This document shows positions 1 to 64,000 of a DNA stretch of 64,000 nucleotides, piece after piece. Below the pieces are notes generated by a model, which did not search any database, was not told where the DNA came from, and saw only the letters and a program-made list of their open reading frames with translations. The stretch is taken from assembly GCA_020723325.1 (NCBI GenBank), contig DYJD01000002.1:285629-349628 (forward strand), in the 5' to 3' direction. The number at the start of each line of letters is the position of its first letter. The stretch's first letter is position 1. The DNA comes from Desulfosudis oleivorans (GTDB lineage: Bacteria; Desulfobacterota; Desulfobacteria; Desulfobacterales; SURF-7). The translations under genes were made by a program, and so were the position numbers.

Positions 1-1324
1 GGGTGAGCATGGCATAGGCAAAGGACAGCAGCGCGTTTACCGGATCTTTGGGCGGCCGCCGGTTGCGGGATGTGAAGTCAAACCCTTCGGCCCCTTTGCG
101 GCATGCCGGTGAAACCATACCCGGCAGGTTTTCAAAATAGCGCCGGGCCGCATTGCCTTCCACACCCAGCAGAACGGAAATGGATTCGGCTCTGGCTGCC
201 TGAGCCGCATCGTTTTTCAAGGCTTGTAATACTTCCGGCGGGGCTTTGTCGGTGTCTTCATCATCCGTCGGTTTCCAATTCCGCCGCAACAAGGTGCGGC
301 AGTTATGGATTTTGCCCACCACCAGCCAGCGAGCCAGCCGCAAGCAGGTTTGAACGTCGAAACTGGCCTGGTATTGCAGCGTCCGGGTCATGACGTTTTT
401 ATGGCCCGTGCCCACCGTGTGGCCGATGAACCAGCCGCCGTAGCTCATGAAAGTCACGGGGATTTCCCGGCGGAAGCATTCGTGCAGGGCGGGCGTGCTG
501 ATACCGGCATGACCGAACAACACTACCTGGGAGGTATCGTTGTAACGGGCCTCGGCCACCCGCTCCCGTTGTTCCTCCACAATGATTTGCTCACCGTCCT
601 TTTTCAGGTAGCTTCCGGAAGATTGGATATACAGCGGCAACCCCTCCTGGACCTGGGCGAAAATCGGGCGCACACCGGCGGTTGTTTGATTCAGAAAACC
701 GACTTCGTCTGGCAGGCATATGCCGGCCAGGGAGCAGCGGCCGCATTTGGGGCTGTCCGCCAGCGGCGCCGGCGGTTTGTCCAGATCCGCCAGGCCGCGC
801 AGGCTGGAAATGGACGCCATGGTCAGGCCGACCAATTCCTCGTCAAACGCGACCTTGACCCGCTCCCGCGACCCGGCAAAATACAGATATCCGTATTCAC
901 TATTGAAGGCATGTTCCCGCAACAACAATCCCTGGGCGCAGACCTGCACCCGCTCAGGGTCATAGGCCCCGGCCGCCACATGGGGCCGTTTGCCTTTCTT
1001 ATAATCCACCGGCTGCACTCCGTCCGCATCACCCTCCACCAGATCGATTTTCGCGGTAAGTCCCAAGCGCTCGGAAGTCAGATGCACCGAGCGGGCGTGG
1101 ATCTTCTCCATTTCATCCCCTTCGCCGGGCAGCTTTCCCGCGGCCTGATCCACCCGCTTGTGGCGGATAGCCCCTTCCACCGTGTCGGCATTGTGGGCGA
1201 ACTCGCCCTGGACCCACATCAGGTAGGCCAGTCGCGGGCAGTACACATACTCGTTGAGCATGCGGGCGGGAATGATATCCGCTTGGGATGGAGAGCCAAT
1301 CTTGGTTTCATCTTGCATTTTCAT
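1..1324 (-). CDS. cas4-cas1: Cas4-Cas1 fusion, CRISPR adaptation nuclease/integrase (3' end outside window)
   Basis: Open reading frame from ATG at 1324 that runs off the left edge; 441 codons are visible. The N-terminal part is Cas4-like (RecB-type nuclease): a Cys in the NEYVYCPRLAYL motif near residue 28, a nuclease motif around PVDYKKGK, and a C-x2-C-x5-C cluster (KCGRCSLAGIC), which together fit a [4Fe-4S] Cas4. The C-terminal part is Cas1-like: the N-terminal beta domain, the FGHAGISTPAL region, and GVEGNAARRYF, which carries the likely first metal-binding Glu. Fused Cas4-Cas1 is typical of type I-G (I-U) systems and handles spacer selection and integration. The remaining Cas1 ligands, cas2 and the array would lie left of the window. 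It is separated from the effector genes by two accessory genes, which is unusual. Confidence 0.93.
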   Translation of the reverse strand, partial: MKMQDETKIGSPSQADIIPARMLNEYVYCPRLAYLMWVQGEFAHNADTVEGAIRHKRVDQAAGKLPGEGDEMEKIHARSVHLTSERLGLTAKIDLVEGDADGVQPVDYKKGKRPHVAAGAYDPERVQVCAQGLLLREHAFNSEYGYLYFAGSRERVKVAFDEELVGLTMASISSLRGLADLDKPPAPLADSPKCGRCSLAGICLPDEVGFLNQTTAGVRPIFAQVQEGLPLYIQSSGSYLKKDGEQIIVEEQRERVAEARYNDTSQVVLFGHAGISTPALHECFRREIPVTFMSYGGWFIGHTVGTGHKNVMTRTLQYQASFDVQTCLRLARWLVVGKIHNCRTLLRRNWKPTDDEDTDKAPPEVLQALKNDAAQAARAESISVLLGVEGNAARRYFENLPGMVSPACRKGAEGFDFTSRNRRPPKDPVNALLSFAYAMLT

Positions 1325-1335
1325 TTCCAATAAAA

Positions 1336-2775
1336 TTATTTTTGATGTCGGGTCATTTGATCCAACACCCTTTGCCCTCTTGCCGTGAGCCGATATTTCT
1401 GAAAACGGCTTTGGGGCTTATTGGGGATGGTTGCTTCAATAAGCCCTAATGTAAGCGCTTTAGCGAGCATGGTGGAGCGAAAATGTTCTCTATGTTTAAT
1501 ATTTAGATGCGCCATCAATTCTTTCGTGTTTTTAGGTTCCGCGCAAAATGAAATGAGCTTTAGCAAGCTCTCGGTGACTTGCTCGGTGACTTGCTCGGTG
1601 ACTTGCTCGGTGACTTGGGGGGGCTTTTCGGCTACAGCCAACCCATTAAAAACCGTGACCCGAAATCCCTCACCGATTTCCTCGAACTTGGGCAGAGGCA
1701 AGCCATTGGCTTCAAATTCCCGCAAAACTCGCCGGATGCCCGTTCCGTATTTTTCGATCAGGCCGGCCTCCTTGAACATGTCGGCGATCTTGCGGTTACG
1801 GACAGCCGACGTATAATCACCTGTGAGTAGCCGCTCAACTGTGAGACCCGACGGCAGCTTGCCGGGATTATATATTTCGATGCGGTCGTCATAAATTTTA
1901 ATAATGGAGTCCGACGAGCTGGAATAATCCCGGTGTACAACGGCATTGATGATGATTTCGCGCACGGCCTCCAGCGGGTATTCCCAGCGTTCTTCCCGTT
2001 GCGGCTCGCCGGAGATGATATAGGCCTTGTTGATATGCTTGCGGATAAATGCCATTACGCCGTCTACTTCGGCAAAAAGATCCGTCTTCAGCCTGGCGCC
2101 GTCCTTGATGATAATGGGCGTTTGAAATCGGCCGAGCTCGATAGCGCTCAGGCTCGATTCACCGGCCATGAAAAGAAAGAAGGCGGCGCGGGTGAGTCGG
2201 CCGTCCCGAAGCAACTCGAATTTGCGCAACAAAGTCAGCGGATCATCCTGGATGGGAACTTCCCGAGTCCGATTGACCCGTTCGACAAATGCCTGCACCT
2301 TCTCAAAGGAAATGTCGGCTTCCGTATGGAAATCGTCGATATAATAGTCCCAACTCGTGTTGAATGTTTTCAGATGTTCGTTGACCACTTCCGAGACAGT
2401 CATCTGGTGGTTGGCGTTTTTCACCCGCCTGAAATACCTTCCCCGGCAGGCTACCGGCTTGATGGGGTACTCCGGGACAGACAGAATGGCTATATCTTTC
2501 TTTTTAAACCGGACCACATCCACATCCGGAATGAGCGCATTGGAGGAGCTCAGTTTCACCTGGTTGATCCAGTTTTGAACGGTCTCCTTGCCCACATCCA
2601 CACCAACCACTTGCCTTGTGTCCGAAATACCGATCAATACCCGTCCGCCATGGGTATTGGCAAAAGCGGTCAATGTTTCGACGGCCTCCCGGTCGAATAC
2701 TTTCTTGAACTCAATGGTTTCGGATTCACCTCGTTTGAGAAGCGCCGGAATTTGCTTGTTGGTTAATTTTAACAT
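1336..2775 (-). CDS. AlbA_2 / HATPase_c_4 putative transcriptional regulator
   Basis: 479 aa. Residues about 10-130 match the AlbA_2 (Schlafen-like) DNA-binding domain (ESETIEFKKVF, then FANTHGGRVLIGISD). Residues about 250-375 resemble the RecG-C/HATPase_c_4 module (REIIINAVVHRDYS, IYDDRIEIYNPG, KYGTGIRRV). The C-terminal 80 residues look like a winged helix (NTKELMAHLNIKHREHFR, LTARGQRVLDQ). A TEQVTEQVTEQV repeat links the last two parts. Such proteins are usually annotated as ATP-binding transcriptional regulators and are frequent in mobile or defence contexts; the exact role is unknown. It ends 12 bases before cas4-cas1 on the same strand, so the two are probably co-transcribed. Confidence 0.85.
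   Translation of the reverse strand: MLKLTNKQIPALLKRGESETIEFKKVFDREAVETLTAFANTHGGRVLIGISDTRQVVGVDVGKETVQNWINQVKLSSSNALIPDVDVVRFKKKDIAILSVPEYPIKPVACRGRYFRRVKNANHQMTVSEVVNEHLKTFNTSWDYYIDDFHTEADISFEKVQAFVERVNRTREVPIQDDPLTLLRKFELLRDGRLTRAAFFLFMAGESSLSAIELGRFQTPIIIKDGARLKTDLFAEVDGVMAFIRKHINKAYIISGEPQREERWEYPLEAVREIIINAVVHRDYSSSSDSIIKIYDDRIEIYNPGKLPSGLTVERLLTGDYTSAVRNRKIADMFKEAGLIEKYGTGIRRVLREFEANGLPLPKFEEIGEGFRVTVFNGLAVAEKPPQVTEQVTEQVTEQVTESLLKLISFCAEPKNTKELMAHLNIKHREHFRSTMLAKALTLGLIEATIPNKPQSRFQKYRLTARGQRVLDQMTRHQK
1571..1617 (-). repeat. 12-bp in-frame tandem repeat, about four copies
   Basis: TCGGTGACTTGC (plus strand) is repeated three times perfectly with a fourth partial copy. Because the unit is 12 bp it stays in frame and encodes the TEQV linker repeat between the HATPase and winged-helix parts of the AlbA_2 gene. 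Copy-number change would lengthen or shorten the linker by four residues without a frameshift. Confidence 0.95.
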
Positions 2776-2877
2776 ATCAATAACTTTTCATATTTGTTAG
2801 CCCATTAGTAGCCTATTTAAATCATAGGTAGCCTATTCGACCTACGCCGGATCATAGTTCCACCGGTATACCTTTTT

Positions 2878-3450
2878 TCAATCAATCGCCCTGAATCTGC
2901 CCCGTCTATGGTTTTTGCCGGCCTGAGACTTTTCACCGGTGAAACCGATCTTTCTTCTCGGTTTCGACTCGACATCCAACAGTTGTTTGATGGCCTGAAA
3001 AACAATCTGGAAATTTTGATCGTATTTTTGTTCCATGTCCTCAATTTTCTGTTTCAACTCCTTATAGCCGTCCAGCATGCGGCGCAAATGGGTAAAGGCC
3101 CGCATTATCTGAATGTTGACCTGGATGGCGCGTGGGCTGCGCAGCACACTTGAAAGCATGGCAACACCCTGTTCAGTGAAGGCCATGGGTGCATAGCGCA
3201 TGCCGCCCCATCTTGAGGTCACAATTTGTGACCTCAAGTTTTCGAACTCTTCCAGGGCCAATTCAAACATGAAATCATCCGGAAAGCGTTCGATGTTGCG
3301 TTTAACCGCCTGCTTGAGAACTTTGGTCTCCACCTGGTAAAGTGCGGCCAAATCGTAGTCGAGCATCACCCGTAACCCACGTATGTGGTAGATCTTTTCG
3401 GCTATGCCTTCAACGGGGACAAGATGGCTTGATTTGAGTTCGGTATCCAA
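2878..3450 (-). CDS. ORF6N domain-containing DNA-binding protein
   Basis: 190 aa. Residues about 10-100 match the ORF6N domain of phage and mobile-element regulators: VEGIAEKIYHIRGLRVMLD, DLAALYQVETKVLKQAVKRN, RFPDDFMFEL, then AFTEQGVAMLSSVLRS. A coiled coil follows (LDGYKELKQKIEDMEQKY) and a basic tail. Family members act as DNA-binding regulators or anti-repressors; the target is unknown. The gene sits inside the cas operon between the Cas8-position gene and the AlbA_2 gene. A 27-bp perfect palindrome lies within the coding sequence, and a nearly identical copy lies about 130 bp before the start, suggesting autoregulation. Start chosen at 3450. Confidence 0.87.
   Translation of the reverse strand: MDTELKSSHLVPVEGIAEKIYHIRGLRVMLDYDLAALYQVETKVLKQAVKRNIERFPDDFMFELALEEFENLRSQIVTSRWGGMRYAPMAFTEQGVAMLSSVLRSPRAIQVNIQIMRAFTHLRRMLDGYKELKQKIEDMEQKYDQNFQIVFQAIKQLLDVESKPRRKIGFTGEKSQAGKNHRRGRFRAID
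3212..3238. promoter_or_regulatory. 27-bp perfect palindrome inside the ORF6N coding sequence
   Basis: CTTGAGGTCACAA - T - TTGTGACCTCAAG: 13-bp arms with a one-base centre. It encodes the NLRSQIVTS stretch just before the conserved WGG...AFTEQG motif. The same core is found upstream at 3579-3599. A palindrome this long is improbable by chance and looks like a protein-binding site carried inside a gene. Confidence 0.7.
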
Positions 3451-3578
3451 TGATCATCTCCTGTTTCCATCAGCATTGCCAAAAAGCCCCAAACCGAAAT
3501 GGGAGCCGTAGCCAAGGCACAGCGGCCCTTTAACCGGTTCTGCAAAAACAAGCGTGAACGAAAAACCGCAGTCAACTT

Positions 3579-3599
3579 GAGGTCACAAATTGTGACCTC
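3579..3599. promoter_or_regulatory. Upstream copy of the ORF6N palindrome (putative operator)
   Basis: GAGGTCACAA - A - TTGTGACCTC: 10-bp perfect arms. With flanking bases from 3574 it shares 26 identical positions with the minus-strand copy inside the ORF6N gene. It lies in the 184-bp gap between the Cas8-position gene and ORF6N, where an operator controlling ORF6N and downstream genes is expected. Confidence 0.6.
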
Positions 3600-3634
3600 C
3601 ATTTTCATATCTGCTAAACCTTTCTACCATCCAA

Positions 3635-4543
3635 TCAAACCGGCAGCGCCAATGAAAAATTACGGTAGTACTGATTTGGCGCAATACGTTCGCACCGATA
3701 AATTTCAACAATTCCCCTGGCTATCAGATTTTCACGTGAAGGTTTATCCTCATGAAGTTCTTTCATCGATAACAGTGAGCGGGCGGTATCCACCGAGACC
3801 GCAGGTGTCCAGATCGGCCATGTGAAATAAAGTCGCCTTTGTTTGCTTGTGAAAAAGCCTGTTGTCACCAGACCAGATTGCAAAGGCACACAAGGGAAAA
3901 GAGCCAACGCCTCTATCGCAAGTGCGTTTGCTCCATTCATTGTTCCTTCTTTATTTTTGCTCGGATCATTCCATCGCAAGGCATATCGCTGGTCTTCCAG
4001 GGGATCCCAACGAAGGCTGAATCCTTTATCCTTGTAATCCCATATTTGAAAAAGCGTCCGACGAATTTCTTCCACACCAATCGAATGCCTAATGGAAAGT
4101 GCATAAAATGGGAAACCTTGCCCGGCAGCATCACCGCTTCTTACCATCCGAAATAGAGTGTCCTGAAATTTATCATTCTCCTTATCGGTATAAGCATCGC
4201 TTCCGAATGAACTAAAAAGATCTGCGTTGCGACGGTCATCGGGTGAAACCCGTATTTGGATTTCCTTAAGTTTAGAACGCAAAGTTGTTACAGAAAAGGG
4301 CATTTTTTTATCTATTTGAAAAGGCTCCGCGGAAGTTTCCGATAAAGCAGTAGTTATTGTATCGGAAAATGCATCTTCCGTATTCTCAAAACCCAATAAA
4401 TAAGGTCGCCATGTGCCACATTCGATTATCCATCCTATTGAAATTTTAGGATTAATGCGTTGAGCCGTCACTGCTACTCCCAACGCCGCAAGAAATCCCA
4501 ACGGATTGGCACCATCTATACCTTTCAGGATGATTTTACTCAT
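3635..4543 (-). CDS. Type I-G small Cas8-position Cascade subunit
   Basis: 302 aa from the ATG at 4543. This start overlaps the cas3 stop by 8 nt and is preceded by GGAGAG, so I prefer it over the longer frame beginning at 4621. The N-terminus (KIILKGIDGANPLGFLAALGVAV) resembles the opening of Csx17/Csb3-type Cas8 proteins, which start with a similar L-G-F-L-A-A-L-G motif; LFSSFGSDA follows near residue 110. It occupies the fourth place in the csb1-csb2-cas3-x order known from Geobacter-type I-U/I-G loci. The likely role is the large or PAM-recognising subunit of the effector complex, but assignment to one named family (Csb3, GSU0052-like) needs a profile search. Confidence 0.72.
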   Translation of the reverse strand: MSKIILKGIDGANPLGFLAALGVAVTAQRINPKISIGWIIECGTWRPYLLGFENTEDAFSDTITTALSETSAEPFQIDKKMPFSVTTLRSKLKEIQIRVSPDDRRNADLFSSFGSDAYTDKENDKFQDTLFRMVRSGDAAGQGFPFYALSIRHSIGVEEIRRTLFQIWDYKDKGFSLRWDPLEDQRYALRWNDPSKNKEGTMNGANALAIEALALFPCVPLQSGLVTTGFFTSKQRRLYFTWPIWTPAVSVDTARSLLSMKELHEDKPSRENLIARGIVEIYRCERIAPNQYYRNFSLALPV

Positions 4544-7490
4544 TTTTTTCTCTCCGTTCATTCTCCTCCCATTCGCTCCGGCGATGGTCAGCCAGTCGGA
4601 GAATTGCTTCGAGCCAGGCAAGCCCCCACCAGCCGTAACGGCGAGTGAGCTGCCAAAAACGCTCCGAAACTCCGGAATCCAGGCGTTCGAGTCCGGTATC
4701 CGAGCTGGCAGATAGATGGGAGCCTTTCAGATTGATTGCCACATCAACCGGCTCCAGATCATCCACCACCGGCGCGAAAGGCCGACAATAACCGTGATGG
4801 CTTTCAATCAGGTGTAAAACCAAGTCCCGAAGTTCCGAATCGTCCGGTAATTTTTCAGACGCGGATTCCGCCATACGGACAGACAAGAGTTCATGTCGCC
4901 CCCCTTCAGGATAACCGACTGCCTTTCGCGCGCAGGCAAAAGTCAACCTCCCTTGCGGCATGTCGGCTGACTTGGCCAGCAGATCACCTCTTGCCCAGGG
5001 GTTCCCGCCCTTTAGGAGCGCCTGAAATCGAGGATCAGCTTTTCCAGCATCGTGAAGTTGCCCGGCGCATTCCAAGGCCTTGGCAAGCTCAGGTAAACAC
5101 AACCCTGCCGCGAACCGTCCGGCGAGAACGGAGACACCCGCGAGATGGGATTCAAGAGAAACATGAGCGGTTCCCGAAGCACTGGCGTCATCCTCGTCGG
5201 TGAACCAGTCCACCTCCTCGTTGAGCGACTCATTGGCTATGGTATCAAGCCGGTCTCGCCCCTTGATGATGAAACCCTTGCCGATGGGATGCAGAATTAC
5301 AGAGCGTTTCAATGATGATTCACTAGAAAGTCCGGCAGCTATTCTTCTAAGCCAGCCTGGCGCGGTTTCATCGCCGGCGAGAAATGCAACAGCTTCCCGC
5401 AAAGAAACTGTAACGCTTTCCGGATCTTCCTCGTATGCAGCCCGAGTGTCGTTCGCCAGTTCCAAGAACCTGGATTTCGAAACGTTGTCCGGCCACATTG
5501 CAATTACGTCGGGATGAAGCCTAAACATCGCCTTTGCGCGGGCGGCGGCATAGGCCCGATCCCCCCAGTCGAGAACGGGCGGTGTATCGGTGGAGCAAGG
5601 AATATCGCCCAGGGATTCCCAATCTTTTTCTTTAGCTGAAATTACAATCACGTCTCCGGGACGGATTGCCAGGGGATCAGAAATCATCTCGGCTTCATCC
5701 CGGTCTCGCCAGCGAATCACCCGGCGGGCGCCGGTATGGCGGTTTTTATCGGTTGCGCCCTCTATAGGCTCGTCGGTCACGCCTTCCACATCCGAAACAG
5801 CATGGTCCATTGTTTCTCCGCTTGCCATCCACCTCCTTATCGCCCAAATGGGTACGGCAAGGGACTCAGCGGTGGAAGGCGGGCAGTATGCAAGCACATC
5901 CATTGAGGCTTCCCGGCCTGCTGTTGTATTCAGGTCTATGTCTGCGCGCCAGCATACTTGAACATCGGCGGAAGTTCGGCCCGGCCCATGCAGAAACACG
6001 GATACATCGGGAGTCGGAACAGGTTCCGGTTGGGTTTGAACCCAGCAATCTACATGGGCGGGCAGCATTACAGGTGCGTGGTTCACTGGTGCGTTCAGCA
6101 GCGCAAGTTCCTCATGCTCCGGAAGCCGTTCAGCTAAAGCGGAGATCCCCATATCGATTTCACCGGTTTCACCGGCTTGCTGGTTCAGCCATTTCCAAGT
6201 CCGGGCTATCGCCTCGCCGTATACGGGATCTTCTGCGCTAGATTTTACGAGATGGGTGGGCATGAGAATGGCGGCGCATGCTTTGATTTCCCTGCCCATT
6301 CGATTGAGCCTACCGAAACGTTGGCGTAAAGCGTCCAGACTAGCGCATTCCGTGACCAACATATCGAAGTCAAGATCGGCGCCGACTTCCAAAGTCTGTG
6401 TTGCCACCACGAACACGGGGGAAGCCAACCTTCGGTTGCTTGATTTGGCTGAGGAAAGATCGAATTTATGAAGCCGCTCAGTAACAGTGTCGTCTTTGTC
6501 GATGGGTCGCATTCTTCCGGTCAACAGAATGGCGTTATCGCCGTACTTGGATGCAAGCAGACGGTGAGTCGCCCGTGCAGTCGCCACGTAATTGACGAAT
6601 ATCACAGCAGCCATTGGTTTGCCATCGACGAGAGATTCGATTTCCTTCACCAGCTCCCCGGCCAGTTCCTCTCCTGTCTTTCTACTGTCTGTTTTGCAAG
6701 TTCTTAAGCAAGTTTTTTTAGGGGCTAATTGCCGGTTTCCTAGGGGATGTCCCTTGGTCCTGGATTCTTGCGACGAGTCCTGAAATATATCCTGTGTTTC
6801 AGGTGGCGTTGCTGATAATATTGACACATGAAAGGGGTTGGATAGTGGCGCTTCAGCCCATTGCCGGTATTTCCGGATGGCATGAAGGGTTTCCATAAAA
6901 GGTTGTGAGCAGTGAGCCTCGTCCAACAGAATCAAGGCATCGTTGGCCGCAAGTCCGGCCTGAATGGGCCATGCTTTAGGAGATCGGCCGTATGCCCGGA
7001 AAAGGAGACGCGAACCAAGTTGGTCAACAGTAGAAGCAATAATAGCCGGCTGAAGTGGTGACCGCGCCCAGGCATCAGAGCGGTACATACCTCCTCGCAA
7101 TTGGAAACACGTGAGAGGGATATTACCCCCTGCCAATTTTCGAAGCTTGTCCGCAACCTGGCGGACGATGCCGTTGTCGGCTTCCCGCAGTTTTTGAGCT
7201 AACCGGTGTGCGCGGCCAAAAGCTTCGTCTACGATGATCCGACGGTCCACGACAAAGAATATCCGACGGGGCAACCCAGGTCTCTTTTCCGCACTTGCTG
7301 CCAGGGAATATACTGCGATGTCGAGGCAAGCGGTCTTCCCGGCGGCGGTGGGCAATGCAATTGCTTCCGGCCATGGCCGATTTGCATTTTGCAAAACCCG
7401 CCGGACCAAATCCTGCTGCCAGGCAAAAGGGACATAGCCCCATAAGGCCTTAAAGAAATCAGAAAAGTTATCAGAGTTCAGGTCAATCAT
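4536..7490 (-). CDS. cas3: Cas3 helicase-nuclease, type I-G (helicase first, HD domain C-terminal)
   Basis: 984 aa. Helicase part: Walker A LPTAAGKTACLD near residue 47, DEAH-type motif LLDEAHCSQPF near residue 190, SATPP motif III near residue 226, and the second RecA domain ending QRFGRLNRMG near residue 390. The HD nuclease is at the C-terminus: GQLHDAGKADPRF, then RHELLSVRMAE and LIESHHGYCRPF. This inverted order, compared with the N-terminal HD of most Cas3 proteins, marks the GSU0051-type Cas3 of type I-U/I-G systems. It degrades target DNA recruited by Cascade. The start overlaps the csb2 stop by 4 nt, so the genes are translationally coupled. Confidence 0.95.
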   Translation of the reverse strand: MIDLNSDNFSDFFKALWGYVPFAWQQDLVRRVLQNANRPWPEAIALPTAAGKTACLDIAVYSLAASAEKRPGLPRRIFFVVDRRIIVDEAFGRAHRLAQKLREADNGIVRQVADKLRKLAGGNIPLTCFQLRGGMYRSDAWARSPLQPAIIASTVDQLGSRLLFRAYGRSPKAWPIQAGLAANDALILLDEAHCSQPFMETLHAIRKYRQWAEAPLSNPFHVSILSATPPETQDIFQDSSQESRTKGHPLGNRQLAPKKTCLRTCKTDSRKTGEELAGELVKEIESLVDGKPMAAVIFVNYVATARATHRLLASKYGDNAILLTGRMRPIDKDDTVTERLHKFDLSSAKSSNRRLASPVFVVATQTLEVGADLDFDMLVTECASLDALRQRFGRLNRMGREIKACAAILMPTHLVKSSAEDPVYGEAIARTWKWLNQQAGETGEIDMGISALAERLPEHEELALLNAPVNHAPVMLPAHVDCWVQTQPEPVPTPDVSVFLHGPGRTSADVQVCWRADIDLNTTAGREASMDVLAYCPPSTAESLAVPIWAIRRWMASGETMDHAVSDVEGVTDEPIEGATDKNRHTGARRVIRWRDRDEAEMISDPLAIRPGDVIVISAKEKDWESLGDIPCSTDTPPVLDWGDRAYAAARAKAMFRLHPDVIAMWPDNVSKSRFLELANDTRAAYEEDPESVTVSLREAVAFLAGDETAPGWLRRIAAGLSSESSLKRSVILHPIGKGFIIKGRDRLDTIANESLNEEVDWFTDEDDASASGTAHVSLESHLAGVSVLAGRFAAGLCLPELAKALECAGQLHDAGKADPRFQALLKGGNPWARGDLLAKSADMPQGRLTFACARKAVGYPEGGRHELLSVRMAESASEKLPDDSELRDLVLHLIESHHGYCRPFAPVVDDLEPVDVAINLKGSHLSASSDTGLERLDSGVSERFWQLTRRYGWWGLAWLEAILRLADHRRSEWEENERREKNE

Positions 7491-9184
7491 TCAGTTGCCC
7501 TCCCCTGATCCATTGATCGGCATAAACCGTAACCCCTGAAACGTCCAGCACCCACCAGGACCGGACCATTCACCCGTTCCGAAAAAAGGATAACTGCATG
7601 ACAATGATACATCCGGCCGTTGTCTGATTTCCGATTGATGGGCGGAAACTCGCGGGAATGGGGTACACCCTCAACAAGAGATACAGGGTGCAACAGAACC
7701 TTCTCGGGTCGAGGAAGGCCTATACGTTCACAAGCATCTTGTACGATTGAGGCAGCCCATTCCCACTTGTTCTTTCCATTGAAATGCCGATCCAGCACAA
7801 TCGGTGTGACGCTGGCCCACATTCGCGACGGTCCTACCCAAGGATCACACCGTAAATTCCAAGGCGGCGATTCTCGGGTTTCGAGTTCCATCGAGCACTC
7901 AAGCCAGTTCCCATTAAAAAGTTTGATCTGTCGTGGCAACCCATTGTCATCCCGAAGCCAGGAATCAATGGTTCTGCCAGCTTCTTTTTTATCAATGATT
8001 CTTGGTAATACCAATGCGGCGCCCATAATCCTGCTATCGGCATGTACTCTTCCCACAAAAGGTAAGGGGAAAAAAGCCAGATGTGGTGTAAGCGACCGGC
8101 TACCATCCTGCCGGTGGCCGGAGAGCCACTCAGGAATCGGTTCTGGGCAGGCGGAAAGAAGGCTGCCACGGATGGCTTCTGTCAGCTTAAGGGTTGAGGT
8201 CAGGTTCAGCCGTTTTCCGGAAATGTTCATGATAACCAACCGTTCGTCAAACAGACTTTTGGAATTATCGGGCAGGGACGGTTTTGACGGATGTGCATAT
8301 CCCTGCCACAGTCCGGGTTCCGGCCGCAGGCTGCTGGGAGTCCGTCCCTCGAAGGCTTTGATCTCCTTGGCGCACGTGGCGAGATCGTCATCAATAGCTT
8401 CCAATTCATGTCGAAAGGGCACCTCCGCCTGTTTTTTATCTGTACTCTTCAGGCCTTTGAGGGCTTCCTTCCGTTTCCGATCGATTTCCTTCTTCCTTTC
8501 CTGGAGTGATGTGAGGGTCGCAGTTAACTCCCTGTGTCGAATAACTTCGTTTTTGTTGCATCTGGTTTTTAGGTATTCGAGTCTCCCTGGGCCGAACACA
8601 CGCAGACGGTGCAACGCTACGCCTTCCACTGGAACAAGGTTGGGGAAAGGCGGTTGTTCAGTTACCCACATTTGTACGAAAGATGAAGAATGGCCGACGG
8701 AAATCACCTTGCTACATAAAGATGTAAGAGGGGCGAGGTATCTTTGTGGAATTTCCTCATTCCAAACCAGGTAGACTATGGGAATATGTGGAATAGCAAT
8801 CGGGAATTTGCGGGGTTGGCGAGGACGGTGCTCTGGGACTAGGCTGAGACCAGATTCTTTAAGCCTTCCTAAGTTGCAGGTATCGGGTAACTTTTTGCTA
8901 AGGCCCGTGTCATTAACCGGAACGTAACATGTGACCGGAGTGCCATCTTTCAGCTCTCTACGATATTCAGCCTTAGTGGCGGCGATACTGGGTGAAGGCA
9001 GTCTTTCGAGCCACTCGATTGTCTCTTTTTCCTGCTCACTCTGCCCGGTCTCGAACCAGGAAGCTGAAATAGCCATAAAGATTCGGTCAGGGTGCGGAGG
9101 CCATTCGACTCGTTCTTTTTTTGCTCCGTCGGCGGCCGCCATTGACCACCCATTCAGGTAGTGGATGCCTAATCCAAACATCAT
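7487..9184 (-). CDS. csb2: Csb2, Cas5-Cas6-type Cascade subunit (GSU0054 family)
   Basis: 565 aa. The N-terminus (FGLGIHYLNGWSMAA, VEWPPHPDRIFMAISASW) is the hallmark of the Csb2/GSU0054 family, which combines a Cas5-like RAMP with a Cas6-like part and is thought to process crRNA and bind its 5' handle. A charged helical insertion lies near residues 215-270. The C-terminus (VNGPVLVGAGRFRGYGLCRSM) has the glycine-rich loop of RAMP proteins. The ATG overlaps the csb1 stop codon, showing tight operon packing. Confidence 0.92.
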   Translation of the reverse strand: MMFGLGIHYLNGWSMAAADGAKKERVEWPPHPDRIFMAISASWFETGQSEQEKETIEWLERLPSPSIAATKAEYRRELKDGTPVTCYVPVNDTGLSKKLPDTCNLGRLKESGLSLVPEHRPRQPRKFPIAIPHIPIVYLVWNEEIPQRYLAPLTSLCSKVISVGHSSSFVQMWVTEQPPFPNLVPVEGVALHRLRVFGPGRLEYLKTRCNKNEVIRHRELTATLTSLQERKKEIDRKRKEALKGLKSTDKKQAEVPFRHELEAIDDDLATCAKEIKAFEGRTPSSLRPEPGLWQGYAHPSKPSLPDNSKSLFDERLVIMNISGKRLNLTSTLKLTEAIRGSLLSACPEPIPEWLSGHRQDGSRSLTPHLAFFPLPFVGRVHADSRIMGAALVLPRIIDKKEAGRTIDSWLRDDNGLPRQIKLFNGNWLECSMELETRESPPWNLRCDPWVGPSRMWASVTPIVLDRHFNGKNKWEWAASIVQDACERIGLPRPEKVLLHPVSLVEGVPHSREFPPINRKSDNGRMYHCHAVILFSERVNGPVLVGAGRFRGYGLCRSMDQGRATE

Positions 9185-10416
9185 TCACCGTCCCCGGCTT
9201 CGCTTTGAGCCGTATTTTTTTGGCTACGACGCACTAATTCGATCAGGTCGGGATGCGGCGATAGTGAAATCTTGCCCTGCCAAGGAAGTCCCGCTTCCTG
9301 GGCATTAGCAACAGCTTGATTGAACAGAGAGATAGCTATTTCTGTTCCCACCTTATATTTTTTGGGTTCAATGCCCGGCTCAGCTACTAATTCCCAAATT
9401 AATTCCTGGGTAGGGAGCAGTTGGCATCGTGACCGGAGATCTGCCCCTTCTTCACGCGTCATTGTTGCCGCCAGCAGGCCAAGCGCGGCTAAAACAGTTC
9501 TGGCTTTGGCATCTATCTGATGTTCTTGGCCATTTTTCCCACTAAGTGGAAACTTCAGCCTACGAATCGCTGACAGTGAAATAACCGTTGTTTGTATGGC
9601 TCTCTTAATGGTGATTCCGCCTTCTATGATCTGTGGTGGTATATTGCTATGGTTCACTTCCGAAGGTTTGCCATCTTTTTTCTTACCGATTTTTACCGGT
9701 TTATCACCAGCCGATTTGATATCTATGGTCCAGTCAGGATTATGATCGTTTTTTTCGATTCGATTATAAATAGGACCGGCATCAAGCCTCACCTGAAGAG
9801 GGTCAATTCGGCTGCTGGTATTAACACCTATTTGAGCATTGACACCAATAATTTCAGAAACGATAGCCCTTTGAATTTTTGCACCTAATCCGCCCCTAGG
9901 ACCAGTGGAATCCCATACACCGAAAACCAGTGCCGTTGGGCAGACGCCGAACAGACCTGTGGCATTCTGTACATCTGTTATGTCCAAAATCTTTCCAATA
10001 CAAGATTTTCGAAACATCACTTTGTTACCGTTTTCCTCGATCAAGCTGTCTCTGAAAATGGCATCCGCGATACGATGGGGAGCTTCCAGGCTGGAAACTG
10101 TGAACTTTTTAAGGAGGCGGTCATCATCGAAATTTGCCTCTAAAACCGGCAGTTTTATGCGTTCCCCACGCACGGCCGATAGAAGCGCCAATTCCATTCG
10201 GTTCGCCTGTGACTGAACCGAATCGAGAAGCACACAAGAGACAGGTTCACCATTTATAATGCGGGTTTCCACAGCGTATTTACCTCCCTCATAAGTGGGC
10301 GGAAACACCTTATCTCCCGGACCTCCGGCCGGCTGGTACTCTGTAATACAGCGGAACGCCGCTGCTTTTTCACCAACCGCTTGCTGCAATGTATTCAGAT
10401 TCAATTCTTCCGACAT
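9181..10416 (-). CDS. csb1: Csb1, Cas7-type backbone subunit (GSU0053 family)
   Basis: 411 aa. Recognised by LLDSVQSQANRMELALL near residue 65 and GVNTSSRIDPLQVR in the middle, both typical of Csb1/GSU0053, the Cas7 homologue that coats crRNA in type I-G Cascade. A strong AGGAGAAAGG sits just before the ATG at 10416. It starts 13 bp after the HIRAN gene stop, so the two are almost certainly on one mRNA. Csb2 follows with overlapping stop and start codons. Confidence 0.94.
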   Translation of the reverse strand: MSEELNLNTLQQAVGEKAAAFRCITEYQPAGGPGDKVFPPTYEGGKYAVETRIINGEPVSCVLLDSVQSQANRMELALLSAVRGERIKLPVLEANFDDDRLLKKFTVSSLEAPHRIADAIFRDSLIEENGNKVMFRKSCIGKILDITDVQNATGLFGVCPTALVFGVWDSTGPRGGLGAKIQRAIVSEIIGVNAQIGVNTSSRIDPLQVRLDAGPIYNRIEKNDHNPDWTIDIKSAGDKPVKIGKKKDGKPSEVNHSNIPPQIIEGGITIKRAIQTTVISLSAIRRLKFPLSGKNGQEHQIDAKARTVLAALGLLAATMTREEGADLRSRCQLLPTQELIWELVAEPGIEPKKYKVGTEIAISLFNQAVANAQEAGLPWQGKISLSPHPDLIELVRRSQKNTAQSEAGDGE

Positions 10417-10429
10417 AACCTTTCTCCTT

Positions 10430-10861
10430 TCATTTATATGTGTTTTTAGAATATTGATTATAAATTATTCCCACCTCTACCCGCACAACAATCCACCCTT
10501 TACCCGAGTCGACCTCGTATATACGGCACTCCAAATCCGCGCCTTGTTCCAGCAAACGGCTGATGTGTTTTTTGTCCGAGCGGGGCACGTAGCCGAGCTT
10601 GGAATTGCCCAGGTGAATCTCCACGGCAAAGGAATCGTAGCGGTTGCGCGGCTCGCGGGTCAGGCGGAGCCGGTCGATGGGCCGCAGGCGCGATATCAGG
10701 GAAGGGCCTTTATAGTATTGGAAACCGGCAATGGAAAAACGGTTGAGTAGCAGACGGGCCGACGGCTCGGAGGCCATGGGAGCGGCTCCGGCCGACGGCG
10801 CCAGGACGGCCAGGGGCAGGGCGCTGATCATTTTCAGAAACTTGCGGCGGTTTGCGGCCAT
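10430..10861 (-). CDS. HIRAN-domain protein with twin-arginine signal, first in the cas operon
   Basis: 143 aa from the ATG at 10861, which has an AGGAGG site 5-10 bases upstream; the longer frame from 10915 lacks this. The N-terminus NRRKFLKMISALPLAVLAPSAGA matches a Tat signal peptide. The mature part has the HIRAN pattern: FSIAGFQYYKGP, DRLRLTREPRNRYDSFAVEI, KLGYVPRSDKKHISRLLEQG. HIRAN domains, best known from HLTF/Rad5, bind 3' DNA ends; small exported bacterial HIRAN proteins are known but uncharacterised. Its 13-bp spacing to csb1 places it in the CRISPR transcript. A periplasmic DNA-end binder in a cas operon is puzzling; it may simply be a passenger. Confidence 0.85.
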   Translation of the reverse strand: MAANRRKFLKMISALPLAVLAPSAGAAPMASEPSARLLLNRFSIAGFQYYKGPSLISRLRPIDRLRLTREPRNRYDSFAVEIHLGNSKLGYVPRSDKKHISRLLEQGADLECRIYEVDSGKGWIVVRVEVGIIYNQYSKNTYK

Positions 10862-10987
10862 GGGAAACCTCCTTGGTTGTTGGCAAATCTTTTCCCGATC
10901 GAGGCAGATAAACATCTGAGTGGCAACGGTTCAGCATAGCCCATATCATAGGTGGTGGGACATCCGGGTTCCCAGGTTTTTATTTTT

Positions 10988-11989
10988 TTATTCTGTCTCC
11001 TGAATTCTGAGTTCTGGATTCTGAATTTTATAAATCTTCTCCATTTTGTTGATTTCCGTCCGAATCTCTTCCCGCAACTCAGCCGGCGCGACCACCTCGC
11101 AGTCCGCGCCGAATTGCAGGATTTTCATTTTAATCTCCCGGAAATCGGCGGCCGGCAGGGTCAGCTCCAGTCCGCCGCCGGGCAGCTCGAAAAGGATCTG
11201 GTGCGAATGCCAGTGCTGTTCCCGGATCCAGCGGGATCGGAATGATGAAAACCGCTGCGTTACCGGCACGGTTTCATCACCGTGAAACAAGCCGAAGGCA
11301 TTCTGTAGCATGGGGCGCCAGGCGCTTTCCGGGCGCGATTCAAAGCTTTGTTCAAGAGACGAAAGCGCATGCATGCGCGACAGGTAAAAAAGCCGCCAGT
11401 CTTCCCGTTTGCGGCACCAGGCGATCAGAACCCAGGAGGCATTGTAATGCAGCAAATGGTGGGGCTCGACAGTGCGCTCTGTGCGCGCGTTTGTTTGGGG
11501 CGAATGATATTGAAAGGAGATCAGGCGGCGATTCAGTAAAGCCCAGGCGCTCAATCGGAAAATCTCTTCCTGGGCCGGAGAAAATCCACTCCAGACAGCG
11601 GAAAAGGCGCTATCAACCGATTCAGGATCAAAGCCGGTGCGGCGCGCTCCGGAGAAAATTTTTTCTTGCAGGCGGTCCAGCTCGCGACTGATATACCCGC
11701 CGGCGGATTGCTCCAGCAAACGCCGGGCCGTGAGCAGGCAGAGCACCTCCTGCTGGCTGGCCGGCAGGCAGGGGAGTTCATACAGGTCATTGGAGTAATA
11801 ATATCCCTTGCGACTGGAATCATATTCCAAAGGTGCGTTGAAACGGTCCCGCAGGCAATTGATATCCCGTTGGGCGGTTTTTTGGGAAACTTCAAAGTGG
11901 GCGGCCAAACGCGCGGCGTTGGGATGCCGACCGCTCTTGGCCTGTTCATGAAGCCAGACGACGCGTTCAAATTGAGGAAATAGCGGCAT
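10988..11989 (-). CDS. WYL-domain transcriptional regulator
   Basis: 333 aa. The start at 11989 is preceded by AAGGAG at 6 bases; longer frames start from a TTG lying inside an inverted repeat. The N-terminal HTH (ARLAAHFEVSQKTAQRDINCLRDRF, residues about 26-50) is followed by a WYL domain in the middle (RLISFQYHSPQ, EPHHLLHYNASWVLIAWC, RLFYLSRM) and a WCX-like C-terminal domain (LELTLPAADFREIKMKIL, VVAPAELREEIRTEI). WYL regulators sense ligands, possibly nucleic acids, and frequently control CRISPR or other defence operons. It lies 126 bp before the HIRAN-csb1 genes on the same strand and probably regulates them. Confidence 0.9.
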   Translation of the reverse strand: MPLFPQFERVVWLHEQAKSGRHPNAARLAAHFEVSQKTAQRDINCLRDRFNAPLEYDSSRKGYYYSNDLYELPCLPASQQEVLCLLTARRLLEQSAGGYISRELDRLQEKIFSGARRTGFDPESVDSAFSAVWSGFSPAQEEIFRLSAWALLNRRLISFQYHSPQTNARTERTVEPHHLLHYNASWVLIAWCRKREDWRLFYLSRMHALSSLEQSFESRPESAWRPMLQNAFGLFHGDETVPVTQRFSSFRSRWIREQHWHSHQILFELPGGGLELTLPAADFREIKMKILQFGADCEVVAPAELREEIRTEINKMEKIYKIQNPELRIQETE

Positions 11990-12008
11990 AACCATCTCCT
12001 TATTTTTG

Positions 12009-12093
12009 GGGGTCAAACCTTGATTATTGCACTAATCGAATCGCCAAATGATGGAACGTCCGTGGATTAAAGCAAAAATCAAGGTTTGACCCC
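12009..12093. repeat. 85-bp element with 17-bp perfect terminal inverted repeats
   Basis: GGGGTCAAACCTTGATT (12009-12025) and AATCAAGGTTTGACCCC (12077-12093) are exact reverse complements. They enclose 51 bp between the WYL gene and ppnP. The core TCAAGGTTTGACC recurs at 40358-40370. This looks like a small REP/MITE-like element or a long-loop hairpin placed at the WYL promoter. No transposase is nearby. Confidence 0.7.
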
Positions 12094-12112
12094 ATGACCG
12101 ACCCCACAACCA

Positions 12113-12427
12113 TTATTTAATGAAAGAACAGCAATAGTCGCTGACGGTTTTCACTTTCAGGCTGAATTTGGAGCCGGCAGGAACTTCAAAGGATTGGCCG
12201 CCTGAAACCTGGCGCCATTCCTGGGAGCCCGGCAGCAGCACAGTGAGATCGCCACTGATGATTTCCATGATTTCTTTTTCCGCTGTATTGAATTCGTATT
12301 CTCCGGGAAGCATGACGCCGAGGGTCTTTTTAGAGCCATCCGGAAACAGGATCGTGCGGCTTACGACTTTTCCGCCGAAATAGATATTGGCTTCCCGTAT
12401 CACGGTTACGTTTTTAAATTCCGACAT
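12113..12427 (-). CDS. ppnP: Pyrimidine/purine nucleoside phosphorylase (DUF1255 family)
   Basis: 104 aa, full length for the small cupin-type PpnP (YaiE) family. Characteristic stretches are [39 protein letters not shown] and [14 protein letters not shown], which form the single cupin barrel. It splits nucleosides with phosphate in salvage. The next gene upstream is the patatin-like protein, 18 bp away on the same strand, so a shared transcript is likely, although the functions are unrelated. Confidence 0.9.
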
Positions 12428-12445
12428 GAGGGTTCCTTTCTGATT

Positions 12446-13372
12446 TTAGGGGGCCGGCGCCGGCTTGGTTTTGGCGCTGATGGCCGCCCGGATTTCGGGG
12501 AGTGCGGCCCGGGCCGCTTTTTCGCCCGCTTCGATCAAACGTTTTTTCTGAGTGAAATCATCGTAGGTGACATTGCCCACATCCGGATGGATGACCACGT
12601 CGGCGTCCTTTACTCCCAACACGCCGATCTGGGCCGACATGATGGTGACGGAATGATAGGCCACTTCAATGGGATTTTTCGGGGTCTGCTGGGGCAGGGC
12701 CGGATCAATGACCACGGCGATGACCACATCGGCGCCTTTTTTGCGCACAAAATCAACGGGAATGGGGTCGGTTACACCGCCGTCCACAAACACCCGGCCA
12801 TTGATTTCCACCGGCACAAATACACCGGGAATGGCGCAGGAGGCATGCACGGCCCGGGCTACGGGACCTTGATCAAATAATACGGACCGGCCCTGGCGCA
12901 AATCAACGGCCACCGCGCCATAGGGAATTTTCATTTGTTCAATGGTTTTATTGCGCAGGTGGGTATTCAAAAAGGCTTCCAATTTTTCGCCCTTGACAAA
13001 GCCGCCGGAAAAAATTGAAAACGCCCCGAAGTCGAAGATGTCTTCTTCCTGAATGGCAATGGCATGGAATTCCGCATCCAGCACGCTGCCCGTATCGGCA
13101 TAGATGGCGCCGATTAAGCTGCCCACGGATGTGCCGATGATCACATGGATGGGAATTTTCTCCTGCTCCAGCACCCGGAGAACCCCGATTTCGGCAAAGC
13201 CCCGGGCGCCTCCGCCGCCAAGGGCGACTCCCACCTTGGGCGGTATTTGCGCGTCGGTGGCTATGGCAGATTTTTCGTCGGGTTTGGCTCCGAACAAAAC
13301 GCAGGCCGGCAATAAATAACACATCAGCAATACCAAGGTTGTTGCAAGAAGCGGATTTTTGCACGTGCTCAT
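12446..13372 (-). CDS. Patatin-like phospholipase, lipoprotein
   Basis: 308 aa from the ATG at 13372, preceded by AAGGA. A lipoprotein signal with lipobox LLPAC (Cys about residue 24) suggests outer-membrane or periplasmic anchoring. The patatin catalytic pattern is complete: oxyanion loop GGGGARG, nucleophile motif GTSVG, and DGG (FVDGGVTDP) carrying the Asp of the Ser-Asp dyad. The family (RssA/YchK-like) hydrolyses acyl esters of phospholipids. Its location next to phaC may only reflect lipid-related clustering. Confidence 0.9.
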   Translation of the reverse strand: MSTCKNPLLATTLVLLMCYLLPACVLFGAKPDEKSAIATDAQIPPKVGVALGGGGARGFAEIGVLRVLEQEKIPIHVIIGTSVGSLIGAIYADTGSVLDAEFHAIAIQEEDIFDFGAFSIFSGGFVKGEKLEAFLNTHLRNKTIEQMKIPYGAVAVDLRQGRSVLFDQGPVARAVHASCAIPGVFVPVEINGRVFVDGGVTDPIPVDFVRKKGADVVIAVVIDPALPQQTPKNPIEVAYHSVTIMSAQIGVLGVKDADVVIHPDVGNVTYDDFTQKKRLIEAGEKAARAALPEIRAAISAKTKPAPAP

Positions 13373-13587
13373 AGGATTTCCTTTGCAGAAATGATTTTTT
13401 GATTTGTATCTTTTCATACTTGATCCGGAAACCTTTTGGCAAGCAGATAGTAAAATTCAAAAAGCCGGGTTTGTGAAAGTCTGTACAAAAAAATTCTTAA
13501 TCTTGCCCTTGCTCTTAATCTTGGTCATAATCATATTAAGACAAAAATTCCTGAATTGACGCATTGCCCTGGAAAGGAAAACCGATC

Positions 13588-15435
13588 ATGCCGGATCAGA
13601 AAAACCCAAGCGCAACCGCTCAACCGATGAATATAAAGGAATTGGCCCAAATCATGGCGGAAGTGAATGCCAAGAGTCGCAACCTGGTCCAGAAATATCT
13701 GGAAAAGAAACGCCAGTCCCGGGAAATCGACCAGACCGAGGTCCAGGTCATCCTGCGCAGTTTCCAGGACCTGGCCGTCAAGCTGGCAGAGGACCCCATT
13801 CAGCTTTTCAATGCCCAGATGTCCTACTGGAACGACTATTGGAATCTGGTGCAGAAAAGCGCCCTTCATTTCTTTGGCCAAAAAAACGAGGCGGTCATCA
13901 CGGCCGATAAATCGGACAAGCGCTTTCGCCATACGGACTGGGATGAGAATCCTTTGTTCAATTTCATCAAGCAGAGTTATCTGCTGACTTCCAGGGCCAT
14001 CCGCAATACGGTTCAGAATATTCAAGGTCTGGATGACCGCACCCAGCAGCGGGTGGAATTCTACACCAGCCAGTATCTTGATGCCATGTCGCCCACCAAT
14101 TTTATCGGCACCAATCCGGAGCTACTGCAAAAAACCATTGAAACGCGCGGTGAAAATCTGCTCAAAGGGCTGAATAACCTGTTGGCTGATTTGGACCGCA
14201 GCCCCTGCCAATTGCAGATCAGCATGACCGACATGCAGGCTTTTGAAATCGGCAAAAACGTGGCGGTCACCCCTGGAAAAGTTGTTTACCAAAACGACCT
14301 GATCCAATTGATCCAATACCAGCCGACAACCCAGGCGGTATTCCAGCGGCCCCTGCTGTTTGTGCCGCCCTGGATCAACAAATATTATATTCTTGATCTG
14401 ACCCAGAAGAACTCCATGGTGAAATGGATGGTGGATCAGGGTTACACCGTCTTCATGATTTCCTGGGCCAATCCGGATGAAACCCTTAAAGACAAGGATT
14501 TCCAAGACTACATGGCCGAGGGACCGGTGGCGGCCTTGCGCGCCATTGAGAACCTCACCGGTCAAAAACAGGTAAACTGTATCGGCTATTGCATGGGCGG
14601 TACGCTTCTGGCCTGCGCCACCGCCTATCTGCAAGCCATAGGGGAAGGAGAGCGAATCGCCGACAATACCTATATGGCTTCTTTGCTGGATTTCAGCATA
14701 CCCGGGGGCATCGGCGTCTTTATCGATGAAACCCAGGTCAGCGCCTTTGAGCGCAAGATGAATGAAAAGGGCTATCTGGACGGCTGCGCCATGTCCAACA
14801 GTTTCAGTATGCTGCGCGCCAATGACCTGGTCTGGTCCTATGTGGTCAACAATTATCTCAAGGGGGAAGGGCCGGTTGCCTTTGACATTTTGTTCTGGAA
14901 TTCGGACGCCACCAACATGCCGGCCAAGATGCATTCCTTTTATCTGCGCAACATGTACATGCAGAACCGCCTGCGGGAACCCGGCGTACTGATCTTGAAA
15001 GGCATTCCCATTGATTTGTCCAAAATCGCCATTCCGGTCTATTTTATTTCCACCCGGGAGGACCACATCGCCATGTGGCAGGCCACCTATGCCGGCACCA
15101 AACTCCACCAAGGGCCGGTGCGTTTTGTACTGGGGGCCTCCGGCCATGTGGCCGGCATTGTTAATCCGCCGCCCAAAATCAAATACGGGCATTGGACCAA
15201 TGATCAACTACCGGATACACCCGAGGCCTGGCTGGCGGAAGCCCGCTACCAGGAAAGTTCCTGGTGGCTCGATTGGCTGGCTTGGAACCGCCAACATGCG
15301 GGTGAGATGGTGCCGGCGCGTGTGGTCGGCCAAGGAAGTGAGAAAGCCTTAGAAGATGCCCCGGGATGCTATGTCACCCGGCGCCTGGACCGGCCGGAAA
15401 GCGGCGTGTGCTATCTGCCGAATGCCTTGCTATAG
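13588..15435 (+). CDS. phaC: Class I-type polyhydroxyalkanoate synthase
   Basis: 615 aa from the ATG at 13588, with an AAGGAAAA site upstream. The alpha/beta-hydrolase core carries the lipase-like box GYCMGG with nucleophile Cys335, Asp492 in STREDHIAMW and His520 in GASGHVAG, the full triad of PhaC. The N-terminal domain of about 210 residues and the total length fit class I (or I/III-intermediate) synthases. It polymerises (R)-3-hydroxyacyl-CoA at the granule surface. No phaA or phaB is adjacent; phaJ, a PhaE-like gene, phasins and phaR are found 45 kb away in this window. It converges on the next gene with only 2 bp between stops. Confidence 0.95.
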   Translation: MPDQKNPSATAQPMNIKELAQIMAEVNAKSRNLVQKYLEKKRQSREIDQTEVQVILRSFQDLAVKLAEDPIQLFNAQMSYWNDYWNLVQKSALHFFGQKNEAVITADKSDKRFRHTDWDENPLFNFIKQSYLLTSRAIRNTVQNIQGLDDRTQQRVEFYTSQYLDAMSPTNFIGTNPELLQKTIETRGENLLKGLNNLLADLDRSPCQLQISMTDMQAFEIGKNVAVTPGKVVYQNDLIQLIQYQPTTQAVFQRPLLFVPPWINKYYILDLTQKNSMVKWMVDQGYTVFMISWANPDETLKDKDFQDYMAEGPVAALRAIENLTGQKQVNCIGYCMGGTLLACATAYLQAIGEGERIADNTYMASLLDFSIPGGIGVFIDETQVSAFERKMNEKGYLDGCAMSNSFSMLRANDLVWSYVVNNYLKGEGPVAFDILFWNSDATNMPAKMHSFYLRNMYMQNRLREPGVLILKGIPIDLSKIAIPVYFISTREDHIAMWQATYAGTKLHQGPVRFVLGASGHVAGIVNPPPKIKYGHWTNDQLPDTPEAWLAEARYQESSWWLDWLAWNRQHAGEMVPARVVGQGSEKALEDAPGCYVTRRLDRPESGVCYLPNALL

Positions 15436-15437
15436 AA

Positions 15438-16412
15438 TCAATACAGGTCGTTGACAAAGGCTTGTATGTCGCTGCGCCAAACAGTCGGTATGATTGCTGC
15501 AAAATTCGAATGTCCGACACCCGGGTAGGATTTGAACTGTTTGGGGCCGGGCAGGTTTGCATACACCTGCCCGGCTTCTTCCAGGGATACACGTTGATCC
15601 AGTTGGCCATGTAAAACCAGGACTGGAAGGTTCACCATTTTCGCAAATTCAGCCGGATTATGATCAAAGGGGTTCACATCATTCTGAAGACCACCCCAAA
15701 GCAGAATCAGGTGAGCAGAAGGAAAAGCAGGAATGCCCATAGCATTAAAACGGTTTTTCACGGTTTGTAAGAGATTATCAAAAGTACTTTCAAGGATAAT
15801 TCCCCTGGGTGATAGTTTATATAGCGCTACAGCGCGTAAAACGGCAGAACCACCCATGGAAACGCCATATAAAACTATGGTTTTATCCGGCCATTTGAGG
15901 CTGCAATAGTCATAACAGGCCTTTACATCTTCGGCTTCTTTAATGCCGATGGTTGTCCCGCTCCCGCTGGATTCGCCGCTCCCATAAAAATCGAGTAAAA
16001 AGGAATCCCATCCCAAATCCCATAGCTCCTTTGCAATCGGCAAAAGGCTTGCTTTGCTGGAGGAATATCCATGAAAACATAGGAAAATTATATTGCTATC
16101 GGTTTTTGAAACATGCCAACCTTCAATAGTGTCGCCCGATTGGTTAGTAAATATATATTTTTGAAATAATAGTCCAATATCAGCAGGTGTGCTGCTGTTG
16201 AGTGGTCGCGGGATAGTGACACCTGTAAAGAGGATTGAAATTTTTTCAAACCATGAGAGTTTCTCCGGTTTGGGACTGCGGATACCTGAAGGGGAAAACG
16301 ACATCATGGATTTGGCTTGTTTCCACGCGAAATAATTATATAAACATACTATCGAGGCGAATAAAAAGACAATACTGATAATTCTTCTTCGAGATCCTTT
16401 TTCCCTGATCAT
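15438..16412 (-). CDS. Membrane-anchored alpha/beta hydrolase
   Basis: 324 aa from the ATG at 16412, preceded by GGGGAAAGG. The N-terminal hydrophobic segment (RRIISIVFLFASIVCLYNYFA after a basic start) looks like a signal anchor. The hydrolase fold shows FLCFHGYSSSK, nucleophile elbow GVSMGG, LVLHGQLDQRVS (Asp region) and GVGHSNF (His), like BAAT/YqkD-type 'bem46' hydrolases. The substrate is unknown. It is convergent with phaC; the upstream 200 bp are AT-rich. Confidence 0.85.
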   Translation of the reverse strand: MIREKGSRRRIISIVFLFASIVCLYNYFAWKQAKSMMSFSPSGIRSPKPEKLSWFEKISILFTGVTIPRPLNSSTPADIGLLFQKYIFTNQSGDTIEGWHVSKTDSNIIFLCFHGYSSSKASLLPIAKELWDLGWDSFLLDFYGSGESSGSGTTIGIKEAEDVKACYDYCSLKWPDKTIVLYGVSMGGSAVLRAVALYKLSPRGIILESTFDNLLQTVKNRFNAMGIPAFPSAHLILLWGGLQNDVNPFDHNPAEFAKMVNLPVLVLHGQLDQRVSLEEAGQVYANLPGPKQFKSYPGVGHSNFAAIIPTVWRSDIQAFVNDLY

Positions 16413-16568
16413 GTCTGCCTTTCCCCGGCTTTCCAAGAATAAAAATTTCTCCGAGTTTATGAATATATATTTTTCATGTCAAGTAGTTATCTTGGCTCAT
16501 TCCAGCCGAAATCCTAATGCTGATAGCATGCCTATGATCAGAAATTGTAGCATTAAAGTAAAAAAGGC

Positions 16569-16597
16569 TTGACATATTATACCGAATGGTATATTTA
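16569..16597 (+). promoter_or_regulatory. Promoter with TetR operator for the tetR-thioesterase locus
   Basis: TTGACA at 16569-16574 and TATTTA at 16592-16597 are spaced by 17 bp. The spacer contains the dyad TATACC-GAAT-GGTATA (16578-16593), placed where a bound repressor would block polymerase. An almost identical dyad occurs before the thioesterase gene. Confidence 0.75.
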
Positions 16598-16621
16598 AGA
16601 TTAAAAAATCAGGAGAACCAC

Positions 16622-17215
16622 ATGGGCAAGGCAGAGGAAACCCGGCAATACATTATCGAGCGCGCGGCGCCGATTTTTAACAAATTCGGTTATGAAGGCA
16701 CATCCATGTCGCAACTGGTGACCGCCATCGGGATGACCAAAGGCGCCATTTACGGGAATTTCAAGGACAAGGATGAAATCTCCCTGGCAGCCTTCGAGCA
16801 CAACTTCGGCAACATCGCAAAACAGATTGAGCAGCGGGTGCGCGCCAAGGAAAATACCTGTGACAAACTCATCGCCTTTGCCAATTTCTACCTGGACGAA
16901 TTTGCGGAAATTTCCCAACAGGGCGGATGTCCTTTGCTCAATGCCGCCATTGATTCCGACAACACCCATCAGCCGCTAAAGGAAAAGGTGGCCCAGGCCC
17001 TGGAAGGCTGGTTGAACACCATCGCCCGCATCGTTCACAGCGGCATCAAGAAAGGGCAGATCAACCGGCAAGTCAAGCCCGAACAGATCGCCACGGTGTT
17101 TGTATCCCTCATCGAGGGCGGCATCATGCTTTCCCGGGCAAGCGGAAACACCATCCACCTGAGCCGGAACATCGACCATATCATCCACATGGTGAACCAG
17201 GAACTCAGGCTATAA
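16622..17215 (+). CDS. TetR/AcrR-family repressor
   Basis: 197 aa. The start at 16622 has AGGAGA 6 bases upstream. The N-terminal HTH (TRQYIIERAAPIFNKFGYEGTSMSQLVTAIGMTKGAIYGNFKDKDE) is a textbook TetR_N; the C-terminal half includes QQGGCPLLNAAIDSDNTHQ and resembles TetR_C_6/YxaF-type ligand domains. The matching dyads before this gene and before the next gene indicate that it represses both itself and the thioesterase. The ligand is probably acyl or aromatic, from the neighbour's function; this is inference. Confidence 0.93.
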   Translation: MGKAEETRQYIIERAAPIFNKFGYEGTSMSQLVTAIGMTKGAIYGNFKDKDEISLAAFEHNFGNIAKQIEQRVRAKENTCDKLIAFANFYLDEFAEISQQGGCPLLNAAIDSDNTHQPLKEKVAQALEGWLNTIARIVHSGIKKGQINRQVKPEQIATVFVSLIEGGIMLSRASGNTIHLSRNIDHIIHMVNQELRL

Positions 17216-17222
17216 TTTTTTT

Positions 17223-17251
17223 TTGCCATATAATATACCGATTGGTATAAA
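17223..17251 (+). promoter_or_regulatory. Second TetR operator and promoter before the thioesterase
   Basis: TTGCCA at 17223-17228 and TATAAA at 17246-17251 are 17 bp apart. The dyad TATACC-GATT-GGTATA (17234-17249) differs by one spacer base from the operator before tetR. The thioesterase and downstream iron-sulfur gene are thus likely under the same repressor. Confidence 0.78.
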
Positions 17252-17289
17252 TTAATCGTTCACTTTTCAATAAAAGAAGGAGAAGCATC

Positions 17290-17808
17290 ATGGAAAAGCA
17301 TCTGATCAGCGGTTTTGAGGCCGTAAAAGGAATCCAGGAAGGCCTTTATCCCGAGCCTTCCATGGCCCTCACAATTCCCATGAAATTAACAGCGGTTGAA
17401 AAAGGCGCAGTTGAATTCACGGTTACGGCCGACCACAGGCACCTCAACCCCATGGGCGGCGTACATGGCGGGTTTGCCGCCACTGCCCTTGACTCGGCCA
17501 CCGGCGCGGCCGTTCATACCATGCTCGAACCGGGCGAAAGCTATGGGACCGTGGATTTGAATGTCAAAATGCTCAAACCCGTATCGCAGGACAAGGCCCT
17601 CTACGCCAGGGGAAAGGTCCTTCACATGTCCAAACGGTTAGGGATTTCGGAGGCGACATTGGTTGACGGCGATGGGAAGATCTATGCGCACGCCACTTGC
17701 ACTTGCATGATCCTCCGTTCAGAATCCTCAGGCAATGTGGTTGAATTAAAGGCGGCAGACAAAACCAGTGTAGAATCGTTCATGAAGAATAGACACCGAA
17801 TCGGCTGA
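17290..17808 (+). CDS. PaaI-family hotdog thioesterase
   Basis: 172 aa, with AAGAAGGAG before the ATG. The hotdog fold is recognised by HLNPMGGVHGGFAATALDSATGAAV, the 4-hydroxybenzoyl-CoA/PaaI thioesterase signature in which the HGG region binds substrate, and by TVDLNVKMLKPV. It hydrolyses acyl- or aryl-CoA esters in the cytoplasm. It follows tetR and its own operator, so it is probably induced when an acyl-CoA or related ligand accumulates. Confidence 0.9.
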   Translation: MEKHLISGFEAVKGIQEGLYPEPSMALTIPMKLTAVEKGAVEFTVTADHRHLNPMGGVHGGFAATALDSATGAAVHTMLEPGESYGTVDLNVKMLKPVSQDKALYARGKVLHMSKRLGISEATLVDGDGKIYAHATCTCMILRSESSGNVVELKAADKTSVESFMKNRHRIG

Positions 17809-17828
17809 TAAGCATAGGAGAAAAAGCC

Positions 17829-18956
17829 ATGACCACTAACCGTTATAGTGCCTTGATTGAACATCAACGCAACTGGTTGTTCGGCCTCCCCCCGTCCAGG
17901 TATCTGGAAAATGTGTTGCGCTTACGTGTCTCGCCTGAAGAAGCGGATATACTGGCGCGCATCCCCCATGTACCCGTCCCTTTGGACGATATCTCTAAAA
18001 AGTTGGAACTGCCGCCAGAAGAAGTGATCAGGAAGCTAGATGATTTTGCGGCCCGAGGATTGGTGATGGTGATCACCGGCAAAAAGGGTAACCGGTATTG
18101 CCTAGCAGATGCCTTTTTCTGGTTCTATCGCATGCCGGGTTATGCCGGTCCAACCGATGATATCTACAAGGCCCTGGCGCCGCTGTTGAACAAGTACTAC
18201 ACCGAAGCCATGGCCGAGGAAGTGCTGAAACTTTCCACCCGCGCCCTGAGGGCCATTCCGATCAATCGCGCTGTAACCGATCCAAGATCCATCAGGCCCT
18301 ATGAGGATATCCTCGATGTGGTGGACCGCGCCGTCTTTGTCAGCGTCAGTACCTGTGCATGCCGGCACCGAAAAAATATGGACCCGGACAGCCCGAATTG
18401 CGATTATCCAATGGAGACCTGCCTGCATCTTGATAAACTCGGCCGATATCTCATCCAATACGGCATTGGCCGGGAACTCAGCAAGCCGGAAGCGCTCAAG
18501 CTGATGGAAACCATGGCCGAAATAGGGCTGGTGCACGCGGTTTCCAATATGCAGCATGGCATTGACACGATCTGCAACTGCTGCCCATGCTGCTGCGCCT
18601 TCCTGGAATCCCGGGCAAATCTGTCCCAGGGTGTTATTGGCCATCAACATTCCAGCTATGTGTTAAGTCAGGATGAAGGCCGCTGCAAGCAATGCGGTCT
18701 GTGCACCCAACGTTGCCCGGTCAGGGCTTTGGAACTAGTCCATGAACCGACCGGTGGAGTAAACGGGAAACCCGTCAAACGCATTATTTTTCGCACGGAG
18801 AAATGTCTGGGTTGCGGAGTCTGCGCGCACAAGTGCCCTACCCAGGCCCTGAGCCTGAAATATAGGGAGAGGGATACAAATATCCCTGAGAATGCGATGG
18901 ATTTCGTCACCCGCGTACTCACTGAACAGGGAGTTGATTTGACGCGTATTTTTTAG
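17829..18956 (+). CDS. Ferredoxin-type 4Fe-4S protein with N-terminal winged-helix-like region
   Basis: 375 aa. Residues about 40-85 (EEADILARIPHVPVPLDDISKKLELPPEEVIRKLDDFAARGLV) look like a winged helix. The middle holds a Cys-rich part (VSTCACRHRK, CDYPMETCLHL, CNCCPCCCAFLE), and two ferredoxin motifs end the protein (CKQCGLCTQRCPV and CLGCGVCAHKCPT). Proteins of this design are common in sulfate reducers and syntrophs, where they are thought to be redox partners or redox-responsive regulators; the exact role is unproven. It lies 20 bp after the thioesterase and is probably in its operon. Confidence 0.85.
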   Translation: MTTNRYSALIEHQRNWLFGLPPSRYLENVLRLRVSPEEADILARIPHVPVPLDDISKKLELPPEEVIRKLDDFAARGLVMVITGKKGNRYCLADAFFWFYRMPGYAGPTDDIYKALAPLLNKYYTEAMAEEVLKLSTRALRAIPINRAVTDPRSIRPYEDILDVVDRAVFVSVSTCACRHRKNMDPDSPNCDYPMETCLHLDKLGRYLIQYGIGRELSKPEALKLMETMAEIGLVHAVSNMQHGIDTICNCCPCCCAFLESRANLSQGVIGHQHSSYVLSQDEGRCKQCGLCTQRCPVRALELVHEPTGGVNGKPVKRIIFRTEKCLGCGVCAHKCPTQALSLKYRERDTNIPENAMDFVTRVLTEQGVDLTRIF

Positions 18957-18992
18957 CAAACCATTGGTTTGAAGTGGCAAGACTTGCGATAA

Positions 18993-19853
18993 CTATTTTC
19001 CCAGCATTCCCTTCAAGCCTTCCCAGTCCATGGCGTTTATCATTTGCCGGGCGCGGCCGTCGTCACCGCGGATGGTGACCTGGATCGTCTGCACCGCTGC
19101 CGGCGGCATGTCGGACCGTGGCTCCGCCCGCATCAGCAAGTATTCCTGCTGATTTCGGGGCTCCCAGTTTCCCAAAAAGAGATACGAAGCGCCGGGGCAC
19201 GGTGTGTCCTCCTTCTTTTCCTCAACACGATAGACGACCACGCCCTTGATCGGGGCCTGGCGCACAGCGTGATAAAGGGTGGCCTCAAATTGATTTGTCG
19301 CAAGCTGAACATCGACTTCAAGGTCCGTAGGCTCACTCTGCTGGATTTTTCGCGCCTGGGCATTTGTGGCTGCAAAAGCCTTCTCATGTTTTTCACCGAG
19401 TTTTTCAAGTTCCTTTTGCAGCTTTTCCACGGTGGCCGCATCACCTTTTTGAATTGCCTCCGTCATCTTGCGGGTCAGCGTATCCATTTCCACATTCATG
19501 GCGCTTACGGTGGAAGAATCCGGCATCTGAATCGACCGGCTTTCCTCTGCCATCCGCTTTTGTGCGGCCATTTTTCCCGCCTGGTCTTCCCATTTCACCC
19601 GGTAGTATACCCGCATGGGTCCCATGGCCTCGCCAACACCGATATAATCAGGTGCCTTTACTTCAGTCCGTTCAGTATAAACCCAGCCTTGCGGCTCTTT
19701 CGGCATTGCTTTTTCAAACTTCTTCAGCACATGGAGAATAAAATTCTTTTCTTGGACCGTCGCCGGGCGTGATTCTCCGTCGGCCAGGGCCAAAGCCGTC
19801 GTTATCCACAATGCAAAACAAAAACTACCGAGCCCTATAATTACTGGTTTCAT
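18993..19853 (-). CDS. Exported protein of unknown function
   Basis: 286 aa from the ATG at 19853, with a GGAAAGG site. A cleavable signal peptide is visible (VIIGLGSFCFALWITTALALA). The mature part has a long amphipathic, probably coiled-coil stretch (MTEAIQKGDAATVEKLQKELEKLGEKHEKAF, residues about 135-170) between two beta-rich parts. I do not recognise the family. It is convergent with the ferredoxin-type gene, and a small palindrome (CAAACCA-T-TGGTTTG, 18957-18971) lies between the stops. Confidence 0.8.
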   Translation of the reverse strand: MKPVIIGLGSFCFALWITTALALADGESRPATVQEKNFILHVLKKFEKAMPKEPQGWVYTERTEVKAPDYIGVGEAMGPMRVYYRVKWEDQAGKMAAQKRMAEESRSIQMPDSSTVSAMNVEMDTLTRKMTEAIQKGDAATVEKLQKELEKLGEKHEKAFAATNAQARKIQQSEPTDLEVDVQLATNQFEATLYHAVRQAPIKGVVVYRVEEKKEDTPCPGASYLFLGNWEPRNQQEYLLMRAEPRSDMPPAAVQTIQVTIRGDDGRARQMINAMDWEGLKGMLGK

Positions 19854-19988
19854 ACCTTTCCTTTCTGCAACATTTTTATTGTTCTGATTGGACTGCGCCA
19901 TGCATTGGGGCGATTTCCATGGTGTGAAAAGATGCGTCATTGCCTCAAAATCAGATTTGTCCTAACATCCATGAAATATATTTTCAAG

Positions 19989-20036
19989 ATGTTATCTTTG
20001 GCTTGCCTCGTGGTCCAATCAAACCAAAGATAACAT
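19989..20036. repeat. 13-bp perfect inverted repeat in a divergent intergenic region
   Basis: ATGTTATCTTTGG (19989-20001) and CCAAAGATAACAT (20024-20036) enclose a 22-nt loop between the exported-protein gene (minus) and the zinc-ribbon gene (plus). There is no T-tract after either arm, so an operator or an RNA hairpin is more likely than a terminator. Confidence 0.6.
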
Positions 20037-20117
20037 AGCGCTTGGTCTCAGCAGGTCCACTGTGCTATAGTCAATGCTCCGTGGAAGAACAATTCTCAAA
20101 ATGGAGCACTCAATACT

Positions 20118-20768
20118 ATGGACGAGCTTAAGTTTGCGGATAACTACAACGACCTTTCCAGGGAGTCCGGCGTGGATTCCGGATTTCAGTTCGAGTTTTA
20201 TTGCGAACGTTGCAATGACACTTGGCGCACCGACTTTGTGCCTTACCGCAGCGGTCAGGCGTCGGGCTGGCTTGGGAAAATATCGGATGTTTTCGGAGGG
20301 GTCCTAGGTGAGGTGGGCAATACCGTGGAGGGCCTGGCCCAGGCGGGCTGGCGGAAGTCCCGGGACAGCGCCTTCAAGGAGGCGCTAGCCAGCGCTAAAA
20401 AGCATTTCAACCGCTGCGCGCGCTGTTATCAATATGTCTGCGACAAGTGCTGGAACACGGACACTGGACTGTGCATGAACTGTGCTCCTGATGTGCAGGC
20501 TGAAATCGAATCCGCCAGAGTTCAAGGCGAAATTTACGGCGCAGGGGAAAAGGCGGCCCTGGATGGAATCCGGCGCGGCAAGAAGCGGGACGTAACAGAG
20601 CAGAAGCAATTGGTGTGCCCCCAGTGCGGTGAGGCCAACAAAGGAGCAAAGTTCTGCCCGTCCTGCGGCCACAAGCTGGCAATGGAATCCCACTGCATCG
20701 CGTGCGGCTCCTCGCTACAGCCTGGCGCCAAATTTTGTCCCGAGTGCGGCCAAAAAATTTCCCCGTGA
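20118..20768 (+). CDS. Multi-zinc-ribbon protein
   Basis: 216 aa. The N-terminal half has CERCNDTW and, after a glycine-rich helix (GWLGKISDVFGGVLGEVGNTVEGLAQ), CARCYQYVCDKCW plus CMNC. The C-terminus carries two zinc-ribbons of the DZR type (CPQCGEANKGAKFCPSCG and CIACGSSLQPGAKFCPECG). Such double ribbons mediate protein or nucleic-acid contacts; no enzymatic domain is seen. The gene is monocistronic, facing the TetR gene with 44 bp between stops. Confidence 0.85.
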   Translation: MDELKFADNYNDLSRESGVDSGFQFEFYCERCNDTWRTDFVPYRSGQASGWLGKISDVFGGVLGEVGNTVEGLAQAGWRKSRDSAFKEALASAKKHFNRCARCYQYVCDKCWNTDTGLCMNCAPDVQAEIESARVQGEIYGAGEKAALDGIRRGKKRDVTEQKQLVCPQCGEANKGAKFCPSCGHKLAMESHCIACGSSLQPGAKFCPECGQKISP

Positions 20769-20812
20769 ACCGAAACCGGTAACAAAACCAATAGACGTAC
20801 TAGAAATGATTT

Positions 20813-21433
20813 TCAATCAGCTAATATGATGGTTTTGATGATTAGCTTAAATTCTTTTTCCAATTCAGCAGGTGAAAGCAGGGAGGATTTCTCCCAGAGA
20901 TGATAAAGCGAAAGCCCCTCCAGCATGGCTACTACAAGGGCCGCGCGTTTATGCGCCGTAGCTTTACCAAGGGTAGGGTTCATTTGTTGTAAAAAATCGG
21001 CTGCGATACGGCAATATTGCTCATAAAAGTTTTTCAGAGCGGCTGCCGCGTCCTGATCTCTTGTTGCAAGGGCCCACAGCTCGTAGATGATTTGGCAGGC
21101 CTCTTTTGATTGCTGCTCTGCCAAAGAAATGTTAAGGGCGGTTTCAAGGCGTTCTTCCGCTGAGGTTTCTCCGGCAGACGACGGCTTTTGAATCTTTTGC
21201 AGGGCCTGATCCAGATATCCCGTCAGAAGGTTTTGAATTATCGATTTCTTATTTGGAAAATGATACTGCAGATTACCGAGGCTCATACCGGCATCTTTGG
21301 CAATACGCCGCATGGACAGCTCGCCATAGCCGTCCTGGGTCAAGATGTGCATGGCAACGTGTAAAATATCGGCGCGGCGTTTGAGGCTTTTATTCAATTT
21401 TGTATGGCCCTCGGCATTATCCTTTGTTTCCAT
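20813..21433 (-). CDS. TetR-family regulator
   Basis: 206 aa from the ATG at 21433, with GGAGGG upstream; the start overlaps the previous gene by 17 bp. TetR_N is clear: RRADILHVAMHILTQDGYGELSMRRIAKDAGMSLGNLQYHFPNKKSI. The C-terminal ligand domain (YELWALATRDQDAAAALKNFYEQYCRIAADFL) resembles TetR_C of BetI/LmrA types. It is the distal gene of a two-gene operon preceded by two strong dyads, which it probably binds. Confidence 0.92.
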   Translation of the reverse strand: METKDNAEGHTKLNKSLKRRADILHVAMHILTQDGYGELSMRRIAKDAGMSLGNLQYHFPNKKSIIQNLLTGYLDQALQKIQKPSSAGETSAEERLETALNISLAEQQSKEACQIIYELWALATRDQDAAAALKNFYEQYCRIAADFLQQMNPTLGKATAHKRAALVVAMLEGLSLYHLWEKSSLLSPAELEKEFKLIIKTIILAD

Positions 21434-22511
21434 CCGTCCCTCCTGACGGCCAGCTTTCAATTTGAACGCCGCAGGCCGTCAATCTTTTGATTGCATTTTC
21501 AATGTCCGGCGTTTGTTCCGGAAATGTAATCCCTGTTGGTGGCGGAAAATTATCCAGCCCCAGAATTCTTTCTATCTGAATCAAGGCACCCACTGCTGTA
21601 AGGTGGCGCTGGCCCTTGCGATCAATTGCCGTCACCACCCTTTTACAGCCCCTCCCGCGGGTTTCAACCTTCAGCATTGCAGAATCGCCATATCCCTGGC
21701 TATGAAGGATCGCCCGCCGCAATCCATTGAATCGATTGCCGCTGATCAGATTCCACAGCCCCGACCGAACCAAGCTTGCCAGTAGCCAGGTGGCCAGGCT
21801 GGAATCAAAGCTTATCCGAGTTGCTGCGCTGTGAATACCGGTGGTAAGCGGCAGGGTATACTGCTCCGGGGTTCCGAAGCGGTAGGTGCGAAACCTTCGA
21901 TTTCCCGGAAAATCGGTAATCTGTGAGTCTCGTAATGGTTCAATCCATTTCAACTGATGGCCCTCGATTACGGCAAATGCCTTATGAAATTGATCCATGA
22001 ACTCAATTGAATTGGGTCCGGATTTATCTTTCAGGGCATAGAGAATATCGATGTTTACAGATTCCGCATCTGCAAGCCCGTTCATCGTGTACCGAGCTAA
22101 AATCGCGGAAATGCCGGCCATCCAAGATGAGGCAAGGATAATCGGGGCCTTTGGTTTATGCGCTTTGACATGTTCAATTGTTTTGAGCAGCGGCTCATTC
22201 CAAAGGGTGATATCCACCAGCGGAATTCCCTCCGACAAAGCTTTGCGCAATATGTTGTCATTCGTGTCATTTACCGTGCATACAAGGGCGGATGGGCGCC
22301 GGGGAAGGTTCTGAAACGAATTCGTATCAAGTACGTCCATTGAAATAATTTGAACATTACCCAGTTCGTTTTGCAAGGCAGCGGCTTTTTCCGCTGATCG
22401 GCCCGCAATGGCAATCGGCATTGCAGGATGAAACATGCGCAAAAGCCGGGCAATTTCACTCCCGACGATTCCGTATCCCCCTATTATAACGATTGGGTTA
22501 TCTCTTTCCAT
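21417..22511 (-). CDS. Saccharopine dehydrogenase-like NAD(P)-binding oxidoreductase
   Basis: 364 aa. The N-terminal Rossmann motif is clear (VIIGGYGIVGSEIARLL), with AGRSAEKAAALQNELGNVQIISMDVLD typical of the saccharopine dehydrogenase/trans-acting enoyl reductase superfamily. The centre holds LVDITLWNEPLL and substrate-domain strands. The substrate is not identifiable from sequence. It is the first gene of the operon with TetR, under a promoter holding two operators, so its substrate or product is probably the inducer. Confidence 0.82.
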   Translation of the reverse strand: MERDNPIVIIGGYGIVGSEIARLLRMFHPAMPIAIAGRSAEKAAALQNELGNVQIISMDVLDTNSFQNLPRRPSALVCTVNDTNDNILRKALSEGIPLVDITLWNEPLLKTIEHVKAHKPKAPIILASSWMAGISAILARYTMNGLADAESVNIDILYALKDKSGPNSIEFMDQFHKAFAVIEGHQLKWIEPLRDSQITDFPGNRRFRTYRFGTPEQYTLPLTTGIHSAATRISFDSSLATWLLASLVRSGLWNLISGNRFNGLRRAILHSQGYGDSAMLKVETRGRGCKRVVTAIDRKGQRHLTAVGALIQIERILGLDNFPPPTGITFPEQTPDIENAIKRLTACGVQIESWPSGGTDGNKG

Positions 22512-22558
22512 GGATCTGTCTCCTGTAATTTTTTCACGATGCGCTATTTTATAAAAAA

Positions 22559-22608
22559 TTAGGTCGGATGACCTACAAAAAAATAGGTCATCCGACCTAA
22601 TATGTCAA
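22559..22608 (-). promoter_or_regulatory. Double TetR operator and promoter of the saccharopine dehydrogenase-like/tetR operon
   Basis: On the minus strand TTGACA (22603-22608) and TATTTT (22580-22585) are separated by 17 bp. Two 17-bp sites, TAGGTCATCCGACCTAA (22584-22600) and TTAGGTCGGATGACCTA (22559-22575), are exact reverse complements separated by 8 bp. Each has the inner dyad AGGTC-N4-GACCT. One sits in the -35/-10 spacer, the other just downstream of the -10, the usual layout for tight autorepression. Confidence 0.82.
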
Positions 22609-22611
22609 GGG

Positions 22612-23077
22612 CTTTGAAAATAAATTTTTAATCAAGTTCAGGAAGCACTGAATGCAAATTTTTAGTCACATTTTAAAAAAAATATTGTCTGTAGAGACAA
22701 ATGCGGATCATGATAATGCGGTATGAAAAAAGGAAAGAATATGAAAACAAGCATAGAACAGTTCGCCAGAAAGGCCAAGGAAGGGGCCGGAAAAAGATTA
22801 CCGCATTTATGCGAAAAAATTGTTGCCTGGTTCAGGAGGATAATCACTGTGGCTGTGGCAAGATGGTCGGACCGGCTCTGATGTTCCTGGTCAAGGACGT
22901 TTGCAATGGAGTCGCCGGCCGGATTGTTATCATAAATGATCCAGCGCCCAATGGATTCGTCTTCGGCATCCTCGCAAATTTGGAATTCATGGTTACCGAA
23001 CTTAACCACTGATTACTTATACCCTTTATCCAAAACACCCATCGTCTTGCTAAGAATTTTTCGTAATGATTATCGTT
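22612..23077. other. Intergenic region with only weak coding candidates
   Basis: A 466-bp stretch between the double operator and menG. A short plus-strand frame at 22741-22881 has a good ribosome site. A longer minus-strand frame (22662-23009) begins with GTG, lacks a ribosome site and ends in a hydrophobic low-complexity tail; I do not call it. The rest is AT-rich with no recognisable RNA. Confidence 0.4.
22741..22881 (+). CDS. Possible 46-aa basic small protein
   Basis: ATG at 22741 is preceded by AAAGGAAAG at about 5 bases; stop at 22879-22881. The product is strongly basic (about eleven Lys/Arg against five acidic residues), with a hydrophobic-basic helix ending in IVAWFRRIITVAVARW. It could be a small membrane-active or DNA-associated protein, or chance. 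I know no family for it. Evidence is limited to the start region and composition. Confidence 0.35.
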   Translation: MKTSIEQFARKAKEGAGKRLPHLCEKIVAWFRRIITVAVARWSDRL

Positions 23078-23806
23078 TTACCGTTTCAACCCTGTGTACA
23101 GCGTGGCAATCCCCAGGGTGAGCCGGCGATACTTTACCTGAACAAAGCCGACCTGCCGCATCATGTCCGCAAACACATGGGATTCCGGAAAGTGCATGAC
23201 CGAATCCGGCAGGTAATGGTAGGCCATCTTGTCACCGGAGATCAGGCCGCCGATCAAGGGCAGGATCTGTTGGAAATAAAAAAAATAAAAGGAGCGCAGC
23301 AAGCCCTTGGGCGGAGTGGTCAATTCCAGCACCCCCAGGGTTCCGCCGGTTTTTAAGCAACTGTAAAATTCTTTTAATGCACCGAGTTTGTCGGCGATAT
23401 TGCGGATTCCAAAGGCAATGGAAATGCCGTCAAAGGTCCGGGGGGCAAACGGCAGGGCCAGGGCATTGCCGGCCAAGAGAACAATTGCGGGATGATCAGC
23501 GGCGGCCATGACTTTCCGGCGGGCAAGGCCCAGCATGCCCGGCGAAAAATCCAGCCCCACGGCAGTCAGATCCGGACCTTTTTGCCGGATCAATTCCAAC
23601 ATCACATCGCCGGTGCCGCAGGCCACATCCAGGGCCCGCCCCTTTGGAGGAATCTGGAGCTTGGACACCAACACCCTCCTCCAGTAAACATCCTGCCGCA
23701 AGCTCAACAAACGGTTCAGCAGATCATAACGGGGGGCAATGGCGTCGAACATATCTTTAATAAAGGGTTTCTCCATATTCATGGTTGACAATCCCGAATC
23801 ATGCAT
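23078..23806 (-). CDS. menG: Demethylmenaquinone (ubiquinone/menaquinone) C-methyltransferase
   Basis: 242 aa, UbiE/MenG family. The N-terminal KPFIKDMFDAIAPRYDLLNRLLS is the UbiE signature; the SAM-binding loop is LDVACGTGDVMLEL; the second signature GIRNIADKLGALKEFYSCLKTGGTLGVLELTTP follows. It methylates demethylmenaquinone in the last step of menaquinone synthesis, or acts on ubiquinone intermediates; an anaerobe would use menaquinone. The start may be one of the internal Met codons 9-11, since no clear ribosome site is seen for any of them. Confidence 0.93.
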   Translation of the reverse strand: MHDSGLSTMNMEKPFIKDMFDAIAPRYDLLNRLLSLRQDVYWRRVLVSKLQIPPKGRALDVACGTGDVMLELIRQKGPDLTAVGLDFSPGMLGLARRKVMAAADHPAIVLLAGNALALPFAPRTFDGISIAFGIRNIADKLGALKEFYSCLKTGGTLGVLELTTPPKGLLRSFYFFYFQQILPLIGGLISGDKMAYHYLPDSVMHFPESHVFADMMRQVGFVQVKYRRLTLGIATLYTGLKR

Positions 23807-23961
23807 TAGTGTATCTAGTTAGTTTTTGTCCGGAAGCCGGTCACAGGCCGCGCTGTGCAGGCGCAGGGGGCCTGGGTTGACTTCTGGAAAAAAGGTGATC
23901 ATGATTAGCATATCACCGACCTTGAAACAACCATAACCGGAAGCATGTATCAGGAAGAGGT

Positions 23962-25077
23962 ATGGCCGCAAAACGAGATTATTACGAAGTCCTTGGTGTC
24001 AACCGCAACGCCAGTGAAGATGAATTGAAAAAGCAATACCGCCGGCTGGCCCTGAAATATCACCCGGATAAAAATCCGGACGACCAAGATGCTGAGGAAA
24101 AATTCAAAGAAGCGGCCGAAGCCTACGAAGTGCTCAGAGATCCCCAAAAAAGACAAATCTACGATCAATTCGGTCATCAAGGGCTTGAAGGCGCCGGTTT
24201 CTCAGGCGTGGGCGGATTTGAAGATATTTTTTCCAGTTTCGGGGATATTTTCGAAGATCTTTTTGGTTTCGGCTCCGGCCGCCGGGGCAGGAGCCGCACC
24301 AGGCCCGGTGCGGATCTGCGCTATGACCTTTCCCTGGAATTCATGGAGGCGGCTTTTGGCACGGAAACCAAAATCAATATCAACAAGGCGGAAACCTGCC
24401 CGTCCTGCAAGGGCAGCCGCTGTGAGTCCGGCCGCCACCCGGAAACCTGCCACCATTGCGGCGGCAGCGGCCAGGTGGGCCGCTCCCAGGGTTTTTTCAC
24501 CATCCGCACCACCTGCCCGGTATGCCGCGGCGGCGGCAAAGTCATCGCCCACCCTTGCAAGCAATGTGAGGGCGCCGGGCAGGTCATGGTCAATAAATCC
24601 GTGTCGGTGAAAATTCCGGCCGGCGTGGACACCGGTTCAAGACTGCGGCTCACCGGCGAAGGTGAAACCAGCCCCAGCGGCGGCCCGCCGGGTGATTTAT
24701 ATGTGTTCATCCATGTCAAGCCCCATAAAATCTTTCAGCGCAACAATACCGATGTCATTAGCAGTATCCAGATCTCTTTTATCCAGGCCGCCCTGGGAGA
24801 CACCATCACGGTACCGACCCTGGAAGGCGAAGAACAGTTGGCCATCCCCAGGGGTACTCAATACGGCGACACTTTCCGCTTGCAGGGAAAAGGCATCCAA
24901 TCCCTGCGGGGCTATCAACGCGGCGACCAGATCATTCAAGTGGATGTCCGCACCCCGACGAATCTGAATAAAAAACAAGAGGCCCTGCTGAATGAATTTG
25001 CCAAAATCGAGACGGAAAAATTTTCAAACAAATTAAAAAATATTTTAAAAGGCCAGGCTTCAAAAATCGCCCATTAA
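23962..25077 (+). CDS. dnaJ: Chaperone DnaJ (Hsp40)
   Basis: 371 aa, standard length. The J domain (residues 1-70) has the HPDKN loop; a Gly/Phe region follows ([23 protein letters not shown]), then four zinc motifs: [24 protein letters not shown] and CKQCEGAG. The first lacks the usual final glycine of CxxCxGxG. The C-terminal substrate domain and dimer tail are complete. It partners DnaK and GrpE in folding; neither is in the window, so dnaJ is unlinked here. queD follows after 24 bp. Confidence 0.95.
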
Positions 25078-25101
25078 GCCCGGCCAAATTGGAGCAACAG
25101 T

Positions 25102-25488
25102 ATGTTTGAACTAAGAATCATCTCTCATTTTGCCGCAGCCCATCAGTTGAAAATGGTATCGCAAAAATGTGAAAATCTTCACGGTCACAACTGGAAGGTG
25201 GAAGCCTATGTGGCCGGCGAAAGACTGAATCCCGCCGGGGTCCTGATGGATTTCGGCGAGCTGAAGAACCATCTGTCCAAAATCATGGATGAATTGGATC
25301 ACAAATTTTTAAACGAACTATCCATGTTCAACAACAATCCATCCTCGGAGAAAATCGCCCAATACATAGCCGAAACCCTACAATCTAGAATCGAGAACGA
25401 CCTGGTTGCCGTATCCCGGGTAACCGTATGGGAGTCGGAAAACGCTTCTGCCACGTATACCCCGAATTCAAAGAAAAGCCCCCACTGA
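25102..25488 (+). CDS. queD: 6-carboxytetrahydropterin synthase / PTPS family
   Basis: 128 aa. Zinc-binding histidines are seen in FAAAHQL and LHGHNW; the catalytic Cys is in QKCENLHGH; VTVWESENASATY carries the conserved Glu region, and DELDHKFLNE the Asp/His pair. This matches QueD, which makes 6-carboxy-tetrahydropterin for queuosine. No other que genes are adjacent. GGAGCAAC precedes the ATG. Confidence 0.92.
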   Translation: MFELRIISHFAAAHQLKMVSQKCENLHGHNWKVEAYVAGERLNPAGVLMDFGELKNHLSKIMDELDHKFLNELSMFNNNPSSEKIAQYIAETLQSRIENDLVAVSRVTVWESENASATYTPNSKKSPH

Positions 25489-25744
25489 ATTGGAAGAAGC
25501 CGATAACGGGATTCAGTGAAGGCTCTGAGCAAGAAAAACTGTTGGCAGCACTCCTTGAACTCCATTTTTGTTTACCAGCTTCGTTTTTTCAGGTCAAATC
25601 AAAAACCGGAAAACCGAAAAATCAAGATTGAAATTGAATCCACAACCTTGTAATAAGAGATACAAGTTGAAAACAAGATGATCCGGTCAACTTTCAGGGC
25701 AATAAAGGTTGAAAAGCGCTAGGCGATGGGGCGGGATTCGCGGA

Positions 25745-26461
25745 ATGACCGACAAAGGCAATGAAGATAATATAATCCGATTATTTCATGTTCATAAGCG
25801 TTATGCCACCCACAGTGCTTTGGTCGATATCAGCGTCGATGTGGCCCGCAATGAGCTGCTCATGGTCACCGGCCCGAGCGGTGCCGGCAAATCAACCCTC
25901 CTGAAATTGCTCTATCTGGGCGAACCAGCTTCCGAGGGCCAGATTTTAATCGACGGCATAAACCTGGCCCGCATCAGCCGGGCGCGGATTCCTTTTCTGC
26001 GGCGCAAGTTCGGCATCATTTTCCAGGACTACAAGCTGATACCATCCAAAACAGTTTATGAAAATATCGCCCTTGTTTTGGAGGTCTCCGGCTATAAATC
26101 AAGCTTTATCCAAAAAAAGGTTGCCAGTGTCCTGCGGACAGTGGGCATGGAGGAAAGGCAACATGCTTATCCCCAAAGCCTTTCAGGCGGGGAGCAGCAG
26201 CGCATCGCCTTTGCCCGGGCAGTTGTGGGTGATCCCCAGATCATCCTTGCCGATGAGCCCACCGGCAGCCTGGATGCGGACTCAGCCAATATCATCATGA
26301 ACCTTTTACGGGAATATCATGGTCGCGGAACCACCCTGATCATCGCCACCCATGACAAAGCCATCCTGCGCAAGACCCAGGGACGAACCATTTATCTGAA
26401 TGACGGCAGGTTGGAGAATAAAATCGTCAACATTGAAAAAAAACCGGCCATAACTTTATGA
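25745..26461 (+). CDS. ftsE: Cell-division ABC ATPase FtsE
   Basis: 238 aa from the ATG at 25745; a longer frame from 25709 lacks support. Walker [11 protein letters not shown]-loop GIIFQDYKL, signature [14 protein letters not shown], Walker [10 protein letters not shown] and the switch His in IATHD are all intact. FtsE drives conformational change of FtsX to activate septal peptidoglycan hydrolases. Its stop overlaps the ftsX start by 4 nt, and envC follows, giving the complete activation pathway in one operon. Confidence 0.94.
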
Positions 26462-27351
26462 AAAGCGGAATCTTTCTTTTTTTTATCAAGCGCGCTGTCC
26501 AGGATATTCTCAACAACCGTTTTCTGAATGCCATTACCATCATTACCATCGCGCTTTCCATTCTGATTGTCAGCGCTTTTGGTCTGTTTTTCGTCAATAT
26601 CAATGATCTTTTGGATTCCTGGCGCAAGGGCGTGCGTATTATCGCCTATCTTAACAACAAAGTATCCCAAACGGAAATACTGGATGTTAAAAAAAAGATC
26701 CTGCAAATCGACGGGGTCGCCGCCGCACAATTCAAATCCAAGGATGAGGCCTTGAAACAACTGAAAGAGCGCATGAAAAGGCAGGCCGCCATTTTCGAAA
26801 ATCTCCGGGAAAACCCATTGCCGGATATTTTTGAGGTGCAACTTTCAGCCACGGCCCAGAACTGGGAAAAAGTTGAAATCCTTGCTTCCCAGATCGAAAC
26901 CCTCCCGGAAATTGAATCGGTTGAGTACGGCCAGCAATGGATCGGGCGCATCACCGGCATTTTCAACCTGCTGCGATTTACCGGCTCGGCCCTTTGCGCT
27001 GTATTTTTCATGGCATCGGTTTTTATTGTGGCCAATACCATCCGCCTGTTGTTTTTTTCCAAGCGGGAAGAGTTTGATATCATGCAGTTGGTCGGCGCCA
27101 CAGAGGGATTTATCAAAACGCCGTTTTATATCGAGGCGATCCTCCAGGGAATCATCGGCGGAATTTTAGGTATCATCGTGCTTTATATATCCTATGTGGT
27201 GGTTGTATCCAATGTGGATCAGGGACTTTCCTCAGCGTTTATCCAGATCCGATTTTTACCGATCCCGGTTACTTTGTTGATCATCGCTTGCAGTACTTTT
27301 TCCGGATGGTTGGGATGCTATCTGTCTTTCAAACAATTCTTAAACACCTGA
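26458..27351 (+). CDS. ftsX: Cell-division permease FtsX
   Basis: 297 aa. Four membrane segments are visible: one near residues 22-44 (ITIITIALSILIVSAFGLFFV), then three in the C-terminal half (ALCAVFFMASVFIVANTI, IEAILQGIIGGILGIIVLYISYVVVV, VTLLIIACSTFSGWLGCYLSF). The large extracytoplasmic loop after the first segment (about 45-165) is where EnvC-type activators bind. FKSKDEALKQLKERM is typical of FtsX. It is coupled to ftsE by a 4-nt overlap and overlaps the start of envC. Confidence 0.94.
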   Translation: MKSGIFLFFIKRAVQDILNNRFLNAITIITIALSILIVSAFGLFFVNINDLLDSWRKGVRIIAYLNNKVSQTEILDVKKKILQIDGVAAAQFKSKDEALKQLKERMKRQAAIFENLRENPLPDIFEVQLSATAQNWEKVEILASQIETLPEIESVEYGQQWIGRITGIFNLLRFTGSALCAVFFMASVFIVANTIRLLFFSKREEFDIMQLVGATEGFIKTPFYIEAILQGIIGGILGIIVLYISYVVVVSNVDQGLSSAFIQIRFLPIPVTLLIIACSTFSGWLGCYLSFKQFLNT

Positions 27352-28718
27352 TCGTCCATGTCCTCGCCCTTTTTTCGGCGATTGTCATCAGTGCGCCGGG
27401 TTGGGCCCAGGAAGAAAGCGGCATCATTGTATCCGAACTCCTGAATGTCCGCAAAGGCCCCCAAAGAGAACTGCCCACCATTGCGGTATTAAAACGCGAT
27501 ACCAAGGTCCGTATTCTCGAAAGGGAAGAGGGCTGGCTTAAAATCGCTTTTGACGGAAAGACCGGCTATGTGCGCGACCGGGCGCAATATATAAAAACCA
27601 CCGCTTCGCCTGCGGAACAGCCCGAAACCCAGGATCGGGAACAACTTGTCAAGAAATCAAAGGCCATTGATCAACAGATCCAAGAACATAAGGCCGAGGT
27701 GCAAGAATATAGTGAAAAAGAAACCGAGATTATCAATGGTCTCAATGATCTTGATCTGACCTTGAACAATGCCGGCCAAAAGGTTGCCGCCTTGCGTTTG
27801 GAATTGGACGAACTGGAAAAACAAATCGCCGCAAATGATTCCGCAACACAAAAATTAATCAAGGAAATTCAAACAACTGAAAAATATATCAACCAGCGAC
27901 TGGTGGCGATTTATAAATTGAATTTGTTGGGTGAAATCCACATTCTGGCTTCCGCCAATTCCATTTTTGATTTTACCAGCCGCAAGGCTGCCATTGAGCA
28001 TATTCTTGACTACGATGAAACCGTTATAAAAAAATACACGGAAGATAAAAAGCATTTGCTGGAACTTGCGCCGCGCCTGAATCAGCAACGCCGGGAAAAA
28101 ATCGACATTGAAGAGAACCTCCAGCAGCAGATCAAAATGCTTTCTAAAAAACGCGGCAAGCGCTCGGAGCTCTTGGACCAAATCCGCAATAAAAAATCCC
28201 TGGAAATGGCGGCCATCGACTCGCTGAAGCAGGCTGCCAAAGCCCTTGATCAGACCATCATGTCCTTGCATGTGGAGCCCAAAGAAACCCCCAACAAAAC
28301 CGGAAATAAATTTGATGCATTAAAAGGCTTGCTCAATATGCCGGTCAAAGGTAAAGTGGTTTCTTTTTTCGGACCCTATAAAAATACCAAATTCAATGTA
28401 ATGAATTTTCGCAGCGGCATTGAAATCCAGGCGGAAAAAGGCGAACCGATTCATGCAGTGAGTTCCGGACTCGTACTTTTTTCAGGCTGGTTTAAAAGCT
28501 ACGGCAACATGATCATCATTGATCATGGTCATAATTATTATACTGTTTATGCACATGCGGAGGAATTGTTTAAAGCCAAAGGTGATCGGGTTGAAAGCAA
28601 GGAGGTGATCGCCACTGTGGGCGACTCGGCCACATTCACCGGCGAGGCCAACCTGTATTTTGAAGTCCGCCACCATGGTAAACCCATGGATCCGCTTGTT
28701 TGGTTAAAGAAAAGTTAA
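27315..28718 (+). CDS. envC: EnvC-like murein hydrolase activator with SH3 and degenerate LytM domain
   Basis: 467 aa from the ATG at 27315 (27306 is also possible), overlapping ftsX by 37 bp in another frame. A signal peptide ends near APGWAQ. A bacterial SH3 domain follows (VSELLNVRKGPQRELPTIAVLKRDTKVRILEREEGWLKI), then about 200 residues of coiled coil, then a LytM/M23-type domain. The M23 zinc motifs are degenerate: HxGxD reads RSGIE and HxH reads NLY, as in E. coli EnvC. It should therefore activate amidases rather than cut peptidoglycan itself. The extra SH3 domain is absent from E. coli EnvC. Confidence 0.9.
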   Translation: MLSVFQTILKHLIVHVLALFSAIVISAPGWAQEESGIIVSELLNVRKGPQRELPTIAVLKRDTKVRILEREEGWLKIAFDGKTGYVRDRAQYIKTTASPAEQPETQDREQLVKKSKAIDQQIQEHKAEVQEYSEKETEIINGLNDLDLTLNNAGQKVAALRLELDELEKQIAANDSATQKLIKEIQTTEKYINQRLVAIYKLNLLGEIHILASANSIFDFTSRKAAIEHILDYDETVIKKYTEDKKHLLELAPRLNQQRREKIDIEENLQQQIKMLSKKRGKRSELLDQIRNKKSLEMAAIDSLKQAAKALDQTIMSLHVEPKETPNKTGNKFDALKGLLNMPVKGKVVSFFGPYKNTKFNVMNFRSGIEIQAEKGEPIHAVSSGLVLFSGWFKSYGNMIIIDHGHNYYTVYAHAEELFKAKGDRVESKEVIATVGDSATFTGEANLYFEVRHHGKPMDPLVWLKKS

Positions 28719-28730
28719 AGGAGATAATGA

Positions 28731-30110
28731 ATGAGGCAGCGTTTACGATATCCCATCACCCTTTTAATGCTTGTATTTCCCTTGGCCTTGCTGGTCATTG
28801 CCGCCGGCGGATTTTTCCATAATACCGGGGCCAGCAATGATGACACCTACCAAGGTTTGAAAATTTTCTCCGAAGTCCTGGAACAAATTGAAGCCAACTA
28901 TGTCGACCCGGTGGATTCAAAAACCTTGATCCGCAAAGCCATTCAGGGCATGCTGCACAGCCTGGACCCCCATTCCATGTATTTGCCGCCGGAATCCTTT
29001 GAGTCCCTTCAGGATGACGCCAAAGGGGAATTCAGCGGAATCGGTATCGTCATCACCCTGCATAAAGAAATGCTTACCGTTGTATCCCCCATTGAAGGCA
29101 CCCCGGCCCACAAAGTTGGCATCAAACCAAAAGACATCATTATCAAAATAGACGGAAAAACCACCAAGGACATGAGCATTGCCGAGGCAGTGCAGAAAAT
29201 CAAAGGCCCCAAAGGAACCACGGTGGCCATCAGCGTTTTGCGCAAGGGGGTCTCAAAGCCCCTTGATTTTGAAATCATGCGGAGCACCATTCCCATTGAA
29301 AGCGTACGTTCTTTAATGCTGAAACCGGACTATGGCTATGTGCGGATTTTCAATTTCACGGAAAAAACCGAAGAAGATCTGAAAACCGCCCTGAACAAAC
29401 TTGAATCTGAAAAAACGCCGCTTCAGGGTCTGGTCATTGACTTGCGGGACAATCCCGGCGGGTTGCTGCCCCAGGCGGTTGCGGTTGCCGACCTGTTCAT
29501 TGAAAGTGGGGTGATCCTTTCCATCAAGGGCCGAATCGCCAAACACAATGATGTTTACAATGCTACCCCCAATAAGAAAAAGCGGGACTATCCCATTGTC
29601 ATCCTCATCAACGGCGGCAGCGCCAGCGCCTCTGAAATCGTCGCCGGCGCCCTTCAGGATCATAAGCGCGCCATCATCCTCGGCACCACTTCTTTTGGCA
29701 AAGGCTCGGTTCAAACCGTAAAACCGTTGCGGGACGGCTCGGGAATCAAGTTCACCGTGGCCCGCTACTATACACCCAGCGACCGCTCCATCCAAGCCAA
29801 AGGCATTGAGCCGGATATTGTTTTAAAACGAAGAGCCAAAGGCTCCAAGGCCACCAAAGAAAAAGAGATCGAGGATATCCCCATTAAGGAAAAAGATCTG
29901 CAAAATCATCTGGAGGCGGAACCCACCGGAGATAAAAAAGCGCCTAAAGACGGCTCCGAGTCCAAGGATAAAAAAGATTCAAACGCTGAAGAGCTCGAGG
30001 ACCCGGAATATGGCAACTTTACACCGAAACGATTATTGGAAGACAATCAGGTGCGCTACGGACTCGACCTGTTGATCAGCAATAATGTTTTCAAGAAGCT
30101 GAAAAATTGA
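28731..30110 (+). CDS. ctpA: S41-family C-terminal processing protease
   Basis: 459 aa with AAAGGAG before the ATG. N-terminal signal/anchor (LLMLVFPLALLVIAAGGFF), PDZ domain around residues 95-180 (GIGIVITLHKEMLTVVSPIEGTPAHKVGIKPKDIIIKIDG), then the S41 core: LVIDLRDNPGG, GGSASASEIVAGALQDH (Ser nucleophile) and GTTSFGKGSVQT (Lys base). The C-terminal 75 residues are charged and low-complexity (KDKKDSNAEELEDPE). CtpA proteases trim periplasmic proteins and control peptidoglycan hydrolases, which fits its place after ftsEX-envC. Confidence 0.94.
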   Translation: MRQRLRYPITLLMLVFPLALLVIAAGGFFHNTGASNDDTYQGLKIFSEVLEQIEANYVDPVDSKTLIRKAIQGMLHSLDPHSMYLPPESFESLQDDAKGEFSGIGIVITLHKEMLTVVSPIEGTPAHKVGIKPKDIIIKIDGKTTKDMSIAEAVQKIKGPKGTTVAISVLRKGVSKPLDFEIMRSTIPIESVRSLMLKPDYGYVRIFNFTEKTEEDLKTALNKLESEKTPLQGLVIDLRDNPGGLLPQAVAVADLFIESGVILSIKGRIAKHNDVYNATPNKKKRDYPIVILINGGSASASEIVAGALQDHKRAIILGTTSFGKGSVQTVKPLRDGSGIKFTVARYYTPSDRSIQAKGIEPDIVLKRRAKGSKATKEKEIEDIPIKEKDLQNHLEAEPTGDKKAPKDGSESKDKKDSNAEELEDPEYGNFTPKRLLEDNQVRYGLDLLISNNVFKKLKN

Positions 30111-30302
30111 TGCACATTTCCGCCGGTCGCAGGGCCCCAGGAGCGGGATGGCTTGCCGCCGTTCCTCTCCTGGATAGACCAGCCGGTGGTTTTGGATCAA
30201 ACCGACGGTCTTTTCATTTCCTGCCGAATACGAATATCGGTGAAAAGCATATGGAGTGAATCATGGCAAGGTTTTGCCATGAATGCAGACAAATAAAAAA
30301 GC

Positions 30303-31370
30303 ATGCCCCCCAAAAAACGAAAACGCAAAAAAGCCAAAAAAAAATCGCAAACGCCGGTTGTCCCGTTTTCCTCAAAAGATATCATTAAAACCGTATTTGT
30401 AATCATCATTCTTTTTGCCGTTATCACCAGCGCCGCTGTTCTTTTTCATATACTGCTGCCGACGTTGAAAGAGGGAACACCTTCCAAGCCCCCAACGGCT
30501 CAAAAAACAACCCCGAAAACACCTAAGACCGAAAAAACCGAGGCGGCACCGGCATCTCCACCAATTTATGAAATTTTCGCTCCGGAAGACAAGCCGCCGG
30601 TGCCCACCCCCCGCCCGCGACCGGTAACGCCTCGGCCCTTGTCCCGGCTACCCAAAGTGGCCATCATCATCGATGATCTGGGTTACGATAGCCGCATGCT
30701 GAAAAATTTTTTAAGCCTGAACGCACCATTGACTCTATCGATTCTTCCCCACAGCCCCTTGCAAGGGACCATCGCCCGCCTGGCCCCTAAAAAAGGCATG
30801 GAAATCATGCTGCATCTGCCCATGGAACCGGTTGAATATCCTTCGGTCAACCCCGGCCCGGGCGCCCTCTTGGTCTCCATGTCACCGGATGCTTTGCTTC
30901 AGCAGTTGGAGTCCGATCTGAACTCGGTTGCGGGCATCAAGGGCGTCAACAACCATATGGGCTCCCGCATGACCACCATTTCCACCCAGATGTATCAAAT
31001 TTTCACAATTTTAAAAAAGCGCGATTTATATTTTGTCGACAGCCGCACTGCCAAAGACTCGTTGTGCAAACCGGCTGCGCGCCTTTTGCAGCTCAGATTT
31101 GCGGCCCGGGACATTTTTTTGGACCATATCATTGACCCCAATACGATTCGCCGCCAGTTGCATCGGCTGGTCCAGATCGCTGTTGAAAAAGGCGAGGCGG
31201 TGGGCATCGGCCATCCCCATGAGGCCACCTATCAAATCTTGGAAGAAGAGCTGCCGACGGTCCAAACCAAGGTAACCATAGTTCCCGCTTCCGAGATTGT
31301 GCGTCCGCTGGGTGACAACGGCCAGCCTGCTGATATGGATTGGCGGGCCCGCAGAGAAAAAACGCCGTAA
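30303..31370 (+). CDS. Divergent polysaccharide deacetylase (DUF610/YibQ family)
   Basis: 355 aa. Very basic start (PPKKRKRKKAKKK), one membrane segment (TVFVIIILFAVITSAAVLFHILL), a Pro-rich linker, then the divergent deacetylase domain: VAIIIDDLGYDSRMLKNFLSLNAPLTLSILPHSP, MEIMLHLPMEP, NNHMGSRMTT and AVGIGHPHEATYQIL. This family regularly follows envC and ctpA in proteobacteria and is assumed to act on periplasmic glycans. The stretch before it (30111-30302) holds no gene. Confidence 0.9.
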   Translation: MPPKKRKRKKAKKKSQTPVVPFSSKDIIKTVFVIIILFAVITSAAVLFHILLPTLKEGTPSKPPTAQKTTPKTPKTEKTEAAPASPPIYEIFAPEDKPPVPTPRPRPVTPRPLSRLPKVAIIIDDLGYDSRMLKNFLSLNAPLTLSILPHSPLQGTIARLAPKKGMEIMLHLPMEPVEYPSVNPGPGALLVSMSPDALLQQLESDLNSVAGIKGVNNHMGSRMTTISTQMYQIFTILKKRDLYFVDSRTAKDSLCKPAARLLQLRFAARDIFLDHIIDPNTIRRQLHRLVQIAVEKGEAVGIGHPHEATYQILEEELPTVQTKVTIVPASEIVRPLGDNGQPADMDWRARREKTP

Positions 31371-31407
31371 CTATTGTCCTTTCGGCCTTGGTCATGGTTT
31401 CGGCCTT

Positions 31408-31436
31408 ATCGCGGCTGGAAGCCGCTCCCACAAAGG
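31408..31436. repeat. REP-like hairpin element
   Basis: ATCGCGGCTGGAAGCCGCTC followed by CCACAAAGG: a 6-bp stem GCGGCT/AGCCGC with loop GGA. This form resembles bacterial REP sequences described from many proteobacteria. One copy was seen, in the 204-bp gap between the deacetylase and the convergent ABC permease gene. Confidence 0.5.
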
Positions 31437-31574
31437 AGGATGGCCGAAACGATGATCAAGGCTGTCCTTTCAAATTTTTTTCGATCCCTTCATATTCCAA
31501 TGTAGTAAGCGGCCATCTGATTTTAATGGCCGACGGCACCGTGGCGCGCACAGGGGGCTCGGCTTGTTAAGCGG

Positions 31575-32783
31575 TCACTCATAGCGCAAGGCCTGGATGG
31601 GATCCTGGAGGGCGGCTTTGCGGGCAGGGTACACGCCGAAAAAAACACCGACAGCCACGGAAAAGGTAAAGGCCATGATGATGGACCAGGCCGAGACCCG
31701 GGTGGGCAGGACAGTCACGAACAGGGGAATGGCCAGGGCCAGGCCCACCCCCGTAAAGATACCGATGACGCCGCCGGCGCCGCTCAGGGTGATGGCTTCC
31801 ACGATGAACTGGGCCATGATGTCGCGGTTGCGGGCCCCCAAGGCCTTGCGGATTCCGATCTCGCGGGTACGCTCGCGCACGGAAACCAGCATGATATTCA
31901 TGATGCCGATCCCGCCCACCAGCAGGGAGATGCCGGCAATTCCGCCCAGCACCGCGGTCAACACCCCCAGGATAGTGGTCATGGTCTCCAAAATGGCCCC
32001 CTGGGTTTGAATGGTGAAATCCTCCTTGTGGGCATGGCGCCGGATGAGGATGTTCTTGATTTGTAAAATGGCCCGGTCCACATCCTCGGCCCGGGGGGTG
32101 GAAGCCAAAATCTCGAACAAGCCGTCGGTATCGAAAAGCTCCTGGCCGCTGGTCACCGGGATGAAGACCACGTCGTCGATGTCCCAGCCGAGACTCGTTC
32201 CTTTTTTGCGCATGACCCCCACCACCCGGTACCGCGCATCGGCCAGGCGCACGACTTTTCCAAGGGCGCTTTCCTCCCCGAACAATTCATCCTTGACTCT
32301 GCGGCCCAGAACCACGACCTTGGCCTTGGCATCCACATCCCCCTGGGACATAAAAGCACCGATATCCACAAAAAGGTTCCGCACCCGTGAAAATTCAGCC
32401 GTGGCGCCGATGATGCTGGTGTCGCGTCCGCGGTTTTTGTATTTGATCTTGCCGGTGCCGAACACAATGGGCACGGCATCGGTTAAAAGCCAGGCCCTTC
32501 GCCGGAGGGCCAGGGAATCGTCATAGGTCAGTTTGCGCACAGTCCCGGCCGACGGCGGGTGAAATCCACCGCTGGTGCTGGTCTTGCCGGGCGTGATGAT
32601 GAGCAGATTGGTCCCAAGGCCAGTGAGTTCCTTGGTGATGTAAGTGCGCGCGCCCTCGCCGATGGAAACCAGAAGAATCACGGCCATCACACCGATGATG
32701 ACCCCCAGCATGGTCAGTCCCGAACGTACCTTGTTGGACAGGATGGCCTCAAAAGCCACTCTGAAGGTTTCGAGAAAGTTCAT
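31575..32783 (-). CDS. MacB-type ABC permease
   Basis: 402 aa. N-terminal membrane segment (SGLTMLGVIIGVMAVILLVSIGEGA), a large periplasmic MacB_PCD domain (about 45-245), then three segments in the FtsX fold (LLVGGIGIMNIMLVSVRERTREIGIRKALGARNRDI...). Full MacB-family permease without the fused ATPase of E. coli MacB; the ATPase is encoded by the preceding gene, which overlaps it by 4 nt. It is the inner-membrane pump of a tripartite exporter with the adjacent MacA and TolC proteins. Confidence 0.92.
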   Translation of the reverse strand: MNFLETFRVAFEAILSNKVRSGLTMLGVIIGVMAVILLVSIGEGARTYITKELTGLGTNLLIITPGKTSTSGGFHPPSAGTVRKLTYDDSLALRRRAWLLTDAVPIVFGTGKIKYKNRGRDTSIIGATAEFSRVRNLFVDIGAFMSQGDVDAKAKVVVLGRRVKDELFGEESALGKVVRLADARYRVVGVMRKKGTSLGWDIDDVVFIPVTSGQELFDTDGLFEILASTPRAEDVDRAILQIKNILIRRHAHKEDFTIQTQGAILETMTTILGVLTAVLGGIAGISLLVGGIGIMNIMLVSVRERTREIGIRKALGARNRDIMAQFIVEAITLSGAGGVIGIFTGVGLALAIPLFVTVLPTRVSAWSIIMAFTFSVAVGVFFGVYPARKAALQDPIQALRYE

Positions 32784-33457
32784 GTGATCACCTGGTCATT
32801 CAGAATGCGCCCGTCCTTGAGCTGGATGACCCGCTTGCATTGGGCCGCCACATTCGGATCATGGGTCACGATGATGATGGTGACCCCCTGGCGGTTGAGT
32901 TCTGTAAGGATGTTCAGGATCTCCTCCCCGGAACGACTATCCAGATTGCCCGTGGGTTCGTCCGCCAGGAGCAAGGGCGGGTTGTTCACCAGAGCCCGGG
33001 CAATGGCCACACGCTGCTGCTGACCGCCGGACAATTCCGTGGGCTTATGTTCCAGGCGAGCGCCCAGCCCGACCCGCTCCAGCAGGGGCACGGCCCGTTC
33101 CCGGCGTTTACGGGCCGGTACTCCGCCATAGATCAGGGGTACTTCTACGTTTTTCAGGGCAGAAAAGCGCGGCAGCAGGTTGAAGGTCTGAAAGACAAAA
33201 CCGATCTTGGCGTTGCGCACCGCAGCCAGCTCGTCATCGCTCAGGGTGCTGATGTTGCGTGACTCCAAGCAGTAGTCGCCGCTGGTGGGCCGATCCAGAC
33301 AGCCCAGAATGTTCATGAGGGTGGATTTGCCTGACCCGGACGGCCCCATGACCGCCATGAACTCTCCCGGTTGAACTGTGAGATCGATGTCCGTGAGCAC
33401 AGTGATCTCCACAGAGCCCATGCGATAGATTTTACGTATATTGACTAGTTCGATCAT
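32780..33457 (-). CDS. MacB/LolD-type ABC transporter ATPase
   Basis: 225 aa. Walker A GPSGSGKSTLMNILG, Q-loop GFVFQTFNLL, signature LSGGQQQRVAIARAL, Walker B LLLADEPTGNLD and the His switch VTHD are intact. Together with the separate permease it forms the mechanotransmission-type ABC pump. The order TolC-MacA-ATPase-permease on one strand, with 4-nt overlaps at two junctions, indicates a single operon. Confidence 0.93.
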   Translation of the reverse strand: MIELVNIRKIYRMGSVEITVLTDIDLTVQPGEFMAVMGPSGSGKSTLMNILGCLDRPTSGDYCLESRNISTLSDDELAAVRNAKIGFVFQTFNLLPRFSALKNVEVPLIYGGVPARKRRERAVPLLERVGLGARLEHKPTELSGGQQQRVAIARALVNNPPLLLADEPTGNLDSRSGEEILNILTELNRQGVTIIIVTHDPNVAAQCKRVIQLKDGRILNDQVIT

Positions 33458-33528
33458 CCTGCCTTCCCGGCACAGCTTTAATGTCTAACCACCTAAGGGT
33501 ACACACATGTGAAATATCCTTATCCTTC

Positions 33529-34629
33529 CTACTCCTCGATTTTCACCCGCACCCCGTTCTTCAACCCTTCGGCCTCAGGTGTAGTTATCACATACTCCCC
33601 GCTGGAAAGACCGCCTGTTATCTGGGTGAAACTCCAATTGGTCTCACCCAGGACAACCGGTTTCATCTTGGCCAAGGTCACATCGCCGGGCTTCAAGGCG
33701 GTTCCTTCCGCGCAGTAGATCTGCTTTTTACCTTCGCGCTCAATAACCGCCTGGGAAGGAACCGAAAGCACTTCCGTGAGGGTCATCACCAATATCTCCA
33801 CATCCGCCGACATGCCGGGCTTGATCTTGGGCTGCTTTTCGTTGAAATAGATCCAAACATCCGCGGTGCGGGTTTCCAGCTTGCCGCCGCTCACAATGGG
33901 GGAGATGCGGCCTACATGCCCCGGAAATTTTTCACCTGGGTAGGCATCGATGCTGATGGTCACCTCCTGCCCTGGCTGCAAGCGGCCCAGGTCGACTTCA
34001 TCGATGGTGGCAAGGACATAAATCCGTTCCGGATTTACAATCATCACGATCTGCTTCCCCGGCAGCAGCAGTTCACCCACTTCGGTGTACTTCTTGGCAA
34101 TAACACCGTCAAAGGGTGAGCGGATGATGGAATAGTCCTGCTTCACGTTTGCATCCGCCGTGGCCGCCTGGAATTGGGCCCTGGCGATCTCATGGCTCCT
34201 GCGGGCCGCATCCAGGTCCTGCTGGGCGATCATGCCTTTGTTGAACAAGGCCTCGGTGCGGTTCTTATTCTTTTCAGCCTCTTCAAAGGTGGCCTTGCTC
34301 TGGGCCAGGTTGCTTTTGGTCTGAACCGATTCTTCGCTCAAATCCAGTTGGGCGATGAGTTCCCCGGCCTTGATCAGATCCCCCTCCCGCACCGGCAGCT
34401 TGACCACCCGGCCGGTTCGTTGGGCCGACAAGGTGACCTCGGTTTCAGACTTGACCGTGGAAGTAGTGGTGGCATTCACAATGACCCGCAGCTCCCCCGG
34501 CTTTAGTCCGCTCACTTTCACCGGCACCGTCTTCCTGCCGCCCAGGGTCCATAAACCCACGGCCGCGGCCGCCCCCACCAGCAAAATCCAGAATAGTTTG
34601 CTTCGCAGCAGTTTAGCGATCATCTTCAT
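33529..34629 (-). CDS. macA: MacA-type periplasmic adaptor (HlyD family)
   Basis: 366 aa. One N-terminal membrane segment (LLRSKLFWILLVGAAAAVGLWTLGG), lipoyl half-motifs (GRVVKLPVREGDLIKAGELIAQLD and RSPFDGVIAKKYTEVGELLLPG), an alpha-hairpin (about 100-160) that would contact TolC, then beta-barrel and membrane-proximal domains (EVTISIDAYPGEKFPGHVGRISP). It links the ABC pump to the outer-membrane channel. The start overlaps the TolC stop by 4 nt. Confidence 0.92.
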   Translation of the reverse strand: MKMIAKLLRSKLFWILLVGAAAAVGLWTLGGRKTVPVKVSGLKPGELRVIVNATTTSTVKSETEVTLSAQRTGRVVKLPVREGDLIKAGELIAQLDLSEESVQTKSNLAQSKATFEEAEKNKNRTEALFNKGMIAQQDLDAARRSHEIARAQFQAATADANVKQDYSIIRSPFDGVIAKKYTEVGELLLPGKQIVMIVNPERIYVLATIDEVDLGRLQPGQEVTISIDAYPGEKFPGHVGRISPIVSGGKLETRTADVWIYFNEKQPKIKPGMSADVEILVMTLTEVLSVPSQAVIEREGKKQIYCAEGTALKPGDVTLAKMKPVVLGETNWSFTQITGGLSSGEYVITTPEAEGLKNGVRVKIEE

Positions 34630-35939
34630 TCCATTGTTCCTTGTATCTGCTCCCCTTTTCCCATGGCGTTCATAAGCCTGGCCGCTGCCAGTTGAAAATC
34701 ATAGAGGGATTGCACATAGTCCGTCTCGGCCCGGATGGACGAAACTTGGGCATCGGTCACATCAATGTAAGGCCCCACGCCCTCCTCGTACCGGCCCTGG
34801 GCAATGGCGAAATTTTCCGCGGCCTTTTGCAGGGCACCCTCCATAACGGCGATCCTTACCTTGGCGCTTTCCATATCCGCATAATATTGACAGACCTCGA
34901 TCAAAATGCCCTGGCGGAGCGTATCCCGCCGGGCTTCGAGCAGTTGCCGGCCGGCTTTGGCCTCGCTCACCTTGCCGATGGTCAGGCCGCCTTCGTACAG
35001 CGGAATGGAAAGGGAGATGCCTGCATTCCAACTGTTCTCCACATCCCCTTGCAACCGGCCCATTTCCGTGGTGCCGTCGGCCCAATTGTACGCACCGTTC
35101 AGGGCCAGAATCGGCAGATAATGCGCTTCTTCGGCGCGCAGACGCGCCGCTGCCGAAGCGATTTCTGTCTCGGCCTTGGCAAGCTCCGGGCGCTTTCCAA
35201 GGGCCGCGGTTTTGACCTTTTCCAGGGGCGGTATATCCGGTGAGACCGCAAGGCAATCATCGATTTCCATTGGGCCTTCCGGCTCAAGCCCCATGGCGTT
35301 GTTGAGGGCCATGCCGCTGATGCGCGTGCGGTTATCGGCGGTAATGAGATTGAGCCGCATGTTGTTCACTTCCACTTGGGCCCGGGTTACGTCGAATATG
35401 GGCTTTGTGCCGGCCCGAAAAAAGGCTTGGGCTTGATTGAGATGGGTTTCAGCCTGTTCCAGAGTTTTTTGGGCAAGCAGGCTGAGGCGTTGGGCCTGGA
35501 GCAAGTCAAAATAGGCCTGCTTGACTTTCAAGATCGCCGCCTGCTTCACGCGCTCCATTTCCAATTCCGCTGCCCGGGCATTGAGACAAGCCGAATCATA
35601 GGCATTACCGGTACGGCCGAAATCATAAATGGTTTGGTTGACGGATAGCGAGGTGGTGTAGCTTTTGGTAATAGTGTCGCCCAGGGCGCCGCCCTGCTGG
35701 TGCACCTCTGAATAGCCCGTGCCGGCCGTCACCTGGGGAAAATAGCGCGAGACGGCTTGTTGCTCCCGAGCCTTGCCGGCCTCTAAATCAGCCCGGGCCG
35801 CCCGCAAGGTCGGCAGGTTTTTCAAGGCAATGTCAATGCAATCGCCAAGACTCAGTCTGTTCTCCGCAGTCCCGGGCTGAACCAGGATAAGACCCAGCAG
35901 CAGCATCGGTACAGACCATCCAATCCATTTCATTTGCAT
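34626..35939 (-). CDS. TolC-family outer-membrane efflux channel
   Basis: 437 aa from the ATG at 35939 (35933 is also possible). Signal peptide (WIGWSVPMLLLGLILVQPGTAE), then two OEP repeats (LSLGDCIDIALKNLPTLRAARADLEAGKAREQQAVSRYFPQV and LAKAETEIASAAARLRAEEAHYLPILALNGAYNW). It ends with a helical repeat carrying VTDAQVSSIRAETDYVQSLYDFQLAAARLMNAMG. It provides the outer-membrane exit for the MacAB-like pump encoded downstream. Confidence 0.92.
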   Translation of the reverse strand: MQMKWIGWSVPMLLLGLILVQPGTAENRLSLGDCIDIALKNLPTLRAARADLEAGKAREQQAVSRYFPQVTAGTGYSEVHQQGGALGDTITKSYTTSLSVNQTIYDFGRTGNAYDSACLNARAAELEMERVKQAAILKVKQAYFDLLQAQRLSLLAQKTLEQAETHLNQAQAFFRAGTKPIFDVTRAQVEVNNMRLNLITADNRTRISGMALNNAMGLEPEGPMEIDDCLAVSPDIPPLEKVKTAALGKRPELAKAETEIASAAARLRAEEAHYLPILALNGAYNWADGTTEMGRLQGDVENSWNAGISLSIPLYEGGLTIGKVSEAKAGRQLLEARRDTLRQGILIEVCQYYADMESAKVRIAVMEGALQKAAENFAIAQGRYEEGVGPYIDVTDAQVSSIRAETDYVQSLYDFQLAAARLMNAMGKGEQIQGTME

Positions 35940-36050
35940 GGGGAGTAGGCTCGCTTTCTTTTTTGCATGAAATGTAGCTGAAAGGCGGTTCTGGATCAAG
36001 CAATTTACGCCCGCAAAGGGTGGGATCACGGTTCCGGGGACAGGAAAAGG

Positions 36051-36090
36051 GACAAGCGCCGCCGCGTCCGGTTGTTGCGGCGGCCTTGTC
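36051..36090 (-). terminator. Strong hairpin after the porin gene
   Basis: GACAAG-c-GCCGCCGC pairs with GCGGCGGC-C-TTGTC around a 10-nt loop, leaving one bulged base. It lies 31 bp beyond the porin stop; on the minus strand it is followed by CCCTTTTCC. The position and stability fit a terminator separating porin from the exporter operon. Confidence 0.6.
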
Positions 36091-36120
36091 GCCTTTCTGG
36101 GAGGGATTGATTAATGGGGT

Positions 36121-37335
36121 TTAGAATTTGAGTCGCATGCCGGCCATGGCCGCCTGGATATCACTGTAATAGTCATAGGGGGCATATTTGCCTTTTGAGT
36201 CGCGGCAGCGGTTCAACTCATAATAACGGTAACCCAGATACAATTCCGTGCTCCAATCCTTCAGGTTCTGCACAAAGAGAACTCCCGTGGCATTGGCCCG
36301 GTCCTCATTGTTCTGGAAATCATTGAAGGTGCCGTATTCCACGGCAAAATTGCTGGTGCCTACGGAAAAAAGATTGGCAATGTAACCCACCTTGCCGTAG
36401 TAAAAATTGGCATCCGGTTTGGTGACATCCCGTCGCTCCAGATTCCCGGCCGCCGCGGTCAGATTGAGGCCGAAGCCGGTCAGGAAAGACAAGGAGCCGC
36501 TGTACTGATACTTATTGGCGCTGGAATTGTTATAGTACACATAAGATGCCGCCGCCGCCAGTTTGTGGCCGCCCAGTTCACCGGAGTAGCTAACCGCCAC
36601 ATCCTCGGCATCATCAATGCTTTCCGCATAGGTGGAAACCGCCAGTTGAAAACCGGCCAATTTGGGAGTGTCATAGCGCAAGCGGTCCTTCCGCGACAGA
36701 CCGTCCAAATTGTTGTATACATTATTGATGGAAACATCTTTTTTCGCATCATAAACCGTATTGCCGGCAGCATCTTTGGCAGTATAGACATCCAACTTCT
36801 TAGCGCGATTGTCATAAAAACGCATGCCGCCGCCGAAACCGCGCACCTCGGAATAACCGGCCACACTGGTGCCGGAAAGATCCTGTTCCGAAGAGTTGTC
36901 CGAGGCGGTGGGGCCATGCCCGACGCTGAGTTTACCAAAAGAGCTGTTCAGATAAACTTCCAGAATGCGCTTTTCGAGGCGGTTGGCATCCGGATCAGTC
37001 TTATAATTCGGATCATTCTGCCACACGAAATTGCTGGGATTGGCCTGATACTCGAATTCAATGTTGGCGCCGGCTGTGAGTTTATCAGTCGGCTGGGCCG
37101 CAACTTTGAATCCCAAGCGGGTGGAGCTGTTGTCGTTGTCCACATGGTAGAACTCATTAGTATTGCCGTCGTCGACAAACAGCACGGCCCGGTTGACCTG
37201 GCCGTATAGATCCACTTTCAATTTTTCATTTTGGGACAAGGCCACATCAGCGCCGGCGATGCCGGTGCTCATCAGCATCCAGGTCGCGCAAAAAACAGTC
37301 AGAATCAACTTACTACTAAGGGTGATTTTTTTCAT
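36121..37335 (-). CDS. Gram-negative outer-membrane porin
   Basis: 404 aa. Signal peptide (LILTVFCATWMLMSTGIAGADV), then beta-strand patterns throughout (KLKVDLYGQVNRAVLFVDD, RLGFKVAAQPTDKLTAGANIEFEYQ, EVYLNSSFGKLSVGHG). The last strand is MAGMRLKF with a C-terminal Phe, the BAM recognition signal. The layout and length match porin_4/OmpC-like trimeric porins. Specificity cannot be read from the sequence. A ribosome site GGAGGTC precedes the ATG. Confidence 0.9.
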   Translation of the reverse strand: MKKITLSSKLILTVFCATWMLMSTGIAGADVALSQNEKLKVDLYGQVNRAVLFVDDGNTNEFYHVDNDNSSTRLGFKVAAQPTDKLTAGANIEFEYQANPSNFVWQNDPNYKTDPDANRLEKRILEVYLNSSFGKLSVGHGPTASDNSSEQDLSGTSVAGYSEVRGFGGGMRFYDNRAKKLDVYTAKDAAGNTVYDAKKDVSINNVYNNLDGLSRKDRLRYDTPKLAGFQLAVSTYAESIDDAEDVAVSYSGELGGHKLAAAASYVYYNNSSANKYQYSGSLSFLTGFGLNLTAAAGNLERRDVTKPDANFYYGKVGYIANLFSVGTSNFAVEYGTFNDFQNNEDRANATGVLFVQNLKDWSTELYLGYRYYELNRCRDSKGKYAPYDYYSDIQAAMAGMRLKF

Positions 37336-37739
37336 CGTTTGACCTCCATATTAATTGAATTCATTTTCCGCAATACAAAGTATCGCACAACTTCGATTTT
37401 TTAACTGCATCAATCTGTAACTCATTTGGCAAGTACACATTCAAGCAATAAGCATACCGGTCCGCTCAAATTATTTATCGAACTGTTTTTGCAATATTAT
37501 TCATTAAAAAAGAGCGATCAGAGCGGGTCTTACCGTCGGTTTTTTTTTCAGATCGTAAACGGTTTTCTTGCCGCCTGATCGAAGTTGTTGTTTTAAGACA
37601 ATCTCGGCTATCTGTCAAGTTGCGGGCGAATTCGCCAAATAATTGAACAAATATAATGTAACCCATTTGCATTTTGTGCTATTGTTTTTCAGCAAGAATT
37701 AAAAAGTTGGATTTCATACAGGAAGGATAGAAAAAAGCA
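37336..37739. other. Divergent intergenic region (porin / ykgJ) with promoter-like sites
   Basis: 404 bp without a gene between two divergent starts. It holds the 12-bp palindrome GGCGAATTCGCC (37625-37636), followed 15 bp later by a perfect TATAAT (37652-37657), a probable -10 for the plus-strand YkgJ gene, although no convincing -35 is seen. The porin side is AT-rich with long T tracts. No RNA gene is evident. Confidence 0.45.
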
Positions 37740-38537
37740 ATGAATACGAATGAACCTAAAGCCCATATCCAACCGGTCCGGCTGGGACTTGACAGCCGCT
37801 TCCGATTCAGATGTCACAAGGATGTGGCCTGTTTCACCAAATGCTGCCGCGGAATTAATATTGTGTTGACGCCCTACGATATCATCCGGCTCAAGAACCG
37901 TCTGGGCCTGTCCTCAACGGAATTTTTGGCCCTTTATACGGTGCCGCAATTGTTTGAAAAGACGGATCTGCCGGTGGTCACATTAAAATTGCTGGACGAT
38001 GAAGCCTCCTCCTGCCCCTTTGTAAGGGAAGACGGCTGCCTGGTCTATCAGGACCGCCCCACCACCTGCCGTTATTATCCATTGGGGGTCGCTTCACTCA
38101 GCCATAAAGAGGGCGCGGACGATGATTCCTTTTTTTTCTTTGTGAACGAACCCCATTGCCTGGGCTTTGAAGAAAAAAAAGAATGGACCATCCGGGAATG
38201 GCGCACGGATCAAGGCGTGGACATCCATGATGAGATCAATGCCGGCTGGACCGATCTTGTGGTGCGCAAGCGATCTTTTCCGCCTAATATCAAGCTGACG
38301 GAAAAAACCAAGCGCATGTTTTTCACCACCTGCTACGACATCGATCAATTCAAGCAGTTTGTTTTTGAAAGCACGTTCCTGGAACGGTATGAAATCGATC
38401 CTGCTGAGGTTGAAAAAATGCGAACAGATGAGCTCGCCCTGCTGGAGTTCGGATTTCGCTGGCTGATCTGGGTGTTGTTTAAAATCGGTGAATTCAAACA
38501 AAAGCAGGGAAATCCCACGCCTGCCGATGCCTCCTGA
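37740..38537 (+). CDS. YkgJ-family zinc/iron-chelating cysteine-cluster protein
   Basis: 265 aa. The CxxxCxxxCC pattern is present near residue 30 (CHKDVACFTKCCRG), with a second cysteine set at CPFVREDGCLVYQDRPTTCRYYPLG, the standard UPF0153/YkgJ (CxxCxxCC) fold that binds a metal. The C-terminal 120 residues are extra compared with minimal YkgJ proteins. The function is unknown; larger members are frequent in Desulfobacterota. Confidence 0.88.
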   Translation: MNTNEPKAHIQPVRLGLDSRFRFRCHKDVACFTKCCRGINIVLTPYDIIRLKNRLGLSSTEFLALYTVPQLFEKTDLPVVTLKLLDDEASSCPFVREDGCLVYQDRPTTCRYYPLGVASLSHKEGADDDSFFFFVNEPHCLGFEEKKEWTIREWRTDQGVDIHDEINAGWTDLVVRKRSFPPNIKLTEKTKRMFFTTCYDIDQFKQFVFESTFLERYEIDPAEVEKMRTDELALLEFGFRWLIWVLFKIGEFKQKQGNPTPADAS

Positions 38538-38575
38538 GCGTGACTGCCGATTTGGCGACTTTGGGACGCGAGAAA

Positions 38576-38611
38576 CGTGATGCGGGCTGGTGTCAACTAA
38601 CCCGCGTCACG
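38576..38611. terminator. Hairpin between convergent ykgJ and dapA
   Basis: CGTGATGCGGG (38576-38586) pairs with CCCGCGTCACG (38601-38611) with one G:T pair and a 14-nt loop. It lies between the two converging stops; no strong U-tract follows, so bidirectional termination is plausible but not certain. Confidence 0.5.
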
Positions 38612-38637
38612 ACCGGAATACTGAAAATTTCCATCCC

Positions 38638-39675
38638 CTAATATTCTTTGTAATACAGGCTCTCCCAATATCTGCGTTGATTGAGGCGGGCTTCCATGTC
38701 CACATGAAAAAATTCTGCTGCGGGTTTGAATATTTCAGGGGTATTGGTCAATACCGTGCGGCAAACGGATAATACTTTTTCAATTCCGGCCCGGGTCATT
38801 TTTCCCAGGGGTGGCCGACATCTTCCCCCAGGCAGCCCCAGGACAGTCATGAGGGTTTTTATTGCCAGCGGATTCCTGGCACGACAGACCACTTCCCCGT
38901 AAGGAGTTGCTTCTTTTGTTTTTACGGTGACGAGATCAAAAAGCGGATCCAAAGCGGTTTTCAACTGCATGGCTTCGGCCTTGTTGCCTTCCCGCAACAA
39001 AGCCACCATCTTGGCAACGGCTTTGGGGGCAAGATTGGAGATGACGGATATTACCCCTTCGGCGGCGATGGCAGGTGTGGTCATCATTTCAAAGGTAAGG
39101 GCGTCGTCGCCGGATAAGATGGTATAGTCCTTGCCGCAACAGGCCCGAGTACGTTTCATGTTCTCCAAATCACCGGAAGCTTCCTTCACGGTTCTGACGT
39201 TTGGAAAAACCGATGAAAGCAGCGCCAGGTCTTCGGGCAGCAACTGGGTGCCGGTGCGGCCGGGGATGACATACGGGATGATCGGCAGATCCGGTAATTC
39301 CCGGGCCACCGGCTCGATATACTCCCTGCGGATTTCAAGTGAGCTCGGTCCGTTATAATACGGATCCACCATTAAAACCGCATCCACGCCGGCTTTGACC
39401 GCATGCTGGGCGGCGGAAAGGGCCTCGACGGTATTATTGCTGCCCGTGCCGGCTATGCAATAGCATCTGTGCTTGCAAAGGCGCGCCACATGTTCAATCA
39501 CCTGATTATGCTCTTCCCAGGACAGGGTCGGGCTTTCACCAGTGGTGCCGACAGCCAGAACCCCGGAGATCCCGCTAGCAATCTGAAATTCCGTGAGTTG
39601 CTTTAGACCATCGTAGTCCACTTCATTGTCTTCATTGAACGGTGTGATCAATGCCGTAAAAGATCCCTTGATCAT
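38638..39675 (-). CDS. dapA: Dihydrodipicolinate synthase family protein (4-hydroxy-tetrahydrodipicolinate synthase)
   Basis: 345 aa. GTTGES (pyruvate pocket), Tyr135 in PYVIPGRTG and Schiff-base Lys164 in TVKEASGD are all in the DapA pattern. It catalyses aldol condensation of pyruvate with aspartate semialdehyde in lysine/DAP synthesis. It is about 45-50 residues longer than usual (290-300), with an added C-terminal tail ending RRYWESLYYKEY. The next gene upstream on the strand is a pyruvoyl-dependent arginine decarboxylase-like gene 59 bp away, probably co-transcribed. Confidence 0.88.
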   Translation of the reverse strand: MIKGSFTALITPFNEDNEVDYDGLKQLTEFQIASGISGVLAVGTTGESPTLSWEEHNQVIEHVARLCKHRCYCIAGTGSNNTVEALSAAQHAVKAGVDAVLMVDPYYNGPSSLEIRREYIEPVARELPDLPIIPYVIPGRTGTQLLPEDLALLSSVFPNVRTVKEASGDLENMKRTRACCGKDYTILSGDDALTFEMMTTPAIAAEGVISVISNLAPKAVAKMVALLREGNKAEAMQLKTALDPLFDLVTVKTKEATPYGEVVCRARNPLAIKTLMTVLGLPGGRCRPPLGKMTRAGIEKVLSVCRTVLTNTPEIFKPAAEFFHVDMEARLNQRRYWESLYYKEY

Positions 39676-39734
39676 TAATACCCCCTAGTGGTTTGATTCG
39701 GATATACTGCCGAGGCCGCAGGGCGTCCGCGGTC

Positions 39735-40319
39735 TCATGCGGTCAAATTCACCCGCAAAATGGGATAATGATAATTCACAAAACAAAGCGCCACAAGCGC
39801 TGTGCCGAATTTTTTTTCCGGCACAAAGCTTTCGGTGATGACGCGCCGATCTGTAAGGTTAAAATCATCCGAATAGCCGTTGGTATACAACTCCTCAAGG
39901 CTGGCATGGAGTCGGCCTTCGATCTCCTGAATGGAATGGTCGCCGTAAAGCTCACATACCAATCCACCGTATTTTTGATGGGTTTTTTTATGGTACAGCC
40001 AGCCATAAATGATCCCGGCTGTAGCCCGTTCGCCTTTTTCCACCGTACAAACAGCAAAAATGGACTCCATTACAGAACCGTGAACCAGCTTTTCCGGTTT
40101 TTGAATCTCCTTGGCGATGCCTGGCAGGATGGAGGAATAGGTCATGATGTTGCACATTTCAACCCCAGCCGCCTTGAGGGCAAGATGGTAGGAACCCGCA
40201 TGTACGGTGAGGTCGCTTTGCCCCGTACCCTTGGTTACGAAGTAATCCTTCGGAATACGGTTGCCAATGATCAGTTCACCCAACCGGCCTTCCACGTGCA
40301 AGATATCTTCTTTTTCCAC
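39735..40319 (-). CDS. Pyruvoyl-dependent arginine decarboxylase family protein
   Basis: 194 aa. The family signature is visible: KDYFVTKGTGQSD, GSYHLALKAAGVEMCNIMTYSSILPG and FAVCTVEKGERATAGIIYGW. The adjacent Ser-Ser in YSSILPG is the place where PvlArgDC/PdaD proenzymes self-cleave to form the pyruvoyl group. It would make agmatine from arginine for polyamine synthesis. Paralogues with other substrates exist, so the substrate is inferred. Confidence 0.82.
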   Translation of the reverse strand: MEKEDILHVEGRLGELIIGNRIPKDYFVTKGTGQSDLTVHAGSYHLALKAAGVEMCNIMTYSSILPGIAKEIQKPEKLVHGSVMESIFAVCTVEKGERATAGIIYGWLYHKKTHQKYGGLVCELYGDHSIQEIEGRLHASLEELYTNGYSDDFNLTDRRVITESFVPEKKFGTALVALCFVNYHYPILRVNLTA

Positions 40320-40688
40320 TCCCTGTATTCCCTTTCAGTCTCATAAAAAATCCTGTTTCAAGGTTTGACCTTGAATTCCGGATGTGCTCCCCATTGCTCC
40401 CAGGCATCCGGAATCCGCTTCCGCCGCGCCGGCCGTCAATCTTTTCGACTAAAACGGCCTTAAAAGACCAAACATGCTACCATGAATTTTTTTTTTTGCA
40501 ATATAATTTTTTTCAGCCTCGTATAAAATTTTTTAACCTTGATTCCCCTTTTGTCATCCAGGCCCGGCCTTTGAAATTCACCCCATCCTGCCCGCATGGA
40601 CTTGATCTTTCTTGTAACAGCAGATACTAGAAGAATACTCCGCTAAAGCGATATCTTTCAAGTCTATGATGCAAGGGGAAATGAACCG
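40320..40688. other. Intergenic region between the decarboxylase and cardiolipin synthase genes
   Basis: 369 bp without a gene. It contains the dyad TTCAAGG-TTTGA-CCTTGAA (40357-40375), which shares TCAAGGTTTGACC with the repeat at 12009-12093, and a run of T around 40487-40497. No RNA gene is recognised. Confidence 0.4.
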
Positions 40689-42128
40689 ATGTGGCTTGCC
40701 GACCATTATGAAGTGTTTATCGCCGTCATAATCGGATTAAGTCAATTGCTGGGGCTTTTGTCCTCAATAGACGCTGTTATGAAGGATCGCACAGCCCAAG
40801 GCGCCATTGCCTGGGCCGTATCGTTGAATACTTTTCCTTATCTGGCCGTGCCGCTCTACTGGATTTTTGGCCGCTCCAAATTTCAGGGCTATGTAAAATT
40901 ACGTTCTTCCCGGGACCAGGAAATCAAACGCGTCATTGAAAAACTCATGCAGTCCTCCCGTGAGCAGGAAATCATCGATGATCTCCGCAACAGCGATGAG
41001 CAAGTACTGTCCCATCTGGTGGACATGCCCATGACCTGTGGGAACAGCGCCCGTCTCTTAATCAATGGACCGGAAACTTTTCAACATATTTTCGAGAGTA
41101 TTCAACAAGCCGCCCATTATATCCTAATCCAGTTTTATATTGTGAACGACGACAACCTGGGGCGACGGCTCAAGGCCGAACTGGTGGAAAAGGCTGGAAA
41201 GGGCGTCAAGGTCTACTTTCTTTTTGATGAAATCGGCTGCCACAAATTGCCGCGGCGCTACCTTGAGGATTTGCGAAAAGCCGGGGTGCAGGTCAGTCCG
41301 TTTCTGACCACCAAGGGCAAGGCCAATCGTTTCCAGCTCAATTTCCGCAACCATCGCAAAATTGTGGTGGCGGATGGCCGCACGGCTTTTGTGGGCGGCC
41401 ACAATGTCGGCGACGAGTATCTTGGGCAGAACCCGCGTTTTGGTCACTGGCGCGACACCCATGTCCGTCTCAACGGGCCGGCGGTCCAGGGAATTCAGTG
41501 CAGCTTTTTGGAGGACTGGTATTGGGCCACCGGTACTGTCCCGAATCTAGTCTGGGAGCCGGTGACGGCTACCAAGGACAATCATCGCGCCCTGGTATTT
41601 GCCACCGGCCCGGCGGACAAACTGGACACCTGCGGCCTCATGTTCATCCATGCTTTTAATTCCGCCCGAAGGCGAGTGTGGATCACAAGCCCCTATTTTG
41701 TGCCGGACCCGCCGGTGATCAGCGCCTTGCAACTGGCGGCCATGCGCGGCGTGGACGTACGCATCTTATTGCCGCATAAGCCTGATCGGCGCATGGTTTA
41801 TCTCGCATCCTTCTCCTACTACGAAAAAACCCTGCCCCTGGGGATTAAAATCTATAGATATCAAAAAGGCTTCTTGCATCAAAAGGTTTTTCTGGTGGAT
41901 GATTATCTGGCTGCCGTGGGAACTGCCAATTTCGATAACCGCTCATTTCGGCTGAATTTTGAAATTACCATGCTGATTCATGACAAGCTCTTTGCCAAAG
42001 AAGTTGAAAAAATGTTATTGACCGATTTTGAAGACAGCCGCCGGGTTGCCATGGCCGATCTGGAACAAAAGCCCCCTTGGTTTAAATTCATGGTGCGCTT
42101 TGCGCGGCTGCTGGCCCCGATCCTTTGA
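40689..42128 (+). CDS. clsA: Cardiolipin synthase (phospholipase D family)
   Basis: 479 aa. Two N-terminal membrane segments (EVFIAVIIGLSQLLGLLSSI and AIAWAVSLNTFPYLAVPLYWIFG), then two PLD HKD motifs: HRKIVVADGRTAFVGGHN and HQKVFLVDDYLAAVGTANFDNRSF. The overall pattern is ClsA-like. It makes cardiolipin from phosphatidylglycerol at the inner membrane. The annotated priA start lies 58 bp after its stop. Confidence 0.95.
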   Translation: MWLADHYEVFIAVIIGLSQLLGLLSSIDAVMKDRTAQGAIAWAVSLNTFPYLAVPLYWIFGRSKFQGYVKLRSSRDQEIKRVIEKLMQSSREQEIIDDLRNSDEQVLSHLVDMPMTCGNSARLLINGPETFQHIFESIQQAAHYILIQFYIVNDDNLGRRLKAELVEKAGKGVKVYFLFDEIGCHKLPRRYLEDLRKAGVQVSPFLTTKGKANRFQLNFRNHRKIVVADGRTAFVGGHNVGDEYLGQNPRFGHWRDTHVRLNGPAVQGIQCSFLEDWYWATGTVPNLVWEPVTATKDNHRALVFATGPADKLDTCGLMFIHAFNSARRRVWITSPYFVPDPPVISALQLAAMRGVDVRILLPHKPDRRMVYLASFSYYEKTLPLGIKIYRYQKGFLHQKVFLVDDYLAAVGTANFDNRSFRLNFEITMLIHDKLFAKEVEKMLLTDFEDSRRVAMADLEQKPPWFKFMVRFARLLAPIL

Positions 42129-42186
42129 GCAATTCAGAAACGACTGGAAATTCAATCCGAAACACCCTGTAGCGCATACTGCAACC

Positions 42187-44631
42187 ATGGAAGAATTGGA
42201 ACCCCTCATAGAAGTGGCTGTGGCCCTGCCGGTTCATCAGACCTATACTTATCGCCTAAGCGCAGAACTGCTTCTGGAGAATTCAGTCGGCAAACGGGTC
42301 CTGATTCCCTTTGGCTCCCGCCGTGTCACCGGCTATGTTCTCGGTGCGGGCCGAAGCCAAGACGGCCATGAGCCCAAACCCATCATGGATCTTCTGGATG
42401 ACACCCCCTTGTTTCCGCCAACAATGATTCCATTGTTTAAATGGGTGGCGGACTATTATCTGTATCCATTGGGGGAAGTGATTAAAAGCGCTTTGCCGGC
42501 CGGCCTGACCCTGCAAGACCGCCTCAAGTTGCGGGTAACGAAAAAAGGCCGGCAGGCGTTATTGGGCAAGGAGCTCACCCAGGCGCAAAAGGAGGTCATC
42601 ATGGGTTTGAACCGTGACGACTGCTCCCTCGTCCTTTTATCCAAACGCCTGGGCAAACATGTCTCCCTGGCCCTGCTCAACCGCATGGCGGCGGCAGGTC
42701 TGATTTGCAAAGAGAATGCCTTGGAAGGACGCCTGTCCCGGGCCCGTACGGAAAAATTCCTGACATGGATCCCAAAGGAACTTCCCAATGATCGATACGC
42801 TGCGGGACGCAGGGAGGTCCTCAATGCCGTCGCGGCCGCAGGTGAGATCAGCCTGAGCAGCTTGAAGGCCAAGGTGCCCAACGCTGCTGCTGCGTTGCGG
42901 TATCTGCAAATGGGAGGCCATATCCTTGTCACGGAAAAACCGGTGTATCGTGATCCTTTCGGCGCGGACATCCTGCCGGACAAGGCACCGGTTTTGAGCA
43001 CGGAGCAGCAGGCTGCCGTTACCGCTATTTTGCAGTTCGTGGGTCAAGGCTTCCGGACCTTTCTGCTCTCCGGCGTCACCGGCAGCGGCAAGACCGAAGT
43101 ATATCTGCAAACAGCAGCCGCTGCCATGGCCAGGGGCTATTCCATTCTGGTGCTGGTGCCTGAAATCGCCCTGATTTCCCAGACCGAAAGGCGCTTCCGG
43201 GCCCGTTTCGGCGAATGCGTGGCCGTTCTTCATAGCGGCCTTTCCGCCGGTCAACGTTACGACCAGTGGAAACGCATTCAAACCGGTAAAGCCGCCATCG
43301 TCATCGGCGCGCGCTCGGCTATTTTCGCGCCCCTTGAAAAAATCGGCCTCATTATCGTGGACGAAGAGCATGATGGTTCTTACAAACAACAGGAAACCGG
43401 TCTGCGTTACCATGCCCGGGACCTGGCGGTGGTCCGCGCCCGCTTTGAAGGCGCAGTCGCCTGCCTTGGCTCGGCCACACCGGCCCTGCAATCCACTTTC
43501 AATGTTGAACAGGGCAAATACCAGGAAATCCGATTAACCCGGCGGATCAATCGTCAACCCTTGCCGGAAGTCACCCTGGTGGATCTGTGCAAACTCCGCG
43601 ACCAGCGCGGCACACGCCGTTTCATATCCAATGAACTCCGGGACGCCATGGCAGAGACCCTGGCCCGGGGCGAACAAATCTTGCTTTTTCTGAACCGGCG
43701 GGGATATGCCGGGTTCCCGGTCTGCGGCGACTGCGGTGAGGTCCTGCGCTGTAAAAACTGCGACATCAGTTTAACCCTGCATAAAGCCGCCAATGCCTTT
43801 CGCTGCCATTTCTGCGGTTTTTCCCTGGCGGCTGTTTCCAAATGCAAGAACTGCGGTTCTGCCGGCATCAAGGCCATCGGTCTGGGAACGGAAAAAGTGG
43901 AAGCCGCTGTCCGGGCTCTGTTCCCCCAGGCCAAGGTATCCCGCCTGGACCATGACACCACCCGTCGCAAAGGCGCCTTGCTCAGCATATTGAAGGAGTT
44001 GAAAGAGGGCCGCATGGATATTTTAATCGGCACCCAAATGGTGGCCAAAGGCCATGATTTCCCCAACATCACCCTGGTGGGAATTATCTGCGCGGATTTG
44101 ACCTTGCATTTCCCGGATTTCCGCTCCGGCGAAACCACCTTTCAGCTTCTTTCCCAGGTGGCCGGCCGGGCCGGCCGCGGCGGCCGACCCGGCCGGGTGA
44201 TCCTGCAAACCTACAACCCGGATCATTTCAGCATTCAGGCTGCTAAAAGCCAGGACTATCAATTGTTTTACAAGCAGGAAATCGGTTATCGGAAAACCTT
44301 GCGCTATCCCCCCTTTACTCGGATGATCCAACTGGGCATTTCCGGGAAAGACAAGGCCATGACCGCCCGCTTGGCCGGTGAATTGGGGCGACTCTGCAAA
44401 TCGTTGCTGACGGTTGAACCCGCTTTCCGCAGCCATTTGGAAATTCTGGGCCCCATTGAGGCCCCCCTTGCAAGAATTGCCAACCAGTTCCGTTGGCAAA
44501 TTTTACTCAAAGGATCTTCCGGTGCTTTGCATGGCTTCGCGGCCCGCTTGATAGCTAAGGAGGCTGCCGGAATTTTTCAGAATCGGGCCGTAAAAGTCGT
44601 GCTGGACGTGGACCCGTTGTATATGCTCTAA
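42187..44631 (+). CDS. priA: Primosomal protein N' (replication restart helicase PriA)
   Basis: 814 aa from the ATG at 42187; the longer upstream frame overlaps clsA and is not PriA-like. The 3'-DNA-binding domain (LIEVAVALPVHQTYTYRL, YVLGAGRS) is followed by a helicase core with GVTGSGKTEVYL (Walker A), VDEEHDGSYKQ (motif II) and LGSATPALQS (motif III). Zinc-binding CGDCGEVLRCKNC and CHFCG...CKNCGS motifs and the helicase C domain (QVAGRAGRGGRPG) follow. PriA reloads DnaB at stalled forks. Confidence 0.95.
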   Translation: MEELEPLIEVAVALPVHQTYTYRLSAELLLENSVGKRVLIPFGSRRVTGYVLGAGRSQDGHEPKPIMDLLDDTPLFPPTMIPLFKWVADYYLYPLGEVIKSALPAGLTLQDRLKLRVTKKGRQALLGKELTQAQKEVIMGLNRDDCSLVLLSKRLGKHVSLALLNRMAAAGLICKENALEGRLSRARTEKFLTWIPKELPNDRYAAGRREVLNAVAAAGEISLSSLKAKVPNAAAALRYLQMGGHILVTEKPVYRDPFGADILPDKAPVLSTEQQAAVTAILQFVGQGFRTFLLSGVTGSGKTEVYLQTAAAAMARGYSILVLVPEIALISQTERRFRARFGECVAVLHSGLSAGQRYDQWKRIQTGKAAIVIGARSAIFAPLEKIGLIIVDEEHDGSYKQQETGLRYHARDLAVVRARFEGAVACLGSATPALQSTFNVEQGKYQEIRLTRRINRQPLPEVTLVDLCKLRDQRGTRRFISNELRDAMAETLARGEQILLFLNRRGYAGFPVCGDCGEVLRCKNCDISLTLHKAANAFRCHFCGFSLAAVSKCKNCGSAGIKAIGLGTEKVEAAVRALFPQAKVSRLDHDTTRRKGALLSILKELKEGRMDILIGTQMVAKGHDFPNITLVGIICADLTLHFPDFRSGETTFQLLSQVAGRAGRGGRPGRVILQTYNPDHFSIQAAKSQDYQLFYKQEIGYRKTLRYPPFTRMIQLGISGKDKAMTARLAGELGRLCKSLLTVEPAFRSHLEILGPIEAPLARIANQFRWQILLKGSSGALHGFAARLIAKEAAGIFQNRAVKVVLDVDPLYML

Positions 44632-44731
44632 AAACTGCAAAACCGGAAACTTTCATATTGGGCCTTGACTTTGGAACCCATGCTATTAAAATAAGATCAG
44701 TTTTATAAATTCCTTCAATGCGGAGATATTA

Positions 44732-45511
44732 ATGAAAAATATTAAGTTCCTATTGCGGTGGATGGGACTCTGCGTCCTGTCCTTTATGCTTGGCGGTTCT
44801 GCTCTTGCAGAAGAGAAACCAAACAAGATACCGGCACCCTCTGTTTTGGTACCGGCTCCGTTTTTTCAATTCGAACCGGTCCTTGAAGGCAAAGATGTGC
44901 TGCATGATTTTATCGTGCAGAACAAGGGGGATGCCGAACTAGAAATAATCAAAGTGCAACCCGGCTGAGGCTGCACTGCCGTTGATTTTACACGGCAGAT
45001 CCCTCCCGGCGGCGAGGGCAAGATTTCCATCAAGGTCAACACCGAGGGCCACGGCGGACAAAAAATGCAGAAGTCCATTCAGGTCCAGACGAATGATATG
45101 AAAAGAGCCAACTTCAAACTGGAAGTTGAGGGCGAGGTGGAAAAATTTGCTACCATTACACCTCCCAAAATCATCCTGGCCGGTACGGTGGGGACCCCGG
45201 TCATCGCGGCTGTCAATATCATCCAGGAGAAAAAACACCCCTTTAAGATCAAGACCATCCGGGCCAAGAACGGGGAGTTCATTCGCTGGGAAGTCATAGA
45301 GGAAAAAATAGCCGGAATGACGGGCTACACCGTCAGGGTGGAAAATTTAAAAAAAGAGGCCGGTTCATATTTTGATACACTCACCATTGAGACGGACAAC
45401 AAGGATCGGCCGGAAATCAAACTGGCAGTATCCGGCAGAATCGAAGATATAAACAGCCCCAAGGGCGATGCCGGCCAACCAGTGCGAACCTTTCAAAATA
45501 ACAATGGATAG
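44732..45511 (+). CDS. DUF1573-family exported protein, probable selenoprotein (UGA at codon 79)
   Basis: A 260-codon frame with one internal TGA at 44966-44968. The first 78 residues have a signal peptide (LLRWMGLCVLSFMLGGSALA) and the start of the DUF1573 Ig-like fold (FEPVLEGKDVLHDFIVQNKGDAELEIIKVQPG). After the TGA the frame continues with GCTAVDFTRQIPPGGEGKISI and about 180 residues with a second Ig-like repeat. In DUF1573 proteins this place normally reads CGCT, so the TGA replaces the first Cys, giving UGCT. A hairpin lies 8 nt after the TGA. Codon-level continuity argues against a pseudogene; a nonsense mutation or sequencing error of TGC is the alternative. Confidence 0.75.
44969..44998 (+). 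other. Putative bacterial SECIS element
   Basis: CTGCCGT (44976-44982) pairs perfectly with ACGGCAG (44992-44998), closing a 9-nt loop TGATTTTAC whose second base is G. Bacterial SECIS elements are stem-loops just after the UGA with a G within the first two apical-loop bases, and here the stem starts 8 nt downstream. The spacing to the loop (14 nt) is at the short end of what is known. Confidence 0.6.
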
Positions 45512-45588
45512 TAACCGATGCAGGACGCTTTAAACGCAAGTGACGTCATCAAGCAAAATATATTTCGAATCCATTCGGATTATTGCTG

Positions 45589-46206
45589 ATGAAACAGATA
45601 AAAGTAGTTGCCTTTGACTGCGACGGTGTCATGTTTGACACCGACCGATCAAATCAGATGTACTACAATAAAATTTTGACCCAGTTAGGACAGCCGCTGT
45701 TGTCACGCGCACAATTCGATTATGTTCATATGCACACAGTGGACGCGGCCCTTGATTTCCTGTTTCCAGAGCCCGGGTTGCGCATTGAGGCTGAAGTTTT
45801 GCGCAAGGAAATGAATTATTTTGCGCTGATACCCTACATGCAAATCGAACCGGATTTAAAACCGCTTTTGGCCCAGCTGCGGCCGCGCTGGAAGACCGCC
45901 ATTGCCACCAACCGCTCGGATACCATGGACCGTGTGCTTCAGGAGCACGGCCTGGAAGGGTGCTTTGATCTGGTGGTTTCGGCCCGGGATGTGCCCCATC
46001 CCAAGCCCCATCCGGATCCGCTCCTGAAAATCCTGGAGCATTTCCAGATCCCACCCCAGGCCATGGTCTATGTGGGCGACTCATCCCTGGATGAACAGGC
46101 TGCCGCGGCCGCCGGCATTCCCTTTATTGCTTATAATAATCCGGCTTTGTCGGCCCAATATCATATCCGGCGCCTGGGGGAGATCATCGGACTCATGGGG
46201 ATTTAA
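45589..46206 (+). CDS. HAD-superfamily phosphatase (phosphoglycolate phosphatase-like)
   Basis: 205 aa from the ATG at 45589. HAD motif I is FDCDGVMFDTD (nucleophile Asp, then acid/base Asp), motif II IATNRS, and motifs III/IV KPHPDPLLKIL with YVGDSSLDEQAAAAAG. A helical cap insertion follows motif I as in Gph/beta-PGM types. The substrate is unknown; it is probably a small phosphometabolite. Confidence 0.88.
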   Translation: MKQIKVVAFDCDGVMFDTDRSNQMYYNKILTQLGQPLLSRAQFDYVHMHTVDAALDFLFPEPGLRIEAEVLRKEMNYFALIPYMQIEPDLKPLLAQLRPRWKTAIATNRSDTMDRVLQEHGLEGCFDLVVSARDVPHPKPHPDPLLKILEHFQIPPQAMVYVGDSSLDEQAAAAAGIPFIAYNNPALSAQYHIRRLGEIIGLMGI

Positions 46207-46225
46207 GCCCGGCACCGGATTTTTT

Positions 46226-46723
46226 TCAAAACGGAATATCGTCCTCGGGTGGAGCCGAACCGGCCATGGGACCGGACGGCCCGGGTCGAAAGGTGTTGTC
46301 CCGTTCACCCCCCCCGCCCTGGCCATATTCTCCCTGAAAATTGTCAGGGGAATAGCCGCCGCCCTGGCCCTGGGGTGGGGCTGACCCGCCTTCACGCCCA
46401 TCCAGCATACGCATGTCCGTGGCCACAATCTCGGTGGTATAACGGGTGACGCCGTCCTTTTCCCAGGATCTGGTTTGCAGACGTCCCTCCACATATACCT
46501 GCCTGCCTTTTGAAAGATATTCACCGCAGATCTCACCTAGGCGATCAAAGGCGACAATGCGATGCCACTCTGTACGTTCTTTTTTTTCTCCAGTGGCCTT
46601 GTCTTTCCAGGTATCGGAAGTAGCCACACTGAAATTGGCCACAGCCTTGCCGTCCTGGGTATATCTGATTTCCGGGTCACGCCCCAACCGACCGACGATG
46701 ATCGCCTTGTTTATACCTGCCAT
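46226..46723 (-). CDS. ssb: Single-stranded DNA-binding protein
   Basis: 165 aa. OB fold: [69 protein letters not shown] Gly/Gln/Pro-rich linker of about 45 residues and the acidic tip DDIPF complete the SSB pattern for recruiting repair and replication proteins. It converges with the HAD gene 19 bp away. Confidence 0.96.
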
Positions 46724-47066
46724 GCCGAACCTCCGAATGTTGACGCTGTTAAAATATAATCGCTAAGCCTTGATACAGAAATCAGGCCGGTCTGTCAATG
46801 CAATCGGCCGGAAGAACCAACACAATTCTATCCGTTTGTCATTATTGCTGATTTAAAATATTCCTTGACAACCCGGCCCCATTTGAGATAAACGCCAATC
46901 ATTGTACAGTACATTGTTATTTTATAATGATTCAGATCATATAAAATTTTGTATGGTCTTCCCCGCCAATGGGTATCGTCAGTATGCAAGCGTAGCGGCA
47001 CCGCTCCGCCGATACCGGTTTCGTAACCAAGAACAATTTTATTTAATGTACAACAGGAGACGTATC
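46724..47066. other. Divergent intergenic region (ssb / acyl-CoA ligase)
   Basis: 343 bp without a gene between two divergent starts. The plus-strand frame can be extended upstream through this stretch to 46902, but the translation has no ligase similarity, and the true start at 47067 has AGGAGA. A GC-rich inner patch (46984-47030) is flanked by AT-rich DNA. No RNA gene is recognised. Confidence 0.45.
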
Positions 47067-48728
47067 ATGGAAAAAGTCTGGCAGCAACAGTATGACACCG
47101 GTGTTCCCCCAGAAGTCGATTTCCGACAATACAATTCCATTGCGGAATTATTGGAGGAAATTTTTCAAAAATTCCAGGATCGACCCGCGTTTCACAACAT
47201 GGGGACAACCATTTCCTATCGGGAACTGGACAATCACAGCAAAAATTTCGCCTGCTACCTGCAAAACGAGCTCAAATTAAAAAAAGGCGATCGGGTGGCC
47301 ATCATGATGCCCAACATCCTCCAATATCCCATTGTATTCATGGGTATTTTACGAGCGGGGCTGGTGGCGGTGAATGTGAACCCCCTGTATACTGCCCGGG
47401 AACTTGAACATCAGATGAAGGATTCAGGGGCCAAAGCCATCGTCATTTTTGAAAACGCCGCCCATATCCTGGAAAAAGTACTTGCCAAGACCGACATCAA
47501 ACATGTGATCACCACCAAAATCGGAGATATGCTCAAATTTCCGAAATCCATGATCGTCAATTTTGTCATTAAAAAAGTCAAAAAAATGGTGCCGGCCTGG
47601 AATATCCCCATTGCAGTGCCCCTCAAGGATGCCCTGAATAAAGGCACGGATTCGTCCTTGAAAGCCGTGAAAACCAAGCGGGAGGATATCGCCTGCCTAC
47701 AATACACCGGCGGAACCACCGGCGTGGCCAAGGGCGCGGTTCTCTCCCACGGCAACATCCTTGCAAATATGATCCAGGCCAAAGCCTGGGTAAAAAACCA
47801 GATCAAGGAAGGCGAAGAGATCATCATCACACCGCTGCCTCTGTACCATATTTTCTCGCTAACCGCCAACTGCCTGGCCTTTTCTTCCGTGGGCGGCTTG
47901 AATGTTTTGATCACCAATCCCCGGGACATCCCCGGTTTTGTAAAAGAACTGAAAAAATGGAAGTTCTCGGCCATCACCGGGGTCAATACCTTGTTCAATG
48001 CCTTGCTCAACAATCCGGATTTTAAAAGCCTCGATTTTTCCAATCTGAAGATTTCCCTGGGCGGCGCCATGGCAGTCCAGAAACCGGTGGCGGAAGCCTG
48101 GAAAGCCCAAACCGGCGCGCCCCTGATCGAAGCCTACGGCCTGACCGAAACCTCGCCGGCGGCCTGCATGAACCCCATGTCTTTGGCGGATTACAACGGC
48201 TTTATCGGCCTGCCGATTTCATCCACGGAAATCCGCATCAAGGACGACCAGGAACAAGACCTGCCCTTTAATGAAATCGGTGAAATCTCCATCAAGGGCC
48301 CCCAGGTGATGCAGGGCTACTGGCAGCGGCCGGAAGAAACCGCCAAGGTCATGACCAAAGACGGCTTCCTCAAAACCGGCGATCTTGGTTTTATGACAGA
48401 AAAAGGCTATATCAAAATCGTGGACCGCAAAAAGGACATGATTCTCGTATCCGGTTTTAACGTCTACCCCAATGAGGTGGAAGAAGTGGTTGCCAGCCAT
48501 CCGGGAGTTTTGGAATGCGCCGCCGTGGGCGTGCCGGATTCCAAAAGCGGAGAAGCGGTAAAACTATTCGTGGTGAAAAAGGACGCGAACCTCACGGAAG
48601 AGGATGTCCGCAAACATTGCAAAGAAAACCTCACCGGTTACAAGATTCCCAAGGTAGTGGAATTCCGCAATGAACTGCCCAAATCCAATGTGGGCAAGAT
48701 CCTGCGCAAGGATCTGCGCGGAACCTGA
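47067..48728 (+). CDS. fadD: Long-chain fatty-acid-CoA ligase (AMP-forming)
   Basis: 553 aa from the ATG at 47067, preceded by CAGGAGACG. ANL motifs: LQYTGGTTGVAKGAVLSHGN (P-loop), EAYGLTETSPAACMNPM, GDLGFMTEKGYIKIVDRKKDMI (hinge) and the acyl-acceptor Lys region PKSNVGKILRKDLR. It activates fatty acids for beta-oxidation or lipid synthesis and could feed acyl-CoA to the PHA pathway of the window. A 10-bp hairpin follows 27 bp after the stop. Confidence 0.92.
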   Translation: MEKVWQQQYDTGVPPEVDFRQYNSIAELLEEIFQKFQDRPAFHNMGTTISYRELDNHSKNFACYLQNELKLKKGDRVAIMMPNILQYPIVFMGILRAGLVAVNVNPLYTARELEHQMKDSGAKAIVIFENAAHILEKVLAKTDIKHVITTKIGDMLKFPKSMIVNFVIKKVKKMVPAWNIPIAVPLKDALNKGTDSSLKAVKTKREDIACLQYTGGTTGVAKGAVLSHGNILANMIQAKAWVKNQIKEGEEIIITPLPLYHIFSLTANCLAFSSVGGLNVLITNPRDIPGFVKELKKWKFSAITGVNTLFNALLNNPDFKSLDFSNLKISLGGAMAVQKPVAEAWKAQTGAPLIEAYGLTETSPAACMNPMSLADYNGFIGLPISSTEIRIKDDQEQDLPFNEIGEISIKGPQVMQGYWQRPEETAKVMTKDGFLKTGDLGFMTEKGYIKIVDRKKDMILVSGFNVYPNEVEEVVASHPGVLECAAVGVPDSKSGEAVKLFVVKKDANLTEEDVRKHCKENLTGYKIPKVVEFRNELPKSNVGKILRKDLRGT

Positions 48729-48755
48729 TGTTATCACGCGGTCAGACTCCCACTA

Positions 48756-48780
48756 ACCGGCAGGCGTAAGGCCTGCCGGT
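48756..48780 (+). terminator. Stem-loop after the acyl-CoA ligase gene
   Basis: ACCGGCAGGC (48756-48765) and GCCTGCCGGT (48771-48780) are perfect reverse complements with a 5-nt loop GTAAG. It lies just after the ligase stop; the T-rich run is not immediate, so it may be a weak or Rho-assisted terminator. Confidence 0.6.
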
Positions 48781-48962
48781 TCGCCGGGAAATATCTTGCT
48801 CTATTTTCTACTTTTTTCTAGGACCACATAGTTTTCCCTTTTCACACCTTTTTTCAGTTGAAATAAACCTTTTCCATGAATAGCTCTTGAAATCCGACCT
48901 GATCAAAGCGTATAATTTTTCAATATTTGGTAGATAGATAGACCCCAACCAAAAGGCGCGTC

Positions 48963-49901
48963 ATGACCGTCAGGCTCTATTGGATCCAGTGCGGAGGGTG
49001 CGGCGGGGACACTTGGTCCCTGTTCAACGCCGAGACTCCGGATGTAATCGAACTCCTCAACCTGCTGAACATCGAACTGCTCTGGCATCCGTCGATTTCC
49101 AATAAATCCATCCGCGCCCAGGAGCAAACCATCGAAGGCCTGCTGTCCGGCGAGGAAAAACTGGACATCCTGTGTGTGGAAGGCTCCATTATCCGCGGGC
49201 CGGGGGGCACGGGCATGTATGATGAGGCCTACGGCGCGCCCAAAAAGAATCTTGTGGCCTCCCTGGCCAAACAGGCGCGGCATGTGCTGGCCGTGGGCAC
49301 TTGCGCCAGCTTTGGGGGCATCGGTGCGGACGGCGAGATCGAGGCCACGGGCATGCAATTCCATAAATGGTCCAGGGGCGGTTTTCTAGGGGAGGATTTT
49401 CGTTCCAAAAGCGGACGGCCGGTGATCAATCTGCCCGGCTGCCCATGCCATTGCGATATCCTTGCCGGCACCCTGGCAGCCCTGGTGACCGGCCAGGAAA
49501 TGGAACTCACCGGCCATAATACCCCCCTGGAATGGTACGGCATGATGGTGCATCAGGGCTGTACGCGCAACGAATACCATGAATTTCGCGTGGAGGAAAA
49601 ACAGTTCGGTGAAAAAGGCTGTATGTTTTTTCACTTGGGATGCCACGGCCCTTTGGCCACCGGCCCTTGCAACAAGCGCCTGTGGAACCGCCGCTCCTCC
49701 AAAACCCGGGTGGGCGTGCCCTGTTTCGGCTGCACCCGCCCTGATTTTCCCCAGCAGTATTCCTTTTTTGAAACACGCAACATCGAAGGCATCCCCATTG
49801 AACTGCCCGACGGTGTCAGCCGCGCCCATTATCTGGCTTATAAAGGCATGGCCGCGGCAGCAGCGCCGGAAAGGCTGAAAACCAGGAAAACCGAAATTTG
49901 A
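48963..49901 (+). CDS. hoxB: Regulatory [NiFe]-hydrogenase small subunit (HoxB/HupU type)
   Basis: 312 aa with no Tat signal, unlike energy-conserving periplasmic hydrogenases. Cys ligands for the Fe-S clusters are seen at WIQCGGCGG, GTCASFGG and GCPCHCD, and in the C-terminal half at HQGCTRNEYHEF, GCMFFHLGCHGP, GPCNKRLWN and CFGCTRPDFP, the pattern of a three-cluster small subunit. A cytoplasmic location, the partner's lack of a C-terminal peptide and a histidine kinase directly after the large subunit support a group 2b H2-sensing hydrogenase. The start of the large subunit overlaps the stop of this gene by 4 nt. Confidence 0.85.
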   Translation: MTVRLYWIQCGGCGGDTWSLFNAETPDVIELLNLLNIELLWHPSISNKSIRAQEQTIEGLLSGEEKLDILCVEGSIIRGPGGTGMYDEAYGAPKKNLVASLAKQARHVLAVGTCASFGGIGADGEIEATGMQFHKWSRGGFLGEDFRSKSGRPVINLPGCPCHCDILAGTLAALVTGQEMELTGHNTPLEWYGMMVHQGCTRNEYHEFRVEEKQFGEKGCMFFHLGCHGPLATGPCNKRLWNRRSSKTRVGVPCFGCTRPDFPQQYSFFETRNIEGIPIELPDGVSRAHYLAYKGMAAAAAPERLKTRKTEI

Positions 49902-51412
49902 GCAGCCAACGTAAAAGCATTCAAATCTATCCCCTGAATCGTGTGGAAGGGGATTTGAAAATCCGGCTGGAAATCCATGACGGTGTGGTGACCGATGCCT
50001 GGAGCGCCGGCACCATGTACCGAGGCTTTGAAAATATTCTGAAAGGGCGGGGCGCCTTGGACGGCCTGGTGATCACCCCGCGCATCTGCGGGATTTGCAG
50101 CACCGCTCATCTGAAAGCTGCCGCCAAGGCCCTGGACATGATTTCCAGGGTCAAGGTTCCGGAAGATGCCATGCGCATCCGCAATGCCACCCTGATGGTG
50201 GAAATGCTCCAGAATGATATCCGTCAGAGTTGTCTGCTGTTCATGAGCGATTTTAGCCGGGTGGTTTATCAACACCACTCCTTGTATGCCGAGGCCATCC
50301 AGCGCTATACCGCCCTTACCGGCACCGTTTTCCGGCAGGCCTTGCATTGGACCAAAAAAATTCTTGAGATCGTGGCAATTCTGGGGGGACAATGGCCGCA
50401 TTCATCCTTCATGGTGCCGGGTGGTGTGGTTTCGCTGCCCAGCAGCAACGAGATCATGCAATGCCGCTACCTGCTCAACAGCTTCCGGACCTGGTATGAA
50501 ACCGAATTCCTTGGTTGCAGCCTGGAACGCTGGGCGGAGATCAAAAGCCTTGACCATTTGGAAACCTGGCTCACGGAAAAGCCGACCCATACCCATAAGG
50601 AAATGGGTTTTTTCATCCGCTTTGCCAAGGAAGCCCGGTTGGACGAAATCGGCAGGGGGCACGGTCATTTTCTCAGTTTCGGCGGCTTGGATTTGCCGGC
50701 CGATACTGCGGTCAGGCCTTTAGCCGGCGGCAACACCTTGATCCCTGCCGGTTTCATGGCCCATGGGCAAGCCTGTGCTCCCTTTTCCCAGGCCGAAATC
50801 TCCGAAGACATCACCCATGCCTGGTTCAACAGTCAGCCCACGGCCCACCCCTATGAAGGTGCAACCCATCCTTATGCCACGGGCAGTGAAAGCGAAAAAT
50901 ATTCCTGGGCCAAAGCGCCCCGTTATGCGGGCCATCCTGCTGAAACCGGGCCCCTTGCGGAGTTGATGATCGCCGGCAATCCATTGTTTACGGATCTGGT
51001 CGGCCCAAAGGGCCCCACGGTTTTTTCCCGGCAACTGGCCCGGCTGCTCCGACCGGCTGTGCTCATGCCGGCCCTAGAACAATGGCTGAAGGAAATCCGA
51101 CCCCAGGAAAAACATTTCTTTAAACAATACGAGCGCCTTGAAACCGGCGAAGGCCATGGGCTGATTCAGGCGCCGCGGGGCGCCCTGGGTCATTGGGTGA
51201 AAATTCAAGACAGCAAGATCGCCCAATACCAGATCATCACCCCCAGCACCTGGCACGCTTCCCCCCGGGACAAGGCCGGTATAAGAGGCCCCTGGGAACA
51301 AGCCCTGATCGGCACGGCCATGGGCCATCCGGAAGACACCGTCAAGGTGGATCATGTTCTGCGCTCTTTTGATCCCTGCCTGGTTTGCACGGTGCATACT
51401 GTTCAATTGTAA
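49898..51412 (+). CDS. hoxC: Regulatory [NiFe]-hydrogenase large subunit (HoxC/HupV type)
   Basis: 504 aa. The two NiFe cysteine pairs are present: RICGICSTAH near residue 64 and DPCLVCTVH at the C-terminus. Only four residues (TVQL) follow the last His, whereas catalytic hydrogenases carry a 15-aa or longer peptide that a maturation protease removes. Sensor hydrogenases such as Ralstonia HoxC lack this peptide, so the sequence fits a regulatory enzyme. No maturation (hyp) genes are in the window. It is directly followed, 11 bp later, by a PAS histidine kinase. Confidence 0.87.
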   Translation: MSSQRKSIQIYPLNRVEGDLKIRLEIHDGVVTDAWSAGTMYRGFENILKGRGALDGLVITPRICGICSTAHLKAAAKALDMISRVKVPEDAMRIRNATLMVEMLQNDIRQSCLLFMSDFSRVVYQHHSLYAEAIQRYTALTGTVFRQALHWTKKILEIVAILGGQWPHSSFMVPGGVVSLPSSNEIMQCRYLLNSFRTWYETEFLGCSLERWAEIKSLDHLETWLTEKPTHTHKEMGFFIRFAKEARLDEIGRGHGHFLSFGGLDLPADTAVRPLAGGNTLIPAGFMAHGQACAPFSQAEISEDITHAWFNSQPTAHPYEGATHPYATGSESEKYSWAKAPRYAGHPAETGPLAELMIAGNPLFTDLVGPKGPTVFSRQLARLLRPAVLMPALEQWLKEIRPQEKHFFKQYERLETGEGHGLIQAPRGALGHWVKIQDSKIAQYQIITPSTWHASPRDKAGIRGPWEQALIGTAMGHPEDTVKVDHVLRSFDPCLVCTVHTVQL

Positions 51413-51423
51413 AGGTAACAACC

Positions 51424-53619
51424 ATGACGAAAACAATCAACAACTGCTGCCGCCTGCACGGCTTTGAAGCCATGGGCAGCCGCCTGACAGAAGCGGATAT
51501 CCGCGCCGTCATGGAAGAAAATCGCGTTCTGCGGGAAGAAATCCGCGTGGCCCGCAAAGCCGCCCAGATCACCGCTGATCTCGTGGTAAAGCAATTCGAG
51601 GAAACTGAAAAAATCCTGCATCGCTTTCAAATGGCCAATGCCATGCGCAAAGCCGTGCTGGATTCCGCTTCCCAGATGGCCATCGTGGCTGCCGACAAGC
51701 GCGGCATCATTATTGTCTTCAATGCCGGCGCCGAAAATCTCCTGGGCTATCGGGCCAAGGATATCATCGGCCGGGCCACCCCGGAATTGTTTTTGCTCAC
51801 CGCGGATCTTACCGCCCATGGGACTGAACTGGTGGGTAGTTGCGACAAAGTGGATGGGATGGATCTTTTCCTTGCCCTGGCCGAGCAGCGGGACGCCAAA
51901 CCCCGGGAGTGGACCTTTGTGCGCAAGGACGGCGGCCATTTTCCCGTGCGCATGTCGGTCAACGCCTTGCAGGACGCCGAAGGGGCCACCAGCGGTTTCC
52001 TGCTCATCGCCAATGACATTTCAGAGCAGAAACGTTCTGAAAAAGCCCTGATGGAAAGCGAGCTCAACTATCGCCTGCTGCTGAAAAACCTGCCCAATGT
52101 GGTTTTCAAGGGCTATGCCAACGGCGACATTGATTTCATCGACGATAAAATCGAGGCCCTGACCGGTTATGCCAAAGAAGAGTTTTTATCCGGAAAAAAG
52201 AAATGGCTGGATATCGTGGTGGCAGAAGACCTGGATTATGTCAAACAAATGTTCATCCAGGCCCTGAAAGCCGACAAATCCTATATCCGCGAATACCGCA
52301 TCCGCGCAAAAAACGGGGAGATCTTCTGGATCGAGGAGGGCGGCCAGATCATTTGCGATGAAACCGGCCATATCGATTTTGTCATCGGCGCCTTTCTCAA
52401 CATCACCATGCGCAAGCTGGCGGAAAAGGCTTTGCTCGAATCCGAGGCCAAGTACCGATCCCTGTTCAATGCCGGTCCGGATCCCATCCTGGTGTTGGAT
52501 AAGGAGACCTTTGAAATTCTGGATGCCAATCCCAGGGCTGCGGAAACCTTTGCCCAGGAGAAAAAAGACCTGGTCGGCAAAGTGTTTACGGATTTCGGTG
52601 CCTTTGAATACGACGACCACCGGCCGGCCCGGATCCGTACGGAAGGCTGGCCGGCCAACGGCGTGGTGATCCAGCGCCTGCGCGACCCCAAGACCGACTG
52701 CAATCTCTATATCAAAATCAAGGCCAGCCCCACCATTTACAAGGGTAAAACGGCCACCATCCTGGCCGGCACGGATATCACCGAGGTGATTGAAAAGGAC
52801 GCCCAGCTTATCCAGGCCAGCAAAATGAGCACCCTGGGGGAAATGTCCGCCGGCATTGCCCATGAACTGAACCAGCCCCTGAACGCCATCAAACTGGGCA
52901 ATGAATTCCTGAAAACCATGCTCAACCGGCGTCTGCCAATACCGGACAAGGATTTGCTGCATGTGGTATTGGAGGTGAATGAACAGGTTGAGCGGGCCTC
53001 GGATATCATCAACCGTCTGCGGGCCTTTGGCCGTAAGACTGAAAATGTCAAACAGACAGTGGATATCAACGAACCGGTCCTGGGGGTGCTGAAAATCATC
53101 GGCGAGCAACTCAAGCTGGAAAGCATCCAGGTGGCACTGGACCTGACGGAAAATCCGCCCGCTGTCCTGGCTCAGCGCAACCGGCTGGAGCAGGTGCTCT
53201 TCAATCTGATCACCAATGCCCGGGACGCCATCAACAAAAAGAGAAATGAAGCGCCTGAATTCCAGGATCACCGCATCACCATCACCACCTTTTTCCAGAA
53301 CCAGCGCGTGGGCGTTGCCGTGAGCGACACCGGCATAGGGGTTCCCAAGGAAATCCGCAACAAAATCTTCGAGCCCTTTTTCACCACCAAGGAAGTGGGA
53401 ACCGGCATGGGTCTGGGACTGTCCATCATTTACGGCATCATCCGGGATTACGGAGGCGACATTGTGCTGCACAGCGAAGAGGGCCGGGGCAGCACGTTTA
53501 CCTATTCATTTCCATGCGCGGAAATGATGGCGCCAAGGCCTATCCCTGCACCCAATCCGACAACAAGGGCGGCGATGTCAGCCGCGCCGACGGAACCGAC
53601 CAATCATACCCGGCGGTGA
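51424..53619 (+). CDS. Three-PAS cytoplasmic histidine kinase, partner of the H2 sensor
   Basis: 731 aa from the ATG at 51424. An N-terminal coiled coil ([18 protein letters not shown]) is followed by three PAS domains (about 75-195, 205-330, 335-455), then HisKA with phospho-accepting His480 in [12 protein letters not shown]. The HATPase has [10 protein letters not shown] (N box), DTGIGVP (G1) and [10 protein letters not shown] (G2). No membrane segment is seen. The position after hoxBC corresponds to HoxJ/HupT, the kinases that read the hydrogenase signal. Its last 27 codons overlap the tail of the convergent DisA_N gene. The kinase core is closely related to two kinases encoded by the opposing operon. 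Confidence 0.9.
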
Positions 53620-54976
53620 GTTTAACGCCGCCCTTGATCACCGAAACAGGACGATCCGCCGAGACCACCACTACCAAGATCCGTTCATGCTCGGCCGTGA
53701 ACCGCAAGGCGGAATTGAAACGGGCGCCCCGGGAGCGGTCCTCGGCCGCCACGGCGCGACCGTCCAGGATGCAGGCAAAACCGTGGATATGCAGGTCGGC
53801 GCTGATATGCAGGGCGCCGTCCAGCTTGGCCAGGGATTTGGTCAGGGAAAGAATGACGGGATCTCTCAGGTCAAGGGGCGTTTCCAGGTGCTGACCCGCA
53901 ATTTGAATGGGTTCCGGATTCATATCGATCACCAGGGTGCAACCGAATTTTTGGCCTTCGGCATAGTGGACGATGTCGGCAATGGTCTGGAACAGATCAT
54001 GGGCCTGGTGCGGTGGGTCAAAATGGGCTTCCAGCAACACTTCCTCCAGTTCCACCATTTTGGCCCGGCGGGTAAAGGAATAAAAATTGCCGTCGGAAAA
54101 GCTGCAGATGGGATCATCCCCAAGTTTCAGAAAACCATGGCCGCCGCGAAAATCCGCCACAAGGCGCACCATGGAAAGCTCACTGCCGGCTATCCCCACG
54201 ATTTTGTTTCCGTCTGAAATCAATTTGCGGTCCGAACCTTCCACGGCCTGGAGCAATTTACGCACGTGTTTGAACTTCTTCAAGTCCGGCCGCTCATTCA
54301 GGGGGAAGCGGGCCAGAAATTTTAAAAAGCTCACCGTGCGCGGTTCCATGAAAACCAGTTCTCCCCTGGGCCACAAACCTTCTTCCATGGTCCGGGAAAT
54401 TCCCAGAACCGCATCCAAAATGGGATAGATGCGCAACTGGATATCCATGCCGATCCTGCGGGTCAATTCATCCACCAGGCAATCCCGCACCGCATGGGGG
54501 GCGTATTCGCGGATCACATAGCTGGATTCGCCTGTATAATCGGCGTCGTTCCGGACCACATCCTGAGCCAGCAGCCAGACGGCGCGCTCCAGCCAGCGTT
54601 CTGTCGGGCCGGTGGCGCACATGTCCGGATGGTGTTCGGTAAACCACATCTGGTAGAATATGGAGCTGGAACGCCCGCCGATGGAAATCAGCCCGGCCAG
54701 ATTGAGTCCGGGTTCGGGCAGGGGCTGGCTGAAATGCCGCAGATTGCGGACCTGTTGGTTGTTATCCCGCCAGGTATCGGAGGTGAGATAAATTTCAGTA
54801 AGCCTGGGCTCATGCCCGCGCAACAAGGAATGGGGGTCATAGATCCGCAAGGACGAATCCGGCCGGTCGGCGTAAATGACGGCCACCCGGCTCTGGCCGG
54901 AAAAATGGGACAAGGCCTCTTGTAGACTCTCAATAATCTGAAAAATGCTGATTTTGCCGATGATGGAATCTGTCAT
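53540..54976 (-). CDS. DisA_N (diadenylate cyclase-like) protein with N-terminal sensor-type region
   Basis: 478 aa. The C-terminal 130 residues resemble the DAC/DisA_N domain: DGA at residues 386-388 (LDGALHISADLHIHGFACILDGR) and RGARFNSALRFTAEH around residue 419, where canonical DACs have a TRHR/RHRxA motif. The first 350 residues include two mixed alpha/beta parts I do not recognise; proteobacterial DAC proteins often carry such predicted sensor domains. It would form c-di-AMP or a related nucleotide if active; the changed motif leaves this open. It overlaps the receiver gene by 4 nt, so it is likely its output partner. Confidence 0.78.
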   Translation of the reverse strand: MTDSIIGKISIFQIIESLQEALSHFSGQSRVAVIYADRPDSSLRIYDPHSLLRGHEPRLTEIYLTSDTWRDNNQQVRNLRHFSQPLPEPGLNLAGLISIGGRSSSIFYQMWFTEHHPDMCATGPTERWLERAVWLLAQDVVRNDADYTGESSYVIREYAPHAVRDCLVDELTRRIGMDIQLRIYPILDAVLGISRTMEEGLWPRGELVFMEPRTVSFLKFLARFPLNERPDLKKFKHVRKLLQAVEGSDRKLISDGNKIVGIAGSELSMVRLVADFRGGHGFLKLGDDPICSFSDGNFYSFTRRAKMVELEEVLLEAHFDPPHQAHDLFQTIADIVHYAEGQKFGCTLVIDMNPEPIQIAGQHLETPLDLRDPVILSLTKSLAKLDGALHISADLHIHGFACILDGRAVAAEDRSRGARFNSALRFTAEHERILVVVVSADRPVSVIKGGVKLTAGYDWSVPSARLTSPPLLSDWVQG

Positions 54977-55386
54977 GACGGCGTTGCTTCCGATGGCTGA
55001 CCGCCGTGGCCCTGCCCGGCCGACTGTAGTCGCCCTTCAGCGTTTTTAAGGGCTTTTTCCAGGGCATCCTTCTCAATGGGCTTATGGATAAAATCGCTGG
55101 CTTTCAGATCCAGAGCCTTTTTGGCCAGATCCACATCCCCATGGCCGGTGATGACGATGACTTCTACACCCGGATCAATTTCCTTGATCTTGCGCAGCAC
55201 GGAAAAGCCATCCATGCCCGGCATTTTGATATCCGTCAGCACAATGCGCGGATTTTCGCGCTGGAAAAGTTCGATCCCGGTCGGCCCGTTTTCAGCCGTG
55301 AGCACTTCATAGCCAAGGGCGCCCAGCAAAAGGCGCGACATGGCCAAGGTGGGTTTTTCATCATCAATGATCAGAATTCTAGTCAT
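54973..55386 (-). CDS. Stand-alone response regulator receiver protein
   Basis: 137 aa. Receiver domain only: acidic pocket IIDDEKP, phospho-acceptor Asp52 in LTDIKMPGMDGF, Thr in VITGHGD and Lys in DFIHKPIEKDA. No output domain; the last 25 residues are a short charged tail. It lies between a membrane kinase gene (100 bp upstream) and the DisA_N gene (4-nt overlap), so it probably relays phosphoryl signals to that protein or to an unlinked output. Confidence 0.92.
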   Translation of the reverse strand: MTRILIIDDEKPTLAMSRLLLGALGYEVLTAENGPTGIELFQRENPRIVLTDIKMPGMDGFSVLRKIKEIDPGVEVIVITGHGDVDLAKKALDLKASDFIHKPIEKDALEKALKNAEGRLQSAGQGHGGQPSEATPS

Positions 55387-55486
55387 GCCGATTTTTCCTC
55401 ATCCTCCCATTATTGATCATGGATAGCTGTCTTCCCCTGTATTCATCCCGTATCCCGCGGCGCGCCTCCGGAATTTTTCTAATTAA

Positions 55487-57361
55487 CTACAAAACCGCGG
55501 GGAAACTCAAGGTAAAAGTCGTACCCCGCTCCTGACAACTTTCAAAACTGATTTCACCGCCGTAGTCCTTGACAATGCCGTAGATAATGGAAAGGCCGAG
55601 GCCCATACCCTTGCCGGCCTCCTTGGTGGTGAAAAACGGTTCAAAAATTTTGTCACGAATTCCCTTGGGAATCCCGCTGCCGTTGTCCGATACGGCCAGG
55701 AACACCCGTTTCCTGTCTTGAAAAGTCCGAATACGGATGGTGCCGGTCACACGCCCTTGGTCCGACGCCTGCTTGTGGCCGATGGCGTCCATGGCATTGG
55801 TAATCAAATTCAAGAGCACTTGTTCCAGACGATTGTTATGGGCCATCACCTTTGCAAGCTCCGTCCCCAGATCCAGTTCGACGTGAATGTTTGCAAGCTG
55901 AAGCTGCCGGCCGATCATACCCAGGACCCCGTGAACCGGTGTATTCAGATCCACCTGCTCCTTGGTAAAATCGGTTTTGCGGCCGAATTCCCGCAGACGG
56001 TTGATGATGGCAGAGGCCCGGTTGACCTGGTTGCCGACTTCCGTGGCCACCTGGAGCAGATCCTGATTCGAAATTTCCCGGTTTTGGGCGACCATCAGTT
56101 TCAAATATTCATTGCCGACCTTGATGGCGTTGAGCGGTTGATTCAGCTCATGGGCCACGCCGGCGGACATTTCCCCCAGACTGCTCATTTTGCTGACATG
56201 GATAAGCTGGGCATCTTTTTCGATCATGGCGGTGACATCGGTGACCGCCAGGATCAGGGCCTTGCGCTGCTTGTATTCCGTGGGGCAGGCTTTAAAACGG
56301 AAATACACCGGACGATTGTCGCCTTTGCGGTAGAAACGCACGTTTTCCGTGAGAATATAACCTTCGGGCCAGCCTTTGCGCGCCAGCTCCGAAAGGTCGC
56401 GATCCTCGTATTCAAACCGGCCGAAATCGGCAAAATACTTGCCGATCAAGACTTTCCTGGGATAGCCGTAGGTTTCTTCCGCACTGGGATTGGCATCCAG
56501 AATTTCCATGGTGCCGCGGTCCAGAACAAAAATGGGGATGGGGCCGCTGTTGAAAAGGGAGCGGTATTTGCCTTCGGATTCCTTGAGCTCCTGCTGGCTG
56601 CGGAAGAGCTGAACCGTCATGTTGTTGAAAGAGTGCGCCAGTTGGATGACCTCATCCCCCGGCGGTCTCTCCGGCAAAAGACTGCCGCCCTGATTAAGCT
56701 CCCCTGAAAAATGGCTGCGGCAAATCTCATTGGATAGCTCGGTCAACTGGGAAATCGGCCGGGTGATATAGCGGGCCAGCAACTGGCTGACGGCGAAAAA
56801 GAAAATAGTGATGAAGGACAAAAAACCAACAAAGGTGGTGCGCAGCTTACCGATCAATTGATCAATGTGTTCCTTTTTAAAACCCACATGCACAGTGCCG
56901 ATCTGGTCGATGCCCGCGCGGATGGGCAGGGCAATGTCATAGGCTGAAGCGCCCGACACAGCCACCAGCCTGGTACTGTGGGAGGCCTCCTTGGGAAGCT
57001 GGTTGGCCGAGGACAGACCTTCTGGAAACACATCCATGAACGTATGGGCCAGCACCCGATTGCCGGGATCCGCAATGAAGATGTAGGCCACTAGGGATTC
57101 GCGCAATCCCAAGCGCGCTTCGAAAAGCAGCCGGGTGAGTTCCGTTGTTTTCTCTGAGAGAATATAACCGCGGCTGCTGTCCGCAATCCGCTCGGCGATG
57201 TCGCGGCCGCGCAACACAAGCTCATCTGTTAGACTGGAAATCAGCACCCAGCGGGTGAACAGGGCGATAATGAAACTCAGGAGCAGGATCACCGTGAGGG
57301 AGGAAAAAAAAATTTTATTCTTCAGACTGACTTCCCTGAATTTCCGTAAAAAGAGATTCAT
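55487..57361 (-). CDS. Membrane-bound PAS/HAMP histidine kinase
   Basis: 624 aa. A first membrane segment ([19 protein letters not shown]), an extracytoplasmic region of about 135 residues of the single-Cache type, and a second segment ([24 protein letters not shown]) precede a HAMP and one PAS domain ([34 protein letters not shown]). HisKA has His404 in [12 protein letters not shown]. The HATPase shows [17 protein letters not shown] and [10 protein letters not shown]. It shares long identical stretches with the H2-linked kinase. A 19-bp gap separates it from the upstream RND-kinase gene. Confidence 0.92.
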
Positions 57362-57380
57362 GATATCAACAATTTCGCCC

Positions 57381-60371
57381 TCATGCTTCCCGGATCGGAA
57401 AACTGAGCACTATGGTTGTTCCCAGTCCTTGCCGGCTTTCAATCTCCATGCGGCCATGATAATCCCGGACGATTTCATTGGCAATGGAAAGCCCCAGGCC
57501 TTTGCCCTTGCCGGTTTCCTTGGTGGTGAAAAAGGGCTCCAAAACCCGCTCGCGCAAATGCAGGGGAATGCCGATACCCGTATCACTCACCGCCGCCTTC
57601 ACCCGCTGGTTGTCCAGATAGCTCCGCACCCGGATGGCGTGCCGGACGTCGGTTTTTTCGGCCTTGACCTTGTTGATCGCTTCGCCGGCATTAATGATCA
57701 GGTTGTAGAATACCTGACCCAAACGATGATGATGGCCGGCGATGGGCGGCAAATGATCATCCAGATCCAGGATCAGCTCGATATCATCCAGGCTGAGTTG
57801 GTGTTTCAGGATAGCGGCGGTGTCCTGAATGGGACGATTGATGTCCACTACCTCCTTGGCAAAGGCCGGTTTCTCGCCGAAGACCTGCAGGCGCTGGATG
57901 ATTTCCGCAGCGCGATCCACCTGGGTACCCAGTTCATTCACCACTTCTGACAAATCTTCTTTTTTAATCTCTTCGCCTTGCTGGAGCATAATCTTCAGGA
58001 ACTCGCTGCCCATTTTAATGGCATTCAAGGGCTGGTTCAGTTCATGGGCCACACCGGCGGATATGCCGCTCAAGCTGGGCATGAGCCGCAACAGATCCCA
58101 GGCCGTGACCAGCTCCACATGGAGCAAAAGGGCCGGCAGCAAGATCAAATCACCGATTAAAGCGCAAACAATGGTAATGACCATCAAGAAGCCGAAAATC
58201 GCCGTGGGGAGGAAATGGGAGAACATCAATAGGGAAAAACCCAGGCCGATGGTCAGGGTGAAAAAAACCATGGGCTTGCCCACGCTCAAGATGCTGTCCC
58301 GCAAGGCGCGATCCTTGTCCAGGTCCTTCTTGAATTCCCGGTAATAGCGGGTCAAGTAGTGAATGATGTCATCCACGGCCAGACCGATGGCAATACTGGC
58401 GATCAGGCCGGTGGCCATGTTCAGCTCAATACCGAACCAGCCCATGATGCCGAAAGTGGTCAGGATGGGGAAGGTATTGACCAAAATGGCCACGAGTCCC
58501 ACCTTTGCCGACAAAAAAAGCACAAACATCATGGCAAAGATAAGCGCCATGGTGGAAATGAGGCTGTTGACCTGGCCCCGGGCCAACTGGTCGCTGCTTT
58601 CGGAAACCACCATGCCCACACCGGTCACCTTGACGCCAGGGCCGCCCTGTAACTCCTGTTGGGCATAAGCCATGATTTTTTCCCGAAGGGCAAGAAATTC
58701 CTTGGAGCTTTCGAGATGGGTCAACAGCAGAATATTGGCTTTTGAAAAGGAATCATTCATAAAAGGCGCAAGCATGTCCTGGCCGAGGATCATTTTATAA
58801 TTGTTGACCAGCATGCGGATTTCAAAGGTTTCGGTGGGCAGCGAATAAAATCGGGGGTCGTATTTATTCACCACATAGTTGACCAGTTTGAGGTAGTCGG
58901 CAAAGGAAACCGTTTTATCCACTTTGGGCAGGGTTTCTAGAAATTTTTGCAGGGCGATGATACTCGCCACCTTCTCCGGTGCTTCGAAATAATCCTCGGC
59001 CGGACTCTCCATCACTACATGGATGGGAAAACTGCCGGATAGATCCTTGTATATGTCGTGAAAATTGCGGCGCACCGGCGTGTCTTGCTTGAAATAGGAG
59101 ACCGGATTGGTTTCAACTTGCAGGAAAAACACCCCGGCTGTGCAGATCACCAGAATGGCCCCGGCCGTGAGCAGCAGATAGCCCTGGGCCTGGGAAACCA
59201 TCTGCACCACCCGGTTGAGAAAGCTTTCCAAGACCCGCCGGAATCCGGTAGGCCGGATGTTGCTGCGCAAGCGGGCAGGGGGGATGATGGCAAAAAGCGC
59301 CGGCAGCAGTGAAAGGAGGAGGAACAACAGCAGCAACATGCCGATCCCTGCAAAAATCGCGAATTCGCGGATGGCGGCAATATGCAGGATCAGCAGCGAG
59401 CCGAAACCGATCAAGTCCGTTAAGACCGCCAGGGAGGTGGGCAGGGCCATTTCCATGAAGGTTGTGATCACGGCCGCCTGGGCTGTTTCCGCAGCCTGCA
59501 TGTTCTCAAGCATGGCCGCGCAAATGTGGCTGCAATAGGCCGTACCCACAGCCACAATGAAAACCGGCACGATCATGGTCAACATGGAAAAGGGCACCCG
59601 TGTCCAAGCCATGATGCCGAAGGTCCATACCAGCGCCAGCGAAACCGCGGCCAGGGGAACAAGGGTGTACCAGATATTGCGGTATAAATAATACAGCAGG
59701 GCGGTGATCAGCAAGAAAATCAGCGGCAGAAGCACCATGAGATCCTTGTGAATATAGTGGGTCAAAGCCTCGGAAACCAGCGGGATGCCGATTTGATAGC
59801 GCTGGAAATCCGCTTGAATTTGAAGGAGAGCCTGTTCCACCGCCATAATGACCCTATGGATATCCGCGCTTTGGTCCAGAACCAAGGTAATCGCGCTGGT
59901 GTTGCGATCCTGGGAAATGAGATTCTTCTTGAACAATTCAATGGTCCCGCAGATCTCTGCAAATTTTTCAAGGGACCACTGGTTGCGTGGATCCACATCT
60001 TTTTTAATGCTCGGCAGGCTGATCACCCGGCGCACCCCCGGAATGCCGGACACCACACCGGAGACTTGCTCCAATTGATAAAAGAATTCAGGACTGAACA
60101 CATTCCGGCCTTTGACTACGATGCGGATGATGTCGTCTGAACCAAACACTTTTTGAAATTCGCGATATTCCTTGGCAGCGGGTAGATCTTCGATCACTAG
60201 GTCATAAATGGAGGTGCGCACGGACAGGCCTGGAAGCCGCCAACCCAAGATCAGGGTAAGCAGCGCAATCAGCACCAGAACAGCCTTGGGATGATGAACC
60301 TGCAAGGCCAATAAACTGCGGCTGGCTTTGCGAATGGAAAACCGTTCTCGATAAGATGCGTTTGAACGCAT
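57381..60371 (-). CDS. RND/MMPL-family transporter fused to a histidine kinase core
   Basis: 996 aa. Residues 1 to about 750 form a full RND-type exporter of the MMPL/COG1033 kind: first segment AVLVLIALLTLILGW, two large periplasmic loops (about 50-210 and 430-600), two blocks of five to six membrane segments (for example MLTMIVPVFIVAVGTAYCSHICAAM and VGLVAILVNTFPILTTFGIMGWFG). Directly after the last segment a complete kinase core follows: His776 in [18 protein letters not shown] box NLIINAGEAI, DTGIGIP and GKGKGLGLSI. No frameshift lies between the parts. It heads the operon with the second kinase, receiver and DisA_N gene. It could be a transporter-sensor for a hydrophobic ligand. Confidence 0.88.
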   Translation of the reverse strand: MRSNASYRERFSIRKASRSLLALQVHHPKAVLVLIALLTLILGWRLPGLSVRTSIYDLVIEDLPAAKEYREFQKVFGSDDIIRIVVKGRNVFSPEFFYQLEQVSGVVSGIPGVRRVISLPSIKKDVDPRNQWSLEKFAEICGTIELFKKNLISQDRNTSAITLVLDQSADIHRVIMAVEQALLQIQADFQRYQIGIPLVSEALTHYIHKDLMVLLPLIFLLITALLYYLYRNIWYTLVPLAAVSLALVWTFGIMAWTRVPFSMLTMIVPVFIVAVGTAYCSHICAAMLENMQAAETAQAAVITTFMEMALPTSLAVLTDLIGFGSLLILHIAAIREFAIFAGIGMLLLLFLLLSLLPALFAIIPPARLRSNIRPTGFRRVLESFLNRVVQMVSQAQGYLLLTAGAILVICTAGVFFLQVETNPVSYFKQDTPVRRNFHDIYKDLSGSFPIHVVMESPAEDYFEAPEKVASIIALQKFLETLPKVDKTVSFADYLKLVNYVVNKYDPRFYSLPTETFEIRMLVNNYKMILGQDMLAPFMNDSFSKANILLLTHLESSKEFLALREKIMAYAQQELQGGPGVKVTGVGMVVSESSDQLARGQVNSLISTMALIFAMMFVLFLSAKVGLVAILVNTFPILTTFGIMGWFGIELNMATGLIASIAIGLAVDDIIHYLTRYYREFKKDLDKDRALRDSILSVGKPMVFFTLTIGLGFSLLMFSHFLPTAIFGFLMVITIVCALIGDLILLPALLLHVELVTAWDLLRLMPSLSGISAGVAHELNQPLNAIKMGSEFLKIMLQQGEEIKKEDLSEVVNELGTQVDRAAEIIQRLQVFGEKPAFAKEVVDINRPIQDTAAILKHQLSLDDIELILDLDDHLPPIAGHHHRLGQVFYNLIINAGEAINKVKAEKTDVRHAIRVRSYLDNQRVKAAVSDTGIGIPLHLRERVLEPFFTTKETGKGKGLGLSIANEIVRDYHGRMEIESRQGLGTTIVLSFPIREA

Positions 60372-60549
60372 GGTGCCGCCCCTGCCTGAAGATATTCCTC
60401 TGCTTTTGTAAAATTTAACATATCGGCGGTTTTAAATGCTGTCAATTGCTAATTCAGGGATTTGCGCTGATTGCGTATTGACATTCTTTCACGGCAACAG
60501 GTAAGGATGGCCTATCCAACTCTAATCCGAAACAAAAGGAGGTATTCTG

Positions 60550-60978
60550 ATGATCGGTAAAACCTTTGATGAACTCACGGTCGGTGACACAGCGGAATTT
60601 GCAAAAACCATTTCGGAATCGGATGTATATTCCTACGCCGGTATTACCGGTGATTTAAATCCTGCCCATGTGAATGAAGCCTATGCGGAAAAAACCTTTT
60701 TCAAAACCCGCATCGCCCATGGGATGCTGGTGGGCGGGCTGATCTCCACGGTTATCGGCACCCAGTTGCCGGGACCGGGGACGATTTATATGAAGCAGTC
60801 CCTCTCCTTTCTCGCACCGGTTAAGATCGGCGATACCATCACCGCCCGGGTGACCGTGCTTGAAAAACTTCCGGAAAAAGGGCGTATCCGCCTGAAAACC
60901 ACCTGCATCAACAAGGAGGGCGCGGTGGTCATTGACGGCGAAGCCCTGGTAAGTCCGCCCCGGCCGGCCAAAGCTTGA
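60550..60978 (+). CDS. phaJ: MaoC-like (R)-enoyl-CoA hydratase
   Basis: 142 aa with AAAGGAGG before the ATG. The hydratase-2 motif GDLNPAHVNEAYA carries the catalytic Asp and His, followed by RIAHGMLVGGLIS. The single-hotdog length matches PhaJ, which turns trans-2-enoyl-CoA from beta-oxidation into (R)-3-hydroxyacyl-CoA for PHA synthase. It lies next to the phasin/phaR cluster, supporting this role. Confidence 0.9.
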   Translation: MIGKTFDELTVGDTAEFAKTISESDVYSYAGITGDLNPAHVNEAYAEKTFFKTRIAHGMLVGGLISTVIGTQLPGPGTIYMKQSLSFLAPVKIGDTITARVTVLEKLPEKGRIRLKTTCINKEGAVVIDGEALVSPPRPAKA

Positions 60979-61019
60979 TTCCGGTTTGGATTCAAGGCCG
61001 GATCAAGAGCGTGGGTAGA

Positions 61020-61065
61020 AAAAGACAAAGCCGATGCCCTCGGACATTTCCGGCGGCATCGGCTT
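61020..61065 (-). terminator. Terminator of the phasin/PhaE operon
   Basis: AAGCCGATGCC (61028-61038) pairs with GGCATCGGCTT (61055-61065), an 11-bp perfect stem. On the minus strand it is followed by TTTGTCTTTTTC, the T-rich run of an intrinsic terminator. It lies 13 bp after the PhaE-like stop and also stands after phaJ on the plus strand. Confidence 0.75.
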
Positions 61066-61078
61066 CAATAGCGGCTTA

Positions 61079-61630
61079 TTATTCTCGTTCCGCAGGCGGG
61101 GTTGGTGCCGGAGAATAGTTGAAGAGCTTTTCCGTGTTTTTAATAAGCTCTTGAAACTGCTCGGTTTGTTGGGCGATCATGCGCTTGAAATCCTTTACGA
61201 CCATGCTTTGATCCCCATTCTCTTCTTTTTGCATCATGCGCAGGTGCTTGACGGTTTCCTCAAGGTCCGCTATCCGTTGTTTCATGGCCTCGCATTTTTG
61301 AACAACCCGCATATGCTCCTGCTTGGGTACCACACCCATGAAATCGTAAAATCCGGAGAGGGAAGCCTGGAGATCCTGCATGGATTTCTCCCATGAACGC
61401 GCCTGGGGCGGAATCGGATCGGTTTTATCCTCTTCCTTTTTACCAGCACTTTTTTCTGAATTACCAGCCGGGCCCAAGGTTTGGTTGCATAACTTGGTCC
61501 ATGCCTCCATTCCATTCAGGCCCAGCTTCATCCCCTGGTGCATCCATTTGGTCATGCTCTCCATCTGTTCCTGGCTTTTGGCCATGTTGATCAGCGCGTT
61601 TCCCCAGAATTCCAGTAACTGTTTATCCAT
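61079..61630 (-). CDS. PhaE-like PHA synthase/granule-associated protein
   Basis: 183 aa from the ATG at 61630, with GAGGAGC upstream. Mostly helical: LLEFWGNALINMAKSQEQMESMTKWMHQG, then GFYDFMGVVPKQEHMRVVQKCEAMKQRIADLEETVKHLRMM (coiled coil). It ends with a Pro-rich tail. The middle helix (FYDFMGVVPKQEHMRV...LEETVKHLR) resembles PhaE subunits of class III synthases, which activate PhaC. It is the distal gene of the phasin operon. A phasin role is the alternative. Confidence 0.7.
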   Translation of the reverse strand: MDKQLLEFWGNALINMAKSQEQMESMTKWMHQGMKLGLNGMEAWTKLCNQTLGPAGNSEKSAGKKEEDKTDPIPPQARSWEKSMQDLQASLSGFYDFMGVVPKQEHMRVVQKCEAMKQRIADLEETVKHLRMMQKEENGDQSMVVKDFKRMIAQQTEQFQELIKNTEKLFNYSPAPTPPAERE

Positions 61631-61683
61631 CGGAAGCTCCTCGGGTTGATCCGCATTCGCCTGCAGATTAATGGTAGTAAACA

Positions 61684-61947
61684 TCAACCACCGGTTTTGA
61701 AGAAAGTCTCAACTTTTTCAAAGGCATTATCCACCAGCTTTTTATATTCTTCCCGGCCTTTCTTACAAGCACTGACCCATTCCTGAACTGCCTTCTTGCC
61801 TTCCTCCGGCAGCCAAGTGGCCTGATTGATCATTGATCCGGCCATGACCTCGGATTGATCCTGAACCATGATCATGGCATTAAAAGTATTGTTGAACGAA
61901 GTCCTGTTAAAATCAAGCATCTGTTTAAAAATCAATTTTGGGTCCAT
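61684..61947 (-). CDS. Small phasin-like protein, copy 1
   Basis: 87 aa. Helical, with LIFKQMLDFNRTSFNNTFNAMIMVQDQSEVMAG, QATWLPEEGKKAVQEWVSACKKGREEYKKLVDNAFEKVETFF. The same skeleton (two amphipathic helices joined at PEEG) is found in the next two genes, showing tandem duplication. Phasins coat PHA granules; the neighbourhood with PhaE-like, phaJ and phaR supports this. Confidence 0.78.
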   Translation of the reverse strand: MDPKLIFKQMLDFNRTSFNNTFNAMIMVQDQSEVMAGSMINQATWLPEEGKKAVQEWVSACKKGREEYKKLVDNAFEKVETFFKTGG

Positions 61948-62010
61948 TTGCTTACCTCCTTAGTAAGTATTGTCATCACTAGCTAGACTTTTTTTCAATT
62001 CATGCCCGAA

Positions 62011-62274
62011 TTAATTGGCAGCACCAAAAAAGGTTTCAATTTTTTCAAAACCGGCATCTGCATTGTGCTTATAGTTATCACGCTCTTTTTTATAGGCATC
62101 AATCCATTCATTGATCAGACTTTTGCCTTCTTCAGGAATCCAGGCCGCTTGATCCAGGATCGTGCGGGAGAATCTTTCCGTCTGATCCTGCAGCATCACC
62201 AGTGCGTTGAAAGAATTATTAAAGATGTTCTTGTTAAAATCAATCGCCTGTTTGATAAGTTTTTTTTGATCCAT
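62011..62274 (-). CDS. Small phasin-like protein, copy 2
   Basis: 87 aa from the ATG at 62274, with GGAGGGCA upstream; the longer frame starting at 62325 lacks a ribosome site. It shares with copy 1 the pattern DFNKNIFNNSFNALVMLQDQTE, AAWIPEEGKSLINEWIDAYKKERDNYK, GFEKIETFFG. The same length as copy 1 and the high similarity point to recent duplication. A granule coat role is inferred. Confidence 0.8.
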   Translation of the reverse strand: MDQKKLIKQAIDFNKNIFNNSFNALVMLQDQTERFSRTILDQAAWIPEEGKSLINEWIDAYKKERDNYKHNADAGFEKIETFFGAAN

Positions 62275-62330
62275 TGTACTGCCCTCCTTTATTTGAAATT
62301 CATGGTCCCTTGTTTGCTCTGTCAAACATT

Positions 62331-62618
62331 TTATTTGATCTTCTTCGGCTTTTCCACATCTGTCCAGGCAAAAAGGCCCAGGTACTGGTCGAAATTCTCA
62401 TCCAGTGCTTTTTTTACAAAGGTGCGGCCTTTTTTTATTTCCTTGGTCCATTCTTCAATGAACCGGCTGCCTTCTTCCACCAAGGCATTGCGTTGGTCCA
62501 ATACGGTGCGACCGGTTCTTTCCAACTGGTCCTGCCAAAGGGCCACCGAAGTCCATACATTATCTAGAACGGTACGATTCAACTCGATTACCTGCTGAAC
62601 AAGTATTGTGTTTTCCAT
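62331..62618 (-). CDS. Small phasin-like protein, copy 3
   Basis: 95 aa, AAGGAGGC before the ATG. It aligns with copies 1 and 2 (IELNRTVLDNVWTSVALWQDQLERTGRTVLDQR, EEGSRFIEEWTKEIKKGRTFVKKALDENFDQYLGLF) but is more diverged and has an extra C-terminal tail. It is first in the operon, downstream of a TTGACA-type promoter. Confidence 0.78.
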   Translation of the reverse strand: MENTILVQQVIELNRTVLDNVWTSVALWQDQLERTGRTVLDQRNALVEEGSRFIEEWTKEIKKGRTFVKKALDENFDQYLGLFAWTDVEKPKKIK

Positions 62619-62661
62619 GGTCCGCCTCCTTTTTTGCTTGTTGTGTCTTACGTTTGATCAC

Positions 62662-62765
62662 AAGATAGCACGCGCTGTGGTATTGTCAACCCTAAAAATG
62701 TTGCAACGCACAATTTTTTTATCAGGATTGCTTTATTCCCTTTTCATATATAATATAGGTGCAAC
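62662..62765. promoter_or_regulatory. Divergent phasin/phaR promoter region with GTTGCA-type sites
   Basis: For the phasins (minus), TTGACA at 62684-62689 and TATCTT at 62662-62667 are 16 bp apart. For phaR (plus), a perfect TATAAT lies at 62749-62754. Between and beside them are the palindrome GTTGCAAC (62700-62707) and GTGCAAC (62759-62765); TTGTTGCAA also occurs at 63342-63350 before the DUF3141 gene. The repeated TGCAAC core is a candidate PhaR operator. Confidence 0.55.
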
Positions 62766-62795
62766 AAAGATAAGCTGCTGCCAGGAGGGTGACCC

Positions 62796-63317
62796 ATGGT
62801 GAATACAATATTGCTTAAAAAATATACCAACCGTCGGCTGTATGACACGGAAAAAAGCCGCTATGTAACCCTGGAAGAAGTCGCTGGAATGGTCAGGCAG
62901 GGCACTCCAGTAAAAATCGTGGACGCCAAAACCCAGGAAGACGTAACCGCCTTTATCCTAACCCAGATCATTACAGAGGAAGCCAAGAAAAAGAACATCT
63001 TGATGCCTGTTCCGGTCCTGCATCTGATTATTCGCTATGGTGACAATCTGCTGGGTGATTTCATGGACAACTACCTGCAGCAAGCTATCCAGAACTATCT
63101 GAAATATAAAAAGGCTTTTGATGACCAGATGAAAAAGTGGCTGGAAATGGGCATGGACCTGACCGTTATGCTGCCCAAACCGCCGCCGGGAACAGTTCCC
63201 TTTGGAAACCTATTTGATTTATTCAATTATGGTGGACCCAGCGCAACGGCTGAAGAAAAAGCACCCGCACCCCCGGGGGACCCCTCGCCGACCAAGGATG
63301 AAAACCAAGAGCATTGA
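62796..63317 (+). CDS. phaR: PHA synthesis repressor
   Basis: 173 aa. The N-terminal DNA-binding domain is characteristic: LLKKYTNRRLYDTEKSRYVTLEEVAGMVRQGTPVKIVDAKTQEDVTAFILTQIITEEAK, followed by the PHB_acc repeat region (GDFMDNYLQQAIQNYLKYKKAFDDQMKKWLEMG). PhaR binds PHA and, when granules are missing, represses phasin and its own gene. It is divergent from three phasin genes and its own promoter holds repeated TGCAAC sites. Confidence 0.93.
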   Translation: MVNTILLKKYTNRRLYDTEKSRYVTLEEVAGMVRQGTPVKIVDAKTQEDVTAFILTQIITEEAKKKNILMPVPVLHLIIRYGDNLLGDFMDNYLQQAIQNYLKYKKAFDDQMKKWLEMGMDLTVMLPKPPPGTVPFGNLFDLFNYGGPSATAEEKAPAPPGDPSPTKDENQEH

Positions 63318-63400
63318 CACACATCCCCATCGACCCTATCTTTGTTGCAAGGCACAAAACGCCGGGCGCGCGTTTAAAAAGAGTGCAAAGGAGGGTGACG

Positions 63401-64000
63401 ATGAATCTTATAAATCCCAAACAAGTACTATCCCAAAAAGCGGAACTGAACCGAGCTGCCTATGAATATCTGGTGGACACGGCCCAACGGTCGGTCCTTT
63501 TCATGGACACCTTACGAAAACGCGGCAATGATTATTTTGATCAAATCCGCAAGGGCAAGCCGCCGGTCTTGACCTTTGATTATGAAGTCATTCTGAATGG
63601 GCGCGATTTACAGCAGCCGGTGGCCTTTTCACTGGCGCGCATCCATGATCGACGGGACCCGCTTCAAGCCAAAACCACGGACGGGCTCGAGAAACGCCTA
63701 AGCGATTCAAACAATACAGCCGGGCTTGATCCCCAAAAGCGACCGGTGATTATTATTGATCCCCGGGCCGGGCATGGGCCGGGCATCGGTGGTTCTAAAA
63801 GAGATTCGGAAATCGGTATGGCCTTGAATCATGGCCATCCGGTCTATTTTGTCATTTTCGAGGCCGAGCCTTTGCCGGATCAAACCCTCACCCAGGTGCA
63901 CCATGCACAAATCAGTTTTATCGAAGAAGTCATTCGGCGGCATCCTGCCGCCCCGAAACCGGCTGTCATCGGTAATTGCCAAGCCGGATGGGCTTCAGCG
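63401..64000 (+). CDS. DUF3141-family protein, 5' part (right edge cuts it)
   Basis: 200 codons visible from the ATG at 63401, preceded by AAGGAGG. The frame reads AAYEYLVDTAQRSVLFMDTLRKRGNDYFDQIRKGKPPVLTFDYEVILNGR, then RPVIIIDPRAGHGPGIGGSKRDSEIG and PAVIGNCQAGWA. The last motif fits a hydrolase elbow (GNCQAG) like that of PHA synthase/depolymerase relatives. DUF3141 proteins are frequent in PHA-accumulating proteobacteria. The role is unproven. Confidence 0.8.
   Translation, partial: MNLINPKQVLSQKAELNRAAYEYLVDTAQRSVLFMDTLRKRGNDYFDQIRKGKPPVLTFDYEVILNGRDLQQPVAFSLARIHDRRDPLQAKTTDGLEKRLSDSNNTAGLDPQKRPVIIIDPRAGHGPGIGGSKRDSEIGMALNHGHPVYFVIFEAEPLPDQTLTQVHHAQISFIEEVIRRHPAAPKPAVIGNCQAGWASA

Follow-up and report, generated by a model that had tools for sequence, protein, structure and literature searches.

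HoxA is the usual partner of the group 2b regulatory hydrogenases, and many-to-one two-component systems with stand-alone receivers exist elsewhere. For the group 2c [NiFe] hydrogenases, the HydDB account describes a putative, diguanylate cyclase-linked class, for which a c-di-GMP second-messenger output was already proposed, and lists its role as undetermined (PMC5037454). Here, we analysed a 64,000-nucleotide stretch of DNA from Desulfosudis oleivorans, a member of an order of sulfate reducers (hereafter, the window), which carries genes for a two-subunit hydrogenase, three histidine kinases, a receiver and a divergent diadenylate cyclase (DAC) domain protein. From gene content and its conservation, the kinship of the kinases, their catalytic motifs and a signature in HK1, all of them computed, we consider it likely that this locus is a many-to-one two-component hub, with a sensory [NiFe] hydrogenase near group 2c at its centre. 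In the titles and abstract openings covered by our literature search, with subscription papers mostly outside it, we found no account of the locus, of the HK1 helix or of a link between H2 and a DAC; a search on DACND gave no match.

Gene layout and class of the hydrogenase

The seven genes were all recovered where the original prediction had placed them and with the expected domains, as judged from the ORF listing and a domain scan (Table 1), including the 11-bp gap between hoxC and hk1. The receiver and dac genes share 4 bp (ATGA). The predicted lack of an NtrC-type activator was also borne out, the sigma-54-activator domain being absent from the eight proteins scanned at the locus, and sigma-54-type sites in the window are not above chance (6 found, 7.06 expected). 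The sigma-70-like matches upstream of both operons are weak evidence, since the region contains 13 such sites versus 8.2 in shuffles. PADLOC returned no match, and the sole match in an NCBIfam scan was a sub-threshold anti-phage model (72.9 bits versus a cut-off of 630).

Table 1. Positions of genes and other features at the hydrogenase locus, numbered along the window
Feature	Position	Strand	Description	Basis
hoxB	48963..49901	+	small subunit, sensory-type [NiFe] hydrogenase	ORF and domain scan
hoxC	49898..51412	+	large subunit	ORF, domain scan, motifs
hk1	51424..53619	+	three PAS, HisKA, HATPase; His480 phospho-acceptor by motif	
HK1 N-terminal conserved stretch	51502..51630	+	residues 27-69; proposed hydrogenase contact	HMM
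hk1/dac tail-to-tail overlap	53540..53619	.	80 bp	ORF coordinates
dac	53540..54976	-	DACND-DACNH-DAC protein	domain scan
stand-alone receiver	54973..55386	-		domain scan, residue alignment
hk2	55487..57361	-	membrane kinase: sCache_3 (periplasmic Cache), HAMP, PAS, HisKA/HATPase	
RND-HK	57381..60371	-	MMPL (RND) fused to HisKA/HATPase histidine kinase	
sigma-70-like site, 5' of hoxB	48887..48916	+		consensus match only
sigma-70-like site, 5' of RND-HK	60417..60445	-		consensus match only

HoxC keeps all four nickel-binding cysteines (RICGICSTAH in L1 and DPCLVCTVH in L2) and ends with TVQL, four residues past the L2 histidine, without the conserved, cleaved C-terminal extension. The C-terminal tails of its relatives are short and variable; the proline of DPC is replaced in 15 of 80, with both cysteines retained, and three further relatives are truncated. 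No signal peptide is visible in HoxB upon inspection by eye. In a quick tree of HoxC, with one to two references per group and long branches flagged, the window protein groups with the single 2c reference, an Ideonella hydrogenase adjoining a diguanylate cyclase/phosphodiesterase, and the 2a and 2b references fall outside (SH-aLRT 96 and 97). The comparison with HoxBCJA made in the original prediction thus has to be corrected: the missing NtrC activator stands, but HoxBCJA is probably not the nearest system, since the tree puts the hydrogenase closer to the diguanylate-cyclase-linked reference than to the two 2b references.

The likeness to group 2c extends to the relatives, receiver-GGDEF proteins being found at 17 of the 80 loci (and a GGDEF transducer at one); however, the window HoxC is just 44 % identical to the Ideonella reference and is accompanied by a kinase, two further kinases and a stand-alone receiver. 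No GGDEF domain was detected at the window locus by domain scan. With the group 2b HoxBC-HoxJ-HoxA systems, the locus shares a two-subunit hydrogenase beside a histidine kinase and a large subunit that ends in a short C-terminal tail, but the identity amounts to 37-38 % and the NtrC-type activator is lacking. One of the two 2b loci compared has an annotated sigma-54 regulator, and an NtrC-type protein lies behind the kinase in 2/80 relatives.

The divergent DAC protein and its neighbourhood

The names DACND and DACNH reportedly go back to a survey of DAC architectures. Like the DisA/CdaA-type diadenylate cyclases, the window protein has a DAC domain (54 bits versus a cut-off of 27) with a DGA motif (residues 386-388), but DACND and DACNH stand in front of it and R-F-N (residues 419-421) takes the place of RHR. 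DGA is present in 40/40 DACND rows, window included, and the exchange of RHR for R-[FY]-N (within G-A-R-[FY]-N-S-A), in which two of the three RHR residues are gone, is likewise common to all 40 sequences, i.e. the window and 39 homologs. A PDB profile search with 12 DACND proteins yielded no solved relative (seven chance-level matches, no DAC), and the structure predicted for the DAC protein from its single sequence had a mean pLDDT of 38.4, too low for use.

The original prediction had counted this DisA_N protein as a member of the H2-sensing module. Its membership did not hold up: along with the altered RHR, a DAC gene is absent from all 80 homologous hydrogenase loci, and the 66 other DACND places examined all lie outside any such module. 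What ties it to the hub is that its gene overlaps that of the receiver by 4 bp, as seen in a single genome.

Somewhat favoured, and compatible with the hub, is the explanation that a rearrangement moved a resident DACND gene to its position after the receiver gene, where it would be a co-transcribed bystander while the receiver acts elsewhere. Besides the distribution just described, this is consistent with hk1 running antisense into dac and with the lack of a common neighbour gene beside DACND in the compared loci. The C-terminus of HK1 extends beyond the ends of seven compared homologs, and the 80-bp overlap is probably a rearrangement junction. Arguing against a bystander are the 4-bp overlap with the receiver gene, at a dac start codon that agrees with the start of a homolog, and three genomes from another genus in which a DACND gene comes after a kinase-receiver hybrid; note also that the samples included one species only of the window's genus. 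We keep the divergent DAC as a rather doubtful candidate for the local output of the receiver in the window's lineage.

Three related kinases and one receiver

In 10 of the 80 HoxB relatives, the genes for the RND-kinase, HoxB, HoxC, HK1 and the lone receiver are clustered and point in the same direction, and HK1 plus receiver accompany HoxBC in 16/80, which argues that the two converging operons of the window belong together. The coupling of these operons, put forward in the original prediction, is thus supported by synteny, although co-occurrence extends to this five-gene set and not to all seven genes. Half of what would have refuted the prediction thus holds: in homologous loci the receiver stays with the hydrogenase and its kinase, whereas the DisA_N gene is found apart from them. 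The five genes are present, for example, in Desulfatibacillum alkenivorans DSM 16219; RND-HK is missing upstream in two other loci (L169 and L176) despite 10 kb of room. None of the relatives shows two converging operons in the order of the window, nor was a consistent output gene found downstream of the receiver in relatives. In a genome of the same family (G403), RND-kinase, binding protein, HK2 and receiver stand beside uptake-hydrogenase genes, and this four-gene order recurs in G442.

The kinases themselves also support the coupling. HK1, HK2 and RND-HK are mutual nearest paralogs among the 84 kinase matches of the genome and, in a quick tree with long branches, form one group with nine kinases of relatives, to the exclusion of 37 further kinases encoded by the genome (SH-aLRT 100); the window RND-HK is sister to that of G403 (SH-aLRT 99). 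All three possess the H, N, G1 and G2 boxes; HK1 and HK2 also match the F-box pattern, and in RND-HK the F box was read by eye as LEPFFTTK. In the receiver, D8, D9, D52, T80 and K102 are invariant across eight sequences, and the closest other receiver in the genome shares only 43 % identity with it. The receiver tree, with 12 of its 18 inner branches open, is poorly resolved and therefore does not tell from which of the arrangements the window receiver derives. The combination of several same-clade kinases with one stand-alone receiver resembles other many-to-one systems, from which the window differs by having one hydrogenase and one RND fusion among its inputs.

It is improbable that the operons are unrelated neighbours and that HK1 pairs with a distant receiver. 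Their convergent orientation and separate promoter-like sites would fit, as would G442, in which one contig carries the HK2 arrangement and another that of HK1, with a receiver each, but the five-gene cluster of the relatives speaks against it, as does the genome, in which this family has one receiver only. It may also be that the receiver proper to HK1 has been lost and that this kinase pairs with a different one.

A stretch of 42 residues at the HK1 N-terminus marks the hydrogenase-adjacent transducer in 76 of 80 loci, the four misses being without room for it; it is missing from the Ideonella locus and the two 2b loci compared. Against an HMM built from 71 relatives, the window left out, HK1 scores 75.4 bits. 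Transducers with this stretch include a diguanylate cyclase (L197) and a class III nucleotide cyclase (L208). This signature is a new finding, and the stretch is probably the contact to the hydrogenase.

In the hub that we favour, H2 would react at HoxBC, and the N-terminal helix of HK1 would relay the resulting change to the PAS and kinase domains of that protein, upon which HK1 would phosphorylate the receiver at D52. HK2, with its Cache sensor, and RND-HK, with its transporter-like sensor, have the same core type and would target the same receiver. H2 would then be merged with two envelope signals, since both kinases would act on the receiver of HK1.

Nucleotide output and hydrogen sensing

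A broader proposal, in which the 42-residue helix is a general plug through which this hydrogenase clade drives whatever domain follows, and H2 and envelope signals, merged at the receiver, end in a DAC making a nucleotide other than or besides c-di-AMP, appears unlikely to us. Less probable still is the original prediction in full, in which c-di-AMP would be under the control of H2 by way of the receiver and DisA_N protein. The DAC domain above its Pfam cut-off, the retained DGA, the receiver-dac overlap and the receiver-GGDEF proteins after the same hydrogenase, a parallel via another cyclic dinucleotide, are in its favour. However, R-[FY]-N replaces RHR, and DacA no longer bound ATP and was inactive once its RHR had been changed to AAA (PMC3328451). 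The genome further encodes a separate DAC with both DGA and RHR (read from its own sequence, not from the family alignment), contains no RF00379 riboswitch, and the receiver-dac pair was found in no second genome.

That HoxBC is a catalytic uptake hydrogenase and no sensor is very unlikely: its best solved HoxC relatives are catalytic (7uus/7utd, named hydrogenase-2 large subunit) and both L1 and L2 motifs are retained, but the HoxC tails are short and variable, the same-signature transducer adjoins nearly all of these hydrogenases, and a separate hydrogenase is present at 6 of 12 RND-HK loci.

H2 is a major currency linking fermenting organisms to sulfate reducers. The probable hub wiring recurs in relatives, and the DAC that would make it unusual was found next to it at the window locus only. 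The HK1 signature offers a concrete candidate for the hydrogenase-transducer contact, common to kinases, a diguanylate cyclase and a class III cyclase, and the conserved cluster supplies well-defined kinases with a single receiver for phosphotransfer tests.

Gene layout of the converging operons

Inspection of ORFs and domains bore out the seven genes of the original prediction as described: on the plus strand, hoxB and hoxC, encoding a sensory-type [NiFe] hydrogenase, and hk1, encoding a histidine kinase with three PAS domains; on the minus strand, converging on them, genes for an MMPL-kinase fusion (RND-HK), a Cache/HAMP/PAS membrane kinase (HK2), a stand-alone receiver and a DACND-DACNH-DAC protein (dac, the DisA_N protein of the prediction). 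hoxB and hoxC overlap by 4 bp and hk1 starts 11 bp after hoxC; the minus-strand genes follow in the order given, with spacings of 19 bp and 100 bp and then a 4-bp ATGA overlap. The operons meet tail to tail, hk1 and dac overlapping by 80 bp. Because HK1 runs ~30 residues beyond the C termini of the seven homologs compared and dac retains the family's C-terminal tryptophan W475 (found in at least 90% of 40 aligned rows), we infer that a rearrangement probably cost hk1 its own stop at the junction, leaving it to extend into antisense dac.

Coordinates of the window and of features discussed in the text (L, loci of relatives; G000, own genome; C, contigs)
Feature	Location	Observation
Window	C13, 285629-349628	within a 7.2-Mb genome
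MaoC-type hydratase gene, then PHB/PHA accumulation regulator and DUF3141 protein	window 60550-64000	hydratase gene divergent from RND-HK; likely a polyester-storage cluster
PAS-GGDEF protein with HK1 signature	L197:6846-8828	downstream of same-type hydrogenase
Class III cyclase with HK1 signature	L208:6325-7587	downstream of same-type hydrogenase
HK1-type kinase with stand-alone receiver	L143, L144, L151, L153, L155, L158, L166, L168, L169, L172, L175, L176, L181, L184, L185, L187	
Further own-genome hydrogenase large-subunit matches	G000:C69, C12, C105 (L051, L059, L060)	in-frame TGA, perhaps selenocysteine
Second own-genome DAC	G000:C97:35136-35486 (L001, L050)	N-terminal membrane-like region

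The sensory hydrogenase and its transducer

An alignment of eight HoxB sequences was scanned against 84,980 species genomes; 194 relatives were confirmed and the best 80 (L141-L220; 61-79% identity) retained. In a HoxC tree without the short matches L139, L148, L188 and L194, the window falls inside a 27-row group (SH-aLRT 99). The diguanylate-cyclase-linked, group 2c-type hydrogenase of Ideonella is closer to the window HoxC and all relatives than are one 2a and two 2b references, in what is a quick tree with reference rows flagged long. HoxC ends four residues past the L2 histidine, tail length varies across the family, and no signal peptide is seen by eye at the HoxB N terminus; the short variable tails and lack of signal peptide favour a cytosolic sensor. 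The pattern DPCxxC is missing from 18 of the best 80 (of 194) large subunits, three of them truncated and 15 keeping both cysteines with the proline replaced. In these 15 the residue ahead of the first L2 cysteine is mostly alanine, e.g. DACLVCTVH (L149, L152, L156 and twelve more).

Residues 27-69 of HK1, over which a Pfam scan gave no match, are conserved in the protein encoded downstream of hoxC. An HMM from 71 relatives, window excluded, scored window HK1 at 75.4 bits; against 16,706 ORFs of 393 loci, 242 of them without sensor HoxB, it matched 102 ORFs in 102 loci (some the same contig under two names), all with sensor HoxB, and otherwise solely two cuts of window HK1. The 71 model rows match by construction, the independent matches being the window and five more of the 80 loci, together with the absence elsewhere. 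The signature is present in 76 of the best 80 (of 194) loci, and the misses L148, L188, L194 and L199 have 355, 0, 0 and 594 bases past the hoxC ORF. In the 49 sensor-HoxB loci without a match, the contig stops at most ~0.8 kb past hoxC or before the end of that gene; the exception is L070, which reaches 1.5 kb past hoxC and shares its contig with L212, where the transducer starts 1.3 kb after hoxC. By motif, 62 of the 76 carriers are kinases; the others are kinases by similarity, truncated ORFs and the proteins of L197 and L208. The HMM found no signature at the Ideonella locus or at two 2b loci. We read residues 27-69 as a putative hydrogenase contact, assumed to be helical.

Three kinases and one receiver

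An HK1-type kinase is accompanied by a stand-alone receiver in 16 of the best 80 (of 194) loci, the kinase cores being 55-62% identical to HK1 and the receivers 57-66% identical to that of the window. RND-HK lies upstream on the same strand in 12 of these 80 loci, and the receiver stands between RND-HK and HoxB in L151, L153 and L158. Contigs stop early in the two RND-HK loci lacking the full set of five genes (L146, L148); counting against the five-gene pattern, RND-HK is absent from L169 and L176 despite ~10 kb upstream. A receiver-GGDEF protein occurs in 17 of the best 80 (of 194), another GGDEF protein in two (L163, L197) and a receiver-NtrC-type protein after the kinase in two; nine loci, with at most 1,068 bases past hoxC, are little informative. 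Six of the 12 RND-HK loci carry an additional hydrogenase large subunit. In L144 a HyaD-type protease, whose family is also represented in L146, L148 and L155, separates it from RND-HK; downstream of the receiver, L144 and L181 carry a HypF-like gene (both names read from sequence).

Within the genome, HK1 matches HK2 (56%) and RND-HK (49%) best, the others among the 84 matches listed reaching at most 40%, and with the RND-HK core as query HK1 and HK2 likewise rank first. The three kinases and the cores of nine relatives form one group (SH-aLRT 100), apart from the 37 own kinases that had a locus and a sufficiently long match, a subset of the full list. The phospho-accepting regions are 55-69% identical among the three, and the genome's next best receiver has 43% identity (145 matches). 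This kinship, the likeness of the phospho-accepting regions and the lack of a near second receiver suggest that the three kinases share specificity for one receiver.

A search of the order's 389 genomes gave RND-HK matches (E up to 1e-120) in 51, and 16 of these places were inspected. Two genomes, G403 (L364; the window's own family) and G442 (L366), have an uptake hydrogenase, a protease, three Hyp-like genes, an ApbE-like gene, RND-HK, a periplasmic binding protein, HK2 and a receiver, with no adjoining HoxBC (names are Pfam-based for ApbE, binding protein and HK2 of G403 and the binding protein of G442, otherwise read from sequence). G442 carries HoxBC, HK1 and a receiver on a separate contig (L118), and the RND-HK proteins of G403 and the window are sisters (SH-aLRT 99). 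From these arrangements and this sisterhood, the window looks like a merger of both with a single receiver remaining. A third genome, G433 (L365), has RND-HK, a kinase and a receiver close to a hydrogenase. The hydrogenase clusters L368, L369 and L370 have the RND part joined to a different C terminus, in L370, the sole one scanned, a cNMP-binding and a GGDEF domain.

The DAC protein and the proposed link to H2

DACND was found in 24 of 395 genomes of a phylum sample, in 21 of 59 relatives and, by whole-protein search, in 141 of the order's 389 genomes, own genome counted. We compared 66 distinct other DACND places (23 from the phylum sample, 21 from relatives, plus 22 additional ones out of 30 loci from the order search) over flanks of 1.5 to ~10 kb per side where contigs permit, receivers being detected by tblastn (E 1e-4). 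Sensor HoxBC, HK1, RND-HK and their receiver were near none of the 66, and no neighbour family recurred widely among the loci compared. A PAS-kinase-receiver hybrid gene lies immediately upstream of DACND in three loci of one other genus (L284, L285, L287; L285 domain-scanned), a kinase and a small ACT-like protein (read from sequence) precede it in G395 of the same family, and a kinase ends 0.6 kb upstream in G504; a rough estimate of chance gives 0.9-1.7 receiver neighbours per 66 places. In L045 a different hydrogenase lies within 20 kb.

The window DAC and all 39 homologs carry DGA and G-A-R-[FY]-N-S-A, whereas the own genome's other DAC has DGA and G-T-R-H-R. As reported in PMC3328451, changing RHR to AAA in DacA eliminated ATP binding and activity; since the window DAC has R-[FY]-N, c-di-AMP synthesis by it cannot be assumed. 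That the motif is so strictly conserved speaks against a dead domain. An RF00379 riboswitch is absent from the genome. DAC proteins of viral contigs (L390, L391, L392) have R-G-A-R-[FY]-N in common, L390 being DACNG-DACNH-DAC, and the window DAC weakly matches an NCBIfam anti-phage model.

The conserved co-occurrence of all seven genes, proposed as a check of the prediction, is seen in part: RND-HK, HoxBC, HK1 and receiver cluster in 10 of the best 80 (of 194) loci, but a DAC gene occurs in none of these 80, so that with the 66 DACND places the membership of the DisA_N protein is a one-genome neighbourhood. HoxB of the window type occurs in 43 of the 389 genomes and together with DACND in 28 (Fisher p 7e-5, uncorrected for kinship, genome size and completeness), the sole statistic leaning towards the prediction and one of little weight; the first five relatives observed to have both carry them on different contigs. 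Any functional link between the receiver system and the DisA_N protein is unlikely, and one from the H2 system to c-di-AMP itself is more doubtful still. The DisA_N link had borne most of the novelty claimed. Placement of dac by rearrangement, as no target of the receiver, and convergence of three kinases on one receiver can both be true, and our confidences in them therefore overlap. The converging operons do belong together, as predicted: the relatives' five-gene clusters and synteny indicate a real and conserved system.
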